A DNA stretch of 64,000 nt, taken from an uncultured Acidobacteriota bacterium. GTDB taxonomy: Bacteria > Acidobacteriota > Vicinamibacteria > Vicinamibacterales > CAVVIG01. The position numbers were made by a program, and so were the translations under genes. Positions 1-64,000 of the stretch are shown here, one piece after another. How positions within the stretch are numbered: position 1 is the first letter of the stretch; each line of letters starts with the position of its first letter. The notes beneath the pieces are model-generated. The model was not told the DNA's origin and did no database searches. It saw only the letters and a list, made by a program, of their open reading frames with translations. The stretch is taken from the NCBI GenBank assembly GCA_902825985.1, contig CADEDC010000004.1, forward strand, positions 68,686 through 132,685, written 5' to 3'.

Positions 1-673
1 CTACCCGTTCGAGCGCCCGCTCGAGATGGGCGAGATACGTCGCGTCGGTGGTCCCGTCCGGCAGGCCGATATCGAGGGAGCCGGGCGGCTTGGCCGACGG
101 GTAGTTCTGCTCCTGATGCAGCGAACAGGTGAACACGCTGGGATCCGAGGCGAAGATGAACGCCGTGCCGTTGCCGTGGTGCACGTCGAGGTCGACGATG
201 GCGACACGGCGCACCGCCTCGCGCTGAATCACCCGCACTGCGACGGCGACATCGTTGAGGGGGCAGAAGCCCTCGCCATGATCGGGGAAGGCATGGTGCA
301 ATCCCCCGCCGATGTGGACGGCGAGACGACCGCTGCCGGTGCCCCCGCCGGCTGCCGGTCCGCAGGCCAGCCGTGCTGCCGTGATGGTGCCACCGGTCAT
401 CAGGCGGAAGGCATCGACCATACCCGGCGAGAACGGAAGCTCGAGTTGGGCCATCTGCTCGGGGCTCATGGTGCCGGTACGTAACCGCTCGAGATATTCG
501 GGCGTATGGACCAGGGCGAGTTCTTCCCAGGTGGCCAGGCGCGGCTCGGTGATGTCACCTGCCGCGACGACTCCGGTGTCCTGCAGCTGTTGCAGGACGA
601 GGCCGTATTTGGTCGTCGGGAAGACGTGCAGTCCGAAATCGACGTAGTAGCGAGGCGAGTAGACGACCTGCAC
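1..673 (-). CDS. Histone deacetylase / AcuC-family deacetylase (3' end off window)
   Basis: The reading frame runs from a GTG at 673 to the left edge with no stop, so the C-terminal part lies outside the window. The N-terminus reads VQVVYSPRYYVDFG. Family hallmarks follow: the His-His motif in HIGGGLHHAFPDHGEGFCPLND (about residues 122-143) and the metal-binding DLDVHHGNGTAF (about 160-171). These fit class I/II-like zinc deacetylases, which in bacteria act on acetylated proteins (AcuC) or acetylpolyamines; the substrate cannot be told from this fragment. No clear Shine-Dalgarno precedes the GTG, so the exact start is uncertain. It lies 60 bp downstream of lon on the same strand and could be co-transcribed with it. 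Confidence 0.85.
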   Translation of the reverse strand, partial: MQVVYSPRYYVDFGLHVFPTTKYGLVLQQLQDTGVVAAGDITEPRLATWEELALVHTPEYLERLRTGTMSPEQMAQLELPFSPGMVDAFRLMTGGTITAARLACGPAAGGGTGSGRLAVHIGGGLHHAFPDHGEGFCPLNDVAVAVRVIQREAVRRVAIVDLDVHHGNGTAFIFASDPSVFTCSLHQEQNYPSAKPPGSLDIGLPDGTTDATYLAHLERALERV

Positions 674-732
674 GAAGGGACACCCGGTGAGGCGGGGGGG
701 ACGGACATCATACATCCGTCCCCCGCCAGGTG

Positions 733-3201
733 TCAGGCCGGTCGCGAGGGGGTGACCGTGCGGCCGCCCGACTTGGGGTCGTCCTTGCGGCGCTTGTTGA
801 CCGGCAAGGTGTCCGACGAGGTCGGCTGCAGGGCGAGCGCGAGCACCTCGTCGATCGACGAGACGAGATGGACGGTCAGGCCGGAGCGCAGTTCCGGCGT
901 CAGGTCTTCGTTGACGTTCTTGGCATTCTGCTTCGGCAGGATCACCTCGTTGATGCCGACACGGCGCGCCGCCAGCACCTTCTCCTTGATACCGCCGACC
1001 GGCAGCACCCGTCCCGACAGGGTGATTTCACCGGTCATGGCGAGGTCGCCCCGCACCGGCCGCCCGGTCAACACCGAGGCCATCGCCGCGGTCATCGTCA
1101 CGCCCGCCGACGGCCCGTCCTTCGGGATGGCACCCGACGGCACGTGGACGTGCATCTCGGCGTTCTTGAAGAAGTCGGGGTCGATGCCGTATTCGCGCGC
1201 ATGGGTCCGCAGCCACGACAGCGCGGCGCGCGCCGACTCCTTCATCACGTCGCCGAGCTGCCCGGTCAGGGTCAGCGATCCGGTCCCGGCCATCCGCGAC
1301 GCTTCGATGAAGAGCACTTCGCCGCCGACCGGCGTCCAGGCGAGCCCGATGGCGACGCCCGGATCCTTGGTGCGCTCTTCCATCTCTTCGTCGAGGAACT
1401 TCGGCGCACCCAGCATCTCGAGGACGACGTCGGGAGTGACGTCGACCGGCGACTCGTCGCCTTCGGCGCGGCGCCGGGCGGCCTTGCGGCAGATGCTGCC
1501 GATCTCCCGCTCGAGGTTTCGCACGCCGGCCTCGCGCGTGTAGCCGCGAATCACCTGCCGCAACGCGTCCGGCGTGAAGCGCAGCAATTCGTCACTCAGG
1601 CCATGGTTCTTCACCTGCTTGCCGACGAGGTGGTCGATCGCGATCTTCAGTTTCTCCACCTCCGTGTAGCCGGCGATCTCGAGCACCTCCATGCGATCGC
1701 GCAGCGGCGGCGGAATCGGATCCAGGACATTGGCGGTCGTGATGAACAGCACTTCCGACAGATCGAACGGCACGTCCAGGTAGTGGTCGCGGAAGGTGCT
1801 GTTCTGTTCCGGATCCAGCACTTCCAGCAGCGCCGACGAGGGGTCGCCGCGGAAGTCGGAGCCGAGCTTGTCGATCTCGTCGAGAATGAACACCGGGTTC
1901 TTCGATTCGGCGCGTCGCAGGCCCTGGATCACCTGCCCCGGCAGGGCGCCGATGTAGGTGCGACGATGGCCGCGGATTTCCGCCTCGTCCCGCATGCCGC
2001 CGAGCGACACCCGCACGAACTTGCGGCCGAGCGATTCGGCAATCGAGCGGGCCAGCGACGTCTTGCCGACGCCGGGCGGTCCGACGAAGCAGAGGATCGG
2101 CCCCTTGACGTCCGGGTTCAGCTTGCGCACGGCCAGGTACTCGAGGATGCGGTCCTTGGCCTTCTCGAGGCCCGAGTGGTCGGCATCGAGTACCTGCTTC
2201 GTATGCGGCAGGTCGATCACCTCGTCGGTGCGCTTGGCCCACGGCAGGGCGATCAGCCAGTCGAGATACGTCCGCGACACCGTGTACTCGGCGGCGGCCG
2301 GCGGCATCTTGGACAGGCGGTCGAGTTCGCGCAGCGCTTCCTTCTTCACCGGTTCAGGCATGCCGGCGGCTTCGAGCTTCTCGGCCAGCTCCTCGATTTC
2401 CTTCGTCTGGTCGTCGCCTTCGCCGAGCTCCTTCTGGATGGCCTTCATCTGCTCGCGAAGGAAGTACTCGCGCTGGTTCTTGCCGACTTCCGACTGCACC
2501 TGCGACTGGATCTTCGACCCGAGCTCGAGCACCTCGAGTTCCTTGATCAGGATGCGGTTCAACTTGTCCATCCGCTCGCGGATGTCGAGCGTTTCGAGCA
2601 CCTCCTGCTTCACCGGCGTCGAGATCGTCGACAGGCTCGACGCGATGAAGTCCGCCAGTCGGCCGGGCTCGGCGATGTTGCCGGCCAGTGTCTGGAGATC
2701 GTCCGACAGGAGGGGCGACAGCGACACGACCTGCTGGAAGTTCGTCCGGATGTTGCGCGCCAGGGCGTCGATCTCCAGGCGATCGGCCTCGAAGGTGTCC
2801 TCGGACGCCGAGTCGACGCGCGCCCGCAGGTACGGCTGCGTGGCGACGACCTCCTGCATCTGGACGCGGGCCAGCCCCTGGACGATGAGACGCAGACTGC
2901 CGTCCGGCAGCTTGAACATCTTGTGGATGTGCGTGGCCGTGCCGACGGGATACAGGTCGGCCTGCAGCGGCTCTTCGACCGCGGCGTCACGCTGGGTGAA
3001 CACCGCGATCAGCTTGCCGTTGCCGATCGCGTCGTCAATGAGGCGCACGGAGCTTTCGCGCGCCACGGCGAGCGGCATGAATGAATTGGGAAACAGCACC
3101 GTATCGCGGAGCGGCAGGATCGGCAGCTCCGACGGGATCGGCGGGGTCCGTTCGCCGGTCGAGATATCCTCGGACTTGAGGTCCTCGAACTGATCGCTCA
3201 T
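733..3201 (-). CDS. lon: ATP-dependent endopeptidase La (Lon)
   Basis: Cytosolic AAA+ serine protease of 822 residues, full length for LonA. Domains in order: N-terminal substrate-binding LON domain (from about residue 24, [13 protein letters not shown]), AAA+ module with Walker [10 protein letters not shown] near residue 374 and Walker B VFILDEID near 442, then the protease domain with the catalytic Ser in [10 protein letters not shown] near 697 and the catalytic Lys in [10 protein letters not shown] near 739. The start MSDQFEDL at 3201 is preceded by GAGAGG at good spacing; the frame is open to 3300 but that extension looks unlike Lon. A basic C-terminal tail (NKRRKDDPK) is an addition. Lon degrades misfolded and regulatory proteins. 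The next gene upstream is the DksA-like regulator. Confidence 0.97.
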
Positions 3202-3327
3202 AGCGACCTCTCTCGGAAAAGCTTCGGCACGCGTGCCGTAAGCAGGTCGTGCGTTGTGACGAGGGGACTCGTGCGCCGGTGGGGAGAGGGGCTCCGCCAC
3301 CGGCGGAGCCCAGAGGGAACGCCGGTC

Positions 3328-3771
3328 TTACATGTCGAGGAACAGGGAAGCGGAACCGCGACGGGCGGCCTGACGCTCCCGCTGCTCGGCGATTTCGCGC
3401 GCCTCTTCACAGTCCTTGCAGCGGACCGCGAACGGCAGCGCCCGCAGCCGCTTCTCGGCAATCTCCTCGCCACACTCGAAGCAGTTGCCGTAGTCACCCT
3501 GCTCGAGGCGGGCGAGTGCGTCCGTGACCTTGTTCAGGGTCTCGGACTTCATCTGGATGAGGGCGAACTCGAGTTCGTCCTGGATGTCGGCTTCGGAGCT
3601 TTCGACCGCGTCGAACACTTCGCTCTGCTTCCCACCCCAGGTGCCCTCGGCACGCACGTCGCGCATCTTGCCCTGGACGGCAGCCTGCAGTTCGCGGCGG
3701 CGCTCGTCGAGCATCTTCTTGAGTTCGGTGTATCGGGAACGTGTTCCCTGCTTGCTATCAACAGCCGCCAT
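3328..3771 (-). CDS. DksA/TraR-type zinc-finger protein
   Basis: A 147-residue protein with a long helical N-terminal half (coiled-coil-like, rich in Glu/Arg) and a C-terminal zinc finger CFECGEEI...VRCKDC, the layout of DksA/TraR C4-type proteins that enter the RNA polymerase secondary channel and modulate ppGpp-sensitive promoters. Residues such as DALARLEQGDYG match the family's conserved helix before the finger. A Shine-Dalgarno GGAAGGAG lies just before the ATG at 3771. A bifunctional Rel lies about 3.6 kb away, so both arms of a stringent response are nearby. Whether it is a true DksA functional homologue or a TraR/YbiI-like relative cannot be decided from sequence alone. It is 126 bp upstream of lon, same strand. 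Confidence 0.88.
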   Translation of the reverse strand: MAAVDSKQGTRSRYTELKKMLDERRRELQAAVQGKMRDVRAEGTWGGKQSEVFDAVESSEADIQDELEFALIQMKSETLNKVTDALARLEQGDYGNCFECGEEIAEKRLRALPFAVRCKDCEEAREIAEQRERQAARRGSASLFLDM

Positions 3772-4504
3772 GAGGCCGCTCCTTCCTAAAGCCCGTGTGG
3801 GCCGGTATGAAAAGTGTCGAACGCTTATGCAAATGAATTGCCAATACTATTCAGAACCGGTCCAATCCGCAAGTGCCTTTTATATCGGCGGCCGGCCACA
3901 CAGGCTACAGGGGGCCGACGCAAGAAAATCAACCGGCCCTCACCCGCCATCCGATTCCGAATCTCGACCGCAACCGTCTGTATGAAAGCGACTTATGACA
4001 GTGACTCAGTTTCGACCGGGCGACTGGCCTGCCGTCTCATCGCTCCATTAGACGACCGGCCATCGGAAACGGTTCTGGGCCGACTGGTCGACCGACTGTC
4101 CGCATTCGGAGACGCCATCGTCCTGACACCCGCCGGTGAAGCGTCCACATTTGTCGGTTCCGTCCCGCTGGTCCGCCATTCGTGTCCCGCACCGCCCGGC
4201 CTCCTCCGCCACGCCCGTCCCTGACACGACTCCATTGATGCGAGCTTCGGCAAAGGGTGACGCCGGCGGGCCAGACGTTTCGCTTCCGGGCCGGCGCGTC
4301 ACGGATGTCACTCCAGCTGACGCAGCCACACTGGACGGAGCCACACTGTTGGATGCGGGCCGGCCCTGGAAAGTCACCAGCGAAAAAGGATGAGGTGGGC
4401 CCGGACCGGACGAAGTTGTCGACGCGAGCCTGTTCGTCACACGGAAATGTCCGCTGGCGCCGGCAGCCCAGGGCGCCGCGCCGCGATCGACCCCGCGTCC
4501 GTCC
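3772..4504. other. Long intergenic region between dksA-like gene and rpmB
   Basis: With the rpmB promoter and leader this makes 858 bp between divergent genes. I find no convincing protein frame: several short open frames exist on both strands, but they lack Shine-Dalgarno sites and recognisable protein sequence. No tRNA fold or terminator with a T-run was seen. The 100 bp next to the dksA-like gene are AT-richer than the rest and probably hold its promoter (a possible TTGCGG, 17 bp, TAGTAT pair on the minus strand); this is weak. Confidence 0.5.
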
Positions 4505-4533
4505 TTGCCCGGCACGAACGCGGTGACTATACT
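4505..4533 (+). promoter_or_regulatory. Predicted sigma-70-type promoter of rpmB
   Basis: A -35 box TTGCCC (4505-4510) and -10 box TATACT (4528-4533) are separated by exactly 17 bp. The expected start near 4540 would leave a leader of about 90 nt before the rpmB ATG. Box match and spacing are seen directly; activity is inferred. Confidence 0.65.
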
Positions 4534-4629
4534 TGGGGTTTGCCTGCGGACGTCTCCGTCCTGGCGGACCCAGGAGCGGACCCGCAAGATCGCAAGCGCG
4601 GACCCAGAGAAGAGCGAGCAACGGATATC

Positions 4630-4821
4630 ATGGCCAAGCAGTGTGAAATTTGCGGTAAAACCCCGGTCGTCGGACGGCAGGTCAGTCACGCGCACAACGT
4701 CAGCGCCCGCCGGTTCGAGCCGAACCTGCAGACCGTCCGCGCGTCGGTCAACGGTGGCACGAAGCGCCTGCGCGTCTGCACGCGCTGCCTGCGCTCCGGC
4801 AAGGTCGTCAAGGCCGCCTGA
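4630..4821 (+). CDS. rpmB: 50S ribosomal protein L28
   Basis: A 63-residue basic protein beginning MAKQCEICGKTPVVGRQVSHAHN, the characteristic L28 start. It carries two Cys pairs, CEICG and CTRCLRSGKV, making this the zinc-ribbon (C+) type of L28. It is part of the large ribosomal subunit. The ATG at 4630 is the only sensible start. A 17-bp-spaced promoter lies about 100 bp upstream. It is not in a ribosomal protein operon here; ridA follows 11 bp later and is probably co-transcribed. Confidence 0.97.
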   Translation: MAKQCEICGKTPVVGRQVSHAHNVSARRFEPNLQTVRASVNGGTKRLRVCTRCLRSGKVVKAA

Positions 4822-4832
4822 GTGACACGCCC

Positions 4833-5213
4833 GTGAAGCAGGCTATCGAGGTCGCCGGCGCCCCGAAGGCGATCGGCCCCTATTCGCCGGCGGTGCGTGC
4901 GGGGCAGTGGCTGTTTCTCTCGGGGCAGGTGCCGTTCGATCCAGCCACCGGACAGCTGGTCGACGGCGACATCGCGGCCCAGACGCGGCGCGTGCTCCAG
5001 AACATCGGCACGCTGCTCGCGGCCGCCGGCCTGTCGCACGACGCGGTGGTGCGTACGACGGTGTTTCTCGCCGACATGGGCGACTTCGCGGCGATGAACG
5101 CCGCCTACGCCGAGTTCTTCACGGAGCCGTATCCGGCGCGTTCGACGGTTCAGGCGGCCCGCCTGCCCCGCGATGCCCGCGTCGAGATCGACGTCATCGC
5201 CACGTTCGACTAG
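4833..5213 (+). CDS. ridA: RidA family reactive intermediate/imine deaminase
   Basis: A 126-residue single-domain RidA (YjgF/YER057c/UK114) protein starting with GTG at 4833. It shows the family signatures AIGPYSPAV near the N-terminus, SGQVPFDP, and the C-terminal ARSTVQAARLPRDARVEIDVIA with the conserved Arg and Glu that bind enamine/imine substrates. RidA hydrolyses reactive 2-aminoacrylate-type intermediates released by PLP enzymes. It starts 11 bp after rpmB with no obvious Shine-Dalgarno, suggesting translational coupling. It converges with rel, whose stop lies 21 bp further on. A very different, exported three-domain RidA protein is encoded at 41170-42363. Confidence 0.95.
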   Translation: MKQAIEVAGAPKAIGPYSPAVRAGQWLFLSGQVPFDPATGQLVDGDIAAQTRRVLQNIGTLLAAAGLSHDAVVRTTVFLADMGDFAAMNAAYAEFFTEPYPARSTVQAARLPRDARVEIDVIATFD

Positions 5214-5234
5214 CGACGGCCCGGGCGTCGCCCC

Positions 5235-7394
5235 TCAGCGACCGATCCGTTCCACATCGAGAACGCCGTCGACGCCGCGCAGCGAGGTAATCACCTTGTC
5301 CAGGTGTTTCAGATCGCTGATCTCCACCGTCACGTCGATGCGCGCCCGCCGATCGTCGTCGGTGTGCGCCTCCATGTTCTTGATGTTCGTGTTGATGTCG
5401 GCGATGCGGGCGCTCACCGCCGCCAGCAGCCCCTTCCGGTCCTCGACCTCCATCGTCAGCTTGACGGTGTAGCTTGCCGCCGCGGCGTCGCCCTTGTCCC
5501 ACTCGACGTCGATCCGCCGCTCGGAATCGTAGAGCAGGTTGATGACGTTTGGACAGGTCGACGAGTGGACCGACACGCCCTTGCCGCGTGTGATGTAGCC
5601 GACGATCTTCTCGCCCCGAATCGGATTGCAGCAGCGTGCCCGGAACACCAGCACGTCGTCCGATCCGCGCACCTTGATCTGATCCTCGCCGGCGGCCGCA
5701 CGCCGCTGCCCGGGCGCCGGCACCGGCGTCTCGCCCGGCTTGTCGGCCAGGCGATCGGCGGGGACGATCTTCGCCATCACCTGCTTGACCGAGACCATGC
5801 CGTAGCCGAGCAGCGCGTAGAGGTCGTCGGGCCGGGCAGCGCTCTGATCGGCGAGCGCTTTGGCGAACAGCTCGCCGTCCTGCACCTGTTTCAGGCTCAG
5901 GTCGAGGCGGCGCAGCTCCTTCTCCAGCACCTTGCGACCGAGGTCGATGGCGCGAACCCGCTCCTCGAGCCGGATGATGTGCTTGATCTTGTAGCGCGCG
6001 TGCGACGTGGCGACATAGTTCAGCCAGTCGCGACTCGGCTTGTGGCCGGCGGCCGTGACGATCTCGACGATGTCGCCGTTCTTCAGGCGGGCGCGCAGCG
6101 GCACCATCTTGCCGTTCACCCGGGCGCCGACGCATTGATGCCCGATGTCGGTGTGAATCGCGTACGCGAAATCGATCGGCGTCGCCCCGCGCGGAAACAC
6201 CCGCACCTCCCCTTTCGGGGTGAAGGTGTAGACCTCCTCGGGATACAGTTCGACTTTCAGGTGCTGGATGAACTCGCGCGGGTCGCGGACGTCCTGCTGG
6301 TACTCGAGCAACTGCCGCAACCACTGGAAGTTGCGATCCTCCTTGTGATCGCCGACCCGCCCTTCCTTGTACTTCCAGTGCGCCGCGATCCCCTCCTCGG
6401 CCATCCGGTGCATCTCCATCGTGCGGATCTGCACCTCGAACGGCGTGCCGTTCTCGCCGATCACGGAGGTGTGCAGCGACTGGTAGCCGTTCGGCCGCGG
6501 CATCGCGATGAAATCCTTGATGCGCCCGGGGACGGGCGACCAGGTCTGATGGATGATGCCGAGTGCCGCGTAACAGTCCTTCACGCTGTGGGTGATGATG
6601 CGGAGCGCGATGAAGTCGTAGACCTGATTCAGGTCGATTCGCTGCCGCCTGAGCTTCTGGTGGATGCTCCAGAGCCGTTTGATGCGGCCGTCGACCTCGA
6701 TGAAGGGGATCGAGGCCTCCCGGAGCTTCGTTTCGATCGTGCCGGTGAGCCGGCCGATCAGCCCCTCGGCCACGCGCCGCTTGGCATCGACCTTGATCCG
6801 CAGCGACTCGTAGGCCTGCGGCTCGAGGTAGCGGAAGGACAGCTCTTCCAGCTCGTTCTTCACCTTGCTCATGCCGAGCCGGTTGGCAATCGGGGCGTAG
6901 ATGTCGAGCGTCTCCTGGGCGATCGGAATCCGCTTCTCTTCCGGCAGGTGGCTCAGCGTCCGCATATTGTGCAGGCGGTCGGCGAGCTTGACCAGGATGA
7001 CCCGGATGTCATCCACCATGGCGAGAAGCATCTTCCGGAAGTTCTCGGCCTGCCGCTCCTCGCTCGACGAGAAGCGGATGGCGCCAATCTTGGTGACCCC
7101 CTCGACGACATGGGCGACTTCCGGACCGAACAGCTCCCGGATGCGCTCGATGGTGGTCAGCGTGTCTTCGACCACGTCGTGGAGCAGGCCGGCGGCAATC
7201 GCCACCGCGTCCAGCTTCATGTCGGCGAGAAAGTCAGCAACTGCAAGCGGGTGAATGAGATACGGCTCGCCTGAGTGCCGGACCTGGCCGCGATGCTCGA
7301 AGGCGGAGAAGACGTACGCCCGCCTGAGCAGTTCGACGTCGGCGTCAGGACTGTAGGCGCGGACTTTTTCGAGCAGGTCTTCGAAGCGAATCAT
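5235..7394 (-). CDS. Bifunctional (p)ppGpp synthetase/hydrolase (RelA/SpoT family)
   Basis: A 719-residue long RSH enzyme. The N-terminal hydrolase domain keeps the metal-binding HD...ED signature, LLHDVVEDT at residues 70-78, so ppGpp hydrolysis should be active (RelA-type synthetases have lost it). The synthetase domain follows with IKDFIAMPRPNGYQSLHTS and EVQIRTMEMHRMAEEGIAAHW (about 290-345). A TGS domain (about 385-445, TPKGEVRVFPRGATPIDFAY) and a C-terminal ACT domain (last about 80 residues) complete the usual layout. It makes and breaks the alarmone in the cytosol. Only one RSH gene is seen in the window, consistent with a single bifunctional Rel. Confidence 0.97.
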   Translation of the reverse strand: MIRFEDLLEKVRAYSPDADVELLRRAYVFSAFEHRGQVRHSGEPYLIHPLAVADFLADMKLDAVAIAAGLLHDVVEDTLTTIERIRELFGPEVAHVVEGVTKIGAIRFSSSEERQAENFRKMLLAMVDDIRVILVKLADRLHNMRTLSHLPEEKRIPIAQETLDIYAPIANRLGMSKVKNELEELSFRYLEPQAYESLRIKVDAKRRVAEGLIGRLTGTIETKLREASIPFIEVDGRIKRLWSIHQKLRRQRIDLNQVYDFIALRIITHSVKDCYAALGIIHQTWSPVPGRIKDFIAMPRPNGYQSLHTSVIGENGTPFEVQIRTMEMHRMAEEGIAAHWKYKEGRVGDHKEDRNFQWLRQLLEYQQDVRDPREFIQHLKVELYPEEVYTFTPKGEVRVFPRGATPIDFAYAIHTDIGHQCVGARVNGKMVPLRARLKNGDIVEIVTAAGHKPSRDWLNYVATSHARYKIKHIIRLEERVRAIDLGRKVLEKELRRLDLSLKQVQDGELFAKALADQSAARPDDLYALLGYGMVSVKQVMAKIVPADRLADKPGETPVPAPGQRRAAAGEDQIKVRGSDDVLVFRARCCNPIRGEKIVGYITRGKGVSVHSSTCPNVINLLYDSERRIDVEWDKGDAAAASYTVKLTMEVEDRKGLLAAVSARIADINTNIKNMEAHTDDDRRARIDVTVEISDLKHLDKVITSLRGVDGVLDVERIGR

Positions 7395-7613
7395 GGAAAT
7401 CGGTGTCTAATCTCCTAACTAGCCGGGTTCTCCGTGATCATACGGGACAGGTCCACCGTTCCAACCAATGCGGTCGGCTCAGTCCCAGAAAAACCCAAAC
7501 TCGAGTGGCTGGCCCGACCGGTGGGGGGCTCGAGGGCGACCCAGGACCGACGGAGAGACCAGCAGACGGCGACAACCTTGGCGTATTGTTACGGGGTCGG
7601 GAAAGAACCCGCC
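7395..7613. other. Intergenic region upstream of rel and the TPR lipoprotein gene
   Basis: Together with the promoter and leader that follow, this makes 337 bp between divergent genes. No protein frame, tRNA or clear terminator was recognised. The minus-strand half next to rel contains an AGGAG 18 nt before the ATG, too far to be a standard ribosome site. The right half contains the promoter described separately. Confidence 0.5.
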
Positions 7614-7643
7614 TTGACGTACGTTTTTTCGCTTCACTATACT
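7614..7643 (+). promoter_or_regulatory. Predicted promoter of the TPR lipoprotein gene
   Basis: A -35 box TTGACG (7614-7619) and -10 box TATACT (7638-7643) with an 18-bp spacer containing an AT-rich T-run. Expected transcription start is near 7650, leaving about 80 nt to the preferred ATG at 7732. Confidence 0.7.
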
Positions 7644-7731
7644 GACCCGGTTTTGGCCGCGGCAGTTCCGCCCGCCTAGCAGGGGAATCGGACGAAGGCT
7701 TATGAGTAATTACGGCTATAAAGGGGGCTCG

Positions 7732-8685
7732 ATGCGTGCTCTGTCAGGTGCGCTGGCGGTTGCGGTGCTGGCACTGTCGACGGCTGGATGTGCTCAGCTT
7801 GCGCAGTTGCAGGCGATGAAGGCGTTCAAGGCGGCGAACGCGGCTTATCAGCAGCAGGATTACAAGCAGGCTGCGACGCTGTACGAGGAGGCTCTCGAGG
7901 CCAACCCGAGTCTTGCCCAGGCGTATTTCTTCCTGGGCAACAGCTACGACAACCAGTTCAGGCCAAGTCGCAAGGGCGAACCCGAGAACGACGCGCTGCT
8001 GACCAAGGCTGTCGAGTACTACCAGAAGGCCGCTGACGCCCTGGGTCAGTCGGCGGTGCCGGAAGAAAAGAAGATCGGCAAGCTCGCCCTCGAGTACCTC
8101 GTGGCCGCCTACGGCGTGGACAAGTTGAACGACCCGGCGATGGCCGAACCGGTCGTTCAGAAGATGATCCAGCTCGAACCGGGCGAACCGTCGAACTACT
8201 TCGCGCTCGCCAAGATTTACGAGGACGCCGGCGTGTACGACGAGGCCGAGCGGATGCTCGTCGCGGCACGCGACGCCCGCCCCAACGTTCCGGACGTCTA
8301 CATGCAGCTGGCTGGCTTCTACAACCGTCAGGCGGACTTCGACAAGACCATCGACGCGCTCACCCAGCGCACGAAGGTCGAACCGAACAACCCGGAGGCG
8401 TTCTTCACCATCTCCACCTACTACTGGGACAATGCCCAGCGCAACGCGCTGCTGAGCGACGAGGACAAGCGCGTCCAGGTGGAGAAGGGGCTCGAGGCCG
8501 CCAACAAGGCCATCGAGATCAAGAGCGACTACATGGAGGCGCTGGTCTACAAAGGGCTGCTGCTCCGCGTCCAGGCGCTGCTCGAGAAGGACCGGAGCAA
8601 GATCGACGCCCTCATCAAGGAAGCCAATGCGCTCCGCGATCAGGCCGAGGAGATCAAGAAGAAGCGGCAGGGCGGCGGCGCCTAA
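7732..8685 (+). CDS. TPR-repeat lipoprotein
   Basis: Counting from the ATG at 7732 the protein has 317 residues and starts with a textbook lipoprotein signal: MRALSG, a hydrophobic stretch, and the lipobox LSTAGC with the acylated Cys at position 20. An upstream in-frame ATG at 7702 would add 10 residues; the 7732 start has a G-rich ribosome site and a better signal peptide. The mature part consists of helical TPR-like repeats (for example AYQQQDYKQAATLYEEALEANPSLAQAYFFLG near 40-70 and FYNRQADFDKTIDALTQR). Likely a periplasmic or outer-membrane-anchored scaffold; partners are unknown. Its promoter and a strong terminator make it a single-gene unit. Confidence 0.85.
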   Translation: MRALSGALAVAVLALSTAGCAQLAQLQAMKAFKAANAAYQQQDYKQAATLYEEALEANPSLAQAYFFLGNSYDNQFRPSRKGEPENDALLTKAVEYYQKAADALGQSAVPEEKKIGKLALEYLVAAYGVDKLNDPAMAEPVVQKMIQLEPGEPSNYFALAKIYEDAGVYDEAERMLVAARDARPNVPDVYMQLAGFYNRQADFDKTIDALTQRTKVEPNNPEAFFTISTYYWDNAQRNALLSDEDKRVQVEKGLEAANKAIEIKSDYMEALVYKGLLLRVQALLEKDRSKIDALIKEANALRDQAEEIKKKRQGGGA

Positions 8686-8746
8686 GCGCAGCCCAGCCTG
8701 GGCCGTCCGATGTCGGCCGTTCGCGACCACTCCGGCCGTTTGGATC

Positions 8747-8785
8747 AAGGGCCGCCAGAGTCATCTGGCGGCCCTTTTGTTTTTG
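8747..8785 (+). terminator. Intrinsic terminator after TPR lipoprotein gene
   Basis: A perfect 11-bp GC-rich stem (8749-8759 with 8764-8774), 4-nt loop, extended by A-T pairs and followed by TTTTGTTTTT. Classical Rho-independent terminator on the plus strand. Confidence 0.93.
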
Positions 8786-8948
8786 CCATCGCTGTTACAT
8801 GAGCTTGTTAGAATAAGTCCATCTTCCACACTCACAGCTGCAGGACGCTGCGCGGGCTCGGTCGTCGCCTGGCCGGCGGCGAACCGCCCGGCGTCCGGAG
8901 AACGGGCGTTCTACGAGACGTCGACATCGGCCAACGCGGGAGTCACCA

Positions 8949-11900
8949 ATGAATCAGTTTCGTCGGATGCGAATCACCAGCGTGATCGTTGCCCTACTCT
9001 TGTTCGCCGTGTCTCTGGGCACGGCTGCGGCGCAGACGCTCACTGGTGGCACTCTGAGCGGAACCGTCACCGACCAGCAGGGCGGCGCCCTGCCGGGCGT
9101 CAGCGTAACGGCTGTCCACGAACCCACCGGGACCGCCTATGACGCGGTCAGCGATGGAGAGGGTCGATTTCAGTTTCCCAATCTGCAGGTTGGCCCCTAT
9201 CGCGTCAATGTGTCCCTCAGCGGATTCGCCGACATTGTGCGGCCCGGCGTAGTGGTCACGCTCGGCGAGACGAGAAACCTCGATGTGCAGATGGGTCTGG
9301 CCGCGGTGACCGAAGTCGTCAACGTTACCGCGCCGACGACGTTCAGCGACACGCGTGCCGGCACGGCAGACACCATTTCGCGAACGACGCTGCAGCAGCT
9401 TCCGAGCCTCTCGAGAAATCTCACCGACTTCGCCCGTTTGTCTCCGCACTTCAATCAGACCAATCAGAATGGCGCAGATTCGTTCTTGAGCGTCGCGGGT
9501 CGCAATAATCGGTACAACGGGATCCTTATCGACGGCGCCGCCAACAACGACGTCTTCGGCCTGTCCGACTCGGGTGCCCCGGGCGGACAGACTGGCGCCC
9601 AACCCATCAGCCTCGACGCGCTCGACGAACTTCAACTCGTCGTCGCCCCGTACGACGTCCGTCAAGGCGGCTTCTCGGGTGGCGGCGTGAACGCCGTCAC
9701 GAAAAGCGGCACCAACACACTCAATGGAACCGCATACGGATTCGGCCGCAATCAAAGCCTGGTGGGTGATCTGCCTTCCCAGACGGATCCCGCGGCGCCT
9801 TCGACCTCGGCGGGTCAATTCAAGGAGCTGCAGTTCGGCGCGAGTGCCGGCGGACCGCTGGTCAAGAACGCGGCCTTTTTCTTTGCCAATGTCGACGTCG
9901 CTCGGAAGGACACACCGTCCGGTTTCTCGATCACCGGCGGCACGGGTCAGGATTTTGGACACCAGGCGGAGGCCCAGCGCTTCCTCGACATCTTGAGGAA
10001 CAACTACGGCTACGACCCGGGAGGACCAGGACTGGCCGAGTTCGGAAAGCGGAACAACAGCAACAAGCTGTTCGCGCGGACTGACCTGAACGTGGCCAAG
10101 GGACACCGGCTCACCGTCCGACACAACTACGTCGGCAGCGTGGCGGACATCGGGTTCCCCTCTGCGACGCAGTACAACTTTCCCGACAACTTCTACCAGT
10201 TCGAGAACAAGACGAACTCGACGGTCGCGCAGCTCAACAGCGTGTTCGGCCGCGCCTACAACGAGGCACGCATCACGATCCAACGGTTCGACGATCGCCG
10301 GACCGGTCAAGAGGGACAGGACCCATTCCCGTTCGTTCGGGTCGACCTGCCGGACGGGTCGAACCTGCGTGCTGGGACCGAGAACTTCTCCGTGGCCAAC
10401 GAGCTGGACCAGCGGGTCATCGAGGTCCACGACGACTTCACATGGCTGATGGGTCGCCACACCGTCACGGTGGGCACGCACAACGAGTTCCTCAAGTTCC
10501 GCAATCTGTTCATCCGGGACAACTGGGGCAACTACCGGTTCAGCAGCCTCGACAACTTCGCCGCCGGCATCGCCGGAGGATTCGACTACAGCTTCTCGAA
10601 CACCGCCAACCCGCGCGAGGCGGCCCAGTTTGCGATACGGCAGTTCGGGTTCTACGCTGGCGACCAGTGGCGGGCTGCCCCGAACTTCACGCTGACCTAC
10701 GGCTTCCGTGTCGATCTGCCGGTCTTCCCGGACAAGCCCGGTTCGAACCCGGTCGCCCTGGCGAATTTCGGCTATGCGACGGACGTGGCGCCGTCGCCGG
10801 CGATGTACTCACCCCGGGCCGGGTTCAACTGGGACCTGTCGAGGAACGCGCTGCAACGCCAGATTCGCGGCGGCGTGGGGCTCTTCTCGGGACGGACCCC
10901 CTACGTCTGGCTGTCGAACCAGTACAGCAATACCGGCACGCTCTTCACCCGCCTCATCGTCAACTACAACGTCAACAACCGGGTGACGTTCGTCCCTGAC
11001 GCGAACGCGCAACCGCGCACCGTCGGTGGTGCGGCGACCAATGAAATCGACGTCGTCGATCCTGACTACAAGTTTCCATCTGTCCTGCGCGGCAACATTG
11101 CCTACGACCACAGCCTCGGATTCTTGGGGCTGATCGGCAGCGGGGAGCTGCTGTTCTCGAAGAACGTCAACGACATCTCATACTCGAATCTCAACTACGT
11201 CATCAGCGGTCAGATCGCCGCCGACGGACGTCCGCGCTACTCCCGGAAGGTGCCGGCGCTCAACGACGTCATCCTGCTGTCGAACTCTGGCAAGGGCAGC
11301 CAGTGGAGTGCCAGCTACAGCGTGAATCGGCAGTTCAGCAATGGCTTCTTCTTCAACGGCTCGTACCTCTATAACGATGCGACGTCGATCACGGATGGCA
11401 CGTCGAGCCAGGCGGCGTCGAACTGGGGCAACGTGTACGTCGGTGCGGCCGACGTGAACAATACGCCACTGGCGCGGTCGAACTTCTCGGTCGGAAGCAT
11501 GGTGAAGTTCAGTGCGACGGTCCCGATCCGGCTGGGCCGCGGCGTGAGCAGCTATGCGTCGGTCTACTTCAACGGTCAGTCCGGTCGGCCCTACGTCCTC
11601 GCCTTCAACGGTGACGTCAACGGCGACGGACGATTCACGAATGACATCCTGTACGTGCCGACCAACGCCAGCGAGATCACGATCACGAATGGCACCTTCG
11701 ATCAGCTGATGGCCTACCTGCGAGACGACCCGTCGACCGCCGGAATTTCCGGCGGCGTTCCAGAACGAAATGCCGGGCGATCGCCGTGGACCAACACGCT
11801 CGACTTTCGCTATGCCGTCAACCTTCCCACGGGCGGGCGCACCCGAGTCGAGCTGACCATGGACGTGTTGAACTTGCTCAACCTGTTCGACAGCTCGGCG

Positions 11901-12080
11901 GGCTGGTCCGTGTTTCCGAACTTCAACGGACCGACGGTCGTGAACGGCAGCTTCGATGCCGGGTCGGGAAAGATGGTCTACAACCTCGCGCCGCTCAATT
12001 CGAGGACGTTTGCGACATACGGGAGAGACAACCTGCGGTCACGGTGGCAGGCGCAGTGGGGCGCTCGCGTACGTTTCTGA
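8949..12080 (+). CDS. TonB-dependent receptor-like outer membrane protein with carboxypeptidase-regulatory-like domain
   Basis: A 1043-residue outer-membrane protein. It has a cleavable signal peptide (MNQFRRMRITSVIVALLLFA..., cut near AAAQ at about residue 28), then a carboxypeptidase-regulatory-like beta-sandwich (GTLSGTVTDQQGGALPGVSVT, about 33-110), a plug region (about 125-250, with LDALDELQLVVAPYDVRQGG) and a long beta-barrel ending in WGARVRF; the terminal Phe is the usual sorting signal. This is the Oar/SusC-like receptor type abundant in Acidobacteriota and used for uptake of large substrates or attachment. The substrate is not predictable here. The energising tonB-exbB-exbD operon lies 0.8 kb downstream on the opposite strand. 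No SusD-like partner is adjacent. Confidence 0.9.
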   Translation: MNQFRRMRITSVIVALLLFAVSLGTAAAQTLTGGTLSGTVTDQQGGALPGVSVTAVHEPTGTAYDAVSDGEGRFQFPNLQVGPYRVNVSLSGFADIVRPGVVVTLGETRNLDVQMGLAAVTEVVNVTAPTTFSDTRAGTADTISRTTLQQLPSLSRNLTDFARLSPHFNQTNQNGADSFLSVAGRNNRYNGILIDGAANNDVFGLSDSGAPGGQTGAQPISLDALDELQLVVAPYDVRQGGFSGGGVNAVTKSGTNTLNGTAYGFGRNQSLVGDLPSQTDPAAPSTSAGQFKELQFGASAGGPLVKNAAFFFANVDVARKDTPSGFSITGGTGQDFGHQAEAQRFLDILRNNYGYDPGGPGLAEFGKRNNSNKLFARTDLNVAKGHRLTVRHNYVGSVADIGFPSATQYNFPDNFYQFENKTNSTVAQLNSVFGRAYNEARITIQRFDDRRTGQEGQDPFPFVRVDLPDGSNLRAGTENFSVANELDQRVIEVHDDFTWLMGRHTVTVGTHNEFLKFRNLFIRDNWGNYRFSSLDNFAAGIAGGFDYSFSNTANPREAAQFAIRQFGFYAGDQWRAAPNFTLTYGFRVDLPVFPDKPGSNPVALANFGYATDVAPSPAMYSPRAGFNWDLSRNALQRQIRGGVGLFSGRTPYVWLSNQYSNTGTLFTRLIVNYNVNNRVTFVPDANAQPRTVGGAATNEIDVVDPDYKFPSVLRGNIAYDHSLGFLGLIGSGELLFSKNVNDISYSNLNYVISGQIAADGRPRYSRKVPALNDVILLSNSGKGSQWSASYSVNRQFSNGFFFNGSYLYNDATSITDGTSSQAASNWGNVYVGAADVNNTPLARSNFSVGSMVKFSATVPIRLGRGVSSYASVYFNGQSGRPYVLAFNGDVNGDGRFTNDILYVPTNASEITITNGTFDQLMAYLRDDPSTAGISGGVPERNAGRSPWTNTLDFRYAVNLPTGGRTRVELTMDVLNLLNLFDSSAGWSVFPNFNGPTVVNGSFDAGSGKMVYNLAPLNSRTFATYGRDNLRSRWQAQWGARVRF

Positions 12081-12203
12081 CGGTGGACCGGCTGCCGATG
12101 CTGACGTCTGCACGATCATGGTGAGCTTCGGCGACCGCTTCAACTGAGCCGGACGCGACCGCGAGTTCACTGAGCCCGGGGGGGGCGTCAAGCAGGAGTT
12201 GCC

Positions 12204-12770
12204 GTGAACGCAGATCTCGAGAGCTATCGCCTGCAGCTCTTGTCCATCCGACAGGACGTGCCCGGCGTCTGGAACGGTCTGACGGATGCCCAGTTCAACT
12301 GGAAGCCGGCCGCAGCGAAATGGTCGATCGGTGATTGTTTCGCTCACCTGAACGAGACTGCGAAGCGTACAGTGCCGACCCTGGACGAGATGCTCGCGCG
12401 AGCGCGTCGTCAAGGTTTGACCTCCGACGGTCCATTCGTGCTCGGGCTCGTCGAGCGGATGTTCATCAAGAGCCTCGAGCCACCGCCACGAATGCGCGCG
12501 AAGGCGCCGAAGCGGCTCCAGCCGATACCGGCAACGCATCGATCGTTGGAGGCCGTCAGCAGGGAGTTCATGGAATGGCAGGACGCCATCGATATCCGGC
12601 TGGAGCGGGCTGACGGCATCGACCTCACGCGGGTGAAGGGCCCGTCGCCGGCCGTGCCTCTCATCAGATGGACGCTCGGCGCGATGCTGTCGATCACGCT
12701 GGCGCACGAGCGGCGCCACATCTGGCAGGCTCGGGAAGTGCGGAACCATCCGTCGTTTCCGCGGAGTTGA
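12204..12770 (+). CDS. DinB-like domain protein
   Basis: A 188-residue protein starting with GTG at 12204 behind a good AGGAG. The N-terminal helix motif FNWKPAAAKWSIGDCFAHLNET and the C-terminal HERRHIWQAREVRNHPSFP match the DinB/YfiT-like four-helix metalloprotein fold; the His in the first motif and the HERRH-type His residues are the usual metal ligands. Members are often thiol transferases or of unknown function, so no reaction is assigned. It lies 123 bp after the TonB-dependent receptor gene and may share its transcript. Confidence 0.85.
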   Translation: MNADLESYRLQLLSIRQDVPGVWNGLTDAQFNWKPAAAKWSIGDCFAHLNETAKRTVPTLDEMLARARRQGLTSDGPFVLGLVERMFIKSLEPPPRMRAKAPKRLQPIPATHRSLEAVSREFMEWQDAIDIRLERADGIDLTRVKGPSPAVPLIRWTLGAMLSITLAHERRHIWQAREVRNHPSFPRS

Positions 12771-12842
12771 GTCGATACGCGCGGTTGGGCCGCGGGGGCG
12801 CGCCGGGTTGGCCCAAATGCGCCGGCTGCCCAGGTGAAATGA

Positions 12843-12870
12843 AAAGGGCCGTCCGGTAGGACGGCCCTTT
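12843..12870 (-). terminator. Intrinsic terminator of the tonB-exbB-exbD-exbD operon (possibly bidirectional)
   Basis: A perfect 12-bp stem (12843-12854 with 12859-12870) with a GGTA loop lies between convergent genes. On the minus strand it is followed by TTTTCATTT-type sequence, so it ends the exbD operon; on the plus strand only three T residues follow the stem, so it may also end the dinB-like transcript, less surely. Confidence 0.85.
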
Positions 12871-12901
12871 CCTGTCGTCGAATTGTACGAAGCGGATCGA
12901 G

Positions 12902-13372
12902 CTAGTTGCCAGCCACGCCGGCGGCGCGACGCATGCCGGCGGTGACGATGCCCACCTTCTCGACACCGGCGCCGCGCGCCGAGTCGATGACATACATGAT
13001 GTCGCCGTAACGGAGAGACTCCGCACCAGCCACGAACATCGTCTTGTCCTTGCGGGCTTCGAAGATCTCGCGCAGCTTGTTCGGCACTTCGGCAACCGTC
13101 ACCGGCTGCTTGTTGATGGAGATCTGCCGGTCGGCGGTGTATTCGAGCACGATCTGGCTGACGTCGACTTCCTGCTGCTGATTGGCGTTCTTCGTCTCGA
13201 GCGGGAGGTTGATGTCCACGCCCTTCTGCGTCAGCGGCAGGGCAGCCATGAAGATGACGAGCAGCACGAGCAGCACGTCAATGAGCGGCGTCACGTTCAT
13301 GTCGGAGCTGGCATGCCCCGTCGACGGCTTCTTGACGTCGTCAGCGCCGAGGTGGTGATGTGCGTGTGACAT
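12902..13372 (-). CDS. exbD: Biopolymer transport protein ExbD/TolR (second copy)
   Basis: A 156-residue protein with a His-rich N-terminus (MSHAHHHLGADDVKK), the single transmembrane segment preceded by the conserved NVTPLIDVLLVLLVIFMAA with the proton-path Asp, and a periplasmic ExbD/TolR domain ending in DSARGAGVEKVGIVT. Its ATG overlaps the stop of the upstream exbD by one base (TAATG), so translation is coupled. With ExbB and TonB it would form the inner-membrane complex that uses the proton gradient to drive outer-membrane receptors. It is last in the operon and followed by a terminator. Confidence 0.95.
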   Translation of the reverse strand: MSHAHHHLGADDVKKPSTGHASSDMNVTPLIDVLLVLLVIFMAALPLTQKGVDINLPLETKNANQQQEVDVSQIVLEYTADRQISINKQPVTVAEVPNKLREIFEARKDKTMFVAGAESLRYGDIMYVIDSARGAGVEKVGIVTAGMRRAAGVAGN

Positions 13373-13812
13373 TACTGGCCTCCCGCGCCGCCGCCCGAGC
13401 CTTTTTTCTTTTCGGTAATGAGTCCGACGTTCTCAATACCGGCCTGACGCAGCTGGTCCATGGTGGCCATCACGGCGCCGTACTCGACGTCCGTATCCGC
13501 CTTGATCAGCACGATCTTCTCGACCTTGTCCTCGAGGATTTCGAGAAGCTTGGTCGCCAGCTCGGACGGGTTGATCTCACGCGCATTGAGATACACCGCC
13601 TTGTTGGGCGCGATCGCGATGACGGTCTGGTCGGAAACTTCCGGCTTGTCGACGGTGTTCTCCGCCTCCGGGAGCTTCACGCTGACGCCCTGCTGCAGCA
13701 GCGGAGCAACGAGCATCATGATGATGAGCAGCACCAGCATGACGTCGACCAGCGGCGTTACGTTAATGTCGGATTTGACTCCGCCTTGGGCGCCGCCAAG
13801 GTCCATACTCAT
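13372..13812 (-). CDS. exbD: Biopolymer transport protein ExbD/TolR (first copy)
   Basis: A 146-residue ExbD/TolR protein: short cytosolic N-terminus (MSMDLGGAQGGVKSDI), transmembrane segment with the key Asp in NVTPLVDVMLVLLIIMMLV, and a periplasmic domain ending MDQLRQAGIENVGLITEKK, followed by a Gly-rich tail. AAGGAG sits 6 nt before the ATG. It is clearly paralogous to the next gene yet differs through most of its length, so the pair is probably an old duplication giving a heteromeric ExbD assembly, as found in several phyla. Confidence 0.95.
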   Translation of the reverse strand: MSMDLGGAQGGVKSDINVTPLVDVMLVLLIIMMLVAPLLQQGVSVKLPEAENTVDKPEVSDQTVIAIAPNKAVYLNAREINPSELATKLLEILEDKVEKIVLIKADTDVEYGAVMATMDQLRQAGIENVGLITEKKKGSGGGAGGQ

Positions 13813-13955
13813 AGCACGTCTCCTTGAAACTCAGTCTTCTACTCGACACGGCCTGAGCGACCGGCCGGTCGCGTCGCCTGACGTTCACTCTACTCCGCAT
13901 GGGAGTGGAGCGCCAGCATCAGGCTCCGCGACCGGTGGCCACGGCCGTGCCAGCC

Positions 13956-14627
13956 TTAGGCCGACTTCTTGATGAAGTAGTCGACGAGCTCCGACGAGGA
14001 GTTGTCCATCTCCACGTTGAAGTACTCAAGGCGACCCGTCAGGTAGTTGTAGAACCACACCGCCGGGATGGCGACGACCAGACCGAGCGCGGTCTCGACG
14101 AGCGCTTCAGAAATACCGGCCGACACGGCGCCGATACCGCCCGAGCCCGAGGTCGCGATGCCCTGGAACGCCGAGATGACACCGACGACCGTGCCGAGCA
14201 GTCCCACGAAGGGGGCCGTCGAGCCGATGGTCGCGAGCGCCGAAATGCCCTTCTTCAGGTCGTTGGCCGTCAGGGCCGAGGCGCGCTGGATGGAGCGGCG
14301 CACCGTATCGAGCAGGTCTTCGCGGCTCAGGGAGCCGCCGCTCTCCTGCTGGAACTGATACTCCTGCAGACCCGCCAGGACGACCTTCGCCAGGTGGCTG
14401 TAGCGGTAGTTCTTCGACGACGAGATCGCGATGGCGTCCTTCAGACGGCCTTCCTTGAGGTGCTTGGCCACCTGCGGAGCGAACAGCTTCGACTGGTTGC
14501 GCGCCTGGGTGAAGGTGAAGATGCGCTCAACGGCGACGCCCACCGACCACATTGACATGAAGAACAGAATGAACGCCACGGCCTTGGCGACCCATCCCAT
14601 CTGGTTCCACATTTCGATCAAATCCAC
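13956..14627 (-). CDS. exbB: MotA/TolQ/ExbB proton channel family protein
   Basis: A 223-residue inner-membrane protein starting with GTG at 14627 after an AGGAGG at ideal spacing. It has an N-terminal transmembrane helix (VAKAVAFILFFMSMWSVGVAVERIF), a cytosolic stretch, and the paired C-terminal helices with the signature ATIGSTAPFVGLLGTVVGVI and LVVAIPAVWFYNYLTGR. These helices form the proton channel of the ExbB pentamer around ExbD. A 143-bp gap separates it from the first exbD. Gene order tonB-exbB-exbD-exbD supports ExbB rather than TolQ. Confidence 0.95.
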   Translation of the reverse strand: MDLIEMWNQMGWVAKAVAFILFFMSMWSVGVAVERIFTFTQARNQSKLFAPQVAKHLKEGRLKDAIAISSSKNYRYSHLAKVVLAGLQEYQFQQESGGSLSREDLLDTVRRSIQRASALTANDLKKGISALATIGSTAPFVGLLGTVVGVISAFQGIATSGSGGIGAVSAGISEALVETALGLVVAIPAVWFYNYLTGRLEYFNVEMDNSSSELVDYFIKKSA

Positions 14628-14684
14628 GGTCTATCCTCCTGAGGTGGCGTTTCAGTTTCTGGTTTGAGTTCGGTCGATCGATGC

Positions 14685-15413
14685 TTACTGGAGCGTGAAG
14701 TTCACCGTGACCGTCATGATGACCGGCACCGGCTGGCCGTTCAACAGGGTCGGGGTGAACACCCACTGCTTCACGGCGTCGAGCGCCGCCTGGTCGAGCA
14801 GTGGAATCGACCGAAGCACTTTGGCTTCCTGGACCGCGCCGTCGGGACCGATGGTCGCTTCGACGATGACAATGCCCTGCACGCGAGCCGACTGCGCGAT
14901 CGGCGGGTAGACCGGGCGCACGTCCTTGGTCTTGGTCGGCGGCTTGATGTTGCCTCCGACGCGAACAGCGGCAGGCGGTGGGGGGGGAGGTGGCGGCGGC
15001 GGCGGCGGCGGCGCCTCGACGTTCACGATGCCGCCCTGAACGCCACCGGCAATGCCCCCTTCGAGACCCTGGGTGGCCGGAACCGCATTCTCGAGACCCG
15101 TCTCAGCCTTGATTTCTGACGGTGCTTCGACCGGCGCGGCCGCCGGGTTCACGTCCGGCTGAGGCGGCGGCGGTGTCGCAGCCTGCGGCGGTGGCGGCGG
15201 CGGCGGCGGTGGGGGAGGAGGCGGCGGGGCCGCGACAAACGCATTCATCGCGCTGACAGGCGTCGGCAACACGTCGGCGGCCATCAGTGGAATGATGATG
15301 AGCGCGCCAATCAGGGCCGTGTGGGCAATGATCGACAGCGGGACCGTATACCAGGCCCGGCTGCCTACCTTAATCGACGGCTCGACGACGTCGCCGAACA
15401 TGTCACGTGGCAC
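14685..15413 (-). CDS. tonB: Energy transducer TonB with two polyproline tracts
   Basis: A 242-residue protein starting with GTG at 15413, seven bases after GAGGAG. After a short cytosolic part, one transmembrane helix (VPLSIIAHTALIGALIIIPLMAA) anchors it. The periplasmic linker has two uninterrupted polyproline runs of about 14 and 13 residues, one on each side of a roughly 60-residue spacer. The C-terminal TonB domain (VYPPIAQSARVQGIVIVEATI...WVFTPTLLNGQPV) contacts the TonB box of receptors. It is the first gene of the operon and has its own promoter about 85 bp upstream. The tracts could form rigid PPII rods spanning the periplasm. Confidence 0.96.
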   Translation of the reverse strand: MPRDMFGDVVEPSIKVGSRAWYTVPLSIIAHTALIGALIIIPLMAADVLPTPVSAMNAFVAAPPPPPPPPPPPPPPQAATPPPPQPDVNPAAAPVEAPSEIKAETGLENAVPATQGLEGGIAGGVQGGIVNVEAPPPPPPPPPPPPPAAVRVGGNIKPPTKTKDVRPVYPPIAQSARVQGIVIVEATIGPDGAVQEAKVLRSIPLLDQAALDAVKQWVFTPTLLNGQPVPVIMTVTVNFTLQ

Positions 15414-15496
15414 AGATACTCTCCTCAGCTAAGTCGGAATTGCCAGGCCAGCCTTGTCGCCTCTTCCGTTACCGCAGCAAGCGGCCAAGGGCGGCG

Positions 15497-15526
15497 ATTA
15501 TAGCCAGACGAAAAACTGAGAGTCAA
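15497..15526 (-). promoter_or_regulatory. Sigma-70-type promoter of the tonB operon
   Basis: On the minus strand TTGACT (15526-15521) and TATAAT (15502-15497) are separated by 18 bp; the -10 is a perfect consensus. Predicted start near 15490 leaves about 75 nt to the tonB GTG. Confidence 0.85.
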
Positions 15527-15549
15527 CGTACGGTTCGAAGTGCTTAGAC

Positions 15550-15608
15550 ACCGGATTCGGAGAAATGGCCATGCGGATTCCGATGCCAATAAGTCTTCCG
15601 AATCCGGT
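15550..15608. repeat. Cluster of three CGGATTC motifs including an 11-bp inverted repeat
   Basis: ACCGGATTCGG (15550-15560) and its exact reverse complement (15598-15608) flank a further CGGATTC at 15574-15580. The two direct copies are 22 bp apart, about two helical turns. The cluster ends 24 bp upstream of the tonB -35 box and begins 17 bp past the hppA stop. It could be an operator for the tonB operon or a hairpin at the hppA 3' end; there is no T-run, so it is not a classical terminator. Confidence 0.6.
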
Positions 15609-15624
15609 ACTTATGTCAGTCCTG

Positions 15625-18093
<2,469 letters not shown>

Positions 18094-18206
18094 CTCACCT
18101 CACACAGTCCGGCCGCAGCCGGACGGTCTCCAGAGTCAAACGAGTTAAAGAAAGGCTCGGCGCGGTCACCCGAAGACACGGTCCGCTGAGGCACAAAGGC
18201 ATGGGA

Positions 18207-18824
18207 TTATACCCGGAACTCCGGCCCGCCCGTGTCGCCCTGCCAGCGTGCCACCCGCGGCGGCAGCGCCATCCCGCCGGTCAGGGCGATGCGGATCCCC
18301 TCCTCGACGCTGATGTCCGGGAAGCTGGCCCGGTCTCGCTCGCAGATGACAATGTCCCCCAGATACAGGTGATTTGTGGGCACGTAGACCGCCAGCATCG
18401 GCTCCGGACCGCGCCCGCGATCGACCGTGAATTCCTTCGTCAGGAAGCCCAAGGCCAGCCCGTGCGGGCTCTCCAGCATCACCACCCGCTTGAATCCGGA
18501 CTCATTGTCCGGCGAGAAGGCGACTACCAGCTGCTTCACGGGGGCGTAGATGGTCCTGAACACCGGAACTCGCAACAGTATGCTCTCCCCCCTCTGCAAG
18601 AACCGCTTCCCGATGACGTTGGTCGCCACCGCCCCCGCCATCAGGATGACCAGCGCCGTCGTCAGGATGCCGAGGCCGGGCATGCGCCGGCCGAGCAGCC
18701 GGTCGTAGAACGGCGTCGTCAGGCCGTCGACCACCCCGAACAGCCAGATCAGCGCCAGGACGCTGATGAACAGCGGCACCATGACGAAGAAACCGGCGAT
18801 GAAGCTGCGGCGTAGCCACTGCAT
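18207..18824 (-). CDS. DUF502 family inner-membrane protein
   Basis: A 205-residue protein with two N-terminal transmembrane helices (FIAGFFVMVPLFISVLALIWLFG and GLGILTTALVILMAGAVATNVIG) and a soluble C-terminal part with family motifs RVPVFRTIYAPVKQLVVAF, FKRVVMLESPHGLALGFLT and AVYVPTNHLYLGDIVI. This matches DUF502, a widespread family of unknown biochemical function. It lies 27 bp downstream of uppP on the same strand and is probably co-transcribed, which hints at an envelope role. No further function is claimed. Confidence 0.9.
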   Translation of the reverse strand: MQWLRRSFIAGFFVMVPLFISVLALIWLFGVVDGLTTPFYDRLLGRRMPGLGILTTALVILMAGAVATNVIGKRFLQRGESILLRVPVFRTIYAPVKQLVVAFSPDNESGFKRVVMLESPHGLALGFLTKEFTVDRGRGPEPMLAVYVPTNHLYLGDIVICERDRASFPDISVEEGIRIALTGGMALPPRVARWQGDTGGPEFRV

Positions 18825-18851
18825 GGTGATTCCGTTCCTGTCCTGTCGGGG

Positions 18852-19655
<804 letters not shown>

Positions 19656-19751
19656 CGTGCGTGGTGTCCGGACCGTCCGCCCGCGGGTGCGAGGGTCCGA
19701 CGGTCAGCCCTGGACGGTCAGCCGGTTACGTTCAAGTCAGTGGGCGACGGA

Positions 19752-20759
19752 CTACGAGGCGCGCGCCTTGCGCGCCGGCTTCGGCTTGCGTGCGCTGGAC
19801 TGACCGGTCGGCGCCTCGCCGTCCGACACGGACGCCGGCGCATGCGAGGCCGCCTTCGTCGTGTTGCCGCGCCAAAGGGTGACGATGGCGGCGGCTACGA
19901 ACACGCTGGAGTAGGTGCCGGTGATGACGCCGATGATCATCGTGAAGGCAAACCCGCGCAACACCTCGCCACCGAACAGGAACAGCGCCACCGCCGACAG
20001 CAGCGTCGTGCCGGCGGTGATGACGGTCCGGCCGAGCGTCTGATTGAGCGCGACGTTGATGACGTGCATGAGGGAATCGCGCCGCATCCCCTTCAGGTTC
20101 TCGCGCACGCGATCGAAGATGACGATGGTGTCGTTGACCGAGTAGCCGCTGACGGTGAGGATGGCCGCGATCACGTTCAGCGTGATGTCGTACTGGAAGA
20201 ACGCCAGGAACGCCATCGTCACGAACAGGTCGTGCAGGGTCGCCACGACGGCGCCGACCGCGAAGCTCAACTGATAGCGCGCCGCGATATATATAAGGAT
20301 GCCGGCGAGCGACAGCACGGTTGCCGAGATCCCCTTTGACGTCAGCTCCCGACCGACCGCCGGACCGACCACCTCCGTGCCGACGGTGGTGACGTTGCCG
20401 AGATTCGCGGCGCGCAGGGCCTGTTCGACCTTCTGTGCCGCGCTGCTGAGCGATGCGCCTTCCTCGGCTCCCACCTCGGGCACGCGAACCATGATCTGGC
20501 GCTGCGCCACGTCGCCGTACTGCTGAACGATGACGTTCTGGCCGCCGAACGTGCCGCCGAGCGCCTCGCGCACCTGCTGGATGGACGGCTGCTGGTCGAA
20601 CTGCGAGATGACGACCGTGCCACCGGCGAACTCGATCCCGAGCGGGATCCCCTTGGTCAGGGTGACGCCAAGTCCGGCCAGGATGACGACCCAGGACAGC
20701 GCGATGGCGTGCCAGCGCCAGCGAAGGAAGTCGAAGTTGGTGTGCTTGAAGATGTGCAT
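19752..20759 (-). CDS. secF: Protein translocase subunit SecF
   Basis: A 335-residue membrane protein with one N-terminal helix, a periplasmic P1-like domain (IPLGIEFAGGTVVISQFDQ) and five clustered C-terminal helices with family motifs SVNDTIVIFDRVRENLK and ALNQTLGRTVITAGTTLL. A Lys/Arg-rich tail (RKPKPARKARAS) extends the cytosolic C-terminus. SecF works with SecD to use the proton-motive force to complete protein export through SecYEG. It follows secD by 8 bp in the order yajC-secD-secF, the usual operon. Confidence 0.98.
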   Translation of the reverse strand: MHIFKHTNFDFLRWRWHAIALSWVVILAGLGVTLTKGIPLGIEFAGGTVVISQFDQQPSIQQVREALGGTFGGQNVIVQQYGDVAQRQIMVRVPEVGAEEGASLSSAAQKVEQALRAANLGNVTTVGTEVVGPAVGRELTSKGISATVLSLAGILIYIAARYQLSFAVGAVVATLHDLFVTMAFLAFFQYDITLNVIAAILTVSGYSVNDTIVIFDRVRENLKGMRRDSLMHVINVALNQTLGRTVITAGTTLLSAVALFLFGGEVLRGFAFTMIIGVITGTYSSVFVAAAIVTLWRGNTTKAASHAPASVSDGEAPTGQSSARKPKPARKARAS

Positions 20760-20767
20760 GGCGGCTC

Positions 20768-22369
20768 TTAGATAGAAAGGGTCGCGACCTGCTGCTGGCG
20801 ACGACCGAGCACGATCTCGAAGAGCGTCTTCGACACGAAGATTGATGTGAAGAGATTCGAGAGAAGCCCAAGGAACAGCGTGACCGCGAACCCGCGTATC
20901 GGTCCGGTGCCGAACTGGAAGAGGAACGCCGCCGAAATCAGCGCCGCCACATGGGTGTCGACCAGGGTCCAGAACACGCGGCTGAACCCGGCATTCACGG
21001 CCGCCCGAATGCCGCGCTGCGCCTCGATCTCCTCCTTGATGCGCTCGAAGATCAGGACGTTCGAGTCGACGCCGATCCCCATCGTCAGCACGAAGCCGGC
21101 GATGCCGGGCAGCGTCATGACCGCACCGATGTAGGCCATCAGGCCGAGCAGGATGATCAGGTTGAAGAGCAGGGCGACGACCGCGTTCACGCCGGACAGC
21201 CGGTAGAACGCCAGCATGAACAGCATGATGAGCACGAGCCCGGCGAGCGATGCGATGATCCCCGAGCGGATCGAGTCGGCTCCGAGCGACGGCCCGATCG
21301 TGCGCTCCTCGAGATAGGTCAGCGATGCCGGCAGCGCGCCCGAGCGCAGCACGAGCGAAAGGTTGGCGACCTCCTCCTGCGTGAAGGCGCCGCTGATCCG
21401 GCCCTCGGACGTGATCCGGCCCTGGATCTCGGGCGCCGACTGCACGCGACCGTCGAGCACGATGGCGAGCTGGCGGCCGATGTTCTCGCCGGTGACCCGG
21501 CCGAACTTGCGCGCCCCGTCGGTGTTCAGCGTGAAGGCCACCGCCGGACGGTTGTTCTCGTCGAGCGACGGACGGGCGTTCCGCAGGTCGCGGCCGGTGA
21601 CGGCGGCGGCCCGGCGCACCAGGTAGTAGACCGTGGCGCCCGGCTCTCCTGGCACGCCGCTCGTGCCCGGCAGAATCTCCATGCCCTGCGGCACCTGGTT
21701 GTTGACCATGAACGACTCGCGCGCCGCCGACGGCCCCTGCTCCACGATCTTCAGCTCGAGCAGGCCGGTCGACCGGATGATTTCCTTCGCGCGGTTCACG
21801 TCGGTGACGCCCGGCAGCTGCACCAGGATCTGGTCGCCGGCGGTCCCCTGCTCGGCGATGCTCGGCTCGGTGACGCCGAGCTCGTTGACCCGCCGCTCGA
21901 TGGTCTGGCGGGCCTGGTCCACCGCTTCGTCGCGCAGCAGCTGCTGTACGTTCGGCTTCATCGTGAACGTGTAGCTGCCACCGACCCCCGGGGTGCGGGT
22001 GAAGTTGGTGTCGGCCTCGATCGCCGCTTCACGGAAGGCGCCGTCCTTGTCGGTCGGCACCCCTTCGACCTTGAACTCGGTCGGTGCCGTCACGGCGATG
22101 TTGGTGACGGCGATGTTCGCCGTCCGCAGCGCTTCGCGCAGCCGCTCCGACTCCGTCTCCGATTCGATCCGGAGCGCGTCGTCGGTCTGGACGCGCAGCA
22201 CGAGGTGGACGCCGCCCTGCAGGTCGAGCCCCAGTTTCAGCTGGCGATCGATCAACCAGCTCGGCGAGGTGATGCCGTAGCGGGCCGCGACGAGCGGGTA
22301 GACGCCGACGCCGGCGAAGACGACCAGGACGGCAAGGATGGTGATGATCTTCCAGCGCAGGTTCTGCAT
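20768..22369 (-). CDS. secD: Protein translocase subunit SecD
   Basis: A 533-residue SecD: N-terminal helix (KIITILAVLVVFAGVGVYPLVA), the conserved LKLGLDLQGGVHLVLRV, a large periplasmic head domain (about 60-340) and C-terminal transmembrane helices with IALTLPG-like and GIGVDSNVLIFERIKEEI motifs carrying the conserved Asp. It pairs with SecF, encoded 8 bp downstream, and with YajC, encoded 9 bp upstream. No internal disruption is seen and length is typical. Confidence 0.98.
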   Translation of the reverse strand: MQNLRWKIITILAVLVVFAGVGVYPLVAARYGITSPSWLIDRQLKLGLDLQGGVHLVLRVQTDDALRIESETESERLREALRTANIAVTNIAVTAPTEFKVEGVPTDKDGAFREAAIEADTNFTRTPGVGGSYTFTMKPNVQQLLRDEAVDQARQTIERRVNELGVTEPSIAEQGTAGDQILVQLPGVTDVNRAKEIIRSTGLLELKIVEQGPSAARESFMVNNQVPQGMEILPGTSGVPGEPGATVYYLVRRAAAVTGRDLRNARPSLDENNRPAVAFTLNTDGARKFGRVTGENIGRQLAIVLDGRVQSAPEIQGRITSEGRISGAFTQEEVANLSLVLRSGALPASLTYLEERTIGPSLGADSIRSGIIASLAGLVLIMLFMLAFYRLSGVNAVVALLFNLIILLGLMAYIGAVMTLPGIAGFVLTMGIGVDSNVLIFERIKEEIEAQRGIRAAVNAGFSRVFWTLVDTHVAALISAAFLFQFGTGPIRGFAVTLFLGLLSNLFTSIFVSKTLFEIVLGRRQQQVATLSI

Positions 22370-22378
22370 GGTTCTCGC

Positions 22379-22717
22379 CTAGGAATTCGTCGGGTCGACC
22401 ACGGGCGCCTGACCCTGATAGCCACCGATCGCCGCCTTGGCGACCTCGACGCGAACGTTCTGCGCGATCTCGAGCTGCACGCTCTGATCGGCGAGCTTGG
22501 TCACCCGTCCGTAGAGGCCGCTGGTCGTGATCACCTTGTCGCCCACCTTCAGCGCGTCGATGAACTCCTGCACCTTCTGCTGCTTCCGCTTCATCGGAAG
22601 CAGAATCACGAAATAGAAGATGCCGAGGACCAGCGCGAACGGGACGAGCTGCAACCAGGGACTGCCTCCACCGGGAGGGGTACCCATGGCCAACAGGGGA
22701 GCAGCGAACATCATCAT
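22379..22717 (-). CDS. yajC: Preprotein translocase accessory subunit YajC
   Basis: A 112-residue small membrane protein: one N-terminal hydrophobic helix (LQLVPFALVLGIFYFVILLP) followed by MKRKQQKVQEFIDALKVGDKVITTSGLYGRV, the YajC hallmark, and a soluble tail. Three consecutive ATG codons at 22717-22709 leave the exact start ambiguous by two residues. The gene starts only 3 bp after the tgt stop and precedes secD, giving the common tgt-yajC-secD-secF operon. Confidence 0.97.
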   Translation of the reverse strand: MMMFAAPLLAMGTPPGGGSPWLQLVPFALVLGIFYFVILLPMKRKQQKVQEFIDALKVGDKVITTSGLYGRVTKLADQSVQLEIAQNVRVEVAKAAIGGYQGQAPVVDPTNS

Positions 22718-22720
22718 GAA

Positions 22721-23933
<1,213 letters not shown>

Positions 23934-23948
23934 CCGAGCACGTTCCGC

Positions 23949-25490
23949 ATGCCCACGCGTCTGTCGGCTCTTCTGAGTGTGCTGCTGTTCGTGGTCGTCG
24001 CCGGCGCGACCGGCGGTACCGCCGCCGCGGCCGGCCTGACGGAAGCGGCGCGGCTGTCGGCGGTGTACGACGACATCCTGAACGCGCGCTTCGACGCGGC
24101 CCGCGCCCGCCTGGCCAGCGCCTGTCCACCAGCCCCCGCTGAAGCCTGCCTGACGCTCGACGTCGCGATCGTCTGGTGGGAGATCGTGCTCGACCTCGAC
24201 AGCCGCTCGCGCGATCGCGCGCTGGAGACCGCCGCCGGCGCGGCGATTGCGGCGACCGAGGCCTGGACGCGCCGGGAGCCGCAGCGCGCCGAAGCGTGGT
24301 TCTACCACGCCGCCGCGCATGCACCGCTCGTCCAGCTGCGCGTCGCCCGCGGCCAGCGGCTGGCCGCGGCGCGCGACGGCAACCGCATCCGCGTGGCGCT
24401 GGAGCGGGCGCTGGCGCTCGACCCGGCGCTCCATGATGCCAAGTTCGGCATCGGTCTCTACCACTACTACGCCGACGTCGCGCCGGCCGCGGCGAAGATG
24501 CTCCGCTTCCTGCTGCTGCTGCCGGGCGGCGATCGGCGCCAGGGGCTGCGTGAGATGACCGAGGCCCGCGACCGCGGAGCGCTGCTGCGGGGCGAGGCCG
24601 ACTACCAGCTGCACTGGCTGTATCTCTGGTACGAGGACCAGCCGCAGCGCGCGCTCGAGCTGCTGGACGGGCTCGACGGACGCTTCCCGCGCAATCCGGT
24701 CTTCCTGCAGCGACGCGCCGAGGTGCTCGATGACTACCTGCACGATCATCCGGCAAGCGCCGCCGCCTCGCGCGCGCTGCTCGCGCGGGTGGCCGCCGGC
24801 GCGGTGAGCGCGCCGCACATCGCCGAAGTGCGGGCCCGTCTCGGCCTCGCGGTCCAGCTCGACGCGATGGCCGAGACCGATCGCGCCGTCGATCAACTGC
24901 GCCGAGTCGTGCAGCTGGCGCCGACGGCACCGGCCGGGGCGCTGGCCAACGCGCAACTGCGGCTCGGCGAGGCGCTCGATCGGCTCGGCGAGCGGGACGC
25001 CGCACGGTCGGCGTATCGCGCAGCGCTGGCGTCGACCTCGACCGGTGACGATGACGCATCGCTGCGGTCGCGCGCCCGCGCCGGACTGCGGCGACGACCC
25101 GATGCGGCGCGCGCCAACGCCTATCGACTGTCGCTCGAGGGCTGGCGGGCGCTCGAACGTGGTGACACGAGCACCGGCGCGGCGCTCTTGACGCGCGCCG
25201 ACGCACTCGATCGTGACGATCCGTCGATCGCCTATCGTCTGGCGCGCGCCCTCGTCGCCCGCGGCGATGACGCCGCGGCGCGGGCCGCCCTCGATCGCGT
25301 CGTGAACAGCCGACGCGCGGTGCCGGCGGTGATCCTGGCAGCCGCGTGCGTCGACTATGCGGCGCTGATCGAGCGCGTGCCCGATCGATCGCAGGCCATC
25401 GCGCTCTATCAGCGCGCCCGATCGATCGTCGGCAGCGATCCGCGCACGCACGCTGCCGCGACCGAGGCGCTCACCAGGCTGGAAAAGTAG
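23949..25490 (+). CDS. Exported TPR-like repeat protein
   Basis: A 513-residue protein with a likely cleavable signal peptide (MPTRLSALLSVLLFVVVAGATGGTAAAAG). The rest is Ala/Arg-rich and helical with TPR-like units, for example ALALDPALHDAKFGIGLYHYYADV, QRALELLDGLDGRFPRNPVF and YRLARALVARGDDAAARAALDR. No catalytic motif was found. The frame is open upstream into the tgt region, but that extension is antisense to tgt and is not protein-like. Probably periplasmic; function unknown. An AT-rich promoter region for the next small gene begins right after its stop. Confidence 0.8.
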   Translation: MPTRLSALLSVLLFVVVAGATGGTAAAAGLTEAARLSAVYDDILNARFDAARARLASACPPAPAEACLTLDVAIVWWEIVLDLDSRSRDRALETAAGAAIAATEAWTRREPQRAEAWFYHAAAHAPLVQLRVARGQRLAAARDGNRIRVALERALALDPALHDAKFGIGLYHYYADVAPAAAKMLRFLLLLPGGDRRQGLREMTEARDRGALLRGEADYQLHWLYLWYEDQPQRALELLDGLDGRFPRNPVFLQRRAEVLDDYLHDHPASAAASRALLARVAAGAVSAPHIAEVRARLGLAVQLDAMAETDRAVDQLRRVVQLAPTAPAGALANAQLRLGEALDRLGERDAARSAYRAALASTSTGDDDASLRSRARAGLRRRPDAARANAYRLSLEGWRALERGDTSTGAALLTRADALDRDDPSIAYRLARALVARGDDAAARAALDRVVNSRRAVPAVILAAACVDYAALIERVPDRSQAIALYQRARSIVGSDPRTHAAATEALTRLEK

Positions 25491-25520
25491 ATTTTTTTGA
25501 CAACTTCACCGCTTTTGTGC

Positions 25521-25548
25521 TTGACATCAGAATTTTCTCAACCATAAT
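25521..25548 (+). promoter_or_regulatory. Strong sigma-70-type promoter in an AT-rich island
   Basis: A perfect -35 TTGACA (25521-25526) and a -10 CATAAT (25543-25548) with a 16-bp spacer. A second TTGACA lies at 25507-25512 and a T7 run just before it. This is the closest match to consensus in the window apart from the tonB promoter. Predicted start near 25555. Confidence 0.8.
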
Positions 25549-25555
25549 CTACATC

Positions 25556-25796
25556 TGGTATGAGGATGGTGAACTCAGGCCAGTCCTAGTGAGGTTGAAG
25601 TGCTTGACCTCGCCCTTCTGCGCGGAAGCTCATGTAACGGAACGAGTCAGCCGATAAGGCTTGACAAGGACCTAGCAGAAGGTGCCTCGAAGCGACGGGC
25701 GGTCGATGTCAGGTGGATGCCCCAGGGCAGCTGCCGCAGCGCCGACTGAGTCGTTCGCGCAAGCCAAATCCCAATTGAAGGGGGGGATAACAGACA
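25556..25796 (+). other. Long predicted 5' leader or unannotated RNA
   Basis: About 240 nt between a consensus-like promoter and the ATG of the 16-residue ORF. I see no longer protein frame in phase with that ORF (an in-frame TAA is at 25788-25790). The segment does not match a riboswitch, tmRNA, RNase P or 6S pattern I can recognise; a GTCAGG...GCAGC pair near 25706-25735 only weakly recalls an SRP RNA core. It may be a structured leader or a small RNA running to the terminator at 25895. Confidence 0.35.
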
Positions 25797-25847
25797 ATGG
25801 CGAAGAAAGCCAAGGGCGGGAAGAAGAAGGCCGGCAAGAAGCGCTAA
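25797..25847 (+). CDS. Tiny Lys/Gly-rich basic peptide (16 residues)
   Basis: The ORF encodes MAKKAKGGKKKAGKKR, nine Lys and one Arg in 16 residues, resembling the tails of histone H1-like and other nucleic-acid-binding bacterial proteins. It is bounded by an in-frame TAA three codons upstream and ends at TAA 25847, 21 bp before a strong terminator. AAGGGGGGG lies about 11 nt before the ATG. A dedicated strong promoter and terminator suggest the transcript is real and abundant. Whether the peptide is made, or the transcript acts as RNA, is open. Any nucleic-acid-binding role is inferred only from composition. Confidence 0.5.
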   Translation: MAKKAKGGKKKAGKKR

Positions 25848-25868
25848 GCCGACCTCTCCCGTAACAAA

Positions 25869-25895
25869 AAAAGGGGGCGGCCGTCGCCCCCTTTT
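25869..25895. terminator. Bidirectional intrinsic terminator
   Basis: Stem AAAAGGGGGCG / CGCCCCCTTTT (25869-25879 with 25885-25895), loop GCCGT. An A-run on the left and T-run on the right let it work on both strands: for the 16-residue ORF (plus) and for the HEAT-cyclophilin gene that ends at 25921 (minus). Confidence 0.9.
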
Positions 25896-25920
25896 CGATT
25901 TTCAGGCCCGCTCGGCCGCT

Positions 25921-28101
25921 CTACGGGGTGCCGTCCCAGATGCGCACCCGCCGGATCACGTCGCCCACCTGCAGCCGATCGACGACCTCCATCCCCGACA
26001 GGACCCGCCCGAACACGGTGTAGCGCGCATCGAGATGCGGCTGCGGCGATTGCGTGATGAAGAACTGACTGCCGCCGGTGTCCTCCCAGTCGAGCGCCAT
26101 GCCGAGCGTGCCGCGGACGTACGGCCGCTGGTTCACCTCGTCGCGGATCGTGAAGCCGGGCCCGCCCTCGCCGTCGCCGCGCGGATCGCCGGCCTGGACG
26201 ACGAATCCGGGCACGACGCGGTGGACGCCGAGCCCGTCGAAGTAGCCGCGCCGCGCCAGACCCACGAACGTGTCGACGGTCAGCGGCGCGTCGAGCACCG
26301 CGAGCTCGACGTGAATCGTGCCGAGGTCGGTATCGATGAAGAACTGCGTCGAGACCGGCGGCGCGGTGAGGCGCGCGGCGTTGTAGAACCCGTCGGGCCG
26401 GCGGCTGGGTACCGGACGGATCCGGGTGTCGGCGTCGCTCGAAGGGTCGAGTCGGCGCTGCAACTCGGCGGCGCGCACCCGCACCGCCCACTCCCGGTCG
26501 CCGAGCGCCTCGGTCAGGGTCGCCGCCGCCTCGGGCGAGCCGAGGTCGGTCAGCGCCGTCAGCGCCGCCGCGCGCGCAACGTAGGTCGTGTCACGCTGGC
26601 CGAACCGATAGGCCTCGGCCAGCGCACCACCGGCATCGGTCAGCTTCAGCTCGGCCAGCCCGCGCGCCGCTGCCGCCCGGACGACCGCGTCATCAGCCTG
26701 CAGGCGGGCGCGCAGAATCGCGCCGGCGTCGGCCGGCTTCAACCTGGCGAGGGCCGCGAGCACGGATGGGATCACCCGCTGATCGCTGTCGTCGAGCAGC
26801 GCGCGGAGACGCGGCAGTCCGGCCGCGGCCGGCAGCGTGCCCAGGATGTCGGCCAGCGCCGCACGGCCGCGCCAGTCGGCATCCAGATCGAGGCTGGAAA
26901 GGACGAACACGAATCCGGTCGGATCCCGCTGTGCAATGGCGCGCAACGCCGCGGCGCGGATTGTCGTCGACGGATCGGCGAGCGTGTCGAGGAGCGGATC
27001 GTTCAACCCCGGGTCGGGAACCGCGCCCGATGCCTGGACCGCCTCCAGCCGCAAGTACGGATCGGCCTTCGGATTTTGAATCAAGGCGAGCAACGCCGGT
27101 CCAGCCGCCGCGGCGCCGAGCCTGGCCAGCGATCGGATGGCTTCGACCGCCGTCATCCGGTCGGGCCCGGCGACGAGCGGGATCAGCACCGCCGCCACCG
27201 CCGGATCCTTCATGGCCCCGAGCCCCTTCACGGCGAAGGCCCGAGTGTACGGATGATCGTCGCGGGCCAGCGTCAGCAGCGCGGCCTTGCCGCGCGGATC
27301 TTCGAGCCGCTGCAACGCGAACGCGACCGGCCACCAGCGCAGCGTCGGCTGGCCGGCGGCGTCCAGCACCACGGCGGCCAGCGCCGAGTAGGCCTTCAAG
27401 CGGACGAGCGAGAAGATCGCCAGGCGCAGCGCCGCCGAAGGCGTGTCGCGCCGCGAGTCGTCGTCGGCGGCCGGCACGGCGGTCACGGCGCCGGCGGCGA
27501 CCAGCTGCGCAGCCATGCGCGCCACGGCCTCGGCCGCCGATGCATCGCCGATGAGGCCGAGCGCCTCGGCGGCACTCGCCTTGACCGGCGGGCTGTCGTC
27601 GTTCAACGCCGCCACCAGCGGATCGCGGCCGCTCCGGTCGCCGATGAGGCCCAGGGCGAACGCCGCCATCTGGCGCACTTCCGGATCCGCATCGGACAGC
27701 AGCCTCGCCAGCGGCGCAACACCCTCGCGCAGCCCGACCCGGCCGACGGCCAGCGCCGCGCGGCGCCGCACGCGGGCTTCGTCGTCGGCGAGCCAGCGGA
27801 TCAGATCGGACGACGGCGGCGGCGGCGGCAGCAGTGCCGCCGGCGCCCGGCGCCCGCGCGGCGCCGGCGGGGGTGGCGGGGCGGGCGGCGGCGGCGGCTC
27901 GCGCAGGCGACGCTCGTCCTCGAGCTGGATGATGGTGGAGAGTTTCTGTTCGAAGGTCGGTCCGGGCGGCGGGGCTGCCGGCGCAGGCGGCACGCTGGCG
28001 CAGCCCGCCGCAGCGAGCACGACACCCAACGCGAACGCGGTGCCTGCGATGTCAGCCGCCACGGCTCGAACGCGGACTGAGACCGTGACGCTGGTACGCA
28101 T
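25921..28101 (-). CDS. Lipoprotein with HEAT repeats fused to a cyclophilin-type peptidyl-prolyl isomerase
   Basis: A 726-residue fusion. A lipoprotein signal ends in LAAAGC with the acylated Cys at residue 34. A Pro-rich linker (about 40-95) is followed by a long HEAT-repeat array (about 100-540; for example VRRRAALAVGRVGLREGVAPLARLL, repeated with EVRQMAAFALGLIGD and PVKASAAEALGLIGD). The last 165 residues form a cyclophilin domain with FFIDTDLGTIHVEL, GVHRVVPGFVVQAGDPRG and GGSQFFITQS, including the Arg of HRVVPGF and the QAGD, FFI residues needed for isomerase activity. Likely a membrane-tethered periplasmic folding factor whose HEAT solenoid recruits clients; this role is inferred. Divergent from the kinase gene. 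Confidence 0.9.
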   Translation of the reverse strand: MRTSVTVSVRVRAVAADIAGTAFALGVVLAAAGCASVPPAPAAPPPGPTFEQKLSTIIQLEDERRLREPPPPPAPPPPPAPRGRRAPAALLPPPPPSSDLIRWLADDEARVRRRAALAVGRVGLREGVAPLARLLSDADPEVRQMAAFALGLIGDRSGRDPLVAALNDDSPPVKASAAEALGLIGDASAAEAVARMAAQLVAAGAVTAVPAADDDSRRDTPSAALRLAIFSLVRLKAYSALAAVVLDAAGQPTLRWWPVAFALQRLEDPRGKAALLTLARDDHPYTRAFAVKGLGAMKDPAVAAVLIPLVAGPDRMTAVEAIRSLARLGAAAAGPALLALIQNPKADPYLRLEAVQASGAVPDPGLNDPLLDTLADPSTTIRAAALRAIAQRDPTGFVFVLSSLDLDADWRGRAALADILGTLPAAAGLPRLRALLDDSDQRVIPSVLAALARLKPADAGAILRARLQADDAVVRAAAARGLAELKLTDAGGALAEAYRFGQRDTTYVARAAALTALTDLGSPEAAATLTEALGDREWAVRVRAAELQRRLDPSSDADTRIRPVPSRRPDGFYNAARLTAPPVSTQFFIDTDLGTIHVELAVLDAPLTVDTFVGLARRGYFDGLGVHRVVPGFVVQAGDPRGDGEGGPGFTIRDEVNQRPYVRGTLGMALDWEDTGGSQFFITQSPQPHLDARYTVFGRVLSGMEVVDRLQVGDVIRRVRIWDGTP

Positions 28102-28110
28102 CAGGGCGCG

Positions 28111-28120
28111 ATGATATCAT
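28111..28120. promoter_or_regulatory. Perfectly palindromic bidirectional -10 element
   Basis: ATGATATCAT is a 10-bp perfect palindrome that reads TATCAT on both strands (28115-28120 plus; 28116-28111 minus), sharing the central TA. Each box is followed by exactly 9 nt before the start codon: TTG at 28130 on the plus strand and ATG at 28101 on the minus strand. No Shine-Dalgarno fits in either gap, so both mRNAs would have at most a few leader bases. Confidence 0.65.
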
Positions 28121-28129
28121 CGTGCCGCC

Positions 28130-28777
28130 TTGCACTTCCGCTACATCGCCGTCGAAGGACCGATCGGCGTGGGCAAGACGGCACTCGCCGAACGCCTCGG
28201 CACTCGCTTCGACGCCACGCTGGTCCTCGAGGAAACCGAGAACCCGTTCCTCGGCGACTTCTACGCCGACCGTCCTGGCGCCGCGTTGCAGGCCCAGCTG
28301 TTCTACCTGCTTGGCCGTCACCGTCAGCAGACCACGCTGCAGCAATCGGACCTGTTCAGCCAGCTCACGATCTCGGACTACCTGTTCGATCGCGACAAGA
28401 TCTTCGCCTACCTGAATCTCGACGACAACGAGCTGTTCATCTATCAACGGCTCTACGATCTGCTGGCTCGCGACGTACCGGTGCCCGACCTCGTCATCTA
28501 TCTGCAGGCGCCGACCGAGGTGCTGTTGAAGCGCCTGCGCGCCCGCCGCGACGACCCGGACACCGATACGCCGACCTACGAACCCGATCCCGAATACCTG
28601 AAAGAGCTCAACGAGGCCTACCAGCACTTCTTCTTCCATTACAACAGCACGCCGCTGCTGGTCGTCGAAACCTCGCAGTTCGGCGACGAGATCTCGGACG
28701 CGACGCTCGACGACCTCGAACGACAGATCCGGACGATGGGTCCGGGCACGCGGTACTACGTCCCGAGGACGAAGTAA
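28130..28777 (+). CDS. Deoxynucleoside kinase
   Basis: A 215-residue P-loop kinase starting with TTG at 28130. The start IAVEGPIGVGKTALAERLG carries Walker A, SDYLFDRDKIFAYLNLDD holds the DR(Y/S/D)-type substrate motif, and DLVIYLQAPTEVLLKRLRARRDDPD supplies the lid arginines. This fits the deoxyadenosine/deoxyguanosine kinase family, which salvages deoxynucleosides in the cytosol; the exact base preference is not deducible. The TTG is supported because it sits at the conserved family N-terminus and no ATG is available nearby. It starts a plus-strand run with accD and folC. Confidence 0.92.
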   Translation: MHFRYIAVEGPIGVGKTALAERLGTRFDATLVLEETENPFLGDFYADRPGAALQAQLFYLLGRHRQQTTLQQSDLFSQLTISDYLFDRDKIFAYLNLDDNELFIYQRLYDLLARDVPVPDLVIYLQAPTEVLLKRLRARRDDPDTDTPTYEPDPEYLKELNEAYQHFFFHYNSTPLLVVETSQFGDEISDATLDDLERQIRTMGPGTRYYVPRTK

Positions 28778-28848
28778 CGCGGTCGTCCGGGCGGCCCGCG
28801 GCCCGTCACCGCCGGCCGCGGGTCAGCTCGACGGCAGCGGAACTTTGA

Positions 28849-28854
28849 TAGAGT
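28849..28854 (+). promoter_or_regulatory. Candidate -10 box immediately upstream of accD
   Basis: TAGAGT lies 8 nt before the accD ATG (28863), and no Shine-Dalgarno is present. It fits the leaderless-promoter pattern seen at several genes here but is a weak -10 match on its own. Confidence 0.4.
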
Positions 28855-28862
28855 CTTCTCGA

Positions 28863-29789
28863 ATGGCCTGGTTCAAGAAAGCCCGCACGCCGATCGCCGC
28901 GACGAAGGAAAAGGCGAGCCGGGTGCCCGAGGGTCTGTGGGTCAAGTGTCCCGGCTGCTCGCAGATCATCTATAACAAGGACCTCACCACCAATCTGAAC
29001 GTCTGCCCGAAGTGCGCCTATCACTTCCGCATCAACGCCACCGAGCGGCTCAAGATTCTGTTCGACGGCGAGACGTGGACCGAGTACGACAAGGGGCTGG
29101 TCTCGACCGACCCGCTGCAGTTCACGGACACCAAGCCCTACCGCAAGCGCCTCGAAGCGAGCGTCGTGGCAACCGGCCTCAAGGAGGGGGTGATCGTCGG
29201 CTCGGGGCGCGTCGAAGGCATCGACACGATCATCGCGGCGCAGGAGTACGGGTTCATCGCTGGCAGCATGGGGGTGGTGGTGGGCGAGAAGCTGACCCGG
29301 GCCATCGAGCGGGCCATCGAGCGCCGCTGTCCGATGGTGATCGTCTGCTGCTCGGGCGGCGCCCGCATGATGGAGGGCACACTGTCGCTGATGCAGATGG
29401 CCAAGGTGTCGGGCGCCCTGGCCCGCCTGGACCGGGCACGGCTGCCCTACATCGCCGTCCTCACGGACCCGACGACCGGCGGCGTCACCGCGAGCTTTGC
29501 GATGCTCGGCGACCTGAACATCGCCGAACCCAGGGCCCAGATCGGTTTCGCCGGCCCGCGCGTCATCGAACAGACGATCCGGCAGAAGCTGCCGGAAGGG
29601 TTCCAGCGCAGCGAGTTCCTGCTCGAGAAGGGGATGCTCGACATGATCGTCGATCGGCGCGAGATGAAAACGGTCATCGCCCGGGCGCTCCGTTTCATGG
29701 GCGCCGTCCCCGCCGCCGACGCCGGAGTCGCCCGGAAGCCCGACGCGGCTGCCGTCGCGGTCGCGGCCGAACCGCCCGCGCAGGCGTGA
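28863..29789 (+). CDS. accD: Acetyl-CoA carboxylase carboxyltransferase subunit beta
   Basis: A 308-residue protein starting MAWFKKART, with the N-terminal zinc ribbon CPGC...CPKC (about residues 32-54) followed by the crotonase-like carboxyltransferase domain (GVVVGEKLTRAIERA, CCSGGARMMEGTLSLMQM, TDPTTGGVTASFAMLGD, IGFAGPRVIEQTI). It transfers the carboxyl group from biotin to acetyl-CoA in the first step of fatty acid synthesis, together with AccA (not in the window). An upstream in-frame ATG at 28845 would add six residues; the family start MAWF is preferred. folC follows immediately, the classic accD-folC pair. Confidence 0.97.
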   Translation: MAWFKKARTPIAATKEKASRVPEGLWVKCPGCSQIIYNKDLTTNLNVCPKCAYHFRINATERLKILFDGETWTEYDKGLVSTDPLQFTDTKPYRKRLEASVVATGLKEGVIVGSGRVEGIDTIIAAQEYGFIAGSMGVVVGEKLTRAIERAIERRCPMVIVCCSGGARMMEGTLSLMQMAKVSGALARLDRARLPYIAVLTDPTTGGVTASFAMLGDLNIAEPRAQIGFAGPRVIEQTIRQKLPEGFQRSEFLLEKGMLDMIVDRREMKTVIARALRFMGAVPAADAGVARKPDAAAVAVAAEPPAQA

Positions 29790-29791
29790 CC

Positions 29792-31087
29792 GTGGAGCGC
29801 CCGGCGCTCGACTACCTGCTCGCCCTCGAGCAGTTCGGCATCAAGTTCGGCCTCGACAACATGCACGCCCTGGTCGACGCCCTGGGCCACCCCGATCGCG
29901 CCTACCACGTCGCGCACGTCGCCGGCACCAACGGCAAGGGTTCGGTGACCGCGATGCTCGACTGCGCGCTGCGGCTCGCCGGCCATCGCTCGGCGCGCTA
30001 CACCTCCCCGCACCTGCGCGATCTGTCGGAACGCTTCGTCATCGACGGCACGCCGGTGGGTCGGGCGGAGCTCGAACGAGCCGCCGCGACGCTGCGGACG
30101 ACGGTGCAGGCGCTGATCGGCAGCGGCCGGCTGCGCTCCGAACCGACGTTCTTCGAGGCGACGACGGCCATCGCGTTCCACCTGTTCCGTGAGGCGGCGG
30201 TCGAGGTGGCGGTCTGCGAGGTCGGCCTCGGCGGCCGCCTCGACGCCACCAACGTCGTGTCGCCGGTGGTGACGGCGATCACGTCGATCGGGCACGACCA
30301 CCAGCAGTACCTGGGGTCGACGCTCGCCGAGATCGCCACCGAAAAGGCTGGCATCATCAAACGTGGCGTGCCGGTCGTCATCGGCGCCCTTCCGGTAGAC
30401 GCGCGGGAGTCCATCGCCCGCATCGCCCAGGACCGTGACGCGCCGCTGCTGATGGCGATGGCCGGGGTATCGATCGACGACGAGGGCGCCCGCGGCGGCG
30501 GCCGGCGCATCCGCCTGCGAACCGCACGGCAGGACTACGGCTCCATCGACCTTGCGCTGGCCGGACGCCATCAGGTCGACAACGCGGTGGTCGCGGTGCG
30601 AGTGCTCGAAGAGCTCGACGCGGCCGGCATCCACGTGCCGGCCGCGGCGATTCGCGGCGGGCTCGAAACGGTCCAGTGGGCCGGCCGGCTCGACGCCCGC
30701 ACGCTGCCGGATGGACGTCGTGTGCTGCTCGACGCGGCGCACAACCCGGAGGGTGCACAGGCCCTGGCGGCGTTTCTGGCCTCCGAGTACGACGACGCAC
30801 CGACGCTGGTGTTCACCGCCATGCGCGACAAGGACGTCCGCGACATGCTGCTGGCCCTGGCGCCGCACGTCCATGCCCTCGTGTTGACGCGGGCGGCCAC
30901 GCCGCGTTGTGCCGACCCGGTCGATCTGGCGGCAGCGGCGCACGCCGCCGGCGTCGCGTGTCCCGTCGTGGTCGAGCCCGACCTCGATCGGGCGCTGCAG
31001 GCCGCGTGGTCGATGACGCCGGCCATCGTCGTCGCCGGGTCGATCTTCCTGCTCGGTGACGCGATGGAGGCACTGGGGCTGTCGTGA
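29792..31087 (+). CDS. folC: Folylpolyglutamate synthase / dihydrofolate synthase
   Basis: A 431-residue Mur-ligase-like enzyme. It shows the P-loop AGTNGKGSVTAMLD near residue 47, YTSPHLRDLSERF, EVGLGGRLDATNVV with metal-binding residues, TSIGHDHQQYLGSTLAEIATEKAGIIK, and the C-terminal DAAHNPEGAQALA. It adds glutamate to folates, and possibly to dihydropteroate. The GTG at 29792 is chosen; another GTG at 29786 overlaps the accD stop as GTGA and would add two residues. Long open frame upstream of these is antiphase shadow of accD. Full length for the family. Confidence 0.96.
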   Translation: MERPALDYLLALEQFGIKFGLDNMHALVDALGHPDRAYHVAHVAGTNGKGSVTAMLDCALRLAGHRSARYTSPHLRDLSERFVIDGTPVGRAELERAAATLRTTVQALIGSGRLRSEPTFFEATTAIAFHLFREAAVEVAVCEVGLGGRLDATNVVSPVVTAITSIGHDHQQYLGSTLAEIATEKAGIIKRGVPVVIGALPVDARESIARIAQDRDAPLLMAMAGVSIDDEGARGGGRRIRLRTARQDYGSIDLALAGRHQVDNAVVAVRVLEELDAAGIHVPAAAIRGGLETVQWAGRLDARTLPDGRRVLLDAAHNPEGAQALAAFLASEYDDAPTLVFTAMRDKDVRDMLLALAPHVHALVLTRAATPRCADPVDLAAAAHAAGVACPVVVEPDLDRALQAAWSMTPAIVVAGSIFLLGDAMEALGLS

Positions 31088-31121
31088 TACGCTTCGAACA
31101 CCCCGCACGCCGCACCTAGAG

Positions 31122-33422
31122 ATGCCAAGAACCGCACCACTCGCCTGCTGTCTTTTCGTCTGCGGCCTGCTCTCGACCGCCGCGGCGGCGCAGACGATCA
31201 GCGACTACAACGTCCAGGCGGCCACCCAGGAGCGGCTCAGCGAGACGCACTGGAAGCTGCGGGGGGGCGTCGAGCTCGAGCAGAAGGATACCAAGCTCTA
31301 CGCGGACGAGGTGGAGTTCTTCACCGATCAGGACCGCGCCATTGCCAGCGGCAATGTCGTGTTCACGCAGGGGGCGAACCGGATCGCCGCCGATCGCGCC
31401 GACTTCAACACGCAGACGCGGCTCGGGACGTTCTACAACGCCAGCGGCATTGCCAACGTCCAGCCGCCCAGTCGCCGGGCCGGCGGTATCGGCGGCGGCT
31501 TCGCCCCGCCGATGTCGACCGAGCAGACCGACGTGTACTTCTTCGGCGAAACCGTCGAGAAGATCGGCGCCAAGAAGTACCGGATCACGAACGGCGGCTT
31601 CTCCACCTGCGTCCAGCCGACACCGCGCTGGGAGATGCACGCCGATACCGTCGTGCTCAACATCGATCACTACACGATGCTGCGCAACGCGGTGCTGAGC
31701 GTGAAGGGGGTGCCGATGTTCTACCTGCCGGTGCTCTACTATCCGACCAAGGAGGAAGGACGCGCGACCGGCATCCTGCTCCCCACCTACGGCGCCTCGT
31801 CGCTGCGCGGCCAGGCGATTCACAACGCCTTCTTCTGGGCGATCAGCCGCAGCCAGGACGCCACCCTCATGCACGACTGGTATTCGAAGGCCGGCCAGGG
31901 CTTCGGCGGCGAGTACCGCTACAACTTCGGCGGCGGGTCGGATGGCTCGCTGTCGGCGCATCTCCTGAACCAGAACGCGACGTCCGGCGTCAGCGGTTCG
32001 CTGCCGCAAACGCGGGCCTACGAGATCCGCGGCGCGGCGAACCAGCTGCTGCCCGGCGGCTTGCGGGCGCGCTTCTTCGCGGACTACTTCTCGAGCGTCA
32101 GCGTGATGCAGTCGTTCAACACGGACGTCTACGCGGCGTCCAGGAACAGCCGCCAGTACGGCGGCAACGTGGTCGGCGCCTGGCGCAACTTCTCGCTGAA
32201 CGGCACCTACGATCGCCGCGAGTTCTTCGCATCGCAGAGCAGCTCGGGCGTGCAGGGCAACTCGCCGCGCATCTCGCTCGCCCGCAACGAGAAGCCGCTG
32301 TTCAAGAACGCACCGTTGTACTTCTCCGCCAACACGGAGTTCGTCCACCTCGACCGCTTCAACCGCGAAGGCGACGCGATCGTGCCGGGCAGCGACAGCA
32401 GCATGGCGCGCTTCGACGTCGCACCGCAGATCCGGTATCCGTTCAAGAAGTGGCAATGGTTCACCGTCAACACCGCGGCGAGCTGGCGTGAGACCTACTA
32501 CACGCGCAGCTACGACAGCCAGCAGGTGGTGACGAACACGGCCCTGAACCGCCAGTACTTCACGCTGCAGGCCCAGGCGACCGGACCGGTGCTCAACCGG
32601 ATCTTCAATACGCCGGACAACGGCTACGCCGAGCGCTTCAAGCACACCATCGAGCCGTTCCTGAACGTGCAGCGCACGTCGTCGATCGACAACTACCAGC
32701 GGATCATCCAGATCGACAGCTTCGACGCGGTGGTCGGCAACACGACGAACTTCACCTACGGCATCAACAACCGCTTGTACGCCAAGCGGCAGGTCGTCGC
32801 CGGCCGGCCGACCGCCGCGCAGGAAATCCTCGCGCTGGAGGTGGTGCAGACCTACTACACGTCACCGCTGGCATCGCAAGTCGACACCCGGTATCAGACC
32901 AGCTTCGGCCAGGCCGCGCCGAGCAACTTCTCGCCGGTCCAGGTCAGCCTGCGCGCCACGCCGACCGCGGCGGTGACCGCCACGGTGCGCGGCGAGGTGG
33001 ATTCGAAGTACCGCGAGCTGCGGACGCTGTCGGCGAATGCCAATTTCAACGTCAGCTCGTGGATCCAGACGCAGATTGGCTGGAACAAGCGCTTCTTCAT
33101 CGAACAACTGCAGGGGTTCAACGACCCCAGCTACCTGGATCACATGATCACGGCGCAGACGACCGCGCGGACCCAGGACAACCGGCTCGGCACGACCTAT
33201 TCCTTCAACTACGACATCCTGCGGGGCGGGATGGTGCAGCAGCGGATCCAGGGTTACTACAACGCGCAGTGCTGCGGCATCGCGTTCGAGCAGCAGACCT
33301 ATAGCTACGCCGGGCTCAGCAGCCTCTTCCCGCCGGATCGGCGGTTCTTCCTGTCGTTCACGCTGGCCGGCCTCGGGAACTTCTCGCCGTTCAGCGGCGG
33401 CATGAACGGGATTCCGCGCTGA
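31122..33422 (+). CDS. lptD: LPS-assembly protein LptD (OstA)
   Basis: A 766-residue outer-membrane protein. A signal peptide (MPRTAPLACCLFVCGLLSTAAAAQ) precedes an OstA/LptA-like beta-jellyroll (about 28-160; WKLRGGVELEQKDTKLYADEVEF, IASGNVVFTQGANRI) and a beta-barrel (about 210-766, starting VPMFYLPVLYYPTKEEGRATGILLPTYG, a strong LptD signature). A Gly-rich insert (RRAGGIGGGFAPP) interrupts the N-terminal domain. LptD with LptE inserts LPS in the outer leaflet, so this organism probably makes LPS or a related glycolipid. It lies 34 bp after folC, and the next ATG overlaps its TGA by one base. Confidence 0.92.
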   Translation: MPRTAPLACCLFVCGLLSTAAAAQTISDYNVQAATQERLSETHWKLRGGVELEQKDTKLYADEVEFFTDQDRAIASGNVVFTQGANRIAADRADFNTQTRLGTFYNASGIANVQPPSRRAGGIGGGFAPPMSTEQTDVYFFGETVEKIGAKKYRITNGGFSTCVQPTPRWEMHADTVVLNIDHYTMLRNAVLSVKGVPMFYLPVLYYPTKEEGRATGILLPTYGASSLRGQAIHNAFFWAISRSQDATLMHDWYSKAGQGFGGEYRYNFGGGSDGSLSAHLLNQNATSGVSGSLPQTRAYEIRGAANQLLPGGLRARFFADYFSSVSVMQSFNTDVYAASRNSRQYGGNVVGAWRNFSLNGTYDRREFFASQSSSGVQGNSPRISLARNEKPLFKNAPLYFSANTEFVHLDRFNREGDAIVPGSDSSMARFDVAPQIRYPFKKWQWFTVNTAASWRETYYTRSYDSQQVVTNTALNRQYFTLQAQATGPVLNRIFNTPDNGYAERFKHTIEPFLNVQRTSSIDNYQRIIQIDSFDAVVGNTTNFTYGINNRLYAKRQVVAGRPTAAQEILALEVVQTYYTSPLASQVDTRYQTSFGQAAPSNFSPVQVSLRATPTAAVTATVRGEVDSKYRELRTLSANANFNVSSWIQTQIGWNKRFFIEQLQGFNDPSYLDHMITAQTTARTQDNRLGTTYSFNYDILRGGMVQQRIQGYYNAQCCGIAFEQQTYSYAGLSSLFPPDRRFFLSFTLAGLGNFSPFSGGMNGIPR

Positions 33423-34366
33423 TGGCCGGGTCGGCTCTCGTCACCGGCGCCGCGGGCTTCGCCGGCGGCCACCTGGTCGATCGCCTCGTCCGCGACGGCG
33501 TCGGGGTCACCGCCTGGCACCGGCCGGGCGGCGCGCCGCCGCGTCCGCTGGCCGGCGCCACCTGGGCGGCCGTCGACCTCGGCGATCGCGACGCGATAGC
33601 GCGGGCGCTCGATCGCATCGCACCCGACGCGGTGTATCACTGTGCCGGAGCACCACACGTCGGTCGCTCGTGGGACCGAACGCTGGCGACGTTCGAGACC
33701 AACGTCCGCTGCACGCACCATCTCGTCGAAGCGTTGCGCGTCCGGCATCCGCGGGCCCGCCTCGTCGTGACGAGCTCGGCGATGGTCTACGCCACGTCGG
33801 ACGAGGCGCTCAGCGAACGGGCGCCGCTGCATCCGGCCAGTCCCTATGCGGTCAGCAAGCTGGCGCAGGAACTGGTCGCGCTGGAGGATGCCGGCCCCCA
33901 GCATGTCTGCATCGCCCGCTCGTTCAACCACTTCGGTCCACGTCAGACGCCGGGCTTCGTCACCTCCGATTTTGCCCGCCGCATCGCCGACATCGAGGCC
34001 GGCCGGTTCCCACCCGAGATGGCGGTCGGCAACCTGGACGCCCGCCGGGATCTCACGGACGTCCGCGACACGGTACGCGCCTATCAGCTCATGGCGGAAC
34101 GCGGCACCGCCGGACGCATCTACAACGTCTGCTCCGGCCGGACCGTCGTGATTCGCGAACTGCTGGACCGGCTGCTGGCCCGCGCCCGGGTCCCGATCGC
34201 CGTGCGAACCGATCCGAAGCGCTTGCGTCCGTCCGATCAGCCGATCGTGCTCGGCGACTCGGGCCGGATCCGTTCCGAACTCGGCTGGCAGCCGACGATT
34301 CCGCTGGACCAGACGCTCGACGACGTGCTGGCGTACTGGCGCGGGCAGTCGGCCGCCGGCGCCTGA
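33422..34366 (+). CDS. NAD-dependent epimerase/dehydratase, probably GDP-6-deoxy-mannose reductase-like
   Basis: A 314-residue extended short-chain dehydrogenase with the Rossmann motif TGAAGFAGGHL at the N-terminus, the catalytic YAVSK (Tyr and Lys) near residue 140, and FNHFGPRQTPGFVTSDFARRIADIE plus DARRDLTDVRD, which are typical of GDP-4-keto-6-deoxy-mannose reductases and GDP-mannose dehydratases. It likely makes a nucleotide deoxysugar for a surface glycan. Its ATG overlaps the lptD stop (TGATG), so translation is coupled to lptD. The exact sugar is not certain. Confidence 0.88.
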   Translation: MAGSALVTGAAGFAGGHLVDRLVRDGVGVTAWHRPGGAPPRPLAGATWAAVDLGDRDAIARALDRIAPDAVYHCAGAPHVGRSWDRTLATFETNVRCTHHLVEALRVRHPRARLVVTSSAMVYATSDEALSERAPLHPASPYAVSKLAQELVALEDAGPQHVCIARSFNHFGPRQTPGFVTSDFARRIADIEAGRFPPEMAVGNLDARRDLTDVRDTVRAYQLMAERGTAGRIYNVCSGRTVVIRELLDRLLARARVPIAVRTDPKRLRPSDQPIVLGDSGRIRSELGWQPTIPLDQTLDDVLAYWRGQSAAGA

Positions 34367-34406
34367 CCCCGAGGCGGCCGCCGCGCGCCGAACCGAGACA
34401 GCGTTG

Positions 34407-36071
34407 ATGCCATTCACCCAGTTGCCGCGCCGTGACGGGACGTTCGCCGGGCTCGGCGTGGCGCTGCCGGTGATCCTGGCGATGACGATTCTCGTCACCT
34501 GGCCGCAGGTGCTGACGATGTCCTCGGCATTCGCGGCGCACGTGGACTCCTATTTCAGCACCTGGCGGATCATGTGGATCGGGCACGCGCTGCAATCCGA
34601 TCCGGCGCACCTGTTCGACACCAACATCTTCCATCCCTCCACGGGCACGCTGGCCTATTCGGACGCCACGCTGCTGCAGGGGGCGATCGCCGCACCGCTG
34701 TTGTGGGCGGGGGCCAACCCGGTGCTGCTCTACAACGCGCTGCTGCTCACCGGATTCGCCGGCAGCGGCGTCGGCATGTTCATCCTGGCGCGTCACCTCA
34801 CCGGCCGTCGAGACGCGGCCCTGGTGGCGGCCGCGGTGTTCGTGCTCGCGCCGTACCGCGTCGAGCACTTCATGCATCTGGAGATGCAGTGGGCGATGTG
34901 GATCCCCCTCGCCTTCTGGTCGCTCCACCGCACCGTCGACGAGCGGTCGTGGCGCTGCGGCGCGCTGTGTGGGCTGTTCATCGGCCTTCAGGTGCTGTCG
35001 TGCGTGTACTACGGCGTCTTCCTGGCGATGGCGGTCAGCGTCCTCGCCCTCGCGCTGCTGCTGCGAACGCCGGCACGCGCCCTGACGGCCCTGCCGCCGC
35101 TGCTGGCGGCGGCCGTCGTCGCCGCAGCGGTGACGATTCCGTACGCCATGCCCTATATCGAGAACTCGCGGTCACTGGGCGAGCGTCCGCTGCGCGATCT
35201 GATGGAGTTCAGCGCCACCCCGATGAACTACCTGGCCTCTCCGGGGTCGAACCTCTGGTGGGGCTGGACCAGCGACATCTGGGGCAGCAGCGAACGCCGC
35301 CTGTTTCCCGGGTTGCTCGCCATCGTCCTGGCCGCCGTCTCGTTCCTCGGCCGGAGCCGGCGCGACGCCTGGGTCTATCTGCTGCTGGCTGCGCTCGGCG
35401 TCGAGCTGTCGTTCGGGATCAACGGCACCGCATACCGCTGGCTGTTCGAGCACGTGCAGATGCTGCGCGGCCTGCGGGCGCCGGCCCGGTTCGCCATCGT
35501 CGCGCAGTGCGCACTGGCGGCGCTCGCGGCGCTCGGTGTGCGAGCCCTGGCCGAGCGGCTGCGGGTCGACGAACGGCACGCCGGTGCCCGGTTCGCAGTG
35601 GTCGTACTGCTGCTCATCGGCCTCGAGTCGCTGCACCAGCCGATGTCGCTGCAGGCCATCGACCGGCCGGACAGCGCCACCGGTGACGTGTATCGCACCC
35701 TGCGCGCGCAGGGGCGCGGAGTGGTGCTGGAACTGCCGGTGCCGCGGCTGAACGCCCTGCCGGGCAACGACTCCATCGTGGCGTTTCGATCGGCCGCGCA
35801 CTGGTATCCGCTGGTCAACGGCTACAGCGGCTACTACCCGCAGGTGTACGCCGAAACGCTGCACGTCATGGAGCGCTTCCCGGACGAGGAATCGATGGCC
35901 CGGCTGCAGCGCCTGGACGTCCGCTATGTCATCGTCAATCGCGAGTGGATGCCGGCCGAGCAATACACAGCCCTCATCCTCGCGCTCGGGAACGACCGGC
36001 GTCTCACCCCCCTGGGTGTGTTCAAGTCGCGCAATGGCGAGCAGTCCCTGTTCCTGATGAACCGCCGGTAG
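34407..36071 (+). CDS. Polytopic membrane protein, GT-C glycosyltransferase-like
   Basis: A 554-residue protein with about ten transmembrane helices in the first two-thirds (LGVALPVILAMTILVTW, LLLTGFAGSGVGMFILA, ALCGLFIGLQVLSCVYYG, and so on) and a soluble C-terminal part ending RNGEQSLFLMNRR. The first periplasmic loop contains HVDSYFSTWRIMWI followed by LFDTNIFHPSTGTLAYSD, reminiscent of the acidic loop motifs of GT-C enzymes such as ArnT/PMT, which use lipid-linked sugars. No exact family can be named. Its place after lptD and a deoxysugar reductase suggests surface-glycan assembly. The ATG at 34407 is chosen over a TTG three bases earlier. Confidence 0.75.
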   Translation: MPFTQLPRRDGTFAGLGVALPVILAMTILVTWPQVLTMSSAFAAHVDSYFSTWRIMWIGHALQSDPAHLFDTNIFHPSTGTLAYSDATLLQGAIAAPLLWAGANPVLLYNALLLTGFAGSGVGMFILARHLTGRRDAALVAAAVFVLAPYRVEHFMHLEMQWAMWIPLAFWSLHRTVDERSWRCGALCGLFIGLQVLSCVYYGVFLAMAVSVLALALLLRTPARALTALPPLLAAAVVAAAVTIPYAMPYIENSRSLGERPLRDLMEFSATPMNYLASPGSNLWWGWTSDIWGSSERRLFPGLLAIVLAAVSFLGRSRRDAWVYLLLAALGVELSFGINGTAYRWLFEHVQMLRGLRAPARFAIVAQCALAALAALGVRALAERLRVDERHAGARFAVVVLLLIGLESLHQPMSLQAIDRPDSATGDVYRTLRAQGRGVVLELPVPRLNALPGNDSIVAFRSAAHWYPLVNGYSGYYPQVYAETLHVMERFPDEESMARLQRLDVRYVIVNREWMPAEQYTALILALGNDRRLTPLGVFKSRNGEQSLFLMNRR

Positions 36072-36130
36072 CCGCGCCTGCCGACGGGCTTGACAGGCGC
36101 CGCTGACACCGCCAGACTGGACGGCAAATA

Positions 36131-36158
36131 AAAAGCGAAGATACCTATTTTTGCTTTT
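36131..36158 (+). terminator. Possible AU-rich hairpin before the radical SAM gene
   Basis: AAAAGCGAAGA (36131-36141) can pair with TTTTTGCTTTT (36148-36158) with two G-U pairs, in an otherwise GC-rich region. It may end the membrane-protein transcript or affect translation of the radical SAM gene starting at 36167. The stem is too AT-rich to be a confident terminator. Confidence 0.3.
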
Positions 36159-36166
36159 ACTTGCCG

Positions 36167-37237
36167 ATGAACCCACAGCCGCTGCTCTTCGACACCGGTC
36201 CTCGCACGCTGACCCTCCGCAACGTCGCCGACGCCGTCCGCGCCGGCGGATCCGGGGCGTTGACCGAGGCTCAGTGCCGGGCTGACGCCGCCCGGTATCA
36301 GGAGGTTCGGTGCCGCTCGGCGCTCAATGCCGTCCAGGGCATGCCATTCAAGTGGACGCTCAATCCCTACCGCGGCTGTACTCATGCCTGCCATTACTGC
36401 TTCGCGCGCCGCTACCACCGACAGTTCGAACTCGATGCCGGCGACGAGTTCGCGTCGGTCATCCTCGTGAAACGCAACATCGCGGCGGTCCTGCAGCGCG
36501 AGCTCGACCGCCCGGCCTGGCGGCGCGAGCAGGTGGCGGTCGGCACGGCCACCGATCCCTACCAGCCGATCGAAGGACACTACAGGCTGACGCGGGCCTG
36601 TCTCGAAGCGCTGGCACGAGGCCGGACGCCGATTGGCCTGGTCACGAAGGGGCCGATGGTGGTCCGCGACATCGACGTGCTGTCGGACGTCGCGCGCGCG
36701 GCGTCATGCCGCGTCTACCTGAGCGTCCCTACCGTCGACGACGACGCCTGGCGGACGCTCGAACCGGGCACGGCGTCGCCGATGCAGCGGCTGCGCGCCG
36801 TCCGTCAGCTGGTGGATGCGGGGCTGGACGCCGGGGTCCTCATGGCCCCCATCGTCCCGGGCTTCTCGTCGTCACGGGCGAAGCTCGAACGTACCGTGAA
36901 GGCGATCGCCGACCACGGCGCGCGATTCCTCGGCTGCAACGTCATGTATCTGCAGGATGGGACGCGGACGCATTTCATGAACTTCCTGGAGCGCCAGTTT
37001 CCGGCGATGCGGCCGCGATTCGAGCGGTTGTACGCGAACCCCTACCCGCCAGAACAGTATCGGAACGAGGTCAAGGCGATGGTCGCCGTGCTGCAGCAGC
37101 GTCACGGCGTCGGAGGATCCAAGGCGGACCCGCCGGCCGCAGCCCGCACCGGCGACACCGATGCAACCGGCGGCGGCGACGCCGGCGCGACCGGCGGCGA
37201 GATCCGCGACCCGGAACAGGCGGGCTTTCGCTGGTAG
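36167..37237 (+). CDS. Radical SAM protein, PA0069 / spore photoproduct lyase-like family
   Basis: A 356-residue protein from the ATG at 36167. The iron-sulfur motif CTHACHYCF (about residues 64-72, CxxxCxxC) follows NPYRGC, and the family motifs AVGTATDPYQPIEGHYRLTR and LVTKGPMVVRDIDVL are present, as in PA0069/Rv2578c-type radical SAM proteins annotated as SPL-like. The substrate of this family is not established. The C-terminal 45 residues are low-complexity, rich in Gly, Ala, Asp and Thr. The 3' end converges on the Clp ATPase gene with only 6 bp between the stops. Confidence 0.9.
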   Translation: MNPQPLLFDTGPRTLTLRNVADAVRAGGSGALTEAQCRADAARYQEVRCRSALNAVQGMPFKWTLNPYRGCTHACHYCFARRYHRQFELDAGDEFASVILVKRNIAAVLQRELDRPAWRREQVAVGTATDPYQPIEGHYRLTRACLEALARGRTPIGLVTKGPMVVRDIDVLSDVARAASCRVYLSVPTVDDDAWRTLEPGTASPMQRLRAVRQLVDAGLDAGVLMAPIVPGFSSSRAKLERTVKAIADHGARFLGCNVMYLQDGTRTHFMNFLERQFPAMRPRFERLYANPYPPEQYRNEVKAMVAVLQQRHGVGGSKADPPAAARTGDTDATGGGDAGATGGEIRDPEQAGFRW

Positions 37238-37243
37238 CCGTTG

Positions 37244-39553
37244 TCAGGCAACGTCGCCGAACAACACCGCGCCGTCGCCGTTGAGCACGCGCCCGATGGT
37301 CGGCTCGACGACGATCACCCCGTCCCGCAGGCTGACGTCGAAGTGCGAGCCGTCCTTCCAACGGGTGCTGATCGGCAGCTTGATCCGCTCGTCCAGCACG
37401 CGCTTCAGGAAACGGGCACCGTAGGCCAGGCTGTAACCGTCCTTCACCAGCTGCTCGAGCGCGTCCTCGGTGATCTCGAGCGTTTTGCCCGCTCGCGCCA
37501 ATGTGACCGTCACCTGCGCCAGGTAGTGCCTGGCAATCTCGCGCACCTCGTCGTGTGTGAGCGGATTGAACAGCACGACCTCGTCGATGCGGTTTCGGAA
37601 CTCGGGTGGGAATCGACGTTCCAGCTCACGGAGCACATCTCCCTGCACCTGTTCGACGCCGACGGCCCTCGAGAGGAATCCCAGGGGGCTGGTCAGTTTG
37701 CGGAAGTGCTCCGACCCGAGGTTCGACGTCATGATGATGACGGCGTCGCTCAGATAGACGCGCTTGCCGCGTCCGTCGGTCAACCAGCCCTCATCGAAGG
37801 CCTGGAGGAACAGATTCAGCAGGCTCGGGCTCGCCTTCTCGACCTCATCGAGCAGGACGACGGTGTAGGGATTGTCCTTGAGCTGGTTCGTGAGCAGTCC
37901 GCCCCGTTCACTGCCGACGATGCCACGCGGCATGCCGATCAGTTTGTCTACCGCGACCGAGCCGTCCTGATACTCGGACATGTCGACGCGAACCATCTTC
38001 TTCTCGTCGCCGAACAGGAACTCGGCGATCGACTTGGCGAGCTCGGTCTTGCCGACGCCGGTCGGCCCGAGGAACAGGAGCACGCCGTCGGGGCGGTCGA
38101 AGCCGTCCTTGAGCGGCCCCTTGTTGAGCACCAGCCGTCGTGCCACCGCGCGCACGGCTTGCGGTTGGCCGACAACCCGCTGCTGCAGCGCCGCCTCGAT
38201 GTCCTTGAATCGATCGGTGACGTCGCGAAACACCATGTCTTCCGGTATCTGCGCGGCGTGCGAAATCACTGCCACCACATCCTGGGTGCTGACCTCCCAG
38301 CGGCGGTCGATCTCGGCGCGGACGGCAGCCGTGTCGAGCCAGCCGATGACCTTGTCTGGCAGGTGCAGGTGGCGCATGTAGCGGGGAGACAGCTCGAGCG
38401 CCGTCTCGATTGACTCGTCCAGCAGCTTGACGGAGTAGTTGCGTTCGATCCGCGGGCGCAGGCTGTAGAGGATTCGCCGGGTTTCCTCGATCGACGGCTC
38501 GCAGACGGTCACGCATCGGAACCGCCGCGCCAGCGCCTCGTCCTCCTGGATGTACTCCTTGTACTCGCTCAAGGTCGTCGCCGCCACCATCCGCAGCTCG
38601 CCGCGCGCGAGCACCGACTTGAAGACGTTGGCGGCGTCGGACGGTGCGCCCAGCGCCGAGCCGGCGCCCACCATCGTGTGCGCCTCGTCGACGAAGACAA
38701 TCAGGTTGGGACGCTCCTTCAACTCCCGGATGACGTTCTGGATGCGATCCTCGAACATCCCGCGCAGCATCGTCCCGGCGACCATCGTGTTCATCTGCAG
38801 GTTGACCACCTGACAGTCCCGCAGACGCACCGGCACCGTATCGGGCTCGAACTCGATGCGGCGCGCCAGCCCTTCGGCGATGGCGGTCTTGCCGACGCCC
38901 GGTTCACCGATGAGCATCACCGAGTTGGCACGCTCGCGATGACAGAGGATTTCGAGCACCTGCTGGATTTCCTTGTCGCGCCCGAAGACCGGCGGCAGCT
39001 TGTCCTGTCGTGCCTGAAGGTTCATGTTGGTGGCGAAGTGCTTGAGGAACGGCGGCAGCTCGAAGCGCTTTCGCAGCCGCTCTTCGCGCATCTCCATGTC
39101 GCGCATGCGGGAGTGGATTCGCGACACCAGCACGTCGGGTTCGACGCCGTGCCGCCGCACGATCGACACGGGTACACCCTGCGACTCTTCGAAGACGGCA
39201 GAGAACAGGTCGGCGGACTCAATCGTCTGGCGACCGGCGCGGCTGGCGTGGTGCAGCGCGAGCTTGAAGACCAGCTTGGTGGACGGGGAGACGCGCAGCT
39301 CGCGGCCCGCGAGCGACGGCATCATGTGCAGGTGCTCTTCGACCGCCTGCAGGATGGCGTGCGGATTCAGCTCGATGTCACGCATGACCTCCGTGAACAG
39401 GTCCCATTCGACCTGGGCGAAGGCGAGGAAGATGTGCTCGTTGGTGAGCAACGCGTGATCCCGTCGCCGCGCCTCTTCGAACGCACGGTCGGTGATCCGC
39501 TGGCCGGTTTCCGCGATCTTGCTCGGCGAGATATCGAGGTCTTCTACGTGCAC
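37244..39553 (-). CDS. AAA+ unfoldase of the ClpA/ClpC type without a middle domain
   Basis: Counted from the GTG at 39553 (GGAGG five bases upstream) it has 769 residues; an upstream GTG at 39595 lacks a ribosome site. An N-terminal Clp repeat domain (EEARRRDHALLTNEHIFLAF) precedes two AAA+ modules: Walker A GEPGVGKTA near 218 and GPTGVGKTE near 500, with LIVFVDEAHTMVGAG and VVLLDEVEKASP as Walker B. No ClpB/ClpC-type coiled-coil middle domain is visible. The tripeptide LGF in SPLGFLSR sits where ClpA has IGL and ClpC VGF, so ClpP docking is plausible. It probably unfolds substrates for ClpP, which is not in this window. Confidence 0.9.
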   Translation of the reverse strand: MHVEDLDISPSKIAETGQRITDRAFEEARRRDHALLTNEHIFLAFAQVEWDLFTEVMRDIELNPHAILQAVEEHLHMMPSLAGRELRVSPSTKLVFKLALHHASRAGRQTIESADLFSAVFEESQGVPVSIVRRHGVEPDVLVSRIHSRMRDMEMREERLRKRFELPPFLKHFATNMNLQARQDKLPPVFGRDKEIQQVLEILCHRERANSVMLIGEPGVGKTAIAEGLARRIEFEPDTVPVRLRDCQVVNLQMNTMVAGTMLRGMFEDRIQNVIRELKERPNLIVFVDEAHTMVGAGSALGAPSDAANVFKSVLARGELRMVAATTLSEYKEYIQEDEALARRFRCVTVCEPSIEETRRILYSLRPRIERNYSVKLLDESIETALELSPRYMRHLHLPDKVIGWLDTAAVRAEIDRRWEVSTQDVVAVISHAAQIPEDMVFRDVTDRFKDIEAALQQRVVGQPQAVRAVARRLVLNKGPLKDGFDRPDGVLLFLGPTGVGKTELAKSIAEFLFGDEKKMVRVDMSEYQDGSVAVDKLIGMPRGIVGSERGGLLTNQLKDNPYTVVLLDEVEKASPSLLNLFLQAFDEGWLTDGRGKRVYLSDAVIIMTSNLGSEHFRKLTSPLGFLSRAVGVEQVQGDVLRELERRFPPEFRNRIDEVVLFNPLTHDEVREIARHYLAQVTVTLARAGKTLEITEDALEQLVKDGYSLAYGARFLKRVLDERIKLPISTRWKDGSHFDVSLRDGVIVVEPTIGRVLNGDGAVLFGDVA

Positions 39554-39625
39554 AGCTGCCTCCGCTCGCGATGGAGACAGCAAACGTGAGGCCACCGGGG
39601 GATGGCCTCTCGGGTGCGAGTGGAC

Positions 39626-40459
39626 CTACCGATGAGCCAGCGCCATGAGCGCTTCGACGCGACGGTCGGTCGGTGGATGGGTGCTGAACAGCCCGACCAT
39701 GCCGGCCATGGAGAACGGCTTGATGATGAACATGTGGGCGGTGGCCGGGCTCGCGTCGAGCGGCACCTGCTTGCCGTACATCTCGAGCTTGCGCAGTGCA
39801 TTGACGAGACCGAGCGGGCTGCCGGCGATGGCCGCGCCGCCGGCGTCGGCGTCGAACTCACGCGACCGCGAGATCGCGGCCTGGATGAGCATGGCCGCAA
39901 TCGGCGCCAGGATGATCATCGCAATCAGGGCGACCGGATTGCTGTCCTCGCGGTCGTCGCCGCGCGAACCCCCGAAGAACATGGCGAATCGCGCCACCAT
40001 CATGATCGCCGCGGCGAGCGTCGCCGCCACCGAGCTGATCAGGATGTCGCGATGCTTCACGTGCGCCAGCTCGTGAGCGATGACGCCGGCCAACTCGTCC
40101 TCGGTGAGGATTCGGAGAATGCCCTCCGTGGCGGCGACGGCTGCGTGCTCCGGATTGCGGCCGGTGGCGAATGCGTTCGGCGAGTCCTGCGGGATGATGT
40201 AGACCTTCGGCATCGGCAGGTTGGCACGCTGGGCCAGGCGTGCCGTCAGCTGCCACAGCGGGTGTCCCTGCGAGACCTCTTTCGCGCTGTACATCCGCAG
40301 GACGATCTTGTCCGAGAACCAGTACGACCCGAAGTTCATCACGGCTGCCACGACGAAGCCCAGCACCAGCCCCTGCGACCCGCCGAAAGCCTGGCCGAGG
40401 TACAGAAACACTGCGCTGAGAGCCGCGAGCAGGACGACAGTCTTCACTGAGTTGGCCAT
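39626..40459 (-). CDS. htpX: Zinc metalloprotease HtpX (M48 family)
   Basis: A 277-residue inner-membrane protease starting at the ATG 40459. Two N-terminal helices (VVLLAALSAVFLYLGQAFGG and LVLGFVVAAVMNFGSYWFSD) precede the zinc site HELAHVKHRD and the third ligand Glu in SREFDADAGGA. Two more hydrophobic segments lie between them. HtpX degrades misfolded membrane proteins. A TAAAAT box lies 7 nt upstream and there is no Shine-Dalgarno. It ends 72 bp upstream of the Clp ATPase gene on the same strand; both belong to protein quality control. Confidence 0.96.
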   Translation of the reverse strand: MANSVKTVVLLAALSAVFLYLGQAFGGSQGLVLGFVVAAVMNFGSYWFSDKIVLRMYSAKEVSQGHPLWQLTARLAQRANLPMPKVYIIPQDSPNAFATGRNPEHAAVAATEGILRILTEDELAGVIAHELAHVKHRDILISSVAATLAAAIMMVARFAMFFGGSRGDDREDSNPVALIAMIILAPIAAMLIQAAISRSREFDADAGGAAIAGSPLGLVNALRKLEMYGKQVPLDASPATAHMFIIKPFSMAGMVGLFSTHPPTDRRVEALMALAHR

Positions 40460-40466
40460 GATCAAT

Positions 40467-40472
40467 ATTTTA
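40467..40472 (-). promoter_or_regulatory. -10 box close to htpX start codon
   Basis: TAAAAT on the minus strand lies 7 nt before the ATG at 40459, inside an AT-rich patch (ATATTTTACAA on the plus strand). This spacing implies a leaderless or nearly leaderless htpX mRNA. Confidence 0.5.
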
Positions 40473-40607
40473 CAACCCGCCCGGACCGGCCGCCGCCGGA
40501 TGGCCGGCTCGATAGGACGATCGGGGACGTTCCTGCATCTTGAGACGCACGTCGGTTCTCATGGGTTCCGGCTGGGCGACGGCTCCTGGAGCTCGCAATG
40601 CGGAAGG

Positions 40608-40613
40608 TATAAT
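40608..40613 (+). promoter_or_regulatory. Consensus -10 box 6 nt before a start codon
   Basis: A perfect TATAAT lies 6 nt before the ATG at 40620, so a standard start site would fall on or next to the A of ATG. No Shine-Dalgarno is present. Clearest leaderless-type arrangement in the window. Confidence 0.65.
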
Positions 40614-40619
40614 CCGCAG

Positions 40620-41162
40620 ATGGTGGTCACCGCGGTGCTTTTCGGCGCCCTGCTCGCGCAGCAGCCGACTCCTCAGCCCTTTCCACGACCGGCCACGGCG
40701 CAACCGTCCAGGCCAGACGCGACGGCGCCGCCGGCGCCAGCCCAGGCACCAGTTCCGCCGCCGGCTCCTGCCCCCGGGCCAGCCGGCGCCGTGGTCCCAG
40801 CATCCGACGCGCCAAACGAAGCCACGCTGGGCGTCGAGGTGTACCCCGGTTCACAGTTCATCACCTCGTATGACGCTGGCAGGGGCCAGCGCTACTACCT
40901 GTTCGGCACGTCGGGGTCGTTCGTGGCGGTGGTGACCTTCTACCGGACCTTGCTCAAGCAGCGCGGCGAGCTGGTGTTCGAGGCGCCAGCCACGCATCAG
41001 TTCGACATCGGACGGTTCCGCGAGGAGACGATGGCGTTTCCGCCGAGCGTGACGATCAAGGACTATCAGTCGCAGATTTCGCAGGGCTATCCAAACCCAA
41101 GGCCCGGCGTGGAGCCGGCACGCTTCCCGACGGTCATCCAGATCGTCCCGCCGGTCCAGTAG
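40620..41162 (+). CDS. Conserved hypothetical exported protein, Pro/Ala-rich N-terminus
   Basis: A 180-residue protein. A short hydrophobic N-terminus (MVVTAVLFGALLAQQ) could be a signal or anchor, followed by about 50 Pro/Ala residues and a compact domain (EVYPGSQFITSYDAGRGQRY...FVAVVTFYRTLLKQRG...FDIGRFREETMAFPPSVTIKDY). I do not recognise a named family. The frame is open further upstream, but that part is antisense to htpX. The TATAAT directly before this ATG supports the start. It converges with the triple RidA gene 7 bp later. Confidence 0.7.
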   Translation: MVVTAVLFGALLAQQPTPQPFPRPATAQPSRPDATAPPAPAQAPVPPPAPAPGPAGAVVPASDAPNEATLGVEVYPGSQFITSYDAGRGQRYYLFGTSGSFVAVVTFYRTLLKQRGELVFEAPATHQFDIGRFREETMAFPPSVTIKDYQSQISQGYPNPRPGVEPARFPTVIQIVPPVQ

Positions 41163-41169
41163 CCCGGTT

Positions 41170-42363
41170 TCACTTCACCGCGACGAAGATCATCTCGACC
41201 AGGATGTCGGGGCTGACCATTGCCGCGCCGACCGTCGCTCGCGCCGGCAGGTCGCGGGTGAGCACCTGCCGGTACTCGCCGTTCATCGTCTGGAACGCCG
41301 TCATGTCCGCCAGGAACACTGTCGCGTCGACGACGTGACTCCAGTCGAAGCCGGCGGCCCGCAGGGTACGGCCGGCGCGCCCCAGCACTTCCACCGCCTG
41401 CGCCTTCGGATCGGTGCGGTTCGCGGTGGTGTTCCCGGTGAGCCCGGACAGATACAGACGGTTGCCGACCCGGATCGCCGAACTCAGGTTGGCGCTCGGG
41501 CTGCCGGGCGACCCGTCGGCGTTCGGCGTCGTGATTGCGGTTCGGCTCGCGTCCTTCACCGCGACCATCGCGATCTCGATCAGGTAGTCGGGGCTCGTCA
41601 AACCGGTGGTGACCGTCACCCGTGCCGGCGGCGCGCCGGAAAAATACGGCCGATACGCCGCATTCATGGCCTGAAAGCCGGCAGCGTTGGTGAGGTAGAC
41701 GCGCGACGCCACGACGTCCGCGTAGCTCATGCCCGCTTCCTTGAGAATTTCGGCGCCGTTGTCGAGGATCACCTTCGTCTGCGCCGTGAGATCCCCGCTG
41801 ACGTTCGCGTTGTCCCTGCCGTTGCGGCTGACCAATCCGGACAGGAACAGCGTATTGCCGCTGCGGATCCCGTAGCTGTAGGGCGCCGGCGAACGCACCC
41901 AGCCCTGCGGATGCACGACGACCCGTTCACCGCCGGTCGGCACGGCTATCGCCGAGATCTCGACGAGGCCATCGGCGTTGGCCAGCGGCTGATTGAGGAC
42001 GACGGTCGTCCGCGCCGGTGGAGCGGTCGGGAAGAAGCCGGCGTAGACCTCGTTCATGGCCGCGAAGTCGGCAGCATTCCGCAGGTACACGGTCACGCTC
42101 GCGGCGTTCGCGAGGCTCGAGCCGGCGTCTTTCAAGACGCCGGCAATCTGTGCAAGCGTGTCCCGGGTCTGCGCCCGGATGTCGCCCTTCGCCGTCGCGA
42201 CGATCGACCCGGACACGTAGATCAGCCCGTCCGCCTTGACGGCGGCGCTGAACGGCAGGTTCGGATTGGGGCCGAAGATCTGCCTGGGTTGCGCAAGGAC
42301 GGTCGCGGTCGACGCCCATAACACCAGTATCGAAAGCAGTGCTCGCACAGCTGAAACTCCCAT
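41170..42363 (-). CDS. Exported protein with three tandem RidA domains
   Basis: A 397-residue protein from the ATG at 42363. It starts with a signal peptide (MGVSAVRALLSILVLWASTATVLAQ) and then has three consecutive RidA/YjgF-like domains (about 30-145, 150-265, 285-397). Each shows LxxSG (LIYVSGSIV, LFLSGLVS, LYLSGLTG), a conserved GDLTAQTKVILDN-like helix, and ARTTVV/ARVTVT/ARATVG with the substrate-binding Arg. The conserved final Glu of the motif is present in EISA, EIAM and EMIF. RidA proteins are normally cytosolic single-domain trimers, so this looks like a pre-formed pseudo-trimer exported to the periplasm. Its substrate is unknown. ThiC is encoded 40 bp upstream on the same strand. 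Confidence 0.9.
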   Translation of the reverse strand: MGVSAVRALLSILVLWASTATVLAQPRQIFGPNPNLPFSAAVKADGLIYVSGSIVATAKGDIRAQTRDTLAQIAGVLKDAGSSLANAASVTVYLRNAADFAAMNEVYAGFFPTAPPARTTVVLNQPLANADGLVEISAIAVPTGGERVVVHPQGWVRSPAPYSYGIRSGNTLFLSGLVSRNGRDNANVSGDLTAQTKVILDNGAEILKEAGMSYADVVASRVYLTNAAGFQAMNAAYRPYFSGAPPARVTVTTGLTSPDYLIEIAMVAVKDASRTAITTPNADGSPGSPSANLSSAIRVGNRLYLSGLTGNTTANRTDPKAQAVEVLGRAGRTLRAAGFDWSHVVDATVFLADMTAFQTMNGEYRQVLTRDLPARATVGAAMVSPDILVEMIFVAVK

Positions 42364-42403
42364 GTCGATCCCGGCGGCGCGGCCGGCCGGCCTCGCCTGG
42401 GAC

Positions 42404-44182
<1,779 letters not shown>

Positions 44183-44277
44183 TCACAACCGGCGGCCGCG
44201 GATCCTGACCAAAATCGCGCAGCGGCGCCGCGCCACCGACGCAGCCCGTCAGGCCGCGGCCCCTACCCGGTTTCGGG

Positions 44278-45033
44278 CTAGCTCGTGATGGGGCGGGTGG
44301 CGATGAGGAGATCGCGCCGGGCCGATGCAGGAAACCGTTCGATGGCGTAGCGGACGGTGGTTCGCGGCATCTCTCTGCCGTGGGCCCGCAGGTAGCGGGC
44401 CAGACGGGCGGCGTCGACCTTGCCCGCCTCGCGCAGCATCCAGCCGACCGCCTTGTGGATGAGGTCGTTCGGGTCGGGATGGAGCCGTTCGGCGAACTCG
44501 TACGCCAGGTCGAGCGCCTGTCCCCTCCGGATTGACGGCAGCAGCGCCACCGTTGACGCCCGACGCACCCACGGATTGGTGGCGCAACGCGACCATGATC
44601 GCAGCTTCGGCGCCAGTTCCGGGTACATCACGAGCAGCGGACCGAGCAGACTGCCGCAGATGCCGTCGGTGGTCGCCCAGTTCGACGCATGCCCGGCCAC
44701 CAGCCACCCCTTCCATACGCCGAACAGTTGGCGACGGAACGACCTGCGGTAGCGGGCGACGACCTCGACGGCGAGCCCCTTCGCTTCCAGTACCGGGTCG
44801 GCGATCAGGAGCGCCGCGAACGAGTTGGCATCGTCCACCGACCAGTCGCCGTGCTCGCCGACGATGCGCCGCGCGAGCGCGCGGACGGCCGGCGTGCCGA
44901 CGTTGAAGAACCGCAGCGTGTCGGCGCCGCGGAAGTAGCGGCTGGCATCGAAATCGCCGAGCGGGCGGGCCAGCGCCTGCAATTCCCGGCGCGCCGCGCG
45001 CGCAATCCGATCGGGCGAGGGACGGGCCGCCAA
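44278..45033 (-). CDS. DNA alkylation repair protein (AlkD-like)
   Basis: A 251-residue all-helical HEAT-like repeat protein with family motifs FFNVGTPAVRALARRIVGEH, NSFAALLIADPVLEAKGLAVEVVARY, NWATTDGICGSLLGPLL and NPWVRRASTVALLPSIRRGQ, matching AlkD/AlkC-type DNA glycosylases that excise alkylated bases from DNA. The start is TTG at 45033, 6 bp after the stop of the DUF5916 gene, so it is likely translated from the same mRNA. No ATG fits the family N-terminus. Confidence 0.9.
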   Translation of the reverse strand: MAARPSPDRIARAARRELQALARPLGDFDASRYFRGADTLRFFNVGTPAVRALARRIVGEHGDWSVDDANSFAALLIADPVLEAKGLAVEVVARYRRSFRRQLFGVWKGWLVAGHASNWATTDGICGSLLGPLLVMYPELAPKLRSWSRCATNPWVRRASTVALLPSIRRGQALDLAYEFAERLHPDPNDLIHKAVGWMLREAGKVDAARLARYLRAHGREMPRTTVRYAIERFPASARRDLLIATRPITS

Positions 45034-45039
45034 CGGAGT

Positions 45040-47448
45040 TCAGAACCGTCGCGTGTAGACGAACTTGACGGCGGCGCGACGATCCAATGTCCCGAGCCCG
45101 GCCTGACGCACGCCGTCGAGCTGGTCGAAGTCCTGCCAGTTGTGCGTATAGATGAAGAACAGGTCGTTGCCGGGCACCAACGTCCAGCGGAATCGCGACT
45201 GCCAGCCGAGCACTTTCGATACCGTGTCGAACTGCACGTTGTTCACGACGAACACGAACGGGCTGAACTGCGTGTCGCTGATGAGCCGGTACACCTTGGT
45301 GTCGAAGCTGCCTTCGGCAAGGTCGATGGCGTTCCATTCGCCCTCCACCTGCAGACGCACGCCACGGCGCGGCCGCAGGTTGAGGTTCAATGTCAGCTCG
45401 CGACGCCTGCCGGAGAAGAACTCGCCGACTTCCAGGCCGCCGCGCACCGAGACGACGCGGCGATTGGCGGTGAATCCGCCGGCGCGGAAGCGGGTGAACG
45501 CGTATTCACCGCCGGCCGGCAGGACGATGCCGGAGGAGATCTCGAAGTCGGCCTCGAGGCGCTGGTACTCGGGACTGAGCGTCAGGCCGAAGCCGTCCTG
45601 CGAATTCGTCTCGATCCGGACGATCTGCCAGTTCATCTCGCGCGTCAGCCAGCGGTCGTGCATGTCGACGATCAGGTTTGCGTCGTAGTTGAACCCGAGG
45701 CGGCGCAGCCAGCGATGGCGCTGGAAGTTTGGCGTGAAGCCGAAGCGCGGGTTGTAGTTCTTGAACCCGGCGCGCGGCACGAAGCCGACCGCCGGCGCGT
45801 GGTTCGGCTCGACGACCTCCCAGGAGAAGCTGGCCTCCCAGGGATTGTTCGGAAAGCCGATGCGCGCGCCGTACGCGGCGCTGTCGCCCAGCCCCTGAAG
45901 CTGCGAGGCCCAGAGGTAGAAGGCGTCGAACTCGAGATTCTGCCGGCCGCGAAAGCGATTCGTCTGCAGTCGGACGTCGGCACCCGCGGTATGGCGATCT
46001 GCCAGGGCGCTGTCGCGCGTGAAGCGGCCCGTGTAGATGCCCGCGACATACGATTGGGCGAGAAAGCGGCGCTTGCCGCGGAAGACGGCGAAATCCTCGC
46101 CTGCCACCGTGTTGGTGTCGCGGGTCCGCAGCAGCAGCGCGCCGACATCCTGCCGTCCGATCTGCCCGGTCAGCTTGGCGCCGATGTCAATCGGTTGAGG
46201 ATTGCCGTCGATGTCCCGGCCAATCTGGCGGCTGAAGAACGGCCGCGTTGGCGACGGTGCGTTACCGCCACCGCCACCCCCGCCACCTCCACCGCCGCCG
46301 CCGCCGCCGCCAAAGCCACCACCACCACCGCCGCCGCGGTAGAAATCGAAGAACGTGGCGCCATCGAGAAAGAAGGTGCGGCGCTCCGGGAAGAACAGCG
46401 GAAACCTCGTCAGGTTGACCAGCCGCTGGTCGACTTCCGTTTCCGCGAAATCGGTGTTGACCGTCAGGTTGCCACGCAGACTCGGCGTGAGGTTGTAGAG
46501 CATGTCGAGCCCGACCGCTGCCGTTCCCGAGAGCGGCGCCGGCGCGTCACCGCCTGGCGAATCGGCGACATTCGATGCGGCATAGGGTCGGACGTCGAGG
46601 CCGACGCCCTGGCTCGGCTCGGTGATGCCGACCAGCAGACCGGCGTTCGCCATCCGGCGCAGCCCCTGGTTCCGGAGATGGCCGGTCCAGACATTTTCTT
46701 CGTTCTTCCGGCGCACCGACCGCTGGAAGTTGATGCCCCAGGCGGGCGTCTTCGGGTCGAAGCTGAGGGTCGTGAAGGGGATCTCGATTTCGATCGTCCA
46801 GCCGATGTCGCTCCGGCGGACCCGCGCATTCCAGATGCCGTCCCAGTTGCGGTTGTCCCCGGACGTCCCCATGTAGGAGTCGGCCATCAGACCGGCCGGA
46901 TTCATCTCGAAGAAGTAGCCGGTCTGGCGGTCGAGGAACGTGTCCATCGTCCACTGGAAGCGGTCGTCCCCCTGGAGGAACTCGTCGCGCTTCATCGTGT
47001 TCCCGAGCATCTTGTCGGGTTCGGAGTCGAAGCAGATGACACCGATGTAGAGGGCGGTCCGGCTGAACGCAATCCGCACGTCGGTGCGCTCGGTGGGGGC
47101 ACCGCCCTGCACCGGGTCCTGCTGGACGAAGTCGCCGGCTGGGGAGGCGCGCTTCCAGACCGGTTCATCGAGGCTGCCGTCGAGCGCGACGCGTTCCTCG
47201 GCCTGCAGCCGCTCGGCCCGCATCACGCGCGATGCCGACTCGATCGCCGCTTCATAGCGGGCGTCGTACGAGCCCGGCGTCAGACCGGCGACCACCGCGG
47301 CGTTGATGCCGGTCTCCAATTCGTCCGGCGTCGGCGGCGGGATCGGCGTACCGGCCGGGGATCGGGGCGCGAACTGGGCGCCGGCGACGCCGCCGGACGC
47401 GTGCAATACGAGCAGCGCGACGAACAACCAGCGCAGGCACACGAACAT
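45040..47448 (-). CDS. DUF5916 outer-membrane protein with CBM9-like domain and poly-Gly loop
   Basis: From the ATG at 47448 it has 802 residues: a signal peptide (MFVCLRWLFVALLVLHASGGVAGAQ), a CBM9-like beta-sandwich (about 75-270; VALDGSLDEPVWKRASPAGDF, NRNWDGIWNARVRRSDIGWTIEIEIPF), then the DUF5916 beta-barrel ending in KFVYTRRF. The segment RRTFFLDGATFFDFYR is a DUF5916 signature. Right after it is a tract of seven Gly, one Phe and sixteen Gly, probably an exposed or periplasmic loop. An in-frame GTG at 47496, 8 nt after a TATACT box (47510-47505), is an alternative leaderless start. The family is common in Bacteroidota and Acidobacteriota; the substrate is unknown. Confidence 0.87.
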   Translation of the reverse strand: MFVCLRWLFVALLVLHASGGVAGAQFAPRSPAGTPIPPPTPDELETGINAAVVAGLTPGSYDARYEAAIESASRVMRAERLQAEERVALDGSLDEPVWKRASPAGDFVQQDPVQGGAPTERTDVRIAFSRTALYIGVICFDSEPDKMLGNTMKRDEFLQGDDRFQWTMDTFLDRQTGYFFEMNPAGLMADSYMGTSGDNRNWDGIWNARVRRSDIGWTIEIEIPFTTLSFDPKTPAWGINFQRSVRRKNEENVWTGHLRNQGLRRMANAGLLVGITEPSQGVGLDVRPYAASNVADSPGGDAPAPLSGTAAVGLDMLYNLTPSLRGNLTVNTDFAETEVDQRLVNLTRFPLFFPERRTFFLDGATFFDFYRGGGGGGGFGGGGGGGGGGGGGGGGNAPSPTRPFFSRQIGRDIDGNPQPIDIGAKLTGQIGRQDVGALLLRTRDTNTVAGEDFAVFRGKRRFLAQSYVAGIYTGRFTRDSALADRHTAGADVRLQTNRFRGRQNLEFDAFYLWASQLQGLGDSAAYGARIGFPNNPWEASFSWEVVEPNHAPAVGFVPRAGFKNYNPRFGFTPNFQRHRWLRRLGFNYDANLIVDMHDRWLTREMNWQIVRIETNSQDGFGLTLSPEYQRLEADFEISSGIVLPAGGEYAFTRFRAGGFTANRRVVSVRGGLEVGEFFSGRRRELTLNLNLRPRRGVRLQVEGEWNAIDLAEGSFDTKVYRLISDTQFSPFVFVVNNVQFDTVSKVLGWQSRFRWTLVPGNDLFFIYTHNWQDFDQLDGVRQAGLGTLDRRAAVKFVYTRRF

Positions 47449-47577
47449 TGGCACGGGCTTACGGCCCAGCTTGCCATCGGGGGAGCACACGAACACGGCG
47501 CTCAAGTATACCGATGCGGCCGGCGGGACGGATCACTTGTGCCTGGCGCAGGAGAAAATCAGGGCGAAGGTGCGCGA

Positions 47578-48738
47578 TTATGGGAGCTTTCGCAGGAGCA
47601 GGCACTTCAGGTAGTAGGTTTCCGGCACCCCCAGCAGCACCGGGTGGTCGCGCCCCTGCATCCGCTTCTCGACGATCGTCACGTGGACGCCGGCATCCAC
47701 CGACGCCTCGTAGACGATCTCGCCGAATGCCGCCTCGCTGATGTTGTAGGAGCAGCTGCAGGTGACCAGGATGCCACCGGGATTCAGCAGCTTGAGCGCG
47801 CGGAGGTTGATCTCCTTGTAGCCGCTCGACGCCTTCTCGACCGCCGACTTGCTCTTCGCGAACGCCGGCGGATCGAGCACGATGGTGTCGAACCGCTCGC
47901 CGACGCGCTCGAGGGCCCGCAGTTCGTCGAACACGTTGCCGACGCGTGCGTCGACCGCGACTCCGTTGCGCGCCGCGTTGAGCGTGATCCGCGCCACGGC
48001 GTCGGCAGAGGCGTCGAACGCGATCACCGCGCTGCATCGCCGCCCCATCGTCAGCGCGAAGCCGCCGTTGTAGCTGAAGCAGTCGAGCATCCGGCCGTGG
48101 GCGTAAAGGGACGCGGCCGCCCGGTTGTCGCGCTGATCCAGGAAGAGCCCGGTCTTCTGGCCGTGTCGCAGATCGACCTCGTACTCCACCTGCAACTCGT
48201 GGACCTGAACCAGGTCCGGGATGTCGCCGGCGAGCACTTCGACGATCTGGGGCAGCCCGTCCAGCGTCCGCGTCCGCGGGTCGTTGCGCGCCAGGATGCC
48301 GCGCGGCGACAGCCGCTCCTGCAGCACCCGGACGACCACCGGCGTCAACCGGTCCATGCCCTGGGACAGCGCCTGGACGACGAGATAGTCGCCGTACCGA
48401 TCGACGATGAGCGACGGCAGGCGATCGCTTTCGCCGTGCACCAGCCGGTAGGCCGTGGCGTCGATGCCCAGCGATTCGCGGAACGCGATGGCGTCGTGGA
48501 TCCGCCGCTCGATCAGCCGGTCATCCGGCTCCTGCTCACCGTCGGTGAGCATCCGCAGGGCGATGAGCGAGCGGTCGCTGTAGAGCCCGTGCCCCAGCGT
48601 CTGCCCGCGCCGGCTGCGTACGAGGACACGATCGCCGCCGGCGGCGGCGGCGTCGATGATGTCGCTGCGGTAGATCCAGGGGTGACCGCCCTGGAGCCGC
48701 TGCTCACCGCGAGGGGAAATGACGACGGTTGCGGGCAT
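47578..48738 (-). CDS. Class I SAM-dependent rRNA methyltransferase, RlmI-like
   Basis: A 386-residue protein from the ATG at 48738. An N-terminal PUA domain (ISPRGEQRLQGGHPWIYRSDI) is followed by an EEHEE-like segment and a Rossmann methyltransferase domain with MLDCFSYNGGFALTMG as SAM motif I, VGNVFDELR, and the catalytic-loop DTIVLDPPAFAKSK plus CSCSYNISEAAF. This is the layout of RlmI (YccW), which methylates C5 of a 23S rRNA cytosine. It is divergent from rpiB, and the two genes share overlapping -10 boxes. Confidence 0.94.
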   Translation of the reverse strand: MPATVVISPRGEQRLQGGHPWIYRSDIIDAAAAGGDRVLVRSRRGQTLGHGLYSDRSLIALRMLTDGEQEPDDRLIERRIHDAIAFRESLGIDATAYRLVHGESDRLPSLIVDRYGDYLVVQALSQGMDRLTPVVVRVLQERLSPRGILARNDPRTRTLDGLPQIVEVLAGDIPDLVQVHELQVEYEVDLRHGQKTGLFLDQRDNRAAASLYAHGRMLDCFSYNGGFALTMGRRCSAVIAFDASADAVARITLNAARNGVAVDARVGNVFDELRALERVGERFDTIVLDPPAFAKSKSAVEKASSGYKEINLRALKLLNPGGILVTCSCSYNISEAAFGEIVYEASVDAGVHVTIVEKRMQGRDHPVLLGVPETYYLKCLLLRKLP

Positions 48739-48750
48739 GGCCTGACGTAC

Positions 48751-48760
48751 ATAGTACAAT
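48751..48760. promoter_or_regulatory. Overlapping divergent -10 boxes between rlmI-like gene and rpiB
   Basis: ATAGTACAAT contains TACAAT on the plus strand (48755-48760, 9 nt before the rpiB ATG) and TACTAT on the minus strand (48756-48751, 12 nt before the rlmI-like ATG), sharing the central TA. No Shine-Dalgarno is present for rpiB. Confidence 0.62.
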
Positions 48761-48769
48761 CGCCTGTCT

Positions 48770-49216
48770 ATGCAAGTGGCGATCGGGGCGGATCACGCCG
48801 GTTTTGTGCTGAAAGAGCACCTGAAGGGCACGCTCGAGCGGCTCGGGCACACCGTGATCGACCACGGCACCCATGACGAGGCGCCGACGGACTACCCACC
48901 CATCTGCTTCGCCGTCGGCCGCGCCGTCGCTGAAGGCCGGGCCGAGCGCGGCATCGTGCTGGGCGGCAGCGGCCAGGGCGAGCAGATCGCCGCGAACAAG
49001 GTGCCGGGCGTCCGCGCCGCCTTGTGCAACGATCTCTTCACGGCGCGCCTGTCGCGCGAGCACAACGATGCGAACGTCCTCTCGATGGGCGGACGCATCG
49101 TGGCGTTCGGACTCGCCGACGAAATCCTCACGCTATGGTTGAACACCGCCTTCGCCGGCGGACGCCATCAGCGCCGGCTCGATCAAATCGCCGCGGCCGA
49201 TTCGGCCCGCGCCTAG
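48770..49216 (+). CDS. rpiB: Ribose-5-phosphate isomerase B
   Basis: A 148-residue RpiB/LacA/LacB protein starting [18 protein letters not shown]. It shows [13 protein letters not shown] and [24 protein letters not shown]. In E. coli-type enzymes a Cys in this loop acts as base; here the GSGxGEQIAAN form with a Glu resembles mycobacterial RpiB, where Glu takes that role. It interconverts ribose 5-phosphate and ribulose 5-phosphate in the pentose phosphate pathway. glyA follows 41 bp downstream, a frequent pairing. Confidence 0.96.
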
Positions 49217-49257
49217 CAGACGCCCGCCGCGACGCGGCGGCACGCGGAAGGAACGCC

Positions 49258-50535
49258 ATGGCTACCGACACCTCGAACGTCCCGCGCTGGCGCACGCTGG
49301 CAGACAGCGACCCGGCCATCGCCGAAGCCATCGCCAGCGAGCGGGCGCGCCAGAACCACGGCCTCGAACTGATTGCCTCGGAGAACTTCGTCAGCCGCGC
49401 CGTACTGGAGGCCGCCGGCTCGGTGATGACGAACAAGTACGCCGAGGGCTACCCGGGACGCCGCTACTACGGCGGCTGCGAGTTCGTCGACATTGCCGAG
49501 CGCCTGGCCATCGACCGCGCGAAGGCGCTGTTCGGCGCCGAGCACGCCAACGTCCAGCCGCATTCGGGTGCACAGGCCAACATGGCCGTGTACCTGACGC
49601 TGCTCAAGCCGGGCGACAAGGTGCTCGGCATGAACCTGGCGCACGGCGGCCATCTGACGCACGGCCACCCGCTGAACTTCTCGGGCCTGCTCTACTCGAT
49701 CGTGCCGTACGGCGTACGCCAGGACGACGAGCGGATCGACTACGACGAGATCGACCGGCTCGCCGACCGCGAGCGGCCGAAGATGATCGTCGTCGGCGCC
49801 AGCGCCTATCCGCGCGTCATCGACTTCGGGCGCATCCGTCTCGCCGCCGACCGCATCGGCGCCACGATCTTCACCGACATGGCGCACATCGCCGGACTCG
49901 TGGCTGCCGGCGTGCACCCGAGCCCGATTCCGCACTCCGACATCGTCGCCACCACCACGCACAAGACGTTGCGGGGACCGCGGGGCGGCCTGCTGCTGGC
50001 GCGCGGGCAGTACCAGAAGGATCTCGACCGCAGCGTGTTCCCCGGCGTCCAGGGCGGGCCGCTGATGCATATCATCGCGGCCAAGGCGGTGTGCTTCAAG
50101 GAGGCCGGCGAGCCGGAGTTCGCCGAGTACCAGCGGCAAATCGTGAAGAACGCGGCGCGGCTGGCAAGCGGGCTGTCGGCCGCGGGGTTCCGCCTGGTCA
50201 GTGGCGGCACCGACAATCACCTGATGCTGGTGGACGTGTTCTCGAAAGGGATCACCGGCAAGCTCGCCGAAGCGGCGCTCGGCAAGGCCGGCATCACCGT
50301 CAACAAGAACGCGATCCCGTTCGACACGAACCCACCGATGGTGGCGAGCGGCATCCGCCTCGGCACACCGGCGGTCACGACGCGCGGCATGCGGGAGGCC
50401 GACATGGACGTCGTCGCCGAGCTGATTGCCCGTGCGCTCAGCACCCCCGAGGACGATGGGGCGCTTGGAATGGTGCGCGCCGAGGTCGAACGCCTGTGCC
50501 GGAAGTTCCCCCTGTACCCGGACGGCCAGAGCTGA
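49258..50535 (+). CDS. glyA: Serine hydroxymethyltransferase
   Basis: A 425-residue PLP enzyme starting [14 protein letters not shown] after AAGGA. Family motifs are complete: [54 protein letters not shown], and [13 protein letters not shown] with the PLP-binding Lys. It converts serine and tetrahydrofolate to glycine and methylene-tetrahydrofolate, feeding the one-carbon pool that FolC also serves. The frame is open upstream to 49024 but that part overlaps rpiB out of phase and is not SHMT-like. The next gene's open frame overlaps its end. Confidence 0.98.
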
Positions 50536-52733
50536 GGTCCCGCGCAGACGACGCCGGCGACCGGTCTCCCGAGGACGCGCGAGGCGACGACTCCCCGGAC
50601 GACTTCCCGCCGCCGTTCGCTGGCGGGCCCGGCGACACCGTGGCCGGCCACCTGCCGGCCGCACGTTCGCTCCGGGACGCGGTCGCCCACGTGTTCGACC
50701 CGGACGGGCCGTTGGCGCACACACTCCCGGACTTCGAGCCGCGCGCCGGCCAGGCCGACATGGCGCACGCCGTCGCTCGCACGTTCGAAGACACCGGCGT
50801 ACTGCTCGCGGAGGCCGGCACCGGCACGGGCAAGACCCTCGCCTACCTCATTCCCGCAATCCTGAGCCGGCAGCGCGTGCTGGTGTCGACCGGCACGAAG
50901 AACCTGCAGGAGCAGATCTACTTCAAGGACATCCCGCTGCTGCGTGAAGCGCTCGGTGTCCCGTTCACGGCGGCTTACATGAAGGGCCGGGCGAACTACC
51001 TGTGCCTCCACCGCCTCGACCAGCTGACGGGCGAGGCGCAGACGATGCCGCAGCGCGACGCGGCAGGGAGCGCCAGCCGTTTCGGCCGTCAGCCGGCCGG
51101 ACGTGGCGCCACGCACCAGAGTGGCGACAGCATCTTCCTGCCGATCGTCCGCGAGTGGGCGACCCGGACCGAGACCGGGGATCGCGCCGAGCTCGAAGAC
51201 CTGCCGGAGGATACGCCGTTCTGGAACGACGTCTCGGCAACCGCCGAAACCTGTCTCGGATCGGACTGCCCGCGCTACGACGAGTGTTTCGTCACCCGCA
51301 TGCGGCAGCGCGCCGCCGCCGCCGATCTCGTCATCGTGAACCATCACCTGTTGTGCGCCGACGCCGCGGTCCGCCAGAACAACTATGGCGAGGTCATTCC
51401 GTCCTGCGCCCACGCGATCGTGGACGAGGCACACCAGCTCGAAGACGTTGCGACCCAGTATTTCGGCGTCGCGGTCAGCAACTACCGGCTCGAGGATTTC
51501 GCCCGCGACGTCGAACGGCTGTCTGTGCTGCGCAGCCTGGATGCCGTCGACCGTGAATCGGTCGACAAGGCCGTGTCCCGCCTGCGTGACCAGGCGCGCG
51601 ACTGCCTGACCGAGGTCGCCGGCGCTCACCGGGCCGCCGGACTCTCCAGCGGGCGCGCCGAGGAACGGATCCGCGTGACGCGCGACTCCCTGTCCGCCGC
51701 CAGCCAGGCCACCGCGTTCCTGGCCGGCACCCTGGAGGTGCTCGAGTCGACGCTGACGCTGCTGGCGGCGAGAAGCGGGCGCGCGGCCAACGACGCCGAC
51801 GAGCCGCCGGACGACGCGGAAGCGGCGCGCGCGCTGGCGCGGCGGGCCGGACAGATACGCGACGATATCCGCTTCCTGATGCGGGCCGACGACCCGGCCT
51901 ACGTCTTCTTCGTCGAGTTCCGCGCCAGGGGGATCTTCCTGCGCGCGTCGCCGATCGACGTGTCCGCCATCATCCGCGACCTGCTGCTCGACCGTATGCA
52001 GACGATCGTGCTGACGTCGGCCACGCTGGCGGTCGACGACTCGTTCCAGTACATCCGGACGAGGCTGGGGATCATCGACGCCGAAGAGCTCAGGCTGCCG
52101 TCCGAGTTCGACTACGGCCGGCAGGCGATCCTGTATCTGCCGAAGCGGATGCCGGATCCCCGCTCACCCGAGTTTCCCGCGGCGGCCGGTCGCGAAGTGA
52201 TCGCGGTCCTCAAGCGGACCCGCGGCCGAGCGTTCGTCCTGTTCACCAGCTACGCGGGGCTGCGAGCCGTTCAGGCTCAGGCTGAGTTGGCGCTGCCCTA
52301 CCCGATCCTGGCGCAGGGTTCAGCCCCCCGTTCACAACTGCTGAATCAGTTCCGCGAGACGCCGCACGCGGTGCTGTTCGCCACGTCCAGCTTCTGGCAG
52401 GGGGTAGATGTTGCAGGGGAAGCACTTAGCTGCGTGATCGTCGACAAGCTGCCGTTCACCTCGCCCAGCGATCCCATCACCAGCGCCCGCATCGACGCCA
52501 TCCGGGCGCGCGGCGGCGAGCCGTTCTCGGAATATCAGGTGCCACTCGCCATCCTGGCGCTCCAGCAGGGGCTGGGGCGGCTCATCCGTCACCGGGCGGA
52601 CCGCGGGGTGCTCGCCATCCTCGACCCGCGCCTGCGGACCAAGGGGTATGGACGACGCTTCCTTGCCTCGCTCCCACCGGCACCGGTTGTGCACGACCTC
52701 GATGAGGTCGAAGCGTTCTTCCCGATCGTGTAA
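50496..52733 (+). CDS. DinG/XPD-like ATP-dependent DNA helicase with iron-sulfur cluster
   Basis: Counted from the GTG at 50496 it has 745 residues. The start is uncertain: that GTG overlaps glyA by 40 bp, and a GTG at 50640 would drop an acidic, Asp/Pro-rich leader that nevertheless has coding-like third positions. Motifs: Walker [18 protein letters not shown], four spaced Cys for a 4Fe-4S cluster ([20 protein letters not shown]), DEAH box [13 protein letters not shown], and helicase motif [18 protein letters not shown]. These define the XPD/DinG superfamily 2 helicases used in DNA repair and replication-transcription conflicts. It is closer to DinG/YoaA than to Rad3. Confidence 0.92.
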
Positions 52734-52781
52734 GATATTCGTCGTTTCGTCTTCAAAACGCTTCGGATTTCAGGAGGATAT

Positions 52782-53744
52782 ATGGTCCGCCGAGTGAGCG
52801 GTCAGCCGACGTGGCTGCGGGTGGTGCTGGCGCTGATCGCCCTTGCGGTGGCGGTCCCTGCGTTTGCGCAAAACGGCATGCTCAAGGGCACCGTGCGCGA
52901 CGAAAAAGGGGCGACCGTCGAGGGCGCCAAGGTGATGATCACCCAGAACGGCGGCACCGGCCGGAAGTTCGAGACCAAGACGGACAAGAAGGGTGAGTTC
53001 ATCCAGATTGGCCTGCCGTCGGGGTCCTACAGTGTGGTCGCTGAGAAGGAGAAGCTGGCGTCGCAGCCGGCGACCGTCACCGCGAGCGCGGGCCGGCCGG
53101 CCGAAGTGGCGCTCGTCGTCACCGCCGCCCTGGGTGCCAATACCAAGGCGTCGCAGGAAGCGGCGGCGGCGCTGAAGAAGACCTTCGAAGAGGGTGTGGC
53201 GGCGAGCAATGCCGGCAATCACCAGGACGCCATCGCCAAGTTCCAGCAGGGCATCACCCAGAACGCCAACTGCACCGATTGCTACAACAACATCGGCTTC
53301 AGTTACATGCAGTTGAAGGACTACCCGAAGGCCGAGGACGCGTACAAGAAGGCCACCGAGATCCGTCCGAACGATTCGGCAGGCTGGAACGGTCTGGCGA
53401 ACGTCTACAACGCGCAGAAGAAGTTCACGGAAGCCCAGGCGGCCAGTGCCAAGGCGACCGAACTGGCAGGCGCCAGCGGCGGGCTCGGCGGCAACGCCGA
53501 CGCGCTCTTCAACCAGGGGGTCATCCTGTTCAACGGCGGGAAGAGCAACGAGGCCAAGCCGCTGTTCGAGCAGGCCGTGGCGGCGAATCCACAGCACGCC
53601 GAAGCGCACTACATGCTCGGCATGACGTCGGCCGGCTCCGATCTCAAGGCGGCCCGCGCCGCATTCGAGAAGTATCTGGAGCTGGCGCCGACCGGCCCGA
53701 ACGCCGCGATGGCCAAGCAGTTCCTGGACGCACTGCCGAAGTAA
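52782..53744 (+). CDS. Exported protein with carboxypeptidase-regulatory-like domain and TPR repeats
   Basis: A 320-residue protein with a strong ribosome site (CAGGAGG) before the ATG. The signal peptide (WLRVVLALIALAVAVPAFAQ) is followed by a beta-sandwich (about 35-110; GMLKGTVRDEKGATVEGAKVMI, GLPSGSYSVVAEKEK) and then TPR repeats (FEEGVAASNAGNHQDAIAKFQQ, CYNNIGFSYMQLKDYPKAEDAYKKATEIRPND, AHYMLGMTSAGSDLKAARAAFEKYLELAP). The same beta-sandwich type begins the TonB-dependent receptor at 8949. Likely a periplasmic protein; its role is unknown. It is followed 8 bp later by yggS. Confidence 0.87.
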   Translation: MVRRVSGQPTWLRVVLALIALAVAVPAFAQNGMLKGTVRDEKGATVEGAKVMITQNGGTGRKFETKTDKKGEFIQIGLPSGSYSVVAEKEKLASQPATVTASAGRPAEVALVVTAALGANTKASQEAAAALKKTFEEGVAASNAGNHQDAIAKFQQGITQNANCTDCYNNIGFSYMQLKDYPKAEDAYKKATEIRPNDSAGWNGLANVYNAQKKFTEAQAASAKATELAGASGGLGGNADALFNQGVILFNGGKSNEAKPLFEQAVAANPQHAEAHYMLGMTSAGSDLKAARAAFEKYLELAPTGPNAAMAKQFLDALPK

Positions 53745-53752
53745 GTCCGTCG

Positions 53753-54457
53753 GTGATCGACTCCGTCGCGCTCACGGCTCGACTGGACGACGTTCGCGAT
53801 CGCATCGCGGCCGCCGCCGGTCGAGCCGGGCGCACGCCCGCCTCGGTCCGCCTCATCGCCGTTTCCAAGACATTCTCCGCCGAACACGTCCGCGTCGCCG
53901 CGGCCGCCGGTCAGCTCGACTTCGGCGAGAACAAGGTCCAGGAAGCCCACCAGAAGATCTCGGCGCTCGGCGATCTCCCGCTTCGGTGGCACCTCATCGG
54001 TCATCTGCAGTCCAACAAGGCACGCAAAGCCGGCGGGCTGTTCGACGTGATCCACTCCATCGACGGCGCGGCACTGCTCGAGCCGCTCGACAAGGCGGCC
54101 CGTGACGCCGGCCGGCAGGTCGATCTGCTGATACAGGTCGATCTCGCCGGTGAACGAACGAAACATGGCGTGACGCCGGACAGCCTGCGGGCCCTCGTCG
54201 AGGCCGCCTCGCACTGGAGCGCTCTTCGCGTCGTCGGCCTGATGTTGCTGCCGCCGGCAGGAGACCCGGATGACGCACGGCCGTACTTCGCCCGGCTCCG
54301 AGCGCTGCGGGATGACCTGGTTCGCCAGGGCGTGCCGCCGGCAGCGCTGGCCGAACTGTCGATGGGGATGAGCCACGACTTCGAGGTCGCCATCGCCGAG
54401 GGGGCGACGATGGTCCGCGTCGGCACGGCGATCTTCGGCGAGCGCAGCTACCTGTAA
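53753..54457 (+). CDS. YggS/PROSC family pyridoxal-phosphate homeostasis protein
   Basis: A 234-residue alanine-racemase-fold protein starting with GTG at 53753. It has LIAVSKTF with the PLP-binding Lys, DFGENKVQEAHQKI, WHLIGHLQSNKARKA, and the C-terminal SMGMSHDFEVAIAEGATMVRVGTAIFGER. Members bind PLP without known catalysis and keep cellular PLP balanced. It lies between the TPR gene and the divIVA-like gene; yggS next to divIVA-like and yggU genes is a recurring order in cell-division regions. The open frame to its left is antiphase to the TPR gene. Confidence 0.95.
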   Translation: MIDSVALTARLDDVRDRIAAAAGRAGRTPASVRLIAVSKTFSAEHVRVAAAAGQLDFGENKVQEAHQKISALGDLPLRWHLIGHLQSNKARKAGGLFDVIHSIDGAALLEPLDKAARDAGRQVDLLIQVDLAGERTKHGVTPDSLRALVEAASHWSALRVVGLMLLPPAGDPDDARPYFARLRALRDDLVRQGVPPAALAELSMGMSHDFEVAIAEGATMVRVGTAIFGERSYL

Positions 54458-54575
54458 AACGGTCACGACGGCTGCACGGAACCGGCAGCGTGCGCGGTTC
54501 TGCGCTCTACAGCCTGCCGACGCCTCCGCCGATACCGCTCTCAGGACTTCCCCGCAAGCCGGAGCACGAGAATCC

Positions 54576-55181
54576 ATGAATGTCAGTCCGCTCGACCTGA
54601 GACAGGCCAAGTTCAACACCACCCTCAGGGGCTTCGACAAGATCGAGGTCACGTCGTTCCTGATGGCGGCGGCCGACGACTACGAACAGGCGCTGCGGGA
54701 AACCGACCGGTTGCGCCAGGACGTCAACCGCATGGAGGCGGTGCTCGCCGAGTATCGCGAGCACGAGAAGAGCCTGAAGTCGACGCTGATGGCGGCGCAG
54801 CGGCTGGCTGAGGACATCACGGCCAACGCCGAAAGCGAGGCGCAGCGCATCGTCCGCGAGGCCCAGAGCCGGTCCGACCTGCTGCTCGAGAAGACGCAGT
54901 CGCGGCTGGAGGACGTGCAGCGTGAAATCGACGGGCTGAAGCTGAAGCGCCGCGATGTCGAGACGTCGCTCGAAGGCACCATCCAGACCCTGCGGAATAC
55001 GCTCGACTATGTCCGCGAGCAGGACGCGCGCGACCGCGAAGAGCGGCAGGTGCTGCTCCACCGTCCGCGGCCCGAGGGCGACGTGGTCAAGAAGATTGAG
55101 CCGCCAAAGACGGAGCCGATGAACGCGTCCACCGCGTTTGCCGCCAACCTCGAGCAGCTGAGGCGGGCCGCTCAAGGCTAG
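54576..55181 (+). CDS. DivIVA-domain protein
   Basis: A 201-residue coiled-coil protein. The N-terminal MNVSPLDLRQAKFNTTLRGFDKIEVTSFL matches the DivIVA lipid-binding domain that senses curved membrane. Long heptad-rich helices (about 35-150, ALRETDRLRQDVNRMEAVLAEY and similar) follow, then a Pro-containing tail (PPKTEPMNASTAFAANLEQ). DivIVA proteins mark cell poles or division sites; in Gram-negatives their roles are less clear. A 118-bp gap separates it from yggS; yggU is 29 bp downstream. Confidence 0.92.
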   Translation: MNVSPLDLRQAKFNTTLRGFDKIEVTSFLMAAADDYEQALRETDRLRQDVNRMEAVLAEYREHEKSLKSTLMAAQRLAEDITANAESEAQRIVREAQSRSDLLLEKTQSRLEDVQREIDGLKLKRRDVETSLEGTIQTLRNTLDYVREQDARDREERQVLLHRPRPEGDVVKKIEPPKTEPMNASTAFAANLEQLRRAAQG

Positions 55182-55197
55182 CCGGGCGGCCGTCCGC

Positions 55198-55203
55198 TAG
55201 ACT
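55198..55203 (+). promoter_or_regulatory. Candidate -10 box 7 nt before yggU start
   Basis: TAGACT precedes the GTG at 55211 by 7 nt with no Shine-Dalgarno, fitting the leaderless pattern. It also lies within the likely divIVA-yggU transcript, so it would be an internal promoter. Confidence 0.4.
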
Positions 55204-55210
55204 GGGCAGC

Positions 55211-55492
55211 GTGATTCAACAGTCGGAGACCGGCGTCACCATCGACGTCAGGGTCATCCCGCGCGCTCGCAAGACCGAACTCGCCGGCACGCGCCAGGAC
55301 GCCATCCTGGTCCGGCTCGCCGCACCGCCAGTCGACGGCGCCGCCAACCAGGCGCTTCTCCGCTTCCTGGCCGAGATCCTCTCCGTACCGATGCGTGCGA
55401 TCACGCTCGTCTCGGGCGAGAAGGGTCGCGAGAAGCGGCTGACCATCGCCGGCCTGCGGGCGGCAGACGTGCGCGCCAGGCTGGCCCTCTAG
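55211..55492 (+). CDS. DUF167 (YggU) family protein
   Basis: A 93-residue protein with GTG start and the family pattern VIPRARKTELAGTRQDAILVRLAAPPVDGAANQALLRFLAEIL followed by SGEKGREKRLTIAG. This is the small YggU/DUF167 fold, widespread and often near yggS/yggT, function unestablished. It ends 40 bp from the convergent lepB gene; I see only a weak GACCGG-TTTT-like hairpin between them and no sure terminator. Confidence 0.93.
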   Translation: MIQQSETGVTIDVRVIPRARKTELAGTRQDAILVRLAAPPVDGAANQALLRFLAEILSVPMRAITLVSGEKGREKRLTIAGLRAADVRARLAL

Positions 55493-55532
55493 ACCGGTTT
55501 TGGTCCGGTCCGCGGCCGGCGCGGCCGCTGCG

Positions 55533-56183
55533 TCAGCGGACCACGCGAAAGGTGCGGTCCCAGCGCGTCAGCGTCGCGGCGTTCTCATCGTAGGACCAGT
55601 AGATCAGCAGCGCCTTCCCCTTGACGTTCTCGCGCGGCAGGTAGCCCCAGTAGCGGCTGTCCTCGGAGTTGTCGCGGTTGTCGCCCATCATGAAGTACTG
55701 ACCAGGCGGCAGCGTGACCGGACCGTAGCGCTCGCGCAGGTCGGGCTGGCTCGCGCCGGTCGATTCGGACGGCGGACTCAGGAAGTGGACGTACGGCTCG
55801 TCGAGCTTCTGGCCGTTGATGTAGATCTGCTTCGCCCGCATCTCCAGCGTCTCACCCGGCAAGCCGATGACCCGCTTGATCAGGTCGCGCTCCGGCTCGT
55901 CTGGATGCTTGAACACCAGGATGTCGCCGCGCCGGATCTCGCCGAACGGCAGCAGCATGCGTTCGAGGGCGGAGCTGGTTGCCGCGGTGACGAACTTGTT
56001 CACCAGCAGGTGATCGCCGATGAGCAGGTTGTTCTCCATCGATCCGCTCGGGATCTTGAACGCCTGCACGACGAAGGTGCGGATGAACAGCGCCAGGACG
56101 ACGGCAATGACGATCGACTCGAAGTACTCGCGGATCGTGCTCTTGCGGAACGGCGGCTGCGGTTGCGGTTGTCGTTTGGCCAC
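55533..56183 (-). CDS. lepB: Signal peptidase I (second tandem copy)
   Basis: A 216-residue type I signal peptidase starting with GTG at 56183. One transmembrane helix ([21 protein letters not shown]) precedes the catalytic Ser 48 in KIPSGSME and the catalytic Lys 103 in [33 protein letters not shown] completes the family signatures. It removes signal peptides from exported proteins at the periplasmic face. It is 20 bp downstream of a close paralogue; both keep all catalytic residues. The shorter N-terminus and smaller insertions distinguish it. Confidence 0.96.
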   Translation of the reverse strand: MAKRQPQPQPPFRKSTIREYFESIVIAVVLALFIRTFVVQAFKIPSGSMENNLLIGDHLLVNKFVTAATSSALERMLLPFGEIRRGDILVFKHPDEPERDLIKRVIGLPGETLEMRAKQIYINGQKLDEPYVHFLSPPSESTGASQPDLRERYGPVTLPPGQYFMMGDNRDNSEDSRYWGYLPRENVKGKALLIYWSYDENAATLTRWDRTFRVVR

Positions 56184-56203
56184 GCGGTCTCGCGGTCAGC
56201 GGC

Positions 56204-56960
56204 TCAATGAATCGGCCGGAACATGCGGTCCCAGCGCGTCTTGCTGAAGAAGTGCGTGAAGACCGACACGAGGTTACGGATCGAGGTACGAGCGTCGGTG
56301 TCGAGGTAGTCCTCCGGGCCGGCGTCGTACGACCAGTAGATCAGGAGCGCGCGGCCCTTGATGTACTCGCGCGGCAGGAAGCCCCAGTAGCGGCTGTCCT
56401 GCGAGTTGTCGCGATTGTCGCCCATGACGAAGTACTGGTTGTCGGGCACGGTGACCGGGCCGAACCGTTCGCGGACGTCGTTGGTCGTCAGCTCGCTCAA
56501 CTCGTTCGCGCCCGACGGCGCCGTGAGGAAGTGCACGTACGACTCCTCGAGCGGTTGCCCGTTGACATAGACCCTCTTCTCGCGCAGCTCGAGCGTGTCT
56601 CCCGGCAGGCCGATGACCCGCTTGATGAAGTCGCGTTCCGGTTCCTCCGGATACTTGAAGACGACGACGTCGCCGCGTCCGATGACGCCGACCGGCAGCA
56701 GCGTTCGTTCGAGCGCGGAGGCCGAGGGGCCCAGCACGAACTTGTTCACCAGCAGGTGATCGCCGATGAGCAGGTTGTTCTCCATCGATCCGGTCGGGAT
56801 CTTGAACGCCTGGACGACGAACGTCCGGATGAACAGGGCGAGGATCACGGCAATGACGATCGACTCGAAGTACTCGCGCGCGGTGCTCTTCCGGAACGGC
56901 TCCGGCGAGGCCGGCGCGGCCGCCTGGGCACGGACCGCCGTCGCGCCGCCGGGCGCCCGC

Positions 56961-56971
<11 letters not shown>
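56204..56971 (-). CDS. lepB: Signal peptidase I (first tandem copy)
   Basis: A 255-residue type I signal peptidase with an Ala/Pro-rich cytosolic leader (residues 1-27), a membrane helix almost identical to that of its neighbour, catalytic Ser 62 in KIPTGSME and Lys 117 in [13 protein letters not shown], and [20 protein letters not shown]. It has an extra segment near residues 205-235 ([19 protein letters not shown]) absent from the second copy. Its start overlaps the lepA stop by 11 bp, so lepA-lepB-lepB form one operon, as lepA-lepB does in many bacteria. Confidence 0.97.
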
Positions 56972-58769
<1,798 letters not shown>

Positions 58770-58785
58770 GTCAGGGCGAACCTTG

Positions 58786-58791
58786 ATTATA
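58786..58791 (-). promoter_or_regulatory. -10 box of the lepA-lepB-lepB operon
   Basis: TATAAT on the minus strand, 16 nt before the lepA ATG. No good -35 at 16-18 bp was found. Predicted leader is about 9 nt. Confidence 0.55.
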
Positions 58792-58898
58792 GCTGGCGCA
58801 CGGAAGCTCTGCCGCTCCGTGGCCCGGACGCCCCTCCGGCAGGTCCGATGTCGCGCCGTGGCCGCGATGACCGGCCGGCGGCGGGGCGCGGGCGAGGT

Positions 58899-60038
58899 TC
58901 AGCGCTGCTCGACCGGTCGATAGCGCTGCGGGTACTCCGGTCCAATGTACTCGGCCCGCGGCCGAATCAGACGATTGTTCGCGTACTGCTCCAGCACGTG
59001 GGCCGTCCAGCCGGAGACGCGGCTGACCGCGAAGATCGGCGTGAACAGATCGATGGCGATGCCGAGCACGTGGTAGGTCGACGCGGAGTAGAAGTCGACG
59101 TTGGGGTGGAGCTTCTTTTCCGCCTTGACCAGCGCCTCGATCCGCTGCGACATCTCGAACCAGGTCGTCTGCCCGGCGCGCTGTCCGAGGTCCCGTGACA
59201 TCTGGCGCAGGTGCGTCGCGCGTGGATCCTCGGTGTGGTACACGCGATGGCCGAAGCCGGGAATCTTCTCCTTGCGCGCCAGCCGGGCCCGCACCACCTC
59301 CTCGGCTTTCTCGACGCCGGCCGACGCGCCGATGTCGAGCAGCATCTTCATCACCTCGGCGTTCGCGCCACCGTGCAGGGGCCCCTTCAGGGTGCCGATT
59401 GCCGCGACGACTGCCGAATGGATGTCGGTGAGCGTCGCAGCGGCGACGCGCGCCGCGAAGGTCGAGGCGTTCAGCTCGTGATCGGCGTGCAGGATGAGCG
59501 CGACATCGAACGCCCGCGTCGCCAGGGCGCTGGGCCGTTCGCCGGTCAGCATGTAGAGAAAATTGCCGGCCTGTCCGAGTACCGGGTCCGGCGCGATCGG
59601 GCCGCCGCCGGCGTTGACCCGCCCGCTGGTCGCCACCAGCGTGCCGAGCTGCGCGGTCAGCCGCACGGCCTTGCGATAGTTCGCCTGCGGCGAGCTGTCG
59701 CGGGCATCCGGATCGTAGTGGCTCAGCGCCGAGGTGAGCGTCCGCAGGGCGTCCATGCCGTCGCCCTGCGGCAGCGATTTCATCAACCGGATGACCGGCT
59801 CGGGCAGCGGGCGCGACGCCGCGAGCTGTGACTGCAGATCGCCGAGCTCGGCGCGGGTCGGCAGCCGCCGATGCCACAGCAGGTAGCAGACCTCCTCGAA
59901 TGTCGCGTGGCGCGCCAGTTCGTGGATGTCGTAGCCGCAGTAGGCGAGGACGCCGCGATCGCCGTCCAGATAGCAGATGGCAGACGACGTCGCGACGGTA
60001 TCTTCGAGGCCGGCTTTCGGCTTGTCCGCGGCAGTCAT
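58899..60038 (-). CDS. Citrate synthase
   Basis: A 379-residue citrate synthase of the shorter (type II-like, gltA/citZ) class. Active-site motifs are HADHELNAST, KGPLHGGANAEVMKML and GFGHRVYHTEDPRATHL, holding the catalytic His residues, plus the Asp-containing NVDFYSASTYHVLGI. It condenses oxaloacetate and acetyl-CoA at entry to the TCA cycle. Methylcitrate synthase is an alternative within the same family; the neighbours do not include prp genes, so citrate synthase is preferred. It sits 9 bp downstream of the GT2 gene, probably in one transcript. Confidence 0.93.
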   Translation of the reverse strand: MTAADKPKAGLEDTVATSSAICYLDGDRGVLAYCGYDIHELARHATFEEVCYLLWHRRLPTRAELGDLQSQLAASRPLPEPVIRLMKSLPQGDGMDALRTLTSALSHYDPDARDSSPQANYRKAVRLTAQLGTLVATSGRVNAGGGPIAPDPVLGQAGNFLYMLTGERPSALATRAFDVALILHADHELNASTFAARVAAATLTDIHSAVVAAIGTLKGPLHGGANAEVMKMLLDIGASAGVEKAEEVVRARLARKEKIPGFGHRVYHTEDPRATHLRQMSRDLGQRAGQTTWFEMSQRIEALVKAEKKLHPNVDFYSASTYHVLGIAIDLFTPIFAVSRVSGWTAHVLEQYANNRLIRPRAEYIGPEYPQRYRPVEQR

Positions 60039-60047
60039 GACACGCGG

Positions 60048-61547
60048 CTACTTTCCGGAGGCGACCTGCGTCTTCAGCACCACGGTGTCGTCGCCGCTGT
60101 GCTGCTGGACGATCGAGACGAGGCCGGTGTAGAGGAAGCCGATCTGGAACAGCACCAGGAACGGCAGCGTGCCGTAGATCCCGTTGGCGAGCGCGTAGAA
60201 CACCGTCGCCGTGAAGTAGAGACCGAGCGCCAGCTCGATGAGCGGCTGGACCGCCACCGACTGGCGGTACTTCTTGCCGACCCATTCGTCGGCGTCGCCT
60301 TCGATGCGGTACTTCGGCGTGCGGGCGAACTCGCTCTGCTTGTTGAACATCGCTTCCAACACGGCCCTCGTGTTGTTGATGCACAGGCCGATGCCGATCG
60401 ACATCAGGAACGGCAGGTACTTCAAGCGGGTCTTCCAATCCCGGTGAATCTCCCGCTGACACACCATGTAGAAGTTGCAGACCGAGAAGGTCGCGGCGAA
60501 GAAGAGCGGCACGTCGATCAGCAGCATCTCGTACCAGCCCATGTTGTAGCGAATGACCATGGACGGGAACATCAGGATCGACAGGATGACCATCAGCGGG
60601 TAGTTGAAGTTCGCCGTCAGGTGGAAGAACGCTTCGGCGCGCACGGCAAACGGCTGATCGGAGGCCAGGACCGCCGGCAACACCTTGCGGCAGGTCTGGA
60701 TGGACCCCTTGGCCCAGCGATGCTGCTGTGACTTGAAGGCGTTCATCTCGACCGGCACTTCAGCCGGCGCGATGACGTCCGGCACGAACACGAACTTCCA
60801 GCCGCGCAGCTGCGCCCGATAGCTCAGGTCGAGGTCTTCGGTCAGCGTGTCGTGCTGCCAGCCGCCCGCATCTTCGATGACGATCCGGCGCCAGATGCCG
60901 GCGGTGCCGTTGAAATTGAAGAAACAGCCGGCCCGGTTGCGCGCGCCGTGTTCGAGGATGAAGTGGCCGTCGAGCAGGATCGACTGGATTTTCGTCAGCA
61001 GCGAGTAGTCCTGGTTGATGTGGCCCCAGCGGGCCTGCACCATGCCGACCTTCGGGTCGGCGAAGTGCGGCATCAGCTTCAACAGGAAGTCCTCGGTGGG
61101 CAGGAAATCGGCGTCGAAAATCGCCACGAACTCGCCCTTGGCGACCGCCAGACCGGCTTCGAGCGCGCCCGCCTTGTAGCCCGTGCGGTCCGTCCGGTGC
61201 AGATAGGTGATGTCCAGCCCTTCAGTGGCCAGGCGACGGACCGCCTGTTCGGCGATCGTGCGGGTTTCGTCGGTGGAATCGTCGAGGACCTGGATCTCCA
61301 GGAGCTCGTGTGGGTAATCGATGCGCGACACCGACTCGATCAGGCGGTCTGCCACGTACATCTCGTTGTACAGCGGCAGCTGGATGGTCACCGTTGGCAG
61401 CGGCGACAGCGGGGCGCCAGCCTTCGGTTGCTGGTCGCGATTCCGCATGTACAGGTAGACCAGGTAGTACCGGTGCCAGCCGTAGACTGCGAGGATAATG
61501 AGAACGAAAAAATAGGCGGCGAGCGTCAGGGTTTCAGCGAACGTCAT
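60048..61547 (-). CDS. Processive family 2 glycosyltransferase (cellulose synthase-like)
   Basis: A 499-residue membrane glycosyltransferase from the ATG at 61547 (open frame extends to 61598). One N-terminal helix (LTLAAYFFVLIILAVYGWHRYY), a cytosolic GT-A domain with PLYNEMYVADRLIESV, DDSTDETR, FDADFLPTEDFL, LTEDLDLSYRAQLRGW and QQHRWAKGSIQTCR (the D, DxD, TED and QxxRW signatures of processive GT2 enzymes), then four or more C-terminal helices. Such proteins polymerise beta-linked glycans or make glucomannan-like chains; product unknown. No PilZ domain or bcs partners are present. Confidence 0.9.
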   Translation of the reverse strand: MTFAETLTLAAYFFVLIILAVYGWHRYYLVYLYMRNRDQQPKAGAPLSPLPTVTIQLPLYNEMYVADRLIESVSRIDYPHELLEIQVLDDSTDETRTIAEQAVRRLATEGLDITYLHRTDRTGYKAGALEAGLAVAKGEFVAIFDADFLPTEDFLLKLMPHFADPKVGMVQARWGHINQDYSLLTKIQSILLDGHFILEHGARNRAGCFFNFNGTAGIWRRIVIEDAGGWQHDTLTEDLDLSYRAQLRGWKFVFVPDVIAPAEVPVEMNAFKSQQHRWAKGSIQTCRKVLPAVLASDQPFAVRAEAFFHLTANFNYPLMVILSILMFPSMVIRYNMGWYEMLLIDVPLFFAATFSVCNFYMVCQREIHRDWKTRLKYLPFLMSIGIGLCINNTRAVLEAMFNKQSEFARTPKYRIEGDADEWVGKKYRQSVAVQPLIELALGLYFTATVFYALANGIYGTLPFLVLFQIGFLYTGLVSIVQQHSGDDTVVLKTQVASGK

Positions 61548-61654
61548 TAGGATTGTCGGGCCGTCGGATGCCTCGGGAGGAGGGTCCGCGAACCCCAATT
61601 AAGTCAAGCGTTTATGTTACCGTCACGGTTCCCGAAAGGTCAACAATTCCGCCT

Positions 61655-62419
61655 ATGACGATGTCCGCGTCCGAACTGCGATCTCTCCTCGACGGCGTCG
61701 CTGCCGGCCGCCTCGCTCCAGCCGATGCCGAACGCCGGGTCATGGCGGCGCTCGACACCCCACCCTTCCACGATCTGGGCTTCGCCCGCGTCGACCATCA
61801 CCGGGCCGTCCGGCAGGGGTTCCCGGAGGTCGTCCTCGGCCTAGGCAAAACCCCTGCCCAGATCGCCGCGATCGCGGCCGAAATCGTCGCACGGGGCTCC
61901 ACGCTGCTGGTCACCCGCGCCAGCGAGACCGCCTACGACGCGGTGCGTCGCGTGGTGCCGCAGGCGGCGTATCAGGCCGATGCAGCGCTCATCATGTTCC
62001 GTCAGCAGGATGTCGTCCCTGGAAACGGGAAGATCCTCGTCGTCGCGGCCGGCACGTCGGACATGCCGGTGGCAGAAGAGGCGGCGTGCACCGCCGACCT
62101 CATGGGCAACGAGGTGGAACGGCTCTACGACGTCGGCGTCGCCGGACTGCATCGCCTGCTGGCGGAACGTCCCCGTCTGGATTCGGCGCAGGTCATCATC
62201 GTCGTCGCCGGCATGGAGGGGGCGCTCCCCAGCGTGGTGTCCGGGCTGGTGCGGGTGCCGGTGATCGCCGTGCCGACGTCGATTGGCTACGGTGCCAGCT
62301 TCGGCGGCATCGCCGCCCTCCTCGGGATGCTCAACAGCTGCGCCTCGGGAGTGGTGGTCGTCAACATCGACAACGGCTTCGGCGCCGCCTCGGTCGCGAA
62401 TCTGATCAATCACCTCTGA
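61655..62419 (+). CDS. larB: Nickel pincer cofactor biosynthesis protein LarB
   Basis: A 254-residue protein from the ATG at 61655 with an N-terminal helical segment (LRSLLDGVAAGRLAPADAERRVMAAL) and a PurE-like domain (VVLGLGKTPAQIAAIAAEI, VVAAGTSDMPVAEEAACTA, GVAGLHRLLAER, VVAGMEGALPSVVSGLV, IAVPTSIGYGASFGGIAALLGML). LarB carboxylates and hydrolyses nicotinic acid adenine dinucleotide in making the nickel pincer nucleotide. LarC, LarE and LarA are not in the window. The in-frame extension to 61553 is not LarB-like. Confidence 0.95.
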   Translation: MTMSASELRSLLDGVAAGRLAPADAERRVMAALDTPPFHDLGFARVDHHRAVRQGFPEVVLGLGKTPAQIAAIAAEIVARGSTLLVTRASETAYDAVRRVVPQAAYQADAALIMFRQQDVVPGNGKILVVAAGTSDMPVAEEAACTADLMGNEVERLYDVGVAGLHRLLAERPRLDSAQVIIVVAGMEGALPSVVSGLVRVPVIAVPTSIGYGASFGGIAALLGMLNSCASGVVVVNIDNGFGAASVANLINHL

Positions 62420-62561
62420 TCGTGTGATCGTGGCCGCCGGGCTGGCGTACCCGACCGTCACCGACACGTGCCAGCTCTCGCCGGCCCCACCACCCGACGC
62501 GGTACGTTAAGATCCGAGATTCCCTCCTCTCGGCGTTCCCTGAGGCGGCTATCCAAGCCTT

Positions 62562-64000
62562 ATGTGGCCAGGCGTGTTGCGGGCACTCGAATTCGATCGC
62601 GTCGTCGACGCGGTGCGGAGCTTTGCGCTGACGCCGATGGGCGACGAACGGCTGGCCCGGCTCGCCCCCAGTCCGGAGCCGCAGCAGGTCGCGCACTGGC
62701 TGGCGACGACGACCGAGGCGGCGGAGTTCATCGGCCGGAACGGCACCTTCGCGATTCGCGCCACCGAGGACCTGCCGGAGACCTTGGCGGCGCTCGGTGT
62801 CGAGCAGCGCGCGCTCGAACCGCTGCGCCTGCTGGCCCTCGCCGCGTTCTTCGACTCGGTCGGCGAGGCGCGCACCTCGATCGGCCGGGCCGCCGCCGCC
62901 TATCCGCTGCTCGATGCCGCCAGCCGCGGCATGGCGTCGTTCGCGGCGGAGGGAGCGGCCGTGCGGCGGGCGATCGACAGCGGCGGCGACGTGGTGGACG
63001 ATGCGAGCCCGGCGCTGCGCGGCATCCGTGAACGTCTGCGCCGGCAGCGGACGAAGCTGCGGGGCACGCTCGAGTCGTACCTGCGCGGCCGCGACACGTC
63101 GAAGTACCTGCAGGACCAGGTGGTCACCGAGCGGAACGGGCGCTACGTGATTGTCGTCAAGGCCGAGCACCGCGGCAACGTTCCCGGCATCGTGCACGGC
63201 GCATCGGCCAGCGGCGCGAGCCTGTTCCTCGAGCCGCTCGACACGGTTGACATCAACAACGATATCGTCGCCCTGCACGAGCAGGAGGCCGAAGAGATCC
63301 ATCGGATTCTGCTGGCGCTGACCGACGCGTTCCGATCGCGCCCGGCGGAAGTCCAGGCGACCGTCGATGCCGCCACCGAACTCGACGTCATCCAGGCCCG
63401 CGCCCGGTTCTCGGCACTCATCGACGGCGTCGAGCCGACGCTGTCGCCGGACGGTGCCGTCGAACTGCTGGCCGCCCGCCACCCACTGCTGATGCCGCAG
63501 GTGGTCGAGCGAATTTCGCAGGCGGACGCGGAGACACGCGCCGCTCGACGGGCGAAGGGCGGTCCGGTCCCGGTGACGATCCGGCTGCTGCCGCCATCCA
63601 GCGTGCTGCTCATCACCGGGCCCAACACCGGCGGCAAGACGGTCGCGCTGAAGACGGCCGGACTGCTGGCGCTGATGACGCAGGCCGGACTGCGCATCCC
63701 GGTGGCGCACGGTTCCCGCCTGCCGGTGTTCCGTGCGGTCTTCGCCGACATCGGCGACGAGCAGTCGATCGAGGCGAGCCTGAGCACGTTCTCGGCGCAC
63801 ATCACGAACATCGCGTCGATGGACCGGCAGCTGCAGGTGCCGGCGCTGGTGCTGCTGGACGAGGTCGGCTCCGGCACCGACCCGATCGAAGGCGGGGCGC
63901 TGGGTGTCGCGATCATCGATCACCTGCGCCAGCGCGGCGCGACGGTGGTGGCCACCAGCCACTACGATTCGCTGAAGACCTACGCGTCGACCACCGCCGG
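62562..64000 (+). CDS. Endonuclease MutS2 (3' end off window)
   Basis: The frame runs from ATG 62562 to the right edge without a stop, 479 codons. It begins MWPGVLRALEFDRVVDAVRSFA, the usual MutS2 start, continues through the clamp/lever region (ERNGRYVIVVKAEHRGNVPGIVHGASASGAS) and reaches the ATPase domain with Walker A GPNTGGKTVALK near residue 354, a DIGDEQSIEASLSTFSAHI motif and LVLLDEVGSGTDPIEGG (Walker B). The linker and Smr nuclease domain would lie outside. MutS2 acts in ribosome collision rescue or in suppressing recombination, depending on the species. Confidence 0.95.
   Translation, partial: MWPGVLRALEFDRVVDAVRSFALTPMGDERLARLAPSPEPQQVAHWLATTTEAAEFIGRNGTFAIRATEDLPETLAALGVEQRALEPLRLLALAAFFDSVGEARTSIGRAAAAYPLLDAASRGMASFAAEGAAVRRAIDSGGDVVDDASPALRGIRERLRRQRTKLRGTLESYLRGRDTSKYLQDQVVTERNGRYVIVVKAEHRGNVPGIVHGASASGASLFLEPLDTVDINNDIVALHEQEAEEIHRILLALTDAFRSRPAEVQATVDAATELDVIQARARFSALIDGVEPTLSPDGAVELLAARHPLLMPQVVERISQADAETRAARRAKGGPVPVTIRLLPPSSVLLITGPNTGGKTVALKTAGLLALMTQAGLRIPVAHGSRLPVFRAVFADIGDEQSIEASLSTFSAHITNIASMDRQLQVPALVLLDEVGSGTDPIEGGALGVAIIDHLRQRGATVVATSHYDSLKTYASTTA

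Follow-up and report, generated by a model that had tools for sequence, protein, structure and literature searches.

A palindrome of two superimposed extended -10 elements as a candidate bidirectional promoter between leaderless-type genes in Vicinamibacterales

Bidirectional promoters have been found through RNA-end mapping in a few model bacteria, and to our knowledge their evolutionary upkeep has hardly been studied. In the symmetric class described by Warman and Grainger, a -10 element, often located between divergent genes, is read on both strands (PMC12825309, PMC10268837). Common separations of the two transcription starts are 18, 10 and 23 bp, with an optimum of 7 bp between the -10 and the start, and binding by one polymerase excludes a second (PMC12825309). 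Extended -10 promoters (TGnTATAAT) have a TG on the upstream side of the hexamer, separated from it by a single base, and lack a recognisable -35. Leaderless genes are characterised by TANNNT near the start codon, by the lack of a Shine-Dalgarno sequence and by a genome-wide positional peak of the motif; their share in Acidobacteria is 9.7–19.4%, with an average of 13.3% (PMC3160421). Overlapping divergent promoters, with one leaderless transcript, are known from M. tuberculosis lysG-lysE, but there the gap is 108 bp long and includes a regulator, and the only leaderless start is provided by a separate promoter (PMC5648196). A literature search of partial coverage gave no precedent for one bidirectional promoter shared by two leaderless genes.

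The locus presented here lies in the genome of a Vicinamibacterales (Acidobacteriota) MAG, in a 64-kb stretch of DNA analysed as a whole and called the window below. Two divergent genes are separated by a 28-bp gap (28102–28129), which on direct reading runs cat (28099–28101), CAGGGCGCG, ATGATATCAT, CGTGCCGCC, ttg (28130). The features are as follows.

28130–28777, plus strand: deoxynucleoside kinase gene (dNK, PF01712), TTG start; an in-frame TGA at 28112 excludes an upstream start. Downstream of it lie homologues of accD (assigned by Pfam), folC and lptD (both assigned from their sequences by eye).
25921–28101, minus strand: gene for a HEAT-repeat protein with a cyclophilin-type PPIase and a lipoprotein-like N-terminus (HEAT-cyclophilin), ATG start.
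28111–28120, both strands: core ATGATATCAT, in which each strand reads as an extended -10 element, TGATATCAT, and the two overlap completely.
28109–28122: perfect 14-bp palindrome CGATGATATCATCG of the window genome.
28115–28120, plus strand: -10 hexamer TATCAT for dNK, 5/6 matches to TATAAT, with TG (-15/-14) at 28112–28113.
28111–28116, minus strand: -10 hexamer TATCAT for the HEAT-cyclophilin gene, with TG at 28119–28118.
28127, plus strand: predicted transcription start, 7 nt after the -10, leaving the 3-nt leader GCC before TTG; alternative at 28130.
28104, minus strand: predicted transcription start, 7 nt after the -10; purine alternatives at 28102–28101, at or next to ATG.

An earlier note on this DNA had described TATCAT on both strands at 9 nt from ATG 28101 (minus) and from TTG 28130 (plus), and this description is exact. 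Its ten-letter core at 28111–28120 is right as well, although the perfect palindrome extends further, to 14 bp. The order TGA TAT CAT ... start is the codon order in both frames, so that the palindrome supplies an upstream stop on either side (28112 in the plus frame); since this TGA closes both frames, ATG 28101 and TTG 28130 are the first possible starts. Direct reading of the 28-bp gap revealed no Shine-Dalgarno sequence before either start and no -10 other than the palindrome, and a standard scan found no match to a conventional -35/-10 promoter at the gap. Whichever 5' ends hold, a ribosome-binding site could not be accommodated. In general terms the palindrome may be written as ATGNTANCAT, that is, TGnTAnnnT superimposed on its own reverse complement. 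The C at the fourth base of TATCAT follows from this arrangement, since it must pair with the G of the opposite-strand TG.

We consider it likely that the palindrome works as a promoter of the known bidirectional, symmetric -10 class, directing mRNAs that are leaderless or carry leaders of at most 3 nt. How polymerase would use the site, where the 5' ends would lie and how translation would begin we infer from the sequence, its conservation, grammar and context, and the genome-wide leaderless-type signal. The two extended -10 elements, exactly overlaid on opposite strands as ATGNTANCAT, would form a bidirectional core promoter for which a -35 would not be required. The housekeeping sigma factor would open the same few base pairs either way, with one polymerase at a time. 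A right-facing polymerase would start the dNK mRNA from about 28127–28130, and a left-facing one the HEAT-cyclophilin mRNA from about 28104–28101. Both messages would have no leader or one of up to about 3 nt, would lack a Shine-Dalgarno sequence and would be translated by leaderless-type initiation.

Genomes of the order, together with 80 named contigs, supplied 95 distinct aligned loci consisting of dNK and the DNA upstream of it; the relatives are MAGs of Acidobacteriota group 6/Vicinamibacterales, and genes outside the window were called with a simple program based on codon usage. Several Vicinamibacterales-like contigs (L080, L129, L132) are deposited as Bifidobacterium breve, Acidimicrobiia and Cyanobacteria, names that are apparently wrong. 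The core ATGATATCAT is identical at dNK in 25 of the 27 same-family genomes, which come from bacteria of soil and water and represent 17 of 18 genera, and these 25 loci form one group in the dNK tree (support 91/97). At the same loci the ten core bases are invariant, while pairwise identity falls to 52% in the flanks and 55% at fourfold sites of dNK; columns upstream of the core are not conserved in the same-family alignment. The note had proposed comparing related genomes to see whether the palindrome and its 9-nt arms are conserved, with loss of the palindrome in close relatives as a refutation. The palindrome is conserved; the arms are not, ranging in most cases from 6 to 10 nt. On the dNK side 7–10 nt separate the box from TTG/GTG in the same-family loci. 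On the minus side TATCAT stands 6–7 nt from GTG in most relatives; the window and the relative nearest to it have 9 nt to their ATG, and in some relatives (L083, L087) the minus start lies tens of nucleotides away. The equality of the two arms, which the note had tied to the symmetry, is a coincidence of the window genome. Read from these alignments, what is conserved is ATGNTANCAT with its two overlapping extended -10 boxes, and not the 9-nt arms. In most of the 25 genomes both messages are predicted to begin at their start codons or no more than about three bases from them.

The leaderless part of this reading was examined in 464 kb of the genome with a home-made gene caller. TANNNT peaks 6–9 nt before starts, where it precedes 44 genes versus about 16 expected from neighbouring distances, and the spacings at the palindrome loci agree with this peak. 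By this measure some 8% of the genes look leaderless, which is near the published Acidobacteria range. The accD gene next door offers another leaderless-type extended -10 start, with TTTGATAGAGT 8 nt before its ATG (window 28845–28865). In the window the A of the -10 box is 14 nt from the start codon on both sides, at the edge of the 8–14 nt leaderless range; the corresponding minus-side distance in most relatives, about 11–12 nt, falls inside it. In comparison with the leaderless genes described so far (PMC3160421), TANNNT lies near the start here too, but two starts share one element, the 9-nt spacing is at the far edge and one start is TTG. The predicted starts rest on the optimal 7-bp spacing of PMC12825309, and the geometry predicts starts 23 bp apart with 7-nt spacing, or 29 bp apart if they coincide with the codons; the former is one of the common separations of that class. 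Since the 7-nt spacing puts the 5' ends at 28127 and 28104, "leaderless" may in fact mean "ultra-short leader", and because 9 nt is the long edge of leaderless spacing, a leader of 1–3 nt and no leader at all are equally likely. From the geometry we lean towards starts at 28127 and 28104, or a mixture of these with codon starts. What the note had called leaderless keeps its TANNNT-type spacing without a Shine-Dalgarno sequence, while the usual spacing would give leaders of about 3 nt.

Both window starts are imperfect for leaderless translation. One is TTG, and the other is one codon off the ancestral start: most relatives begin with GTG one codon earlier; the window lineage has CTG at that codon and ATG at the following one, where the others have ACG. 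In well-studied bacteria TTG works poorly as the start of a leaderless message, and this counts for the explanation that the promoter is bidirectional but translation is not leaderless, most of the protein coming from longer mRNAs initiated at upstream promoters inside the opposite gene. The low basal activity of the bidirectional promoters tested in E. coli (PMC12825309) speaks for it as well. Against it, neither start is preceded by a Shine-Dalgarno sequence, and most of the order retains a -10 at 7–11 nt from the dNK TTG/GTG; we regard this explanation as rather unlikely.

The palindrome was also sought beyond the dNK locus. Its length alone was rejected as evidence, as the window includes 18 perfect 14-bp palindromes. 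The 14-bp CGATGATATCATCG occurs as a single exact copy in the 5.85-Mb genome, while ATGATATCAT has two copies versus about 0.7 expected, both in short divergent gene gaps; the excess by count is weak, and the evidence lies in the position. Across the 27 same-family genomes there are 39 copies of ATGATATCAT, 25 at dNK and 10 at pgsA. The latter mark a second conserved gap, between pgsA and an NDP-sugar nucleotidyltransferase gene (MKAILLAGGKGTRLRPLT), found in the own genome (L036 ~1501, C83:3374–3383) and in L157, L158, L166, L170, L171, L177, L179, L182 and L184; most other members have ATGTTATCAT there. For the general form ATGNTANCAT, a reversed-pattern control was too lenient (0.015 expected per genome), and therefore the palindrome ATCNTANGAT was used as control. 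Four of five ATGNTANCAT sites in this genome lie in divergent gaps of about 28–58 nt, versus none of five for ATCNTANGAT. In a family sample of this genome and nine relatives, with the own dNK and pgsA sites left out, 15 of 43 ATGNTANCAT sites lie in divergent gaps versus 2 of 41 control sites (Fisher p 5e-4), the ATGNTANCAT sites being not fully independent because the recurrent pairs are orthologous groups. These pairs, named from reading N-termini, are ispG/quinone oxidoreductase (L267, L268, L273, L275, L285), xerC-like/murQ (L218, L270, L277) and gatC/MEMO-family (L274, L281). In the window the general 10-mer ANNNTANNNT shows no enrichment, with 16 occurrences versus 22 expected, which indicates that only the extended form carries the signal.

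A perfect and exactly conserved palindrome might also be expected of an operator for a dimeric regulator of one or both genes, its likeness to a -10 being secondary. A few copies in relatives do stand beside VapBC-like antitoxin genes in operator-like repeats: in L178 (~1501) and L183 (~1001) ATGATATCAT adjoins antitoxin-like ORFs with repeats such as TGATAGCAATGATATCAT, possibly toxin–antitoxin operators. The same repeat is present in L185 (~1001), where no gene was called. The other sites, however, serve functionally unrelated housekeeping pairs (dNK, pgsA, ispG, xerC/murQ, gatC), and the natural variants are not what an operator half-site would lead one to expect. At the dNK and pgsA gaps only the two N positions of ATGNTANCAT change, giving ATGATAGCAT at the dNK gap in sister lineages and ATGTTATCAT at the pgsA gap. 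These variants break the two-fold symmetry at orthologous gaps and keep the TG, the TA and the final T of the extended -10 on both strands; in one further clade ATGATAGCAT precedes a dNK gene that starts with ATG and has a longer leader. Where the palindrome is lost, the loss is compensated before dNK: most dNK genes of such lineages have TATACT or a close form 9–11 nt before TTG/GTG, which suggests that the plus half acts as a -10. This turnover is the behaviour of a promoter; replacement by TATACT would not be expected of an operator. In a clade of eight (L111, L113, L127, L132, L134, L135, L137, L140) the gap between menC and dNK carries ACTATACT, reading TATACT rightwards, 10 nt before the dNK start, and TATAGT leftwards, about 7–8 nt before the menC start; both boxes are at leaderless-type distances, and the element is a different symmetric solution in the same gap of another clade. 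As the 28-bp gap of the window moreover holds no further -10, an operator is an improbable explanation.

Another possibility is that the element is a promoter for one gene only, its other half being symmetric by chance and the second gene being expressed from elsewhere. If dNK alone required a fixed extended -10, most of the ten bases would already be conserved on that account. The minus half (ATGATA) shows the same invariance, however, with the GTG of menC or the HEAT gene 6–7 nt away in most loci, and a second promoter would not fit in the gap outside coding sequence. The minus half can also stay where dNK has moved to TATACT (ATGATATCAC in L022, ATGATAGCAT in L034), and this persistence argues for a function of its own. 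We therefore give a one-sided promoter little chance.

The history of the minus-strand neighbour concerns the same half. At the 25 palindrome loci the neighbour is menC in 11 and the HEAT gene in 14, the window being among the 14, where menC is absent. In the menC loci menC starts with GTG, in general 6 nt away from TATCAT, with the HEAT gene directly behind it; the loss of menC would thus have brought the HEAT gene, which sat just beyond, under the same element. In L077 the HEAT-cyclophilin gene opens with a menC-like start, GTGAAGATCGATCGC, which suggests that menC was deleted there and its start codon reused. To judge from these loci, the palindrome has kept its sequence while the gene served on the minus side changed. 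A chance palindrome in a short gap, for which the 18 in the window might speak, is practically refuted by conservation, namely the invariance in 25 genomes, together with the same grammar at other divergent gaps.

The view that one bidirectional -10 serves two leaderless or near-leaderless genes, already put forward in the note, is accordingly supported, and every sequence-level prediction that could be tested here held. Bidirectional promoters and leaderless genes are known classes. What appears new is the palindromic double extended -10, its exact conservation through neighbour replacement, its recurrence, and the service of two leaderless-type genes at once. Unlike the symmetric promoters of PMC12825309 and PMC10268837, the element has extended -10s on both sides, fused into a perfect 10-bp palindrome; conservation over 17 genera and through the replacement of a neighbour is documented here, and both mRNAs are predicted to be (near-)leaderless, which those papers do not describe. 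Like extended -10 promoters it has the upstream TG and no recognisable -35, but it is symmetric and bidirectional, with the C at the fourth hexamer base imposed by the opposite TG.

The broader proposal is that in Vicinamibacterales selection maintains ATGNTANCAT as a bidirectional core promoter complete in its 10 bp, wiring several divergent housekeeping pairs (dNK-menC/HEAT, pgsA-NDP-sugar nucleotidyltransferase, ispG-quinone oxidoreductase, xerC-murQ, gatC-MEMO family) to one opening site, with two leaderless mRNAs at dNK; we hold its chances to be about even. If it is true, it would provide phylogenetic evidence that such promoters are selectively maintained and are not a mere by-product of -10 symmetry. 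The element is a candidate for a minimal bidirectional promoter, being conserved exactly across the family, surviving the replacement of a flanking gene and recurring between other housekeeping genes. The rule of two superimposed extended -10s predicts which bases may change, and ATGNTANCAT offers a computable signature for searches elsewhere. If the 5' ends are confirmed, two leaderless genes on one opening site would represent an extremely compact divergent arrangement.
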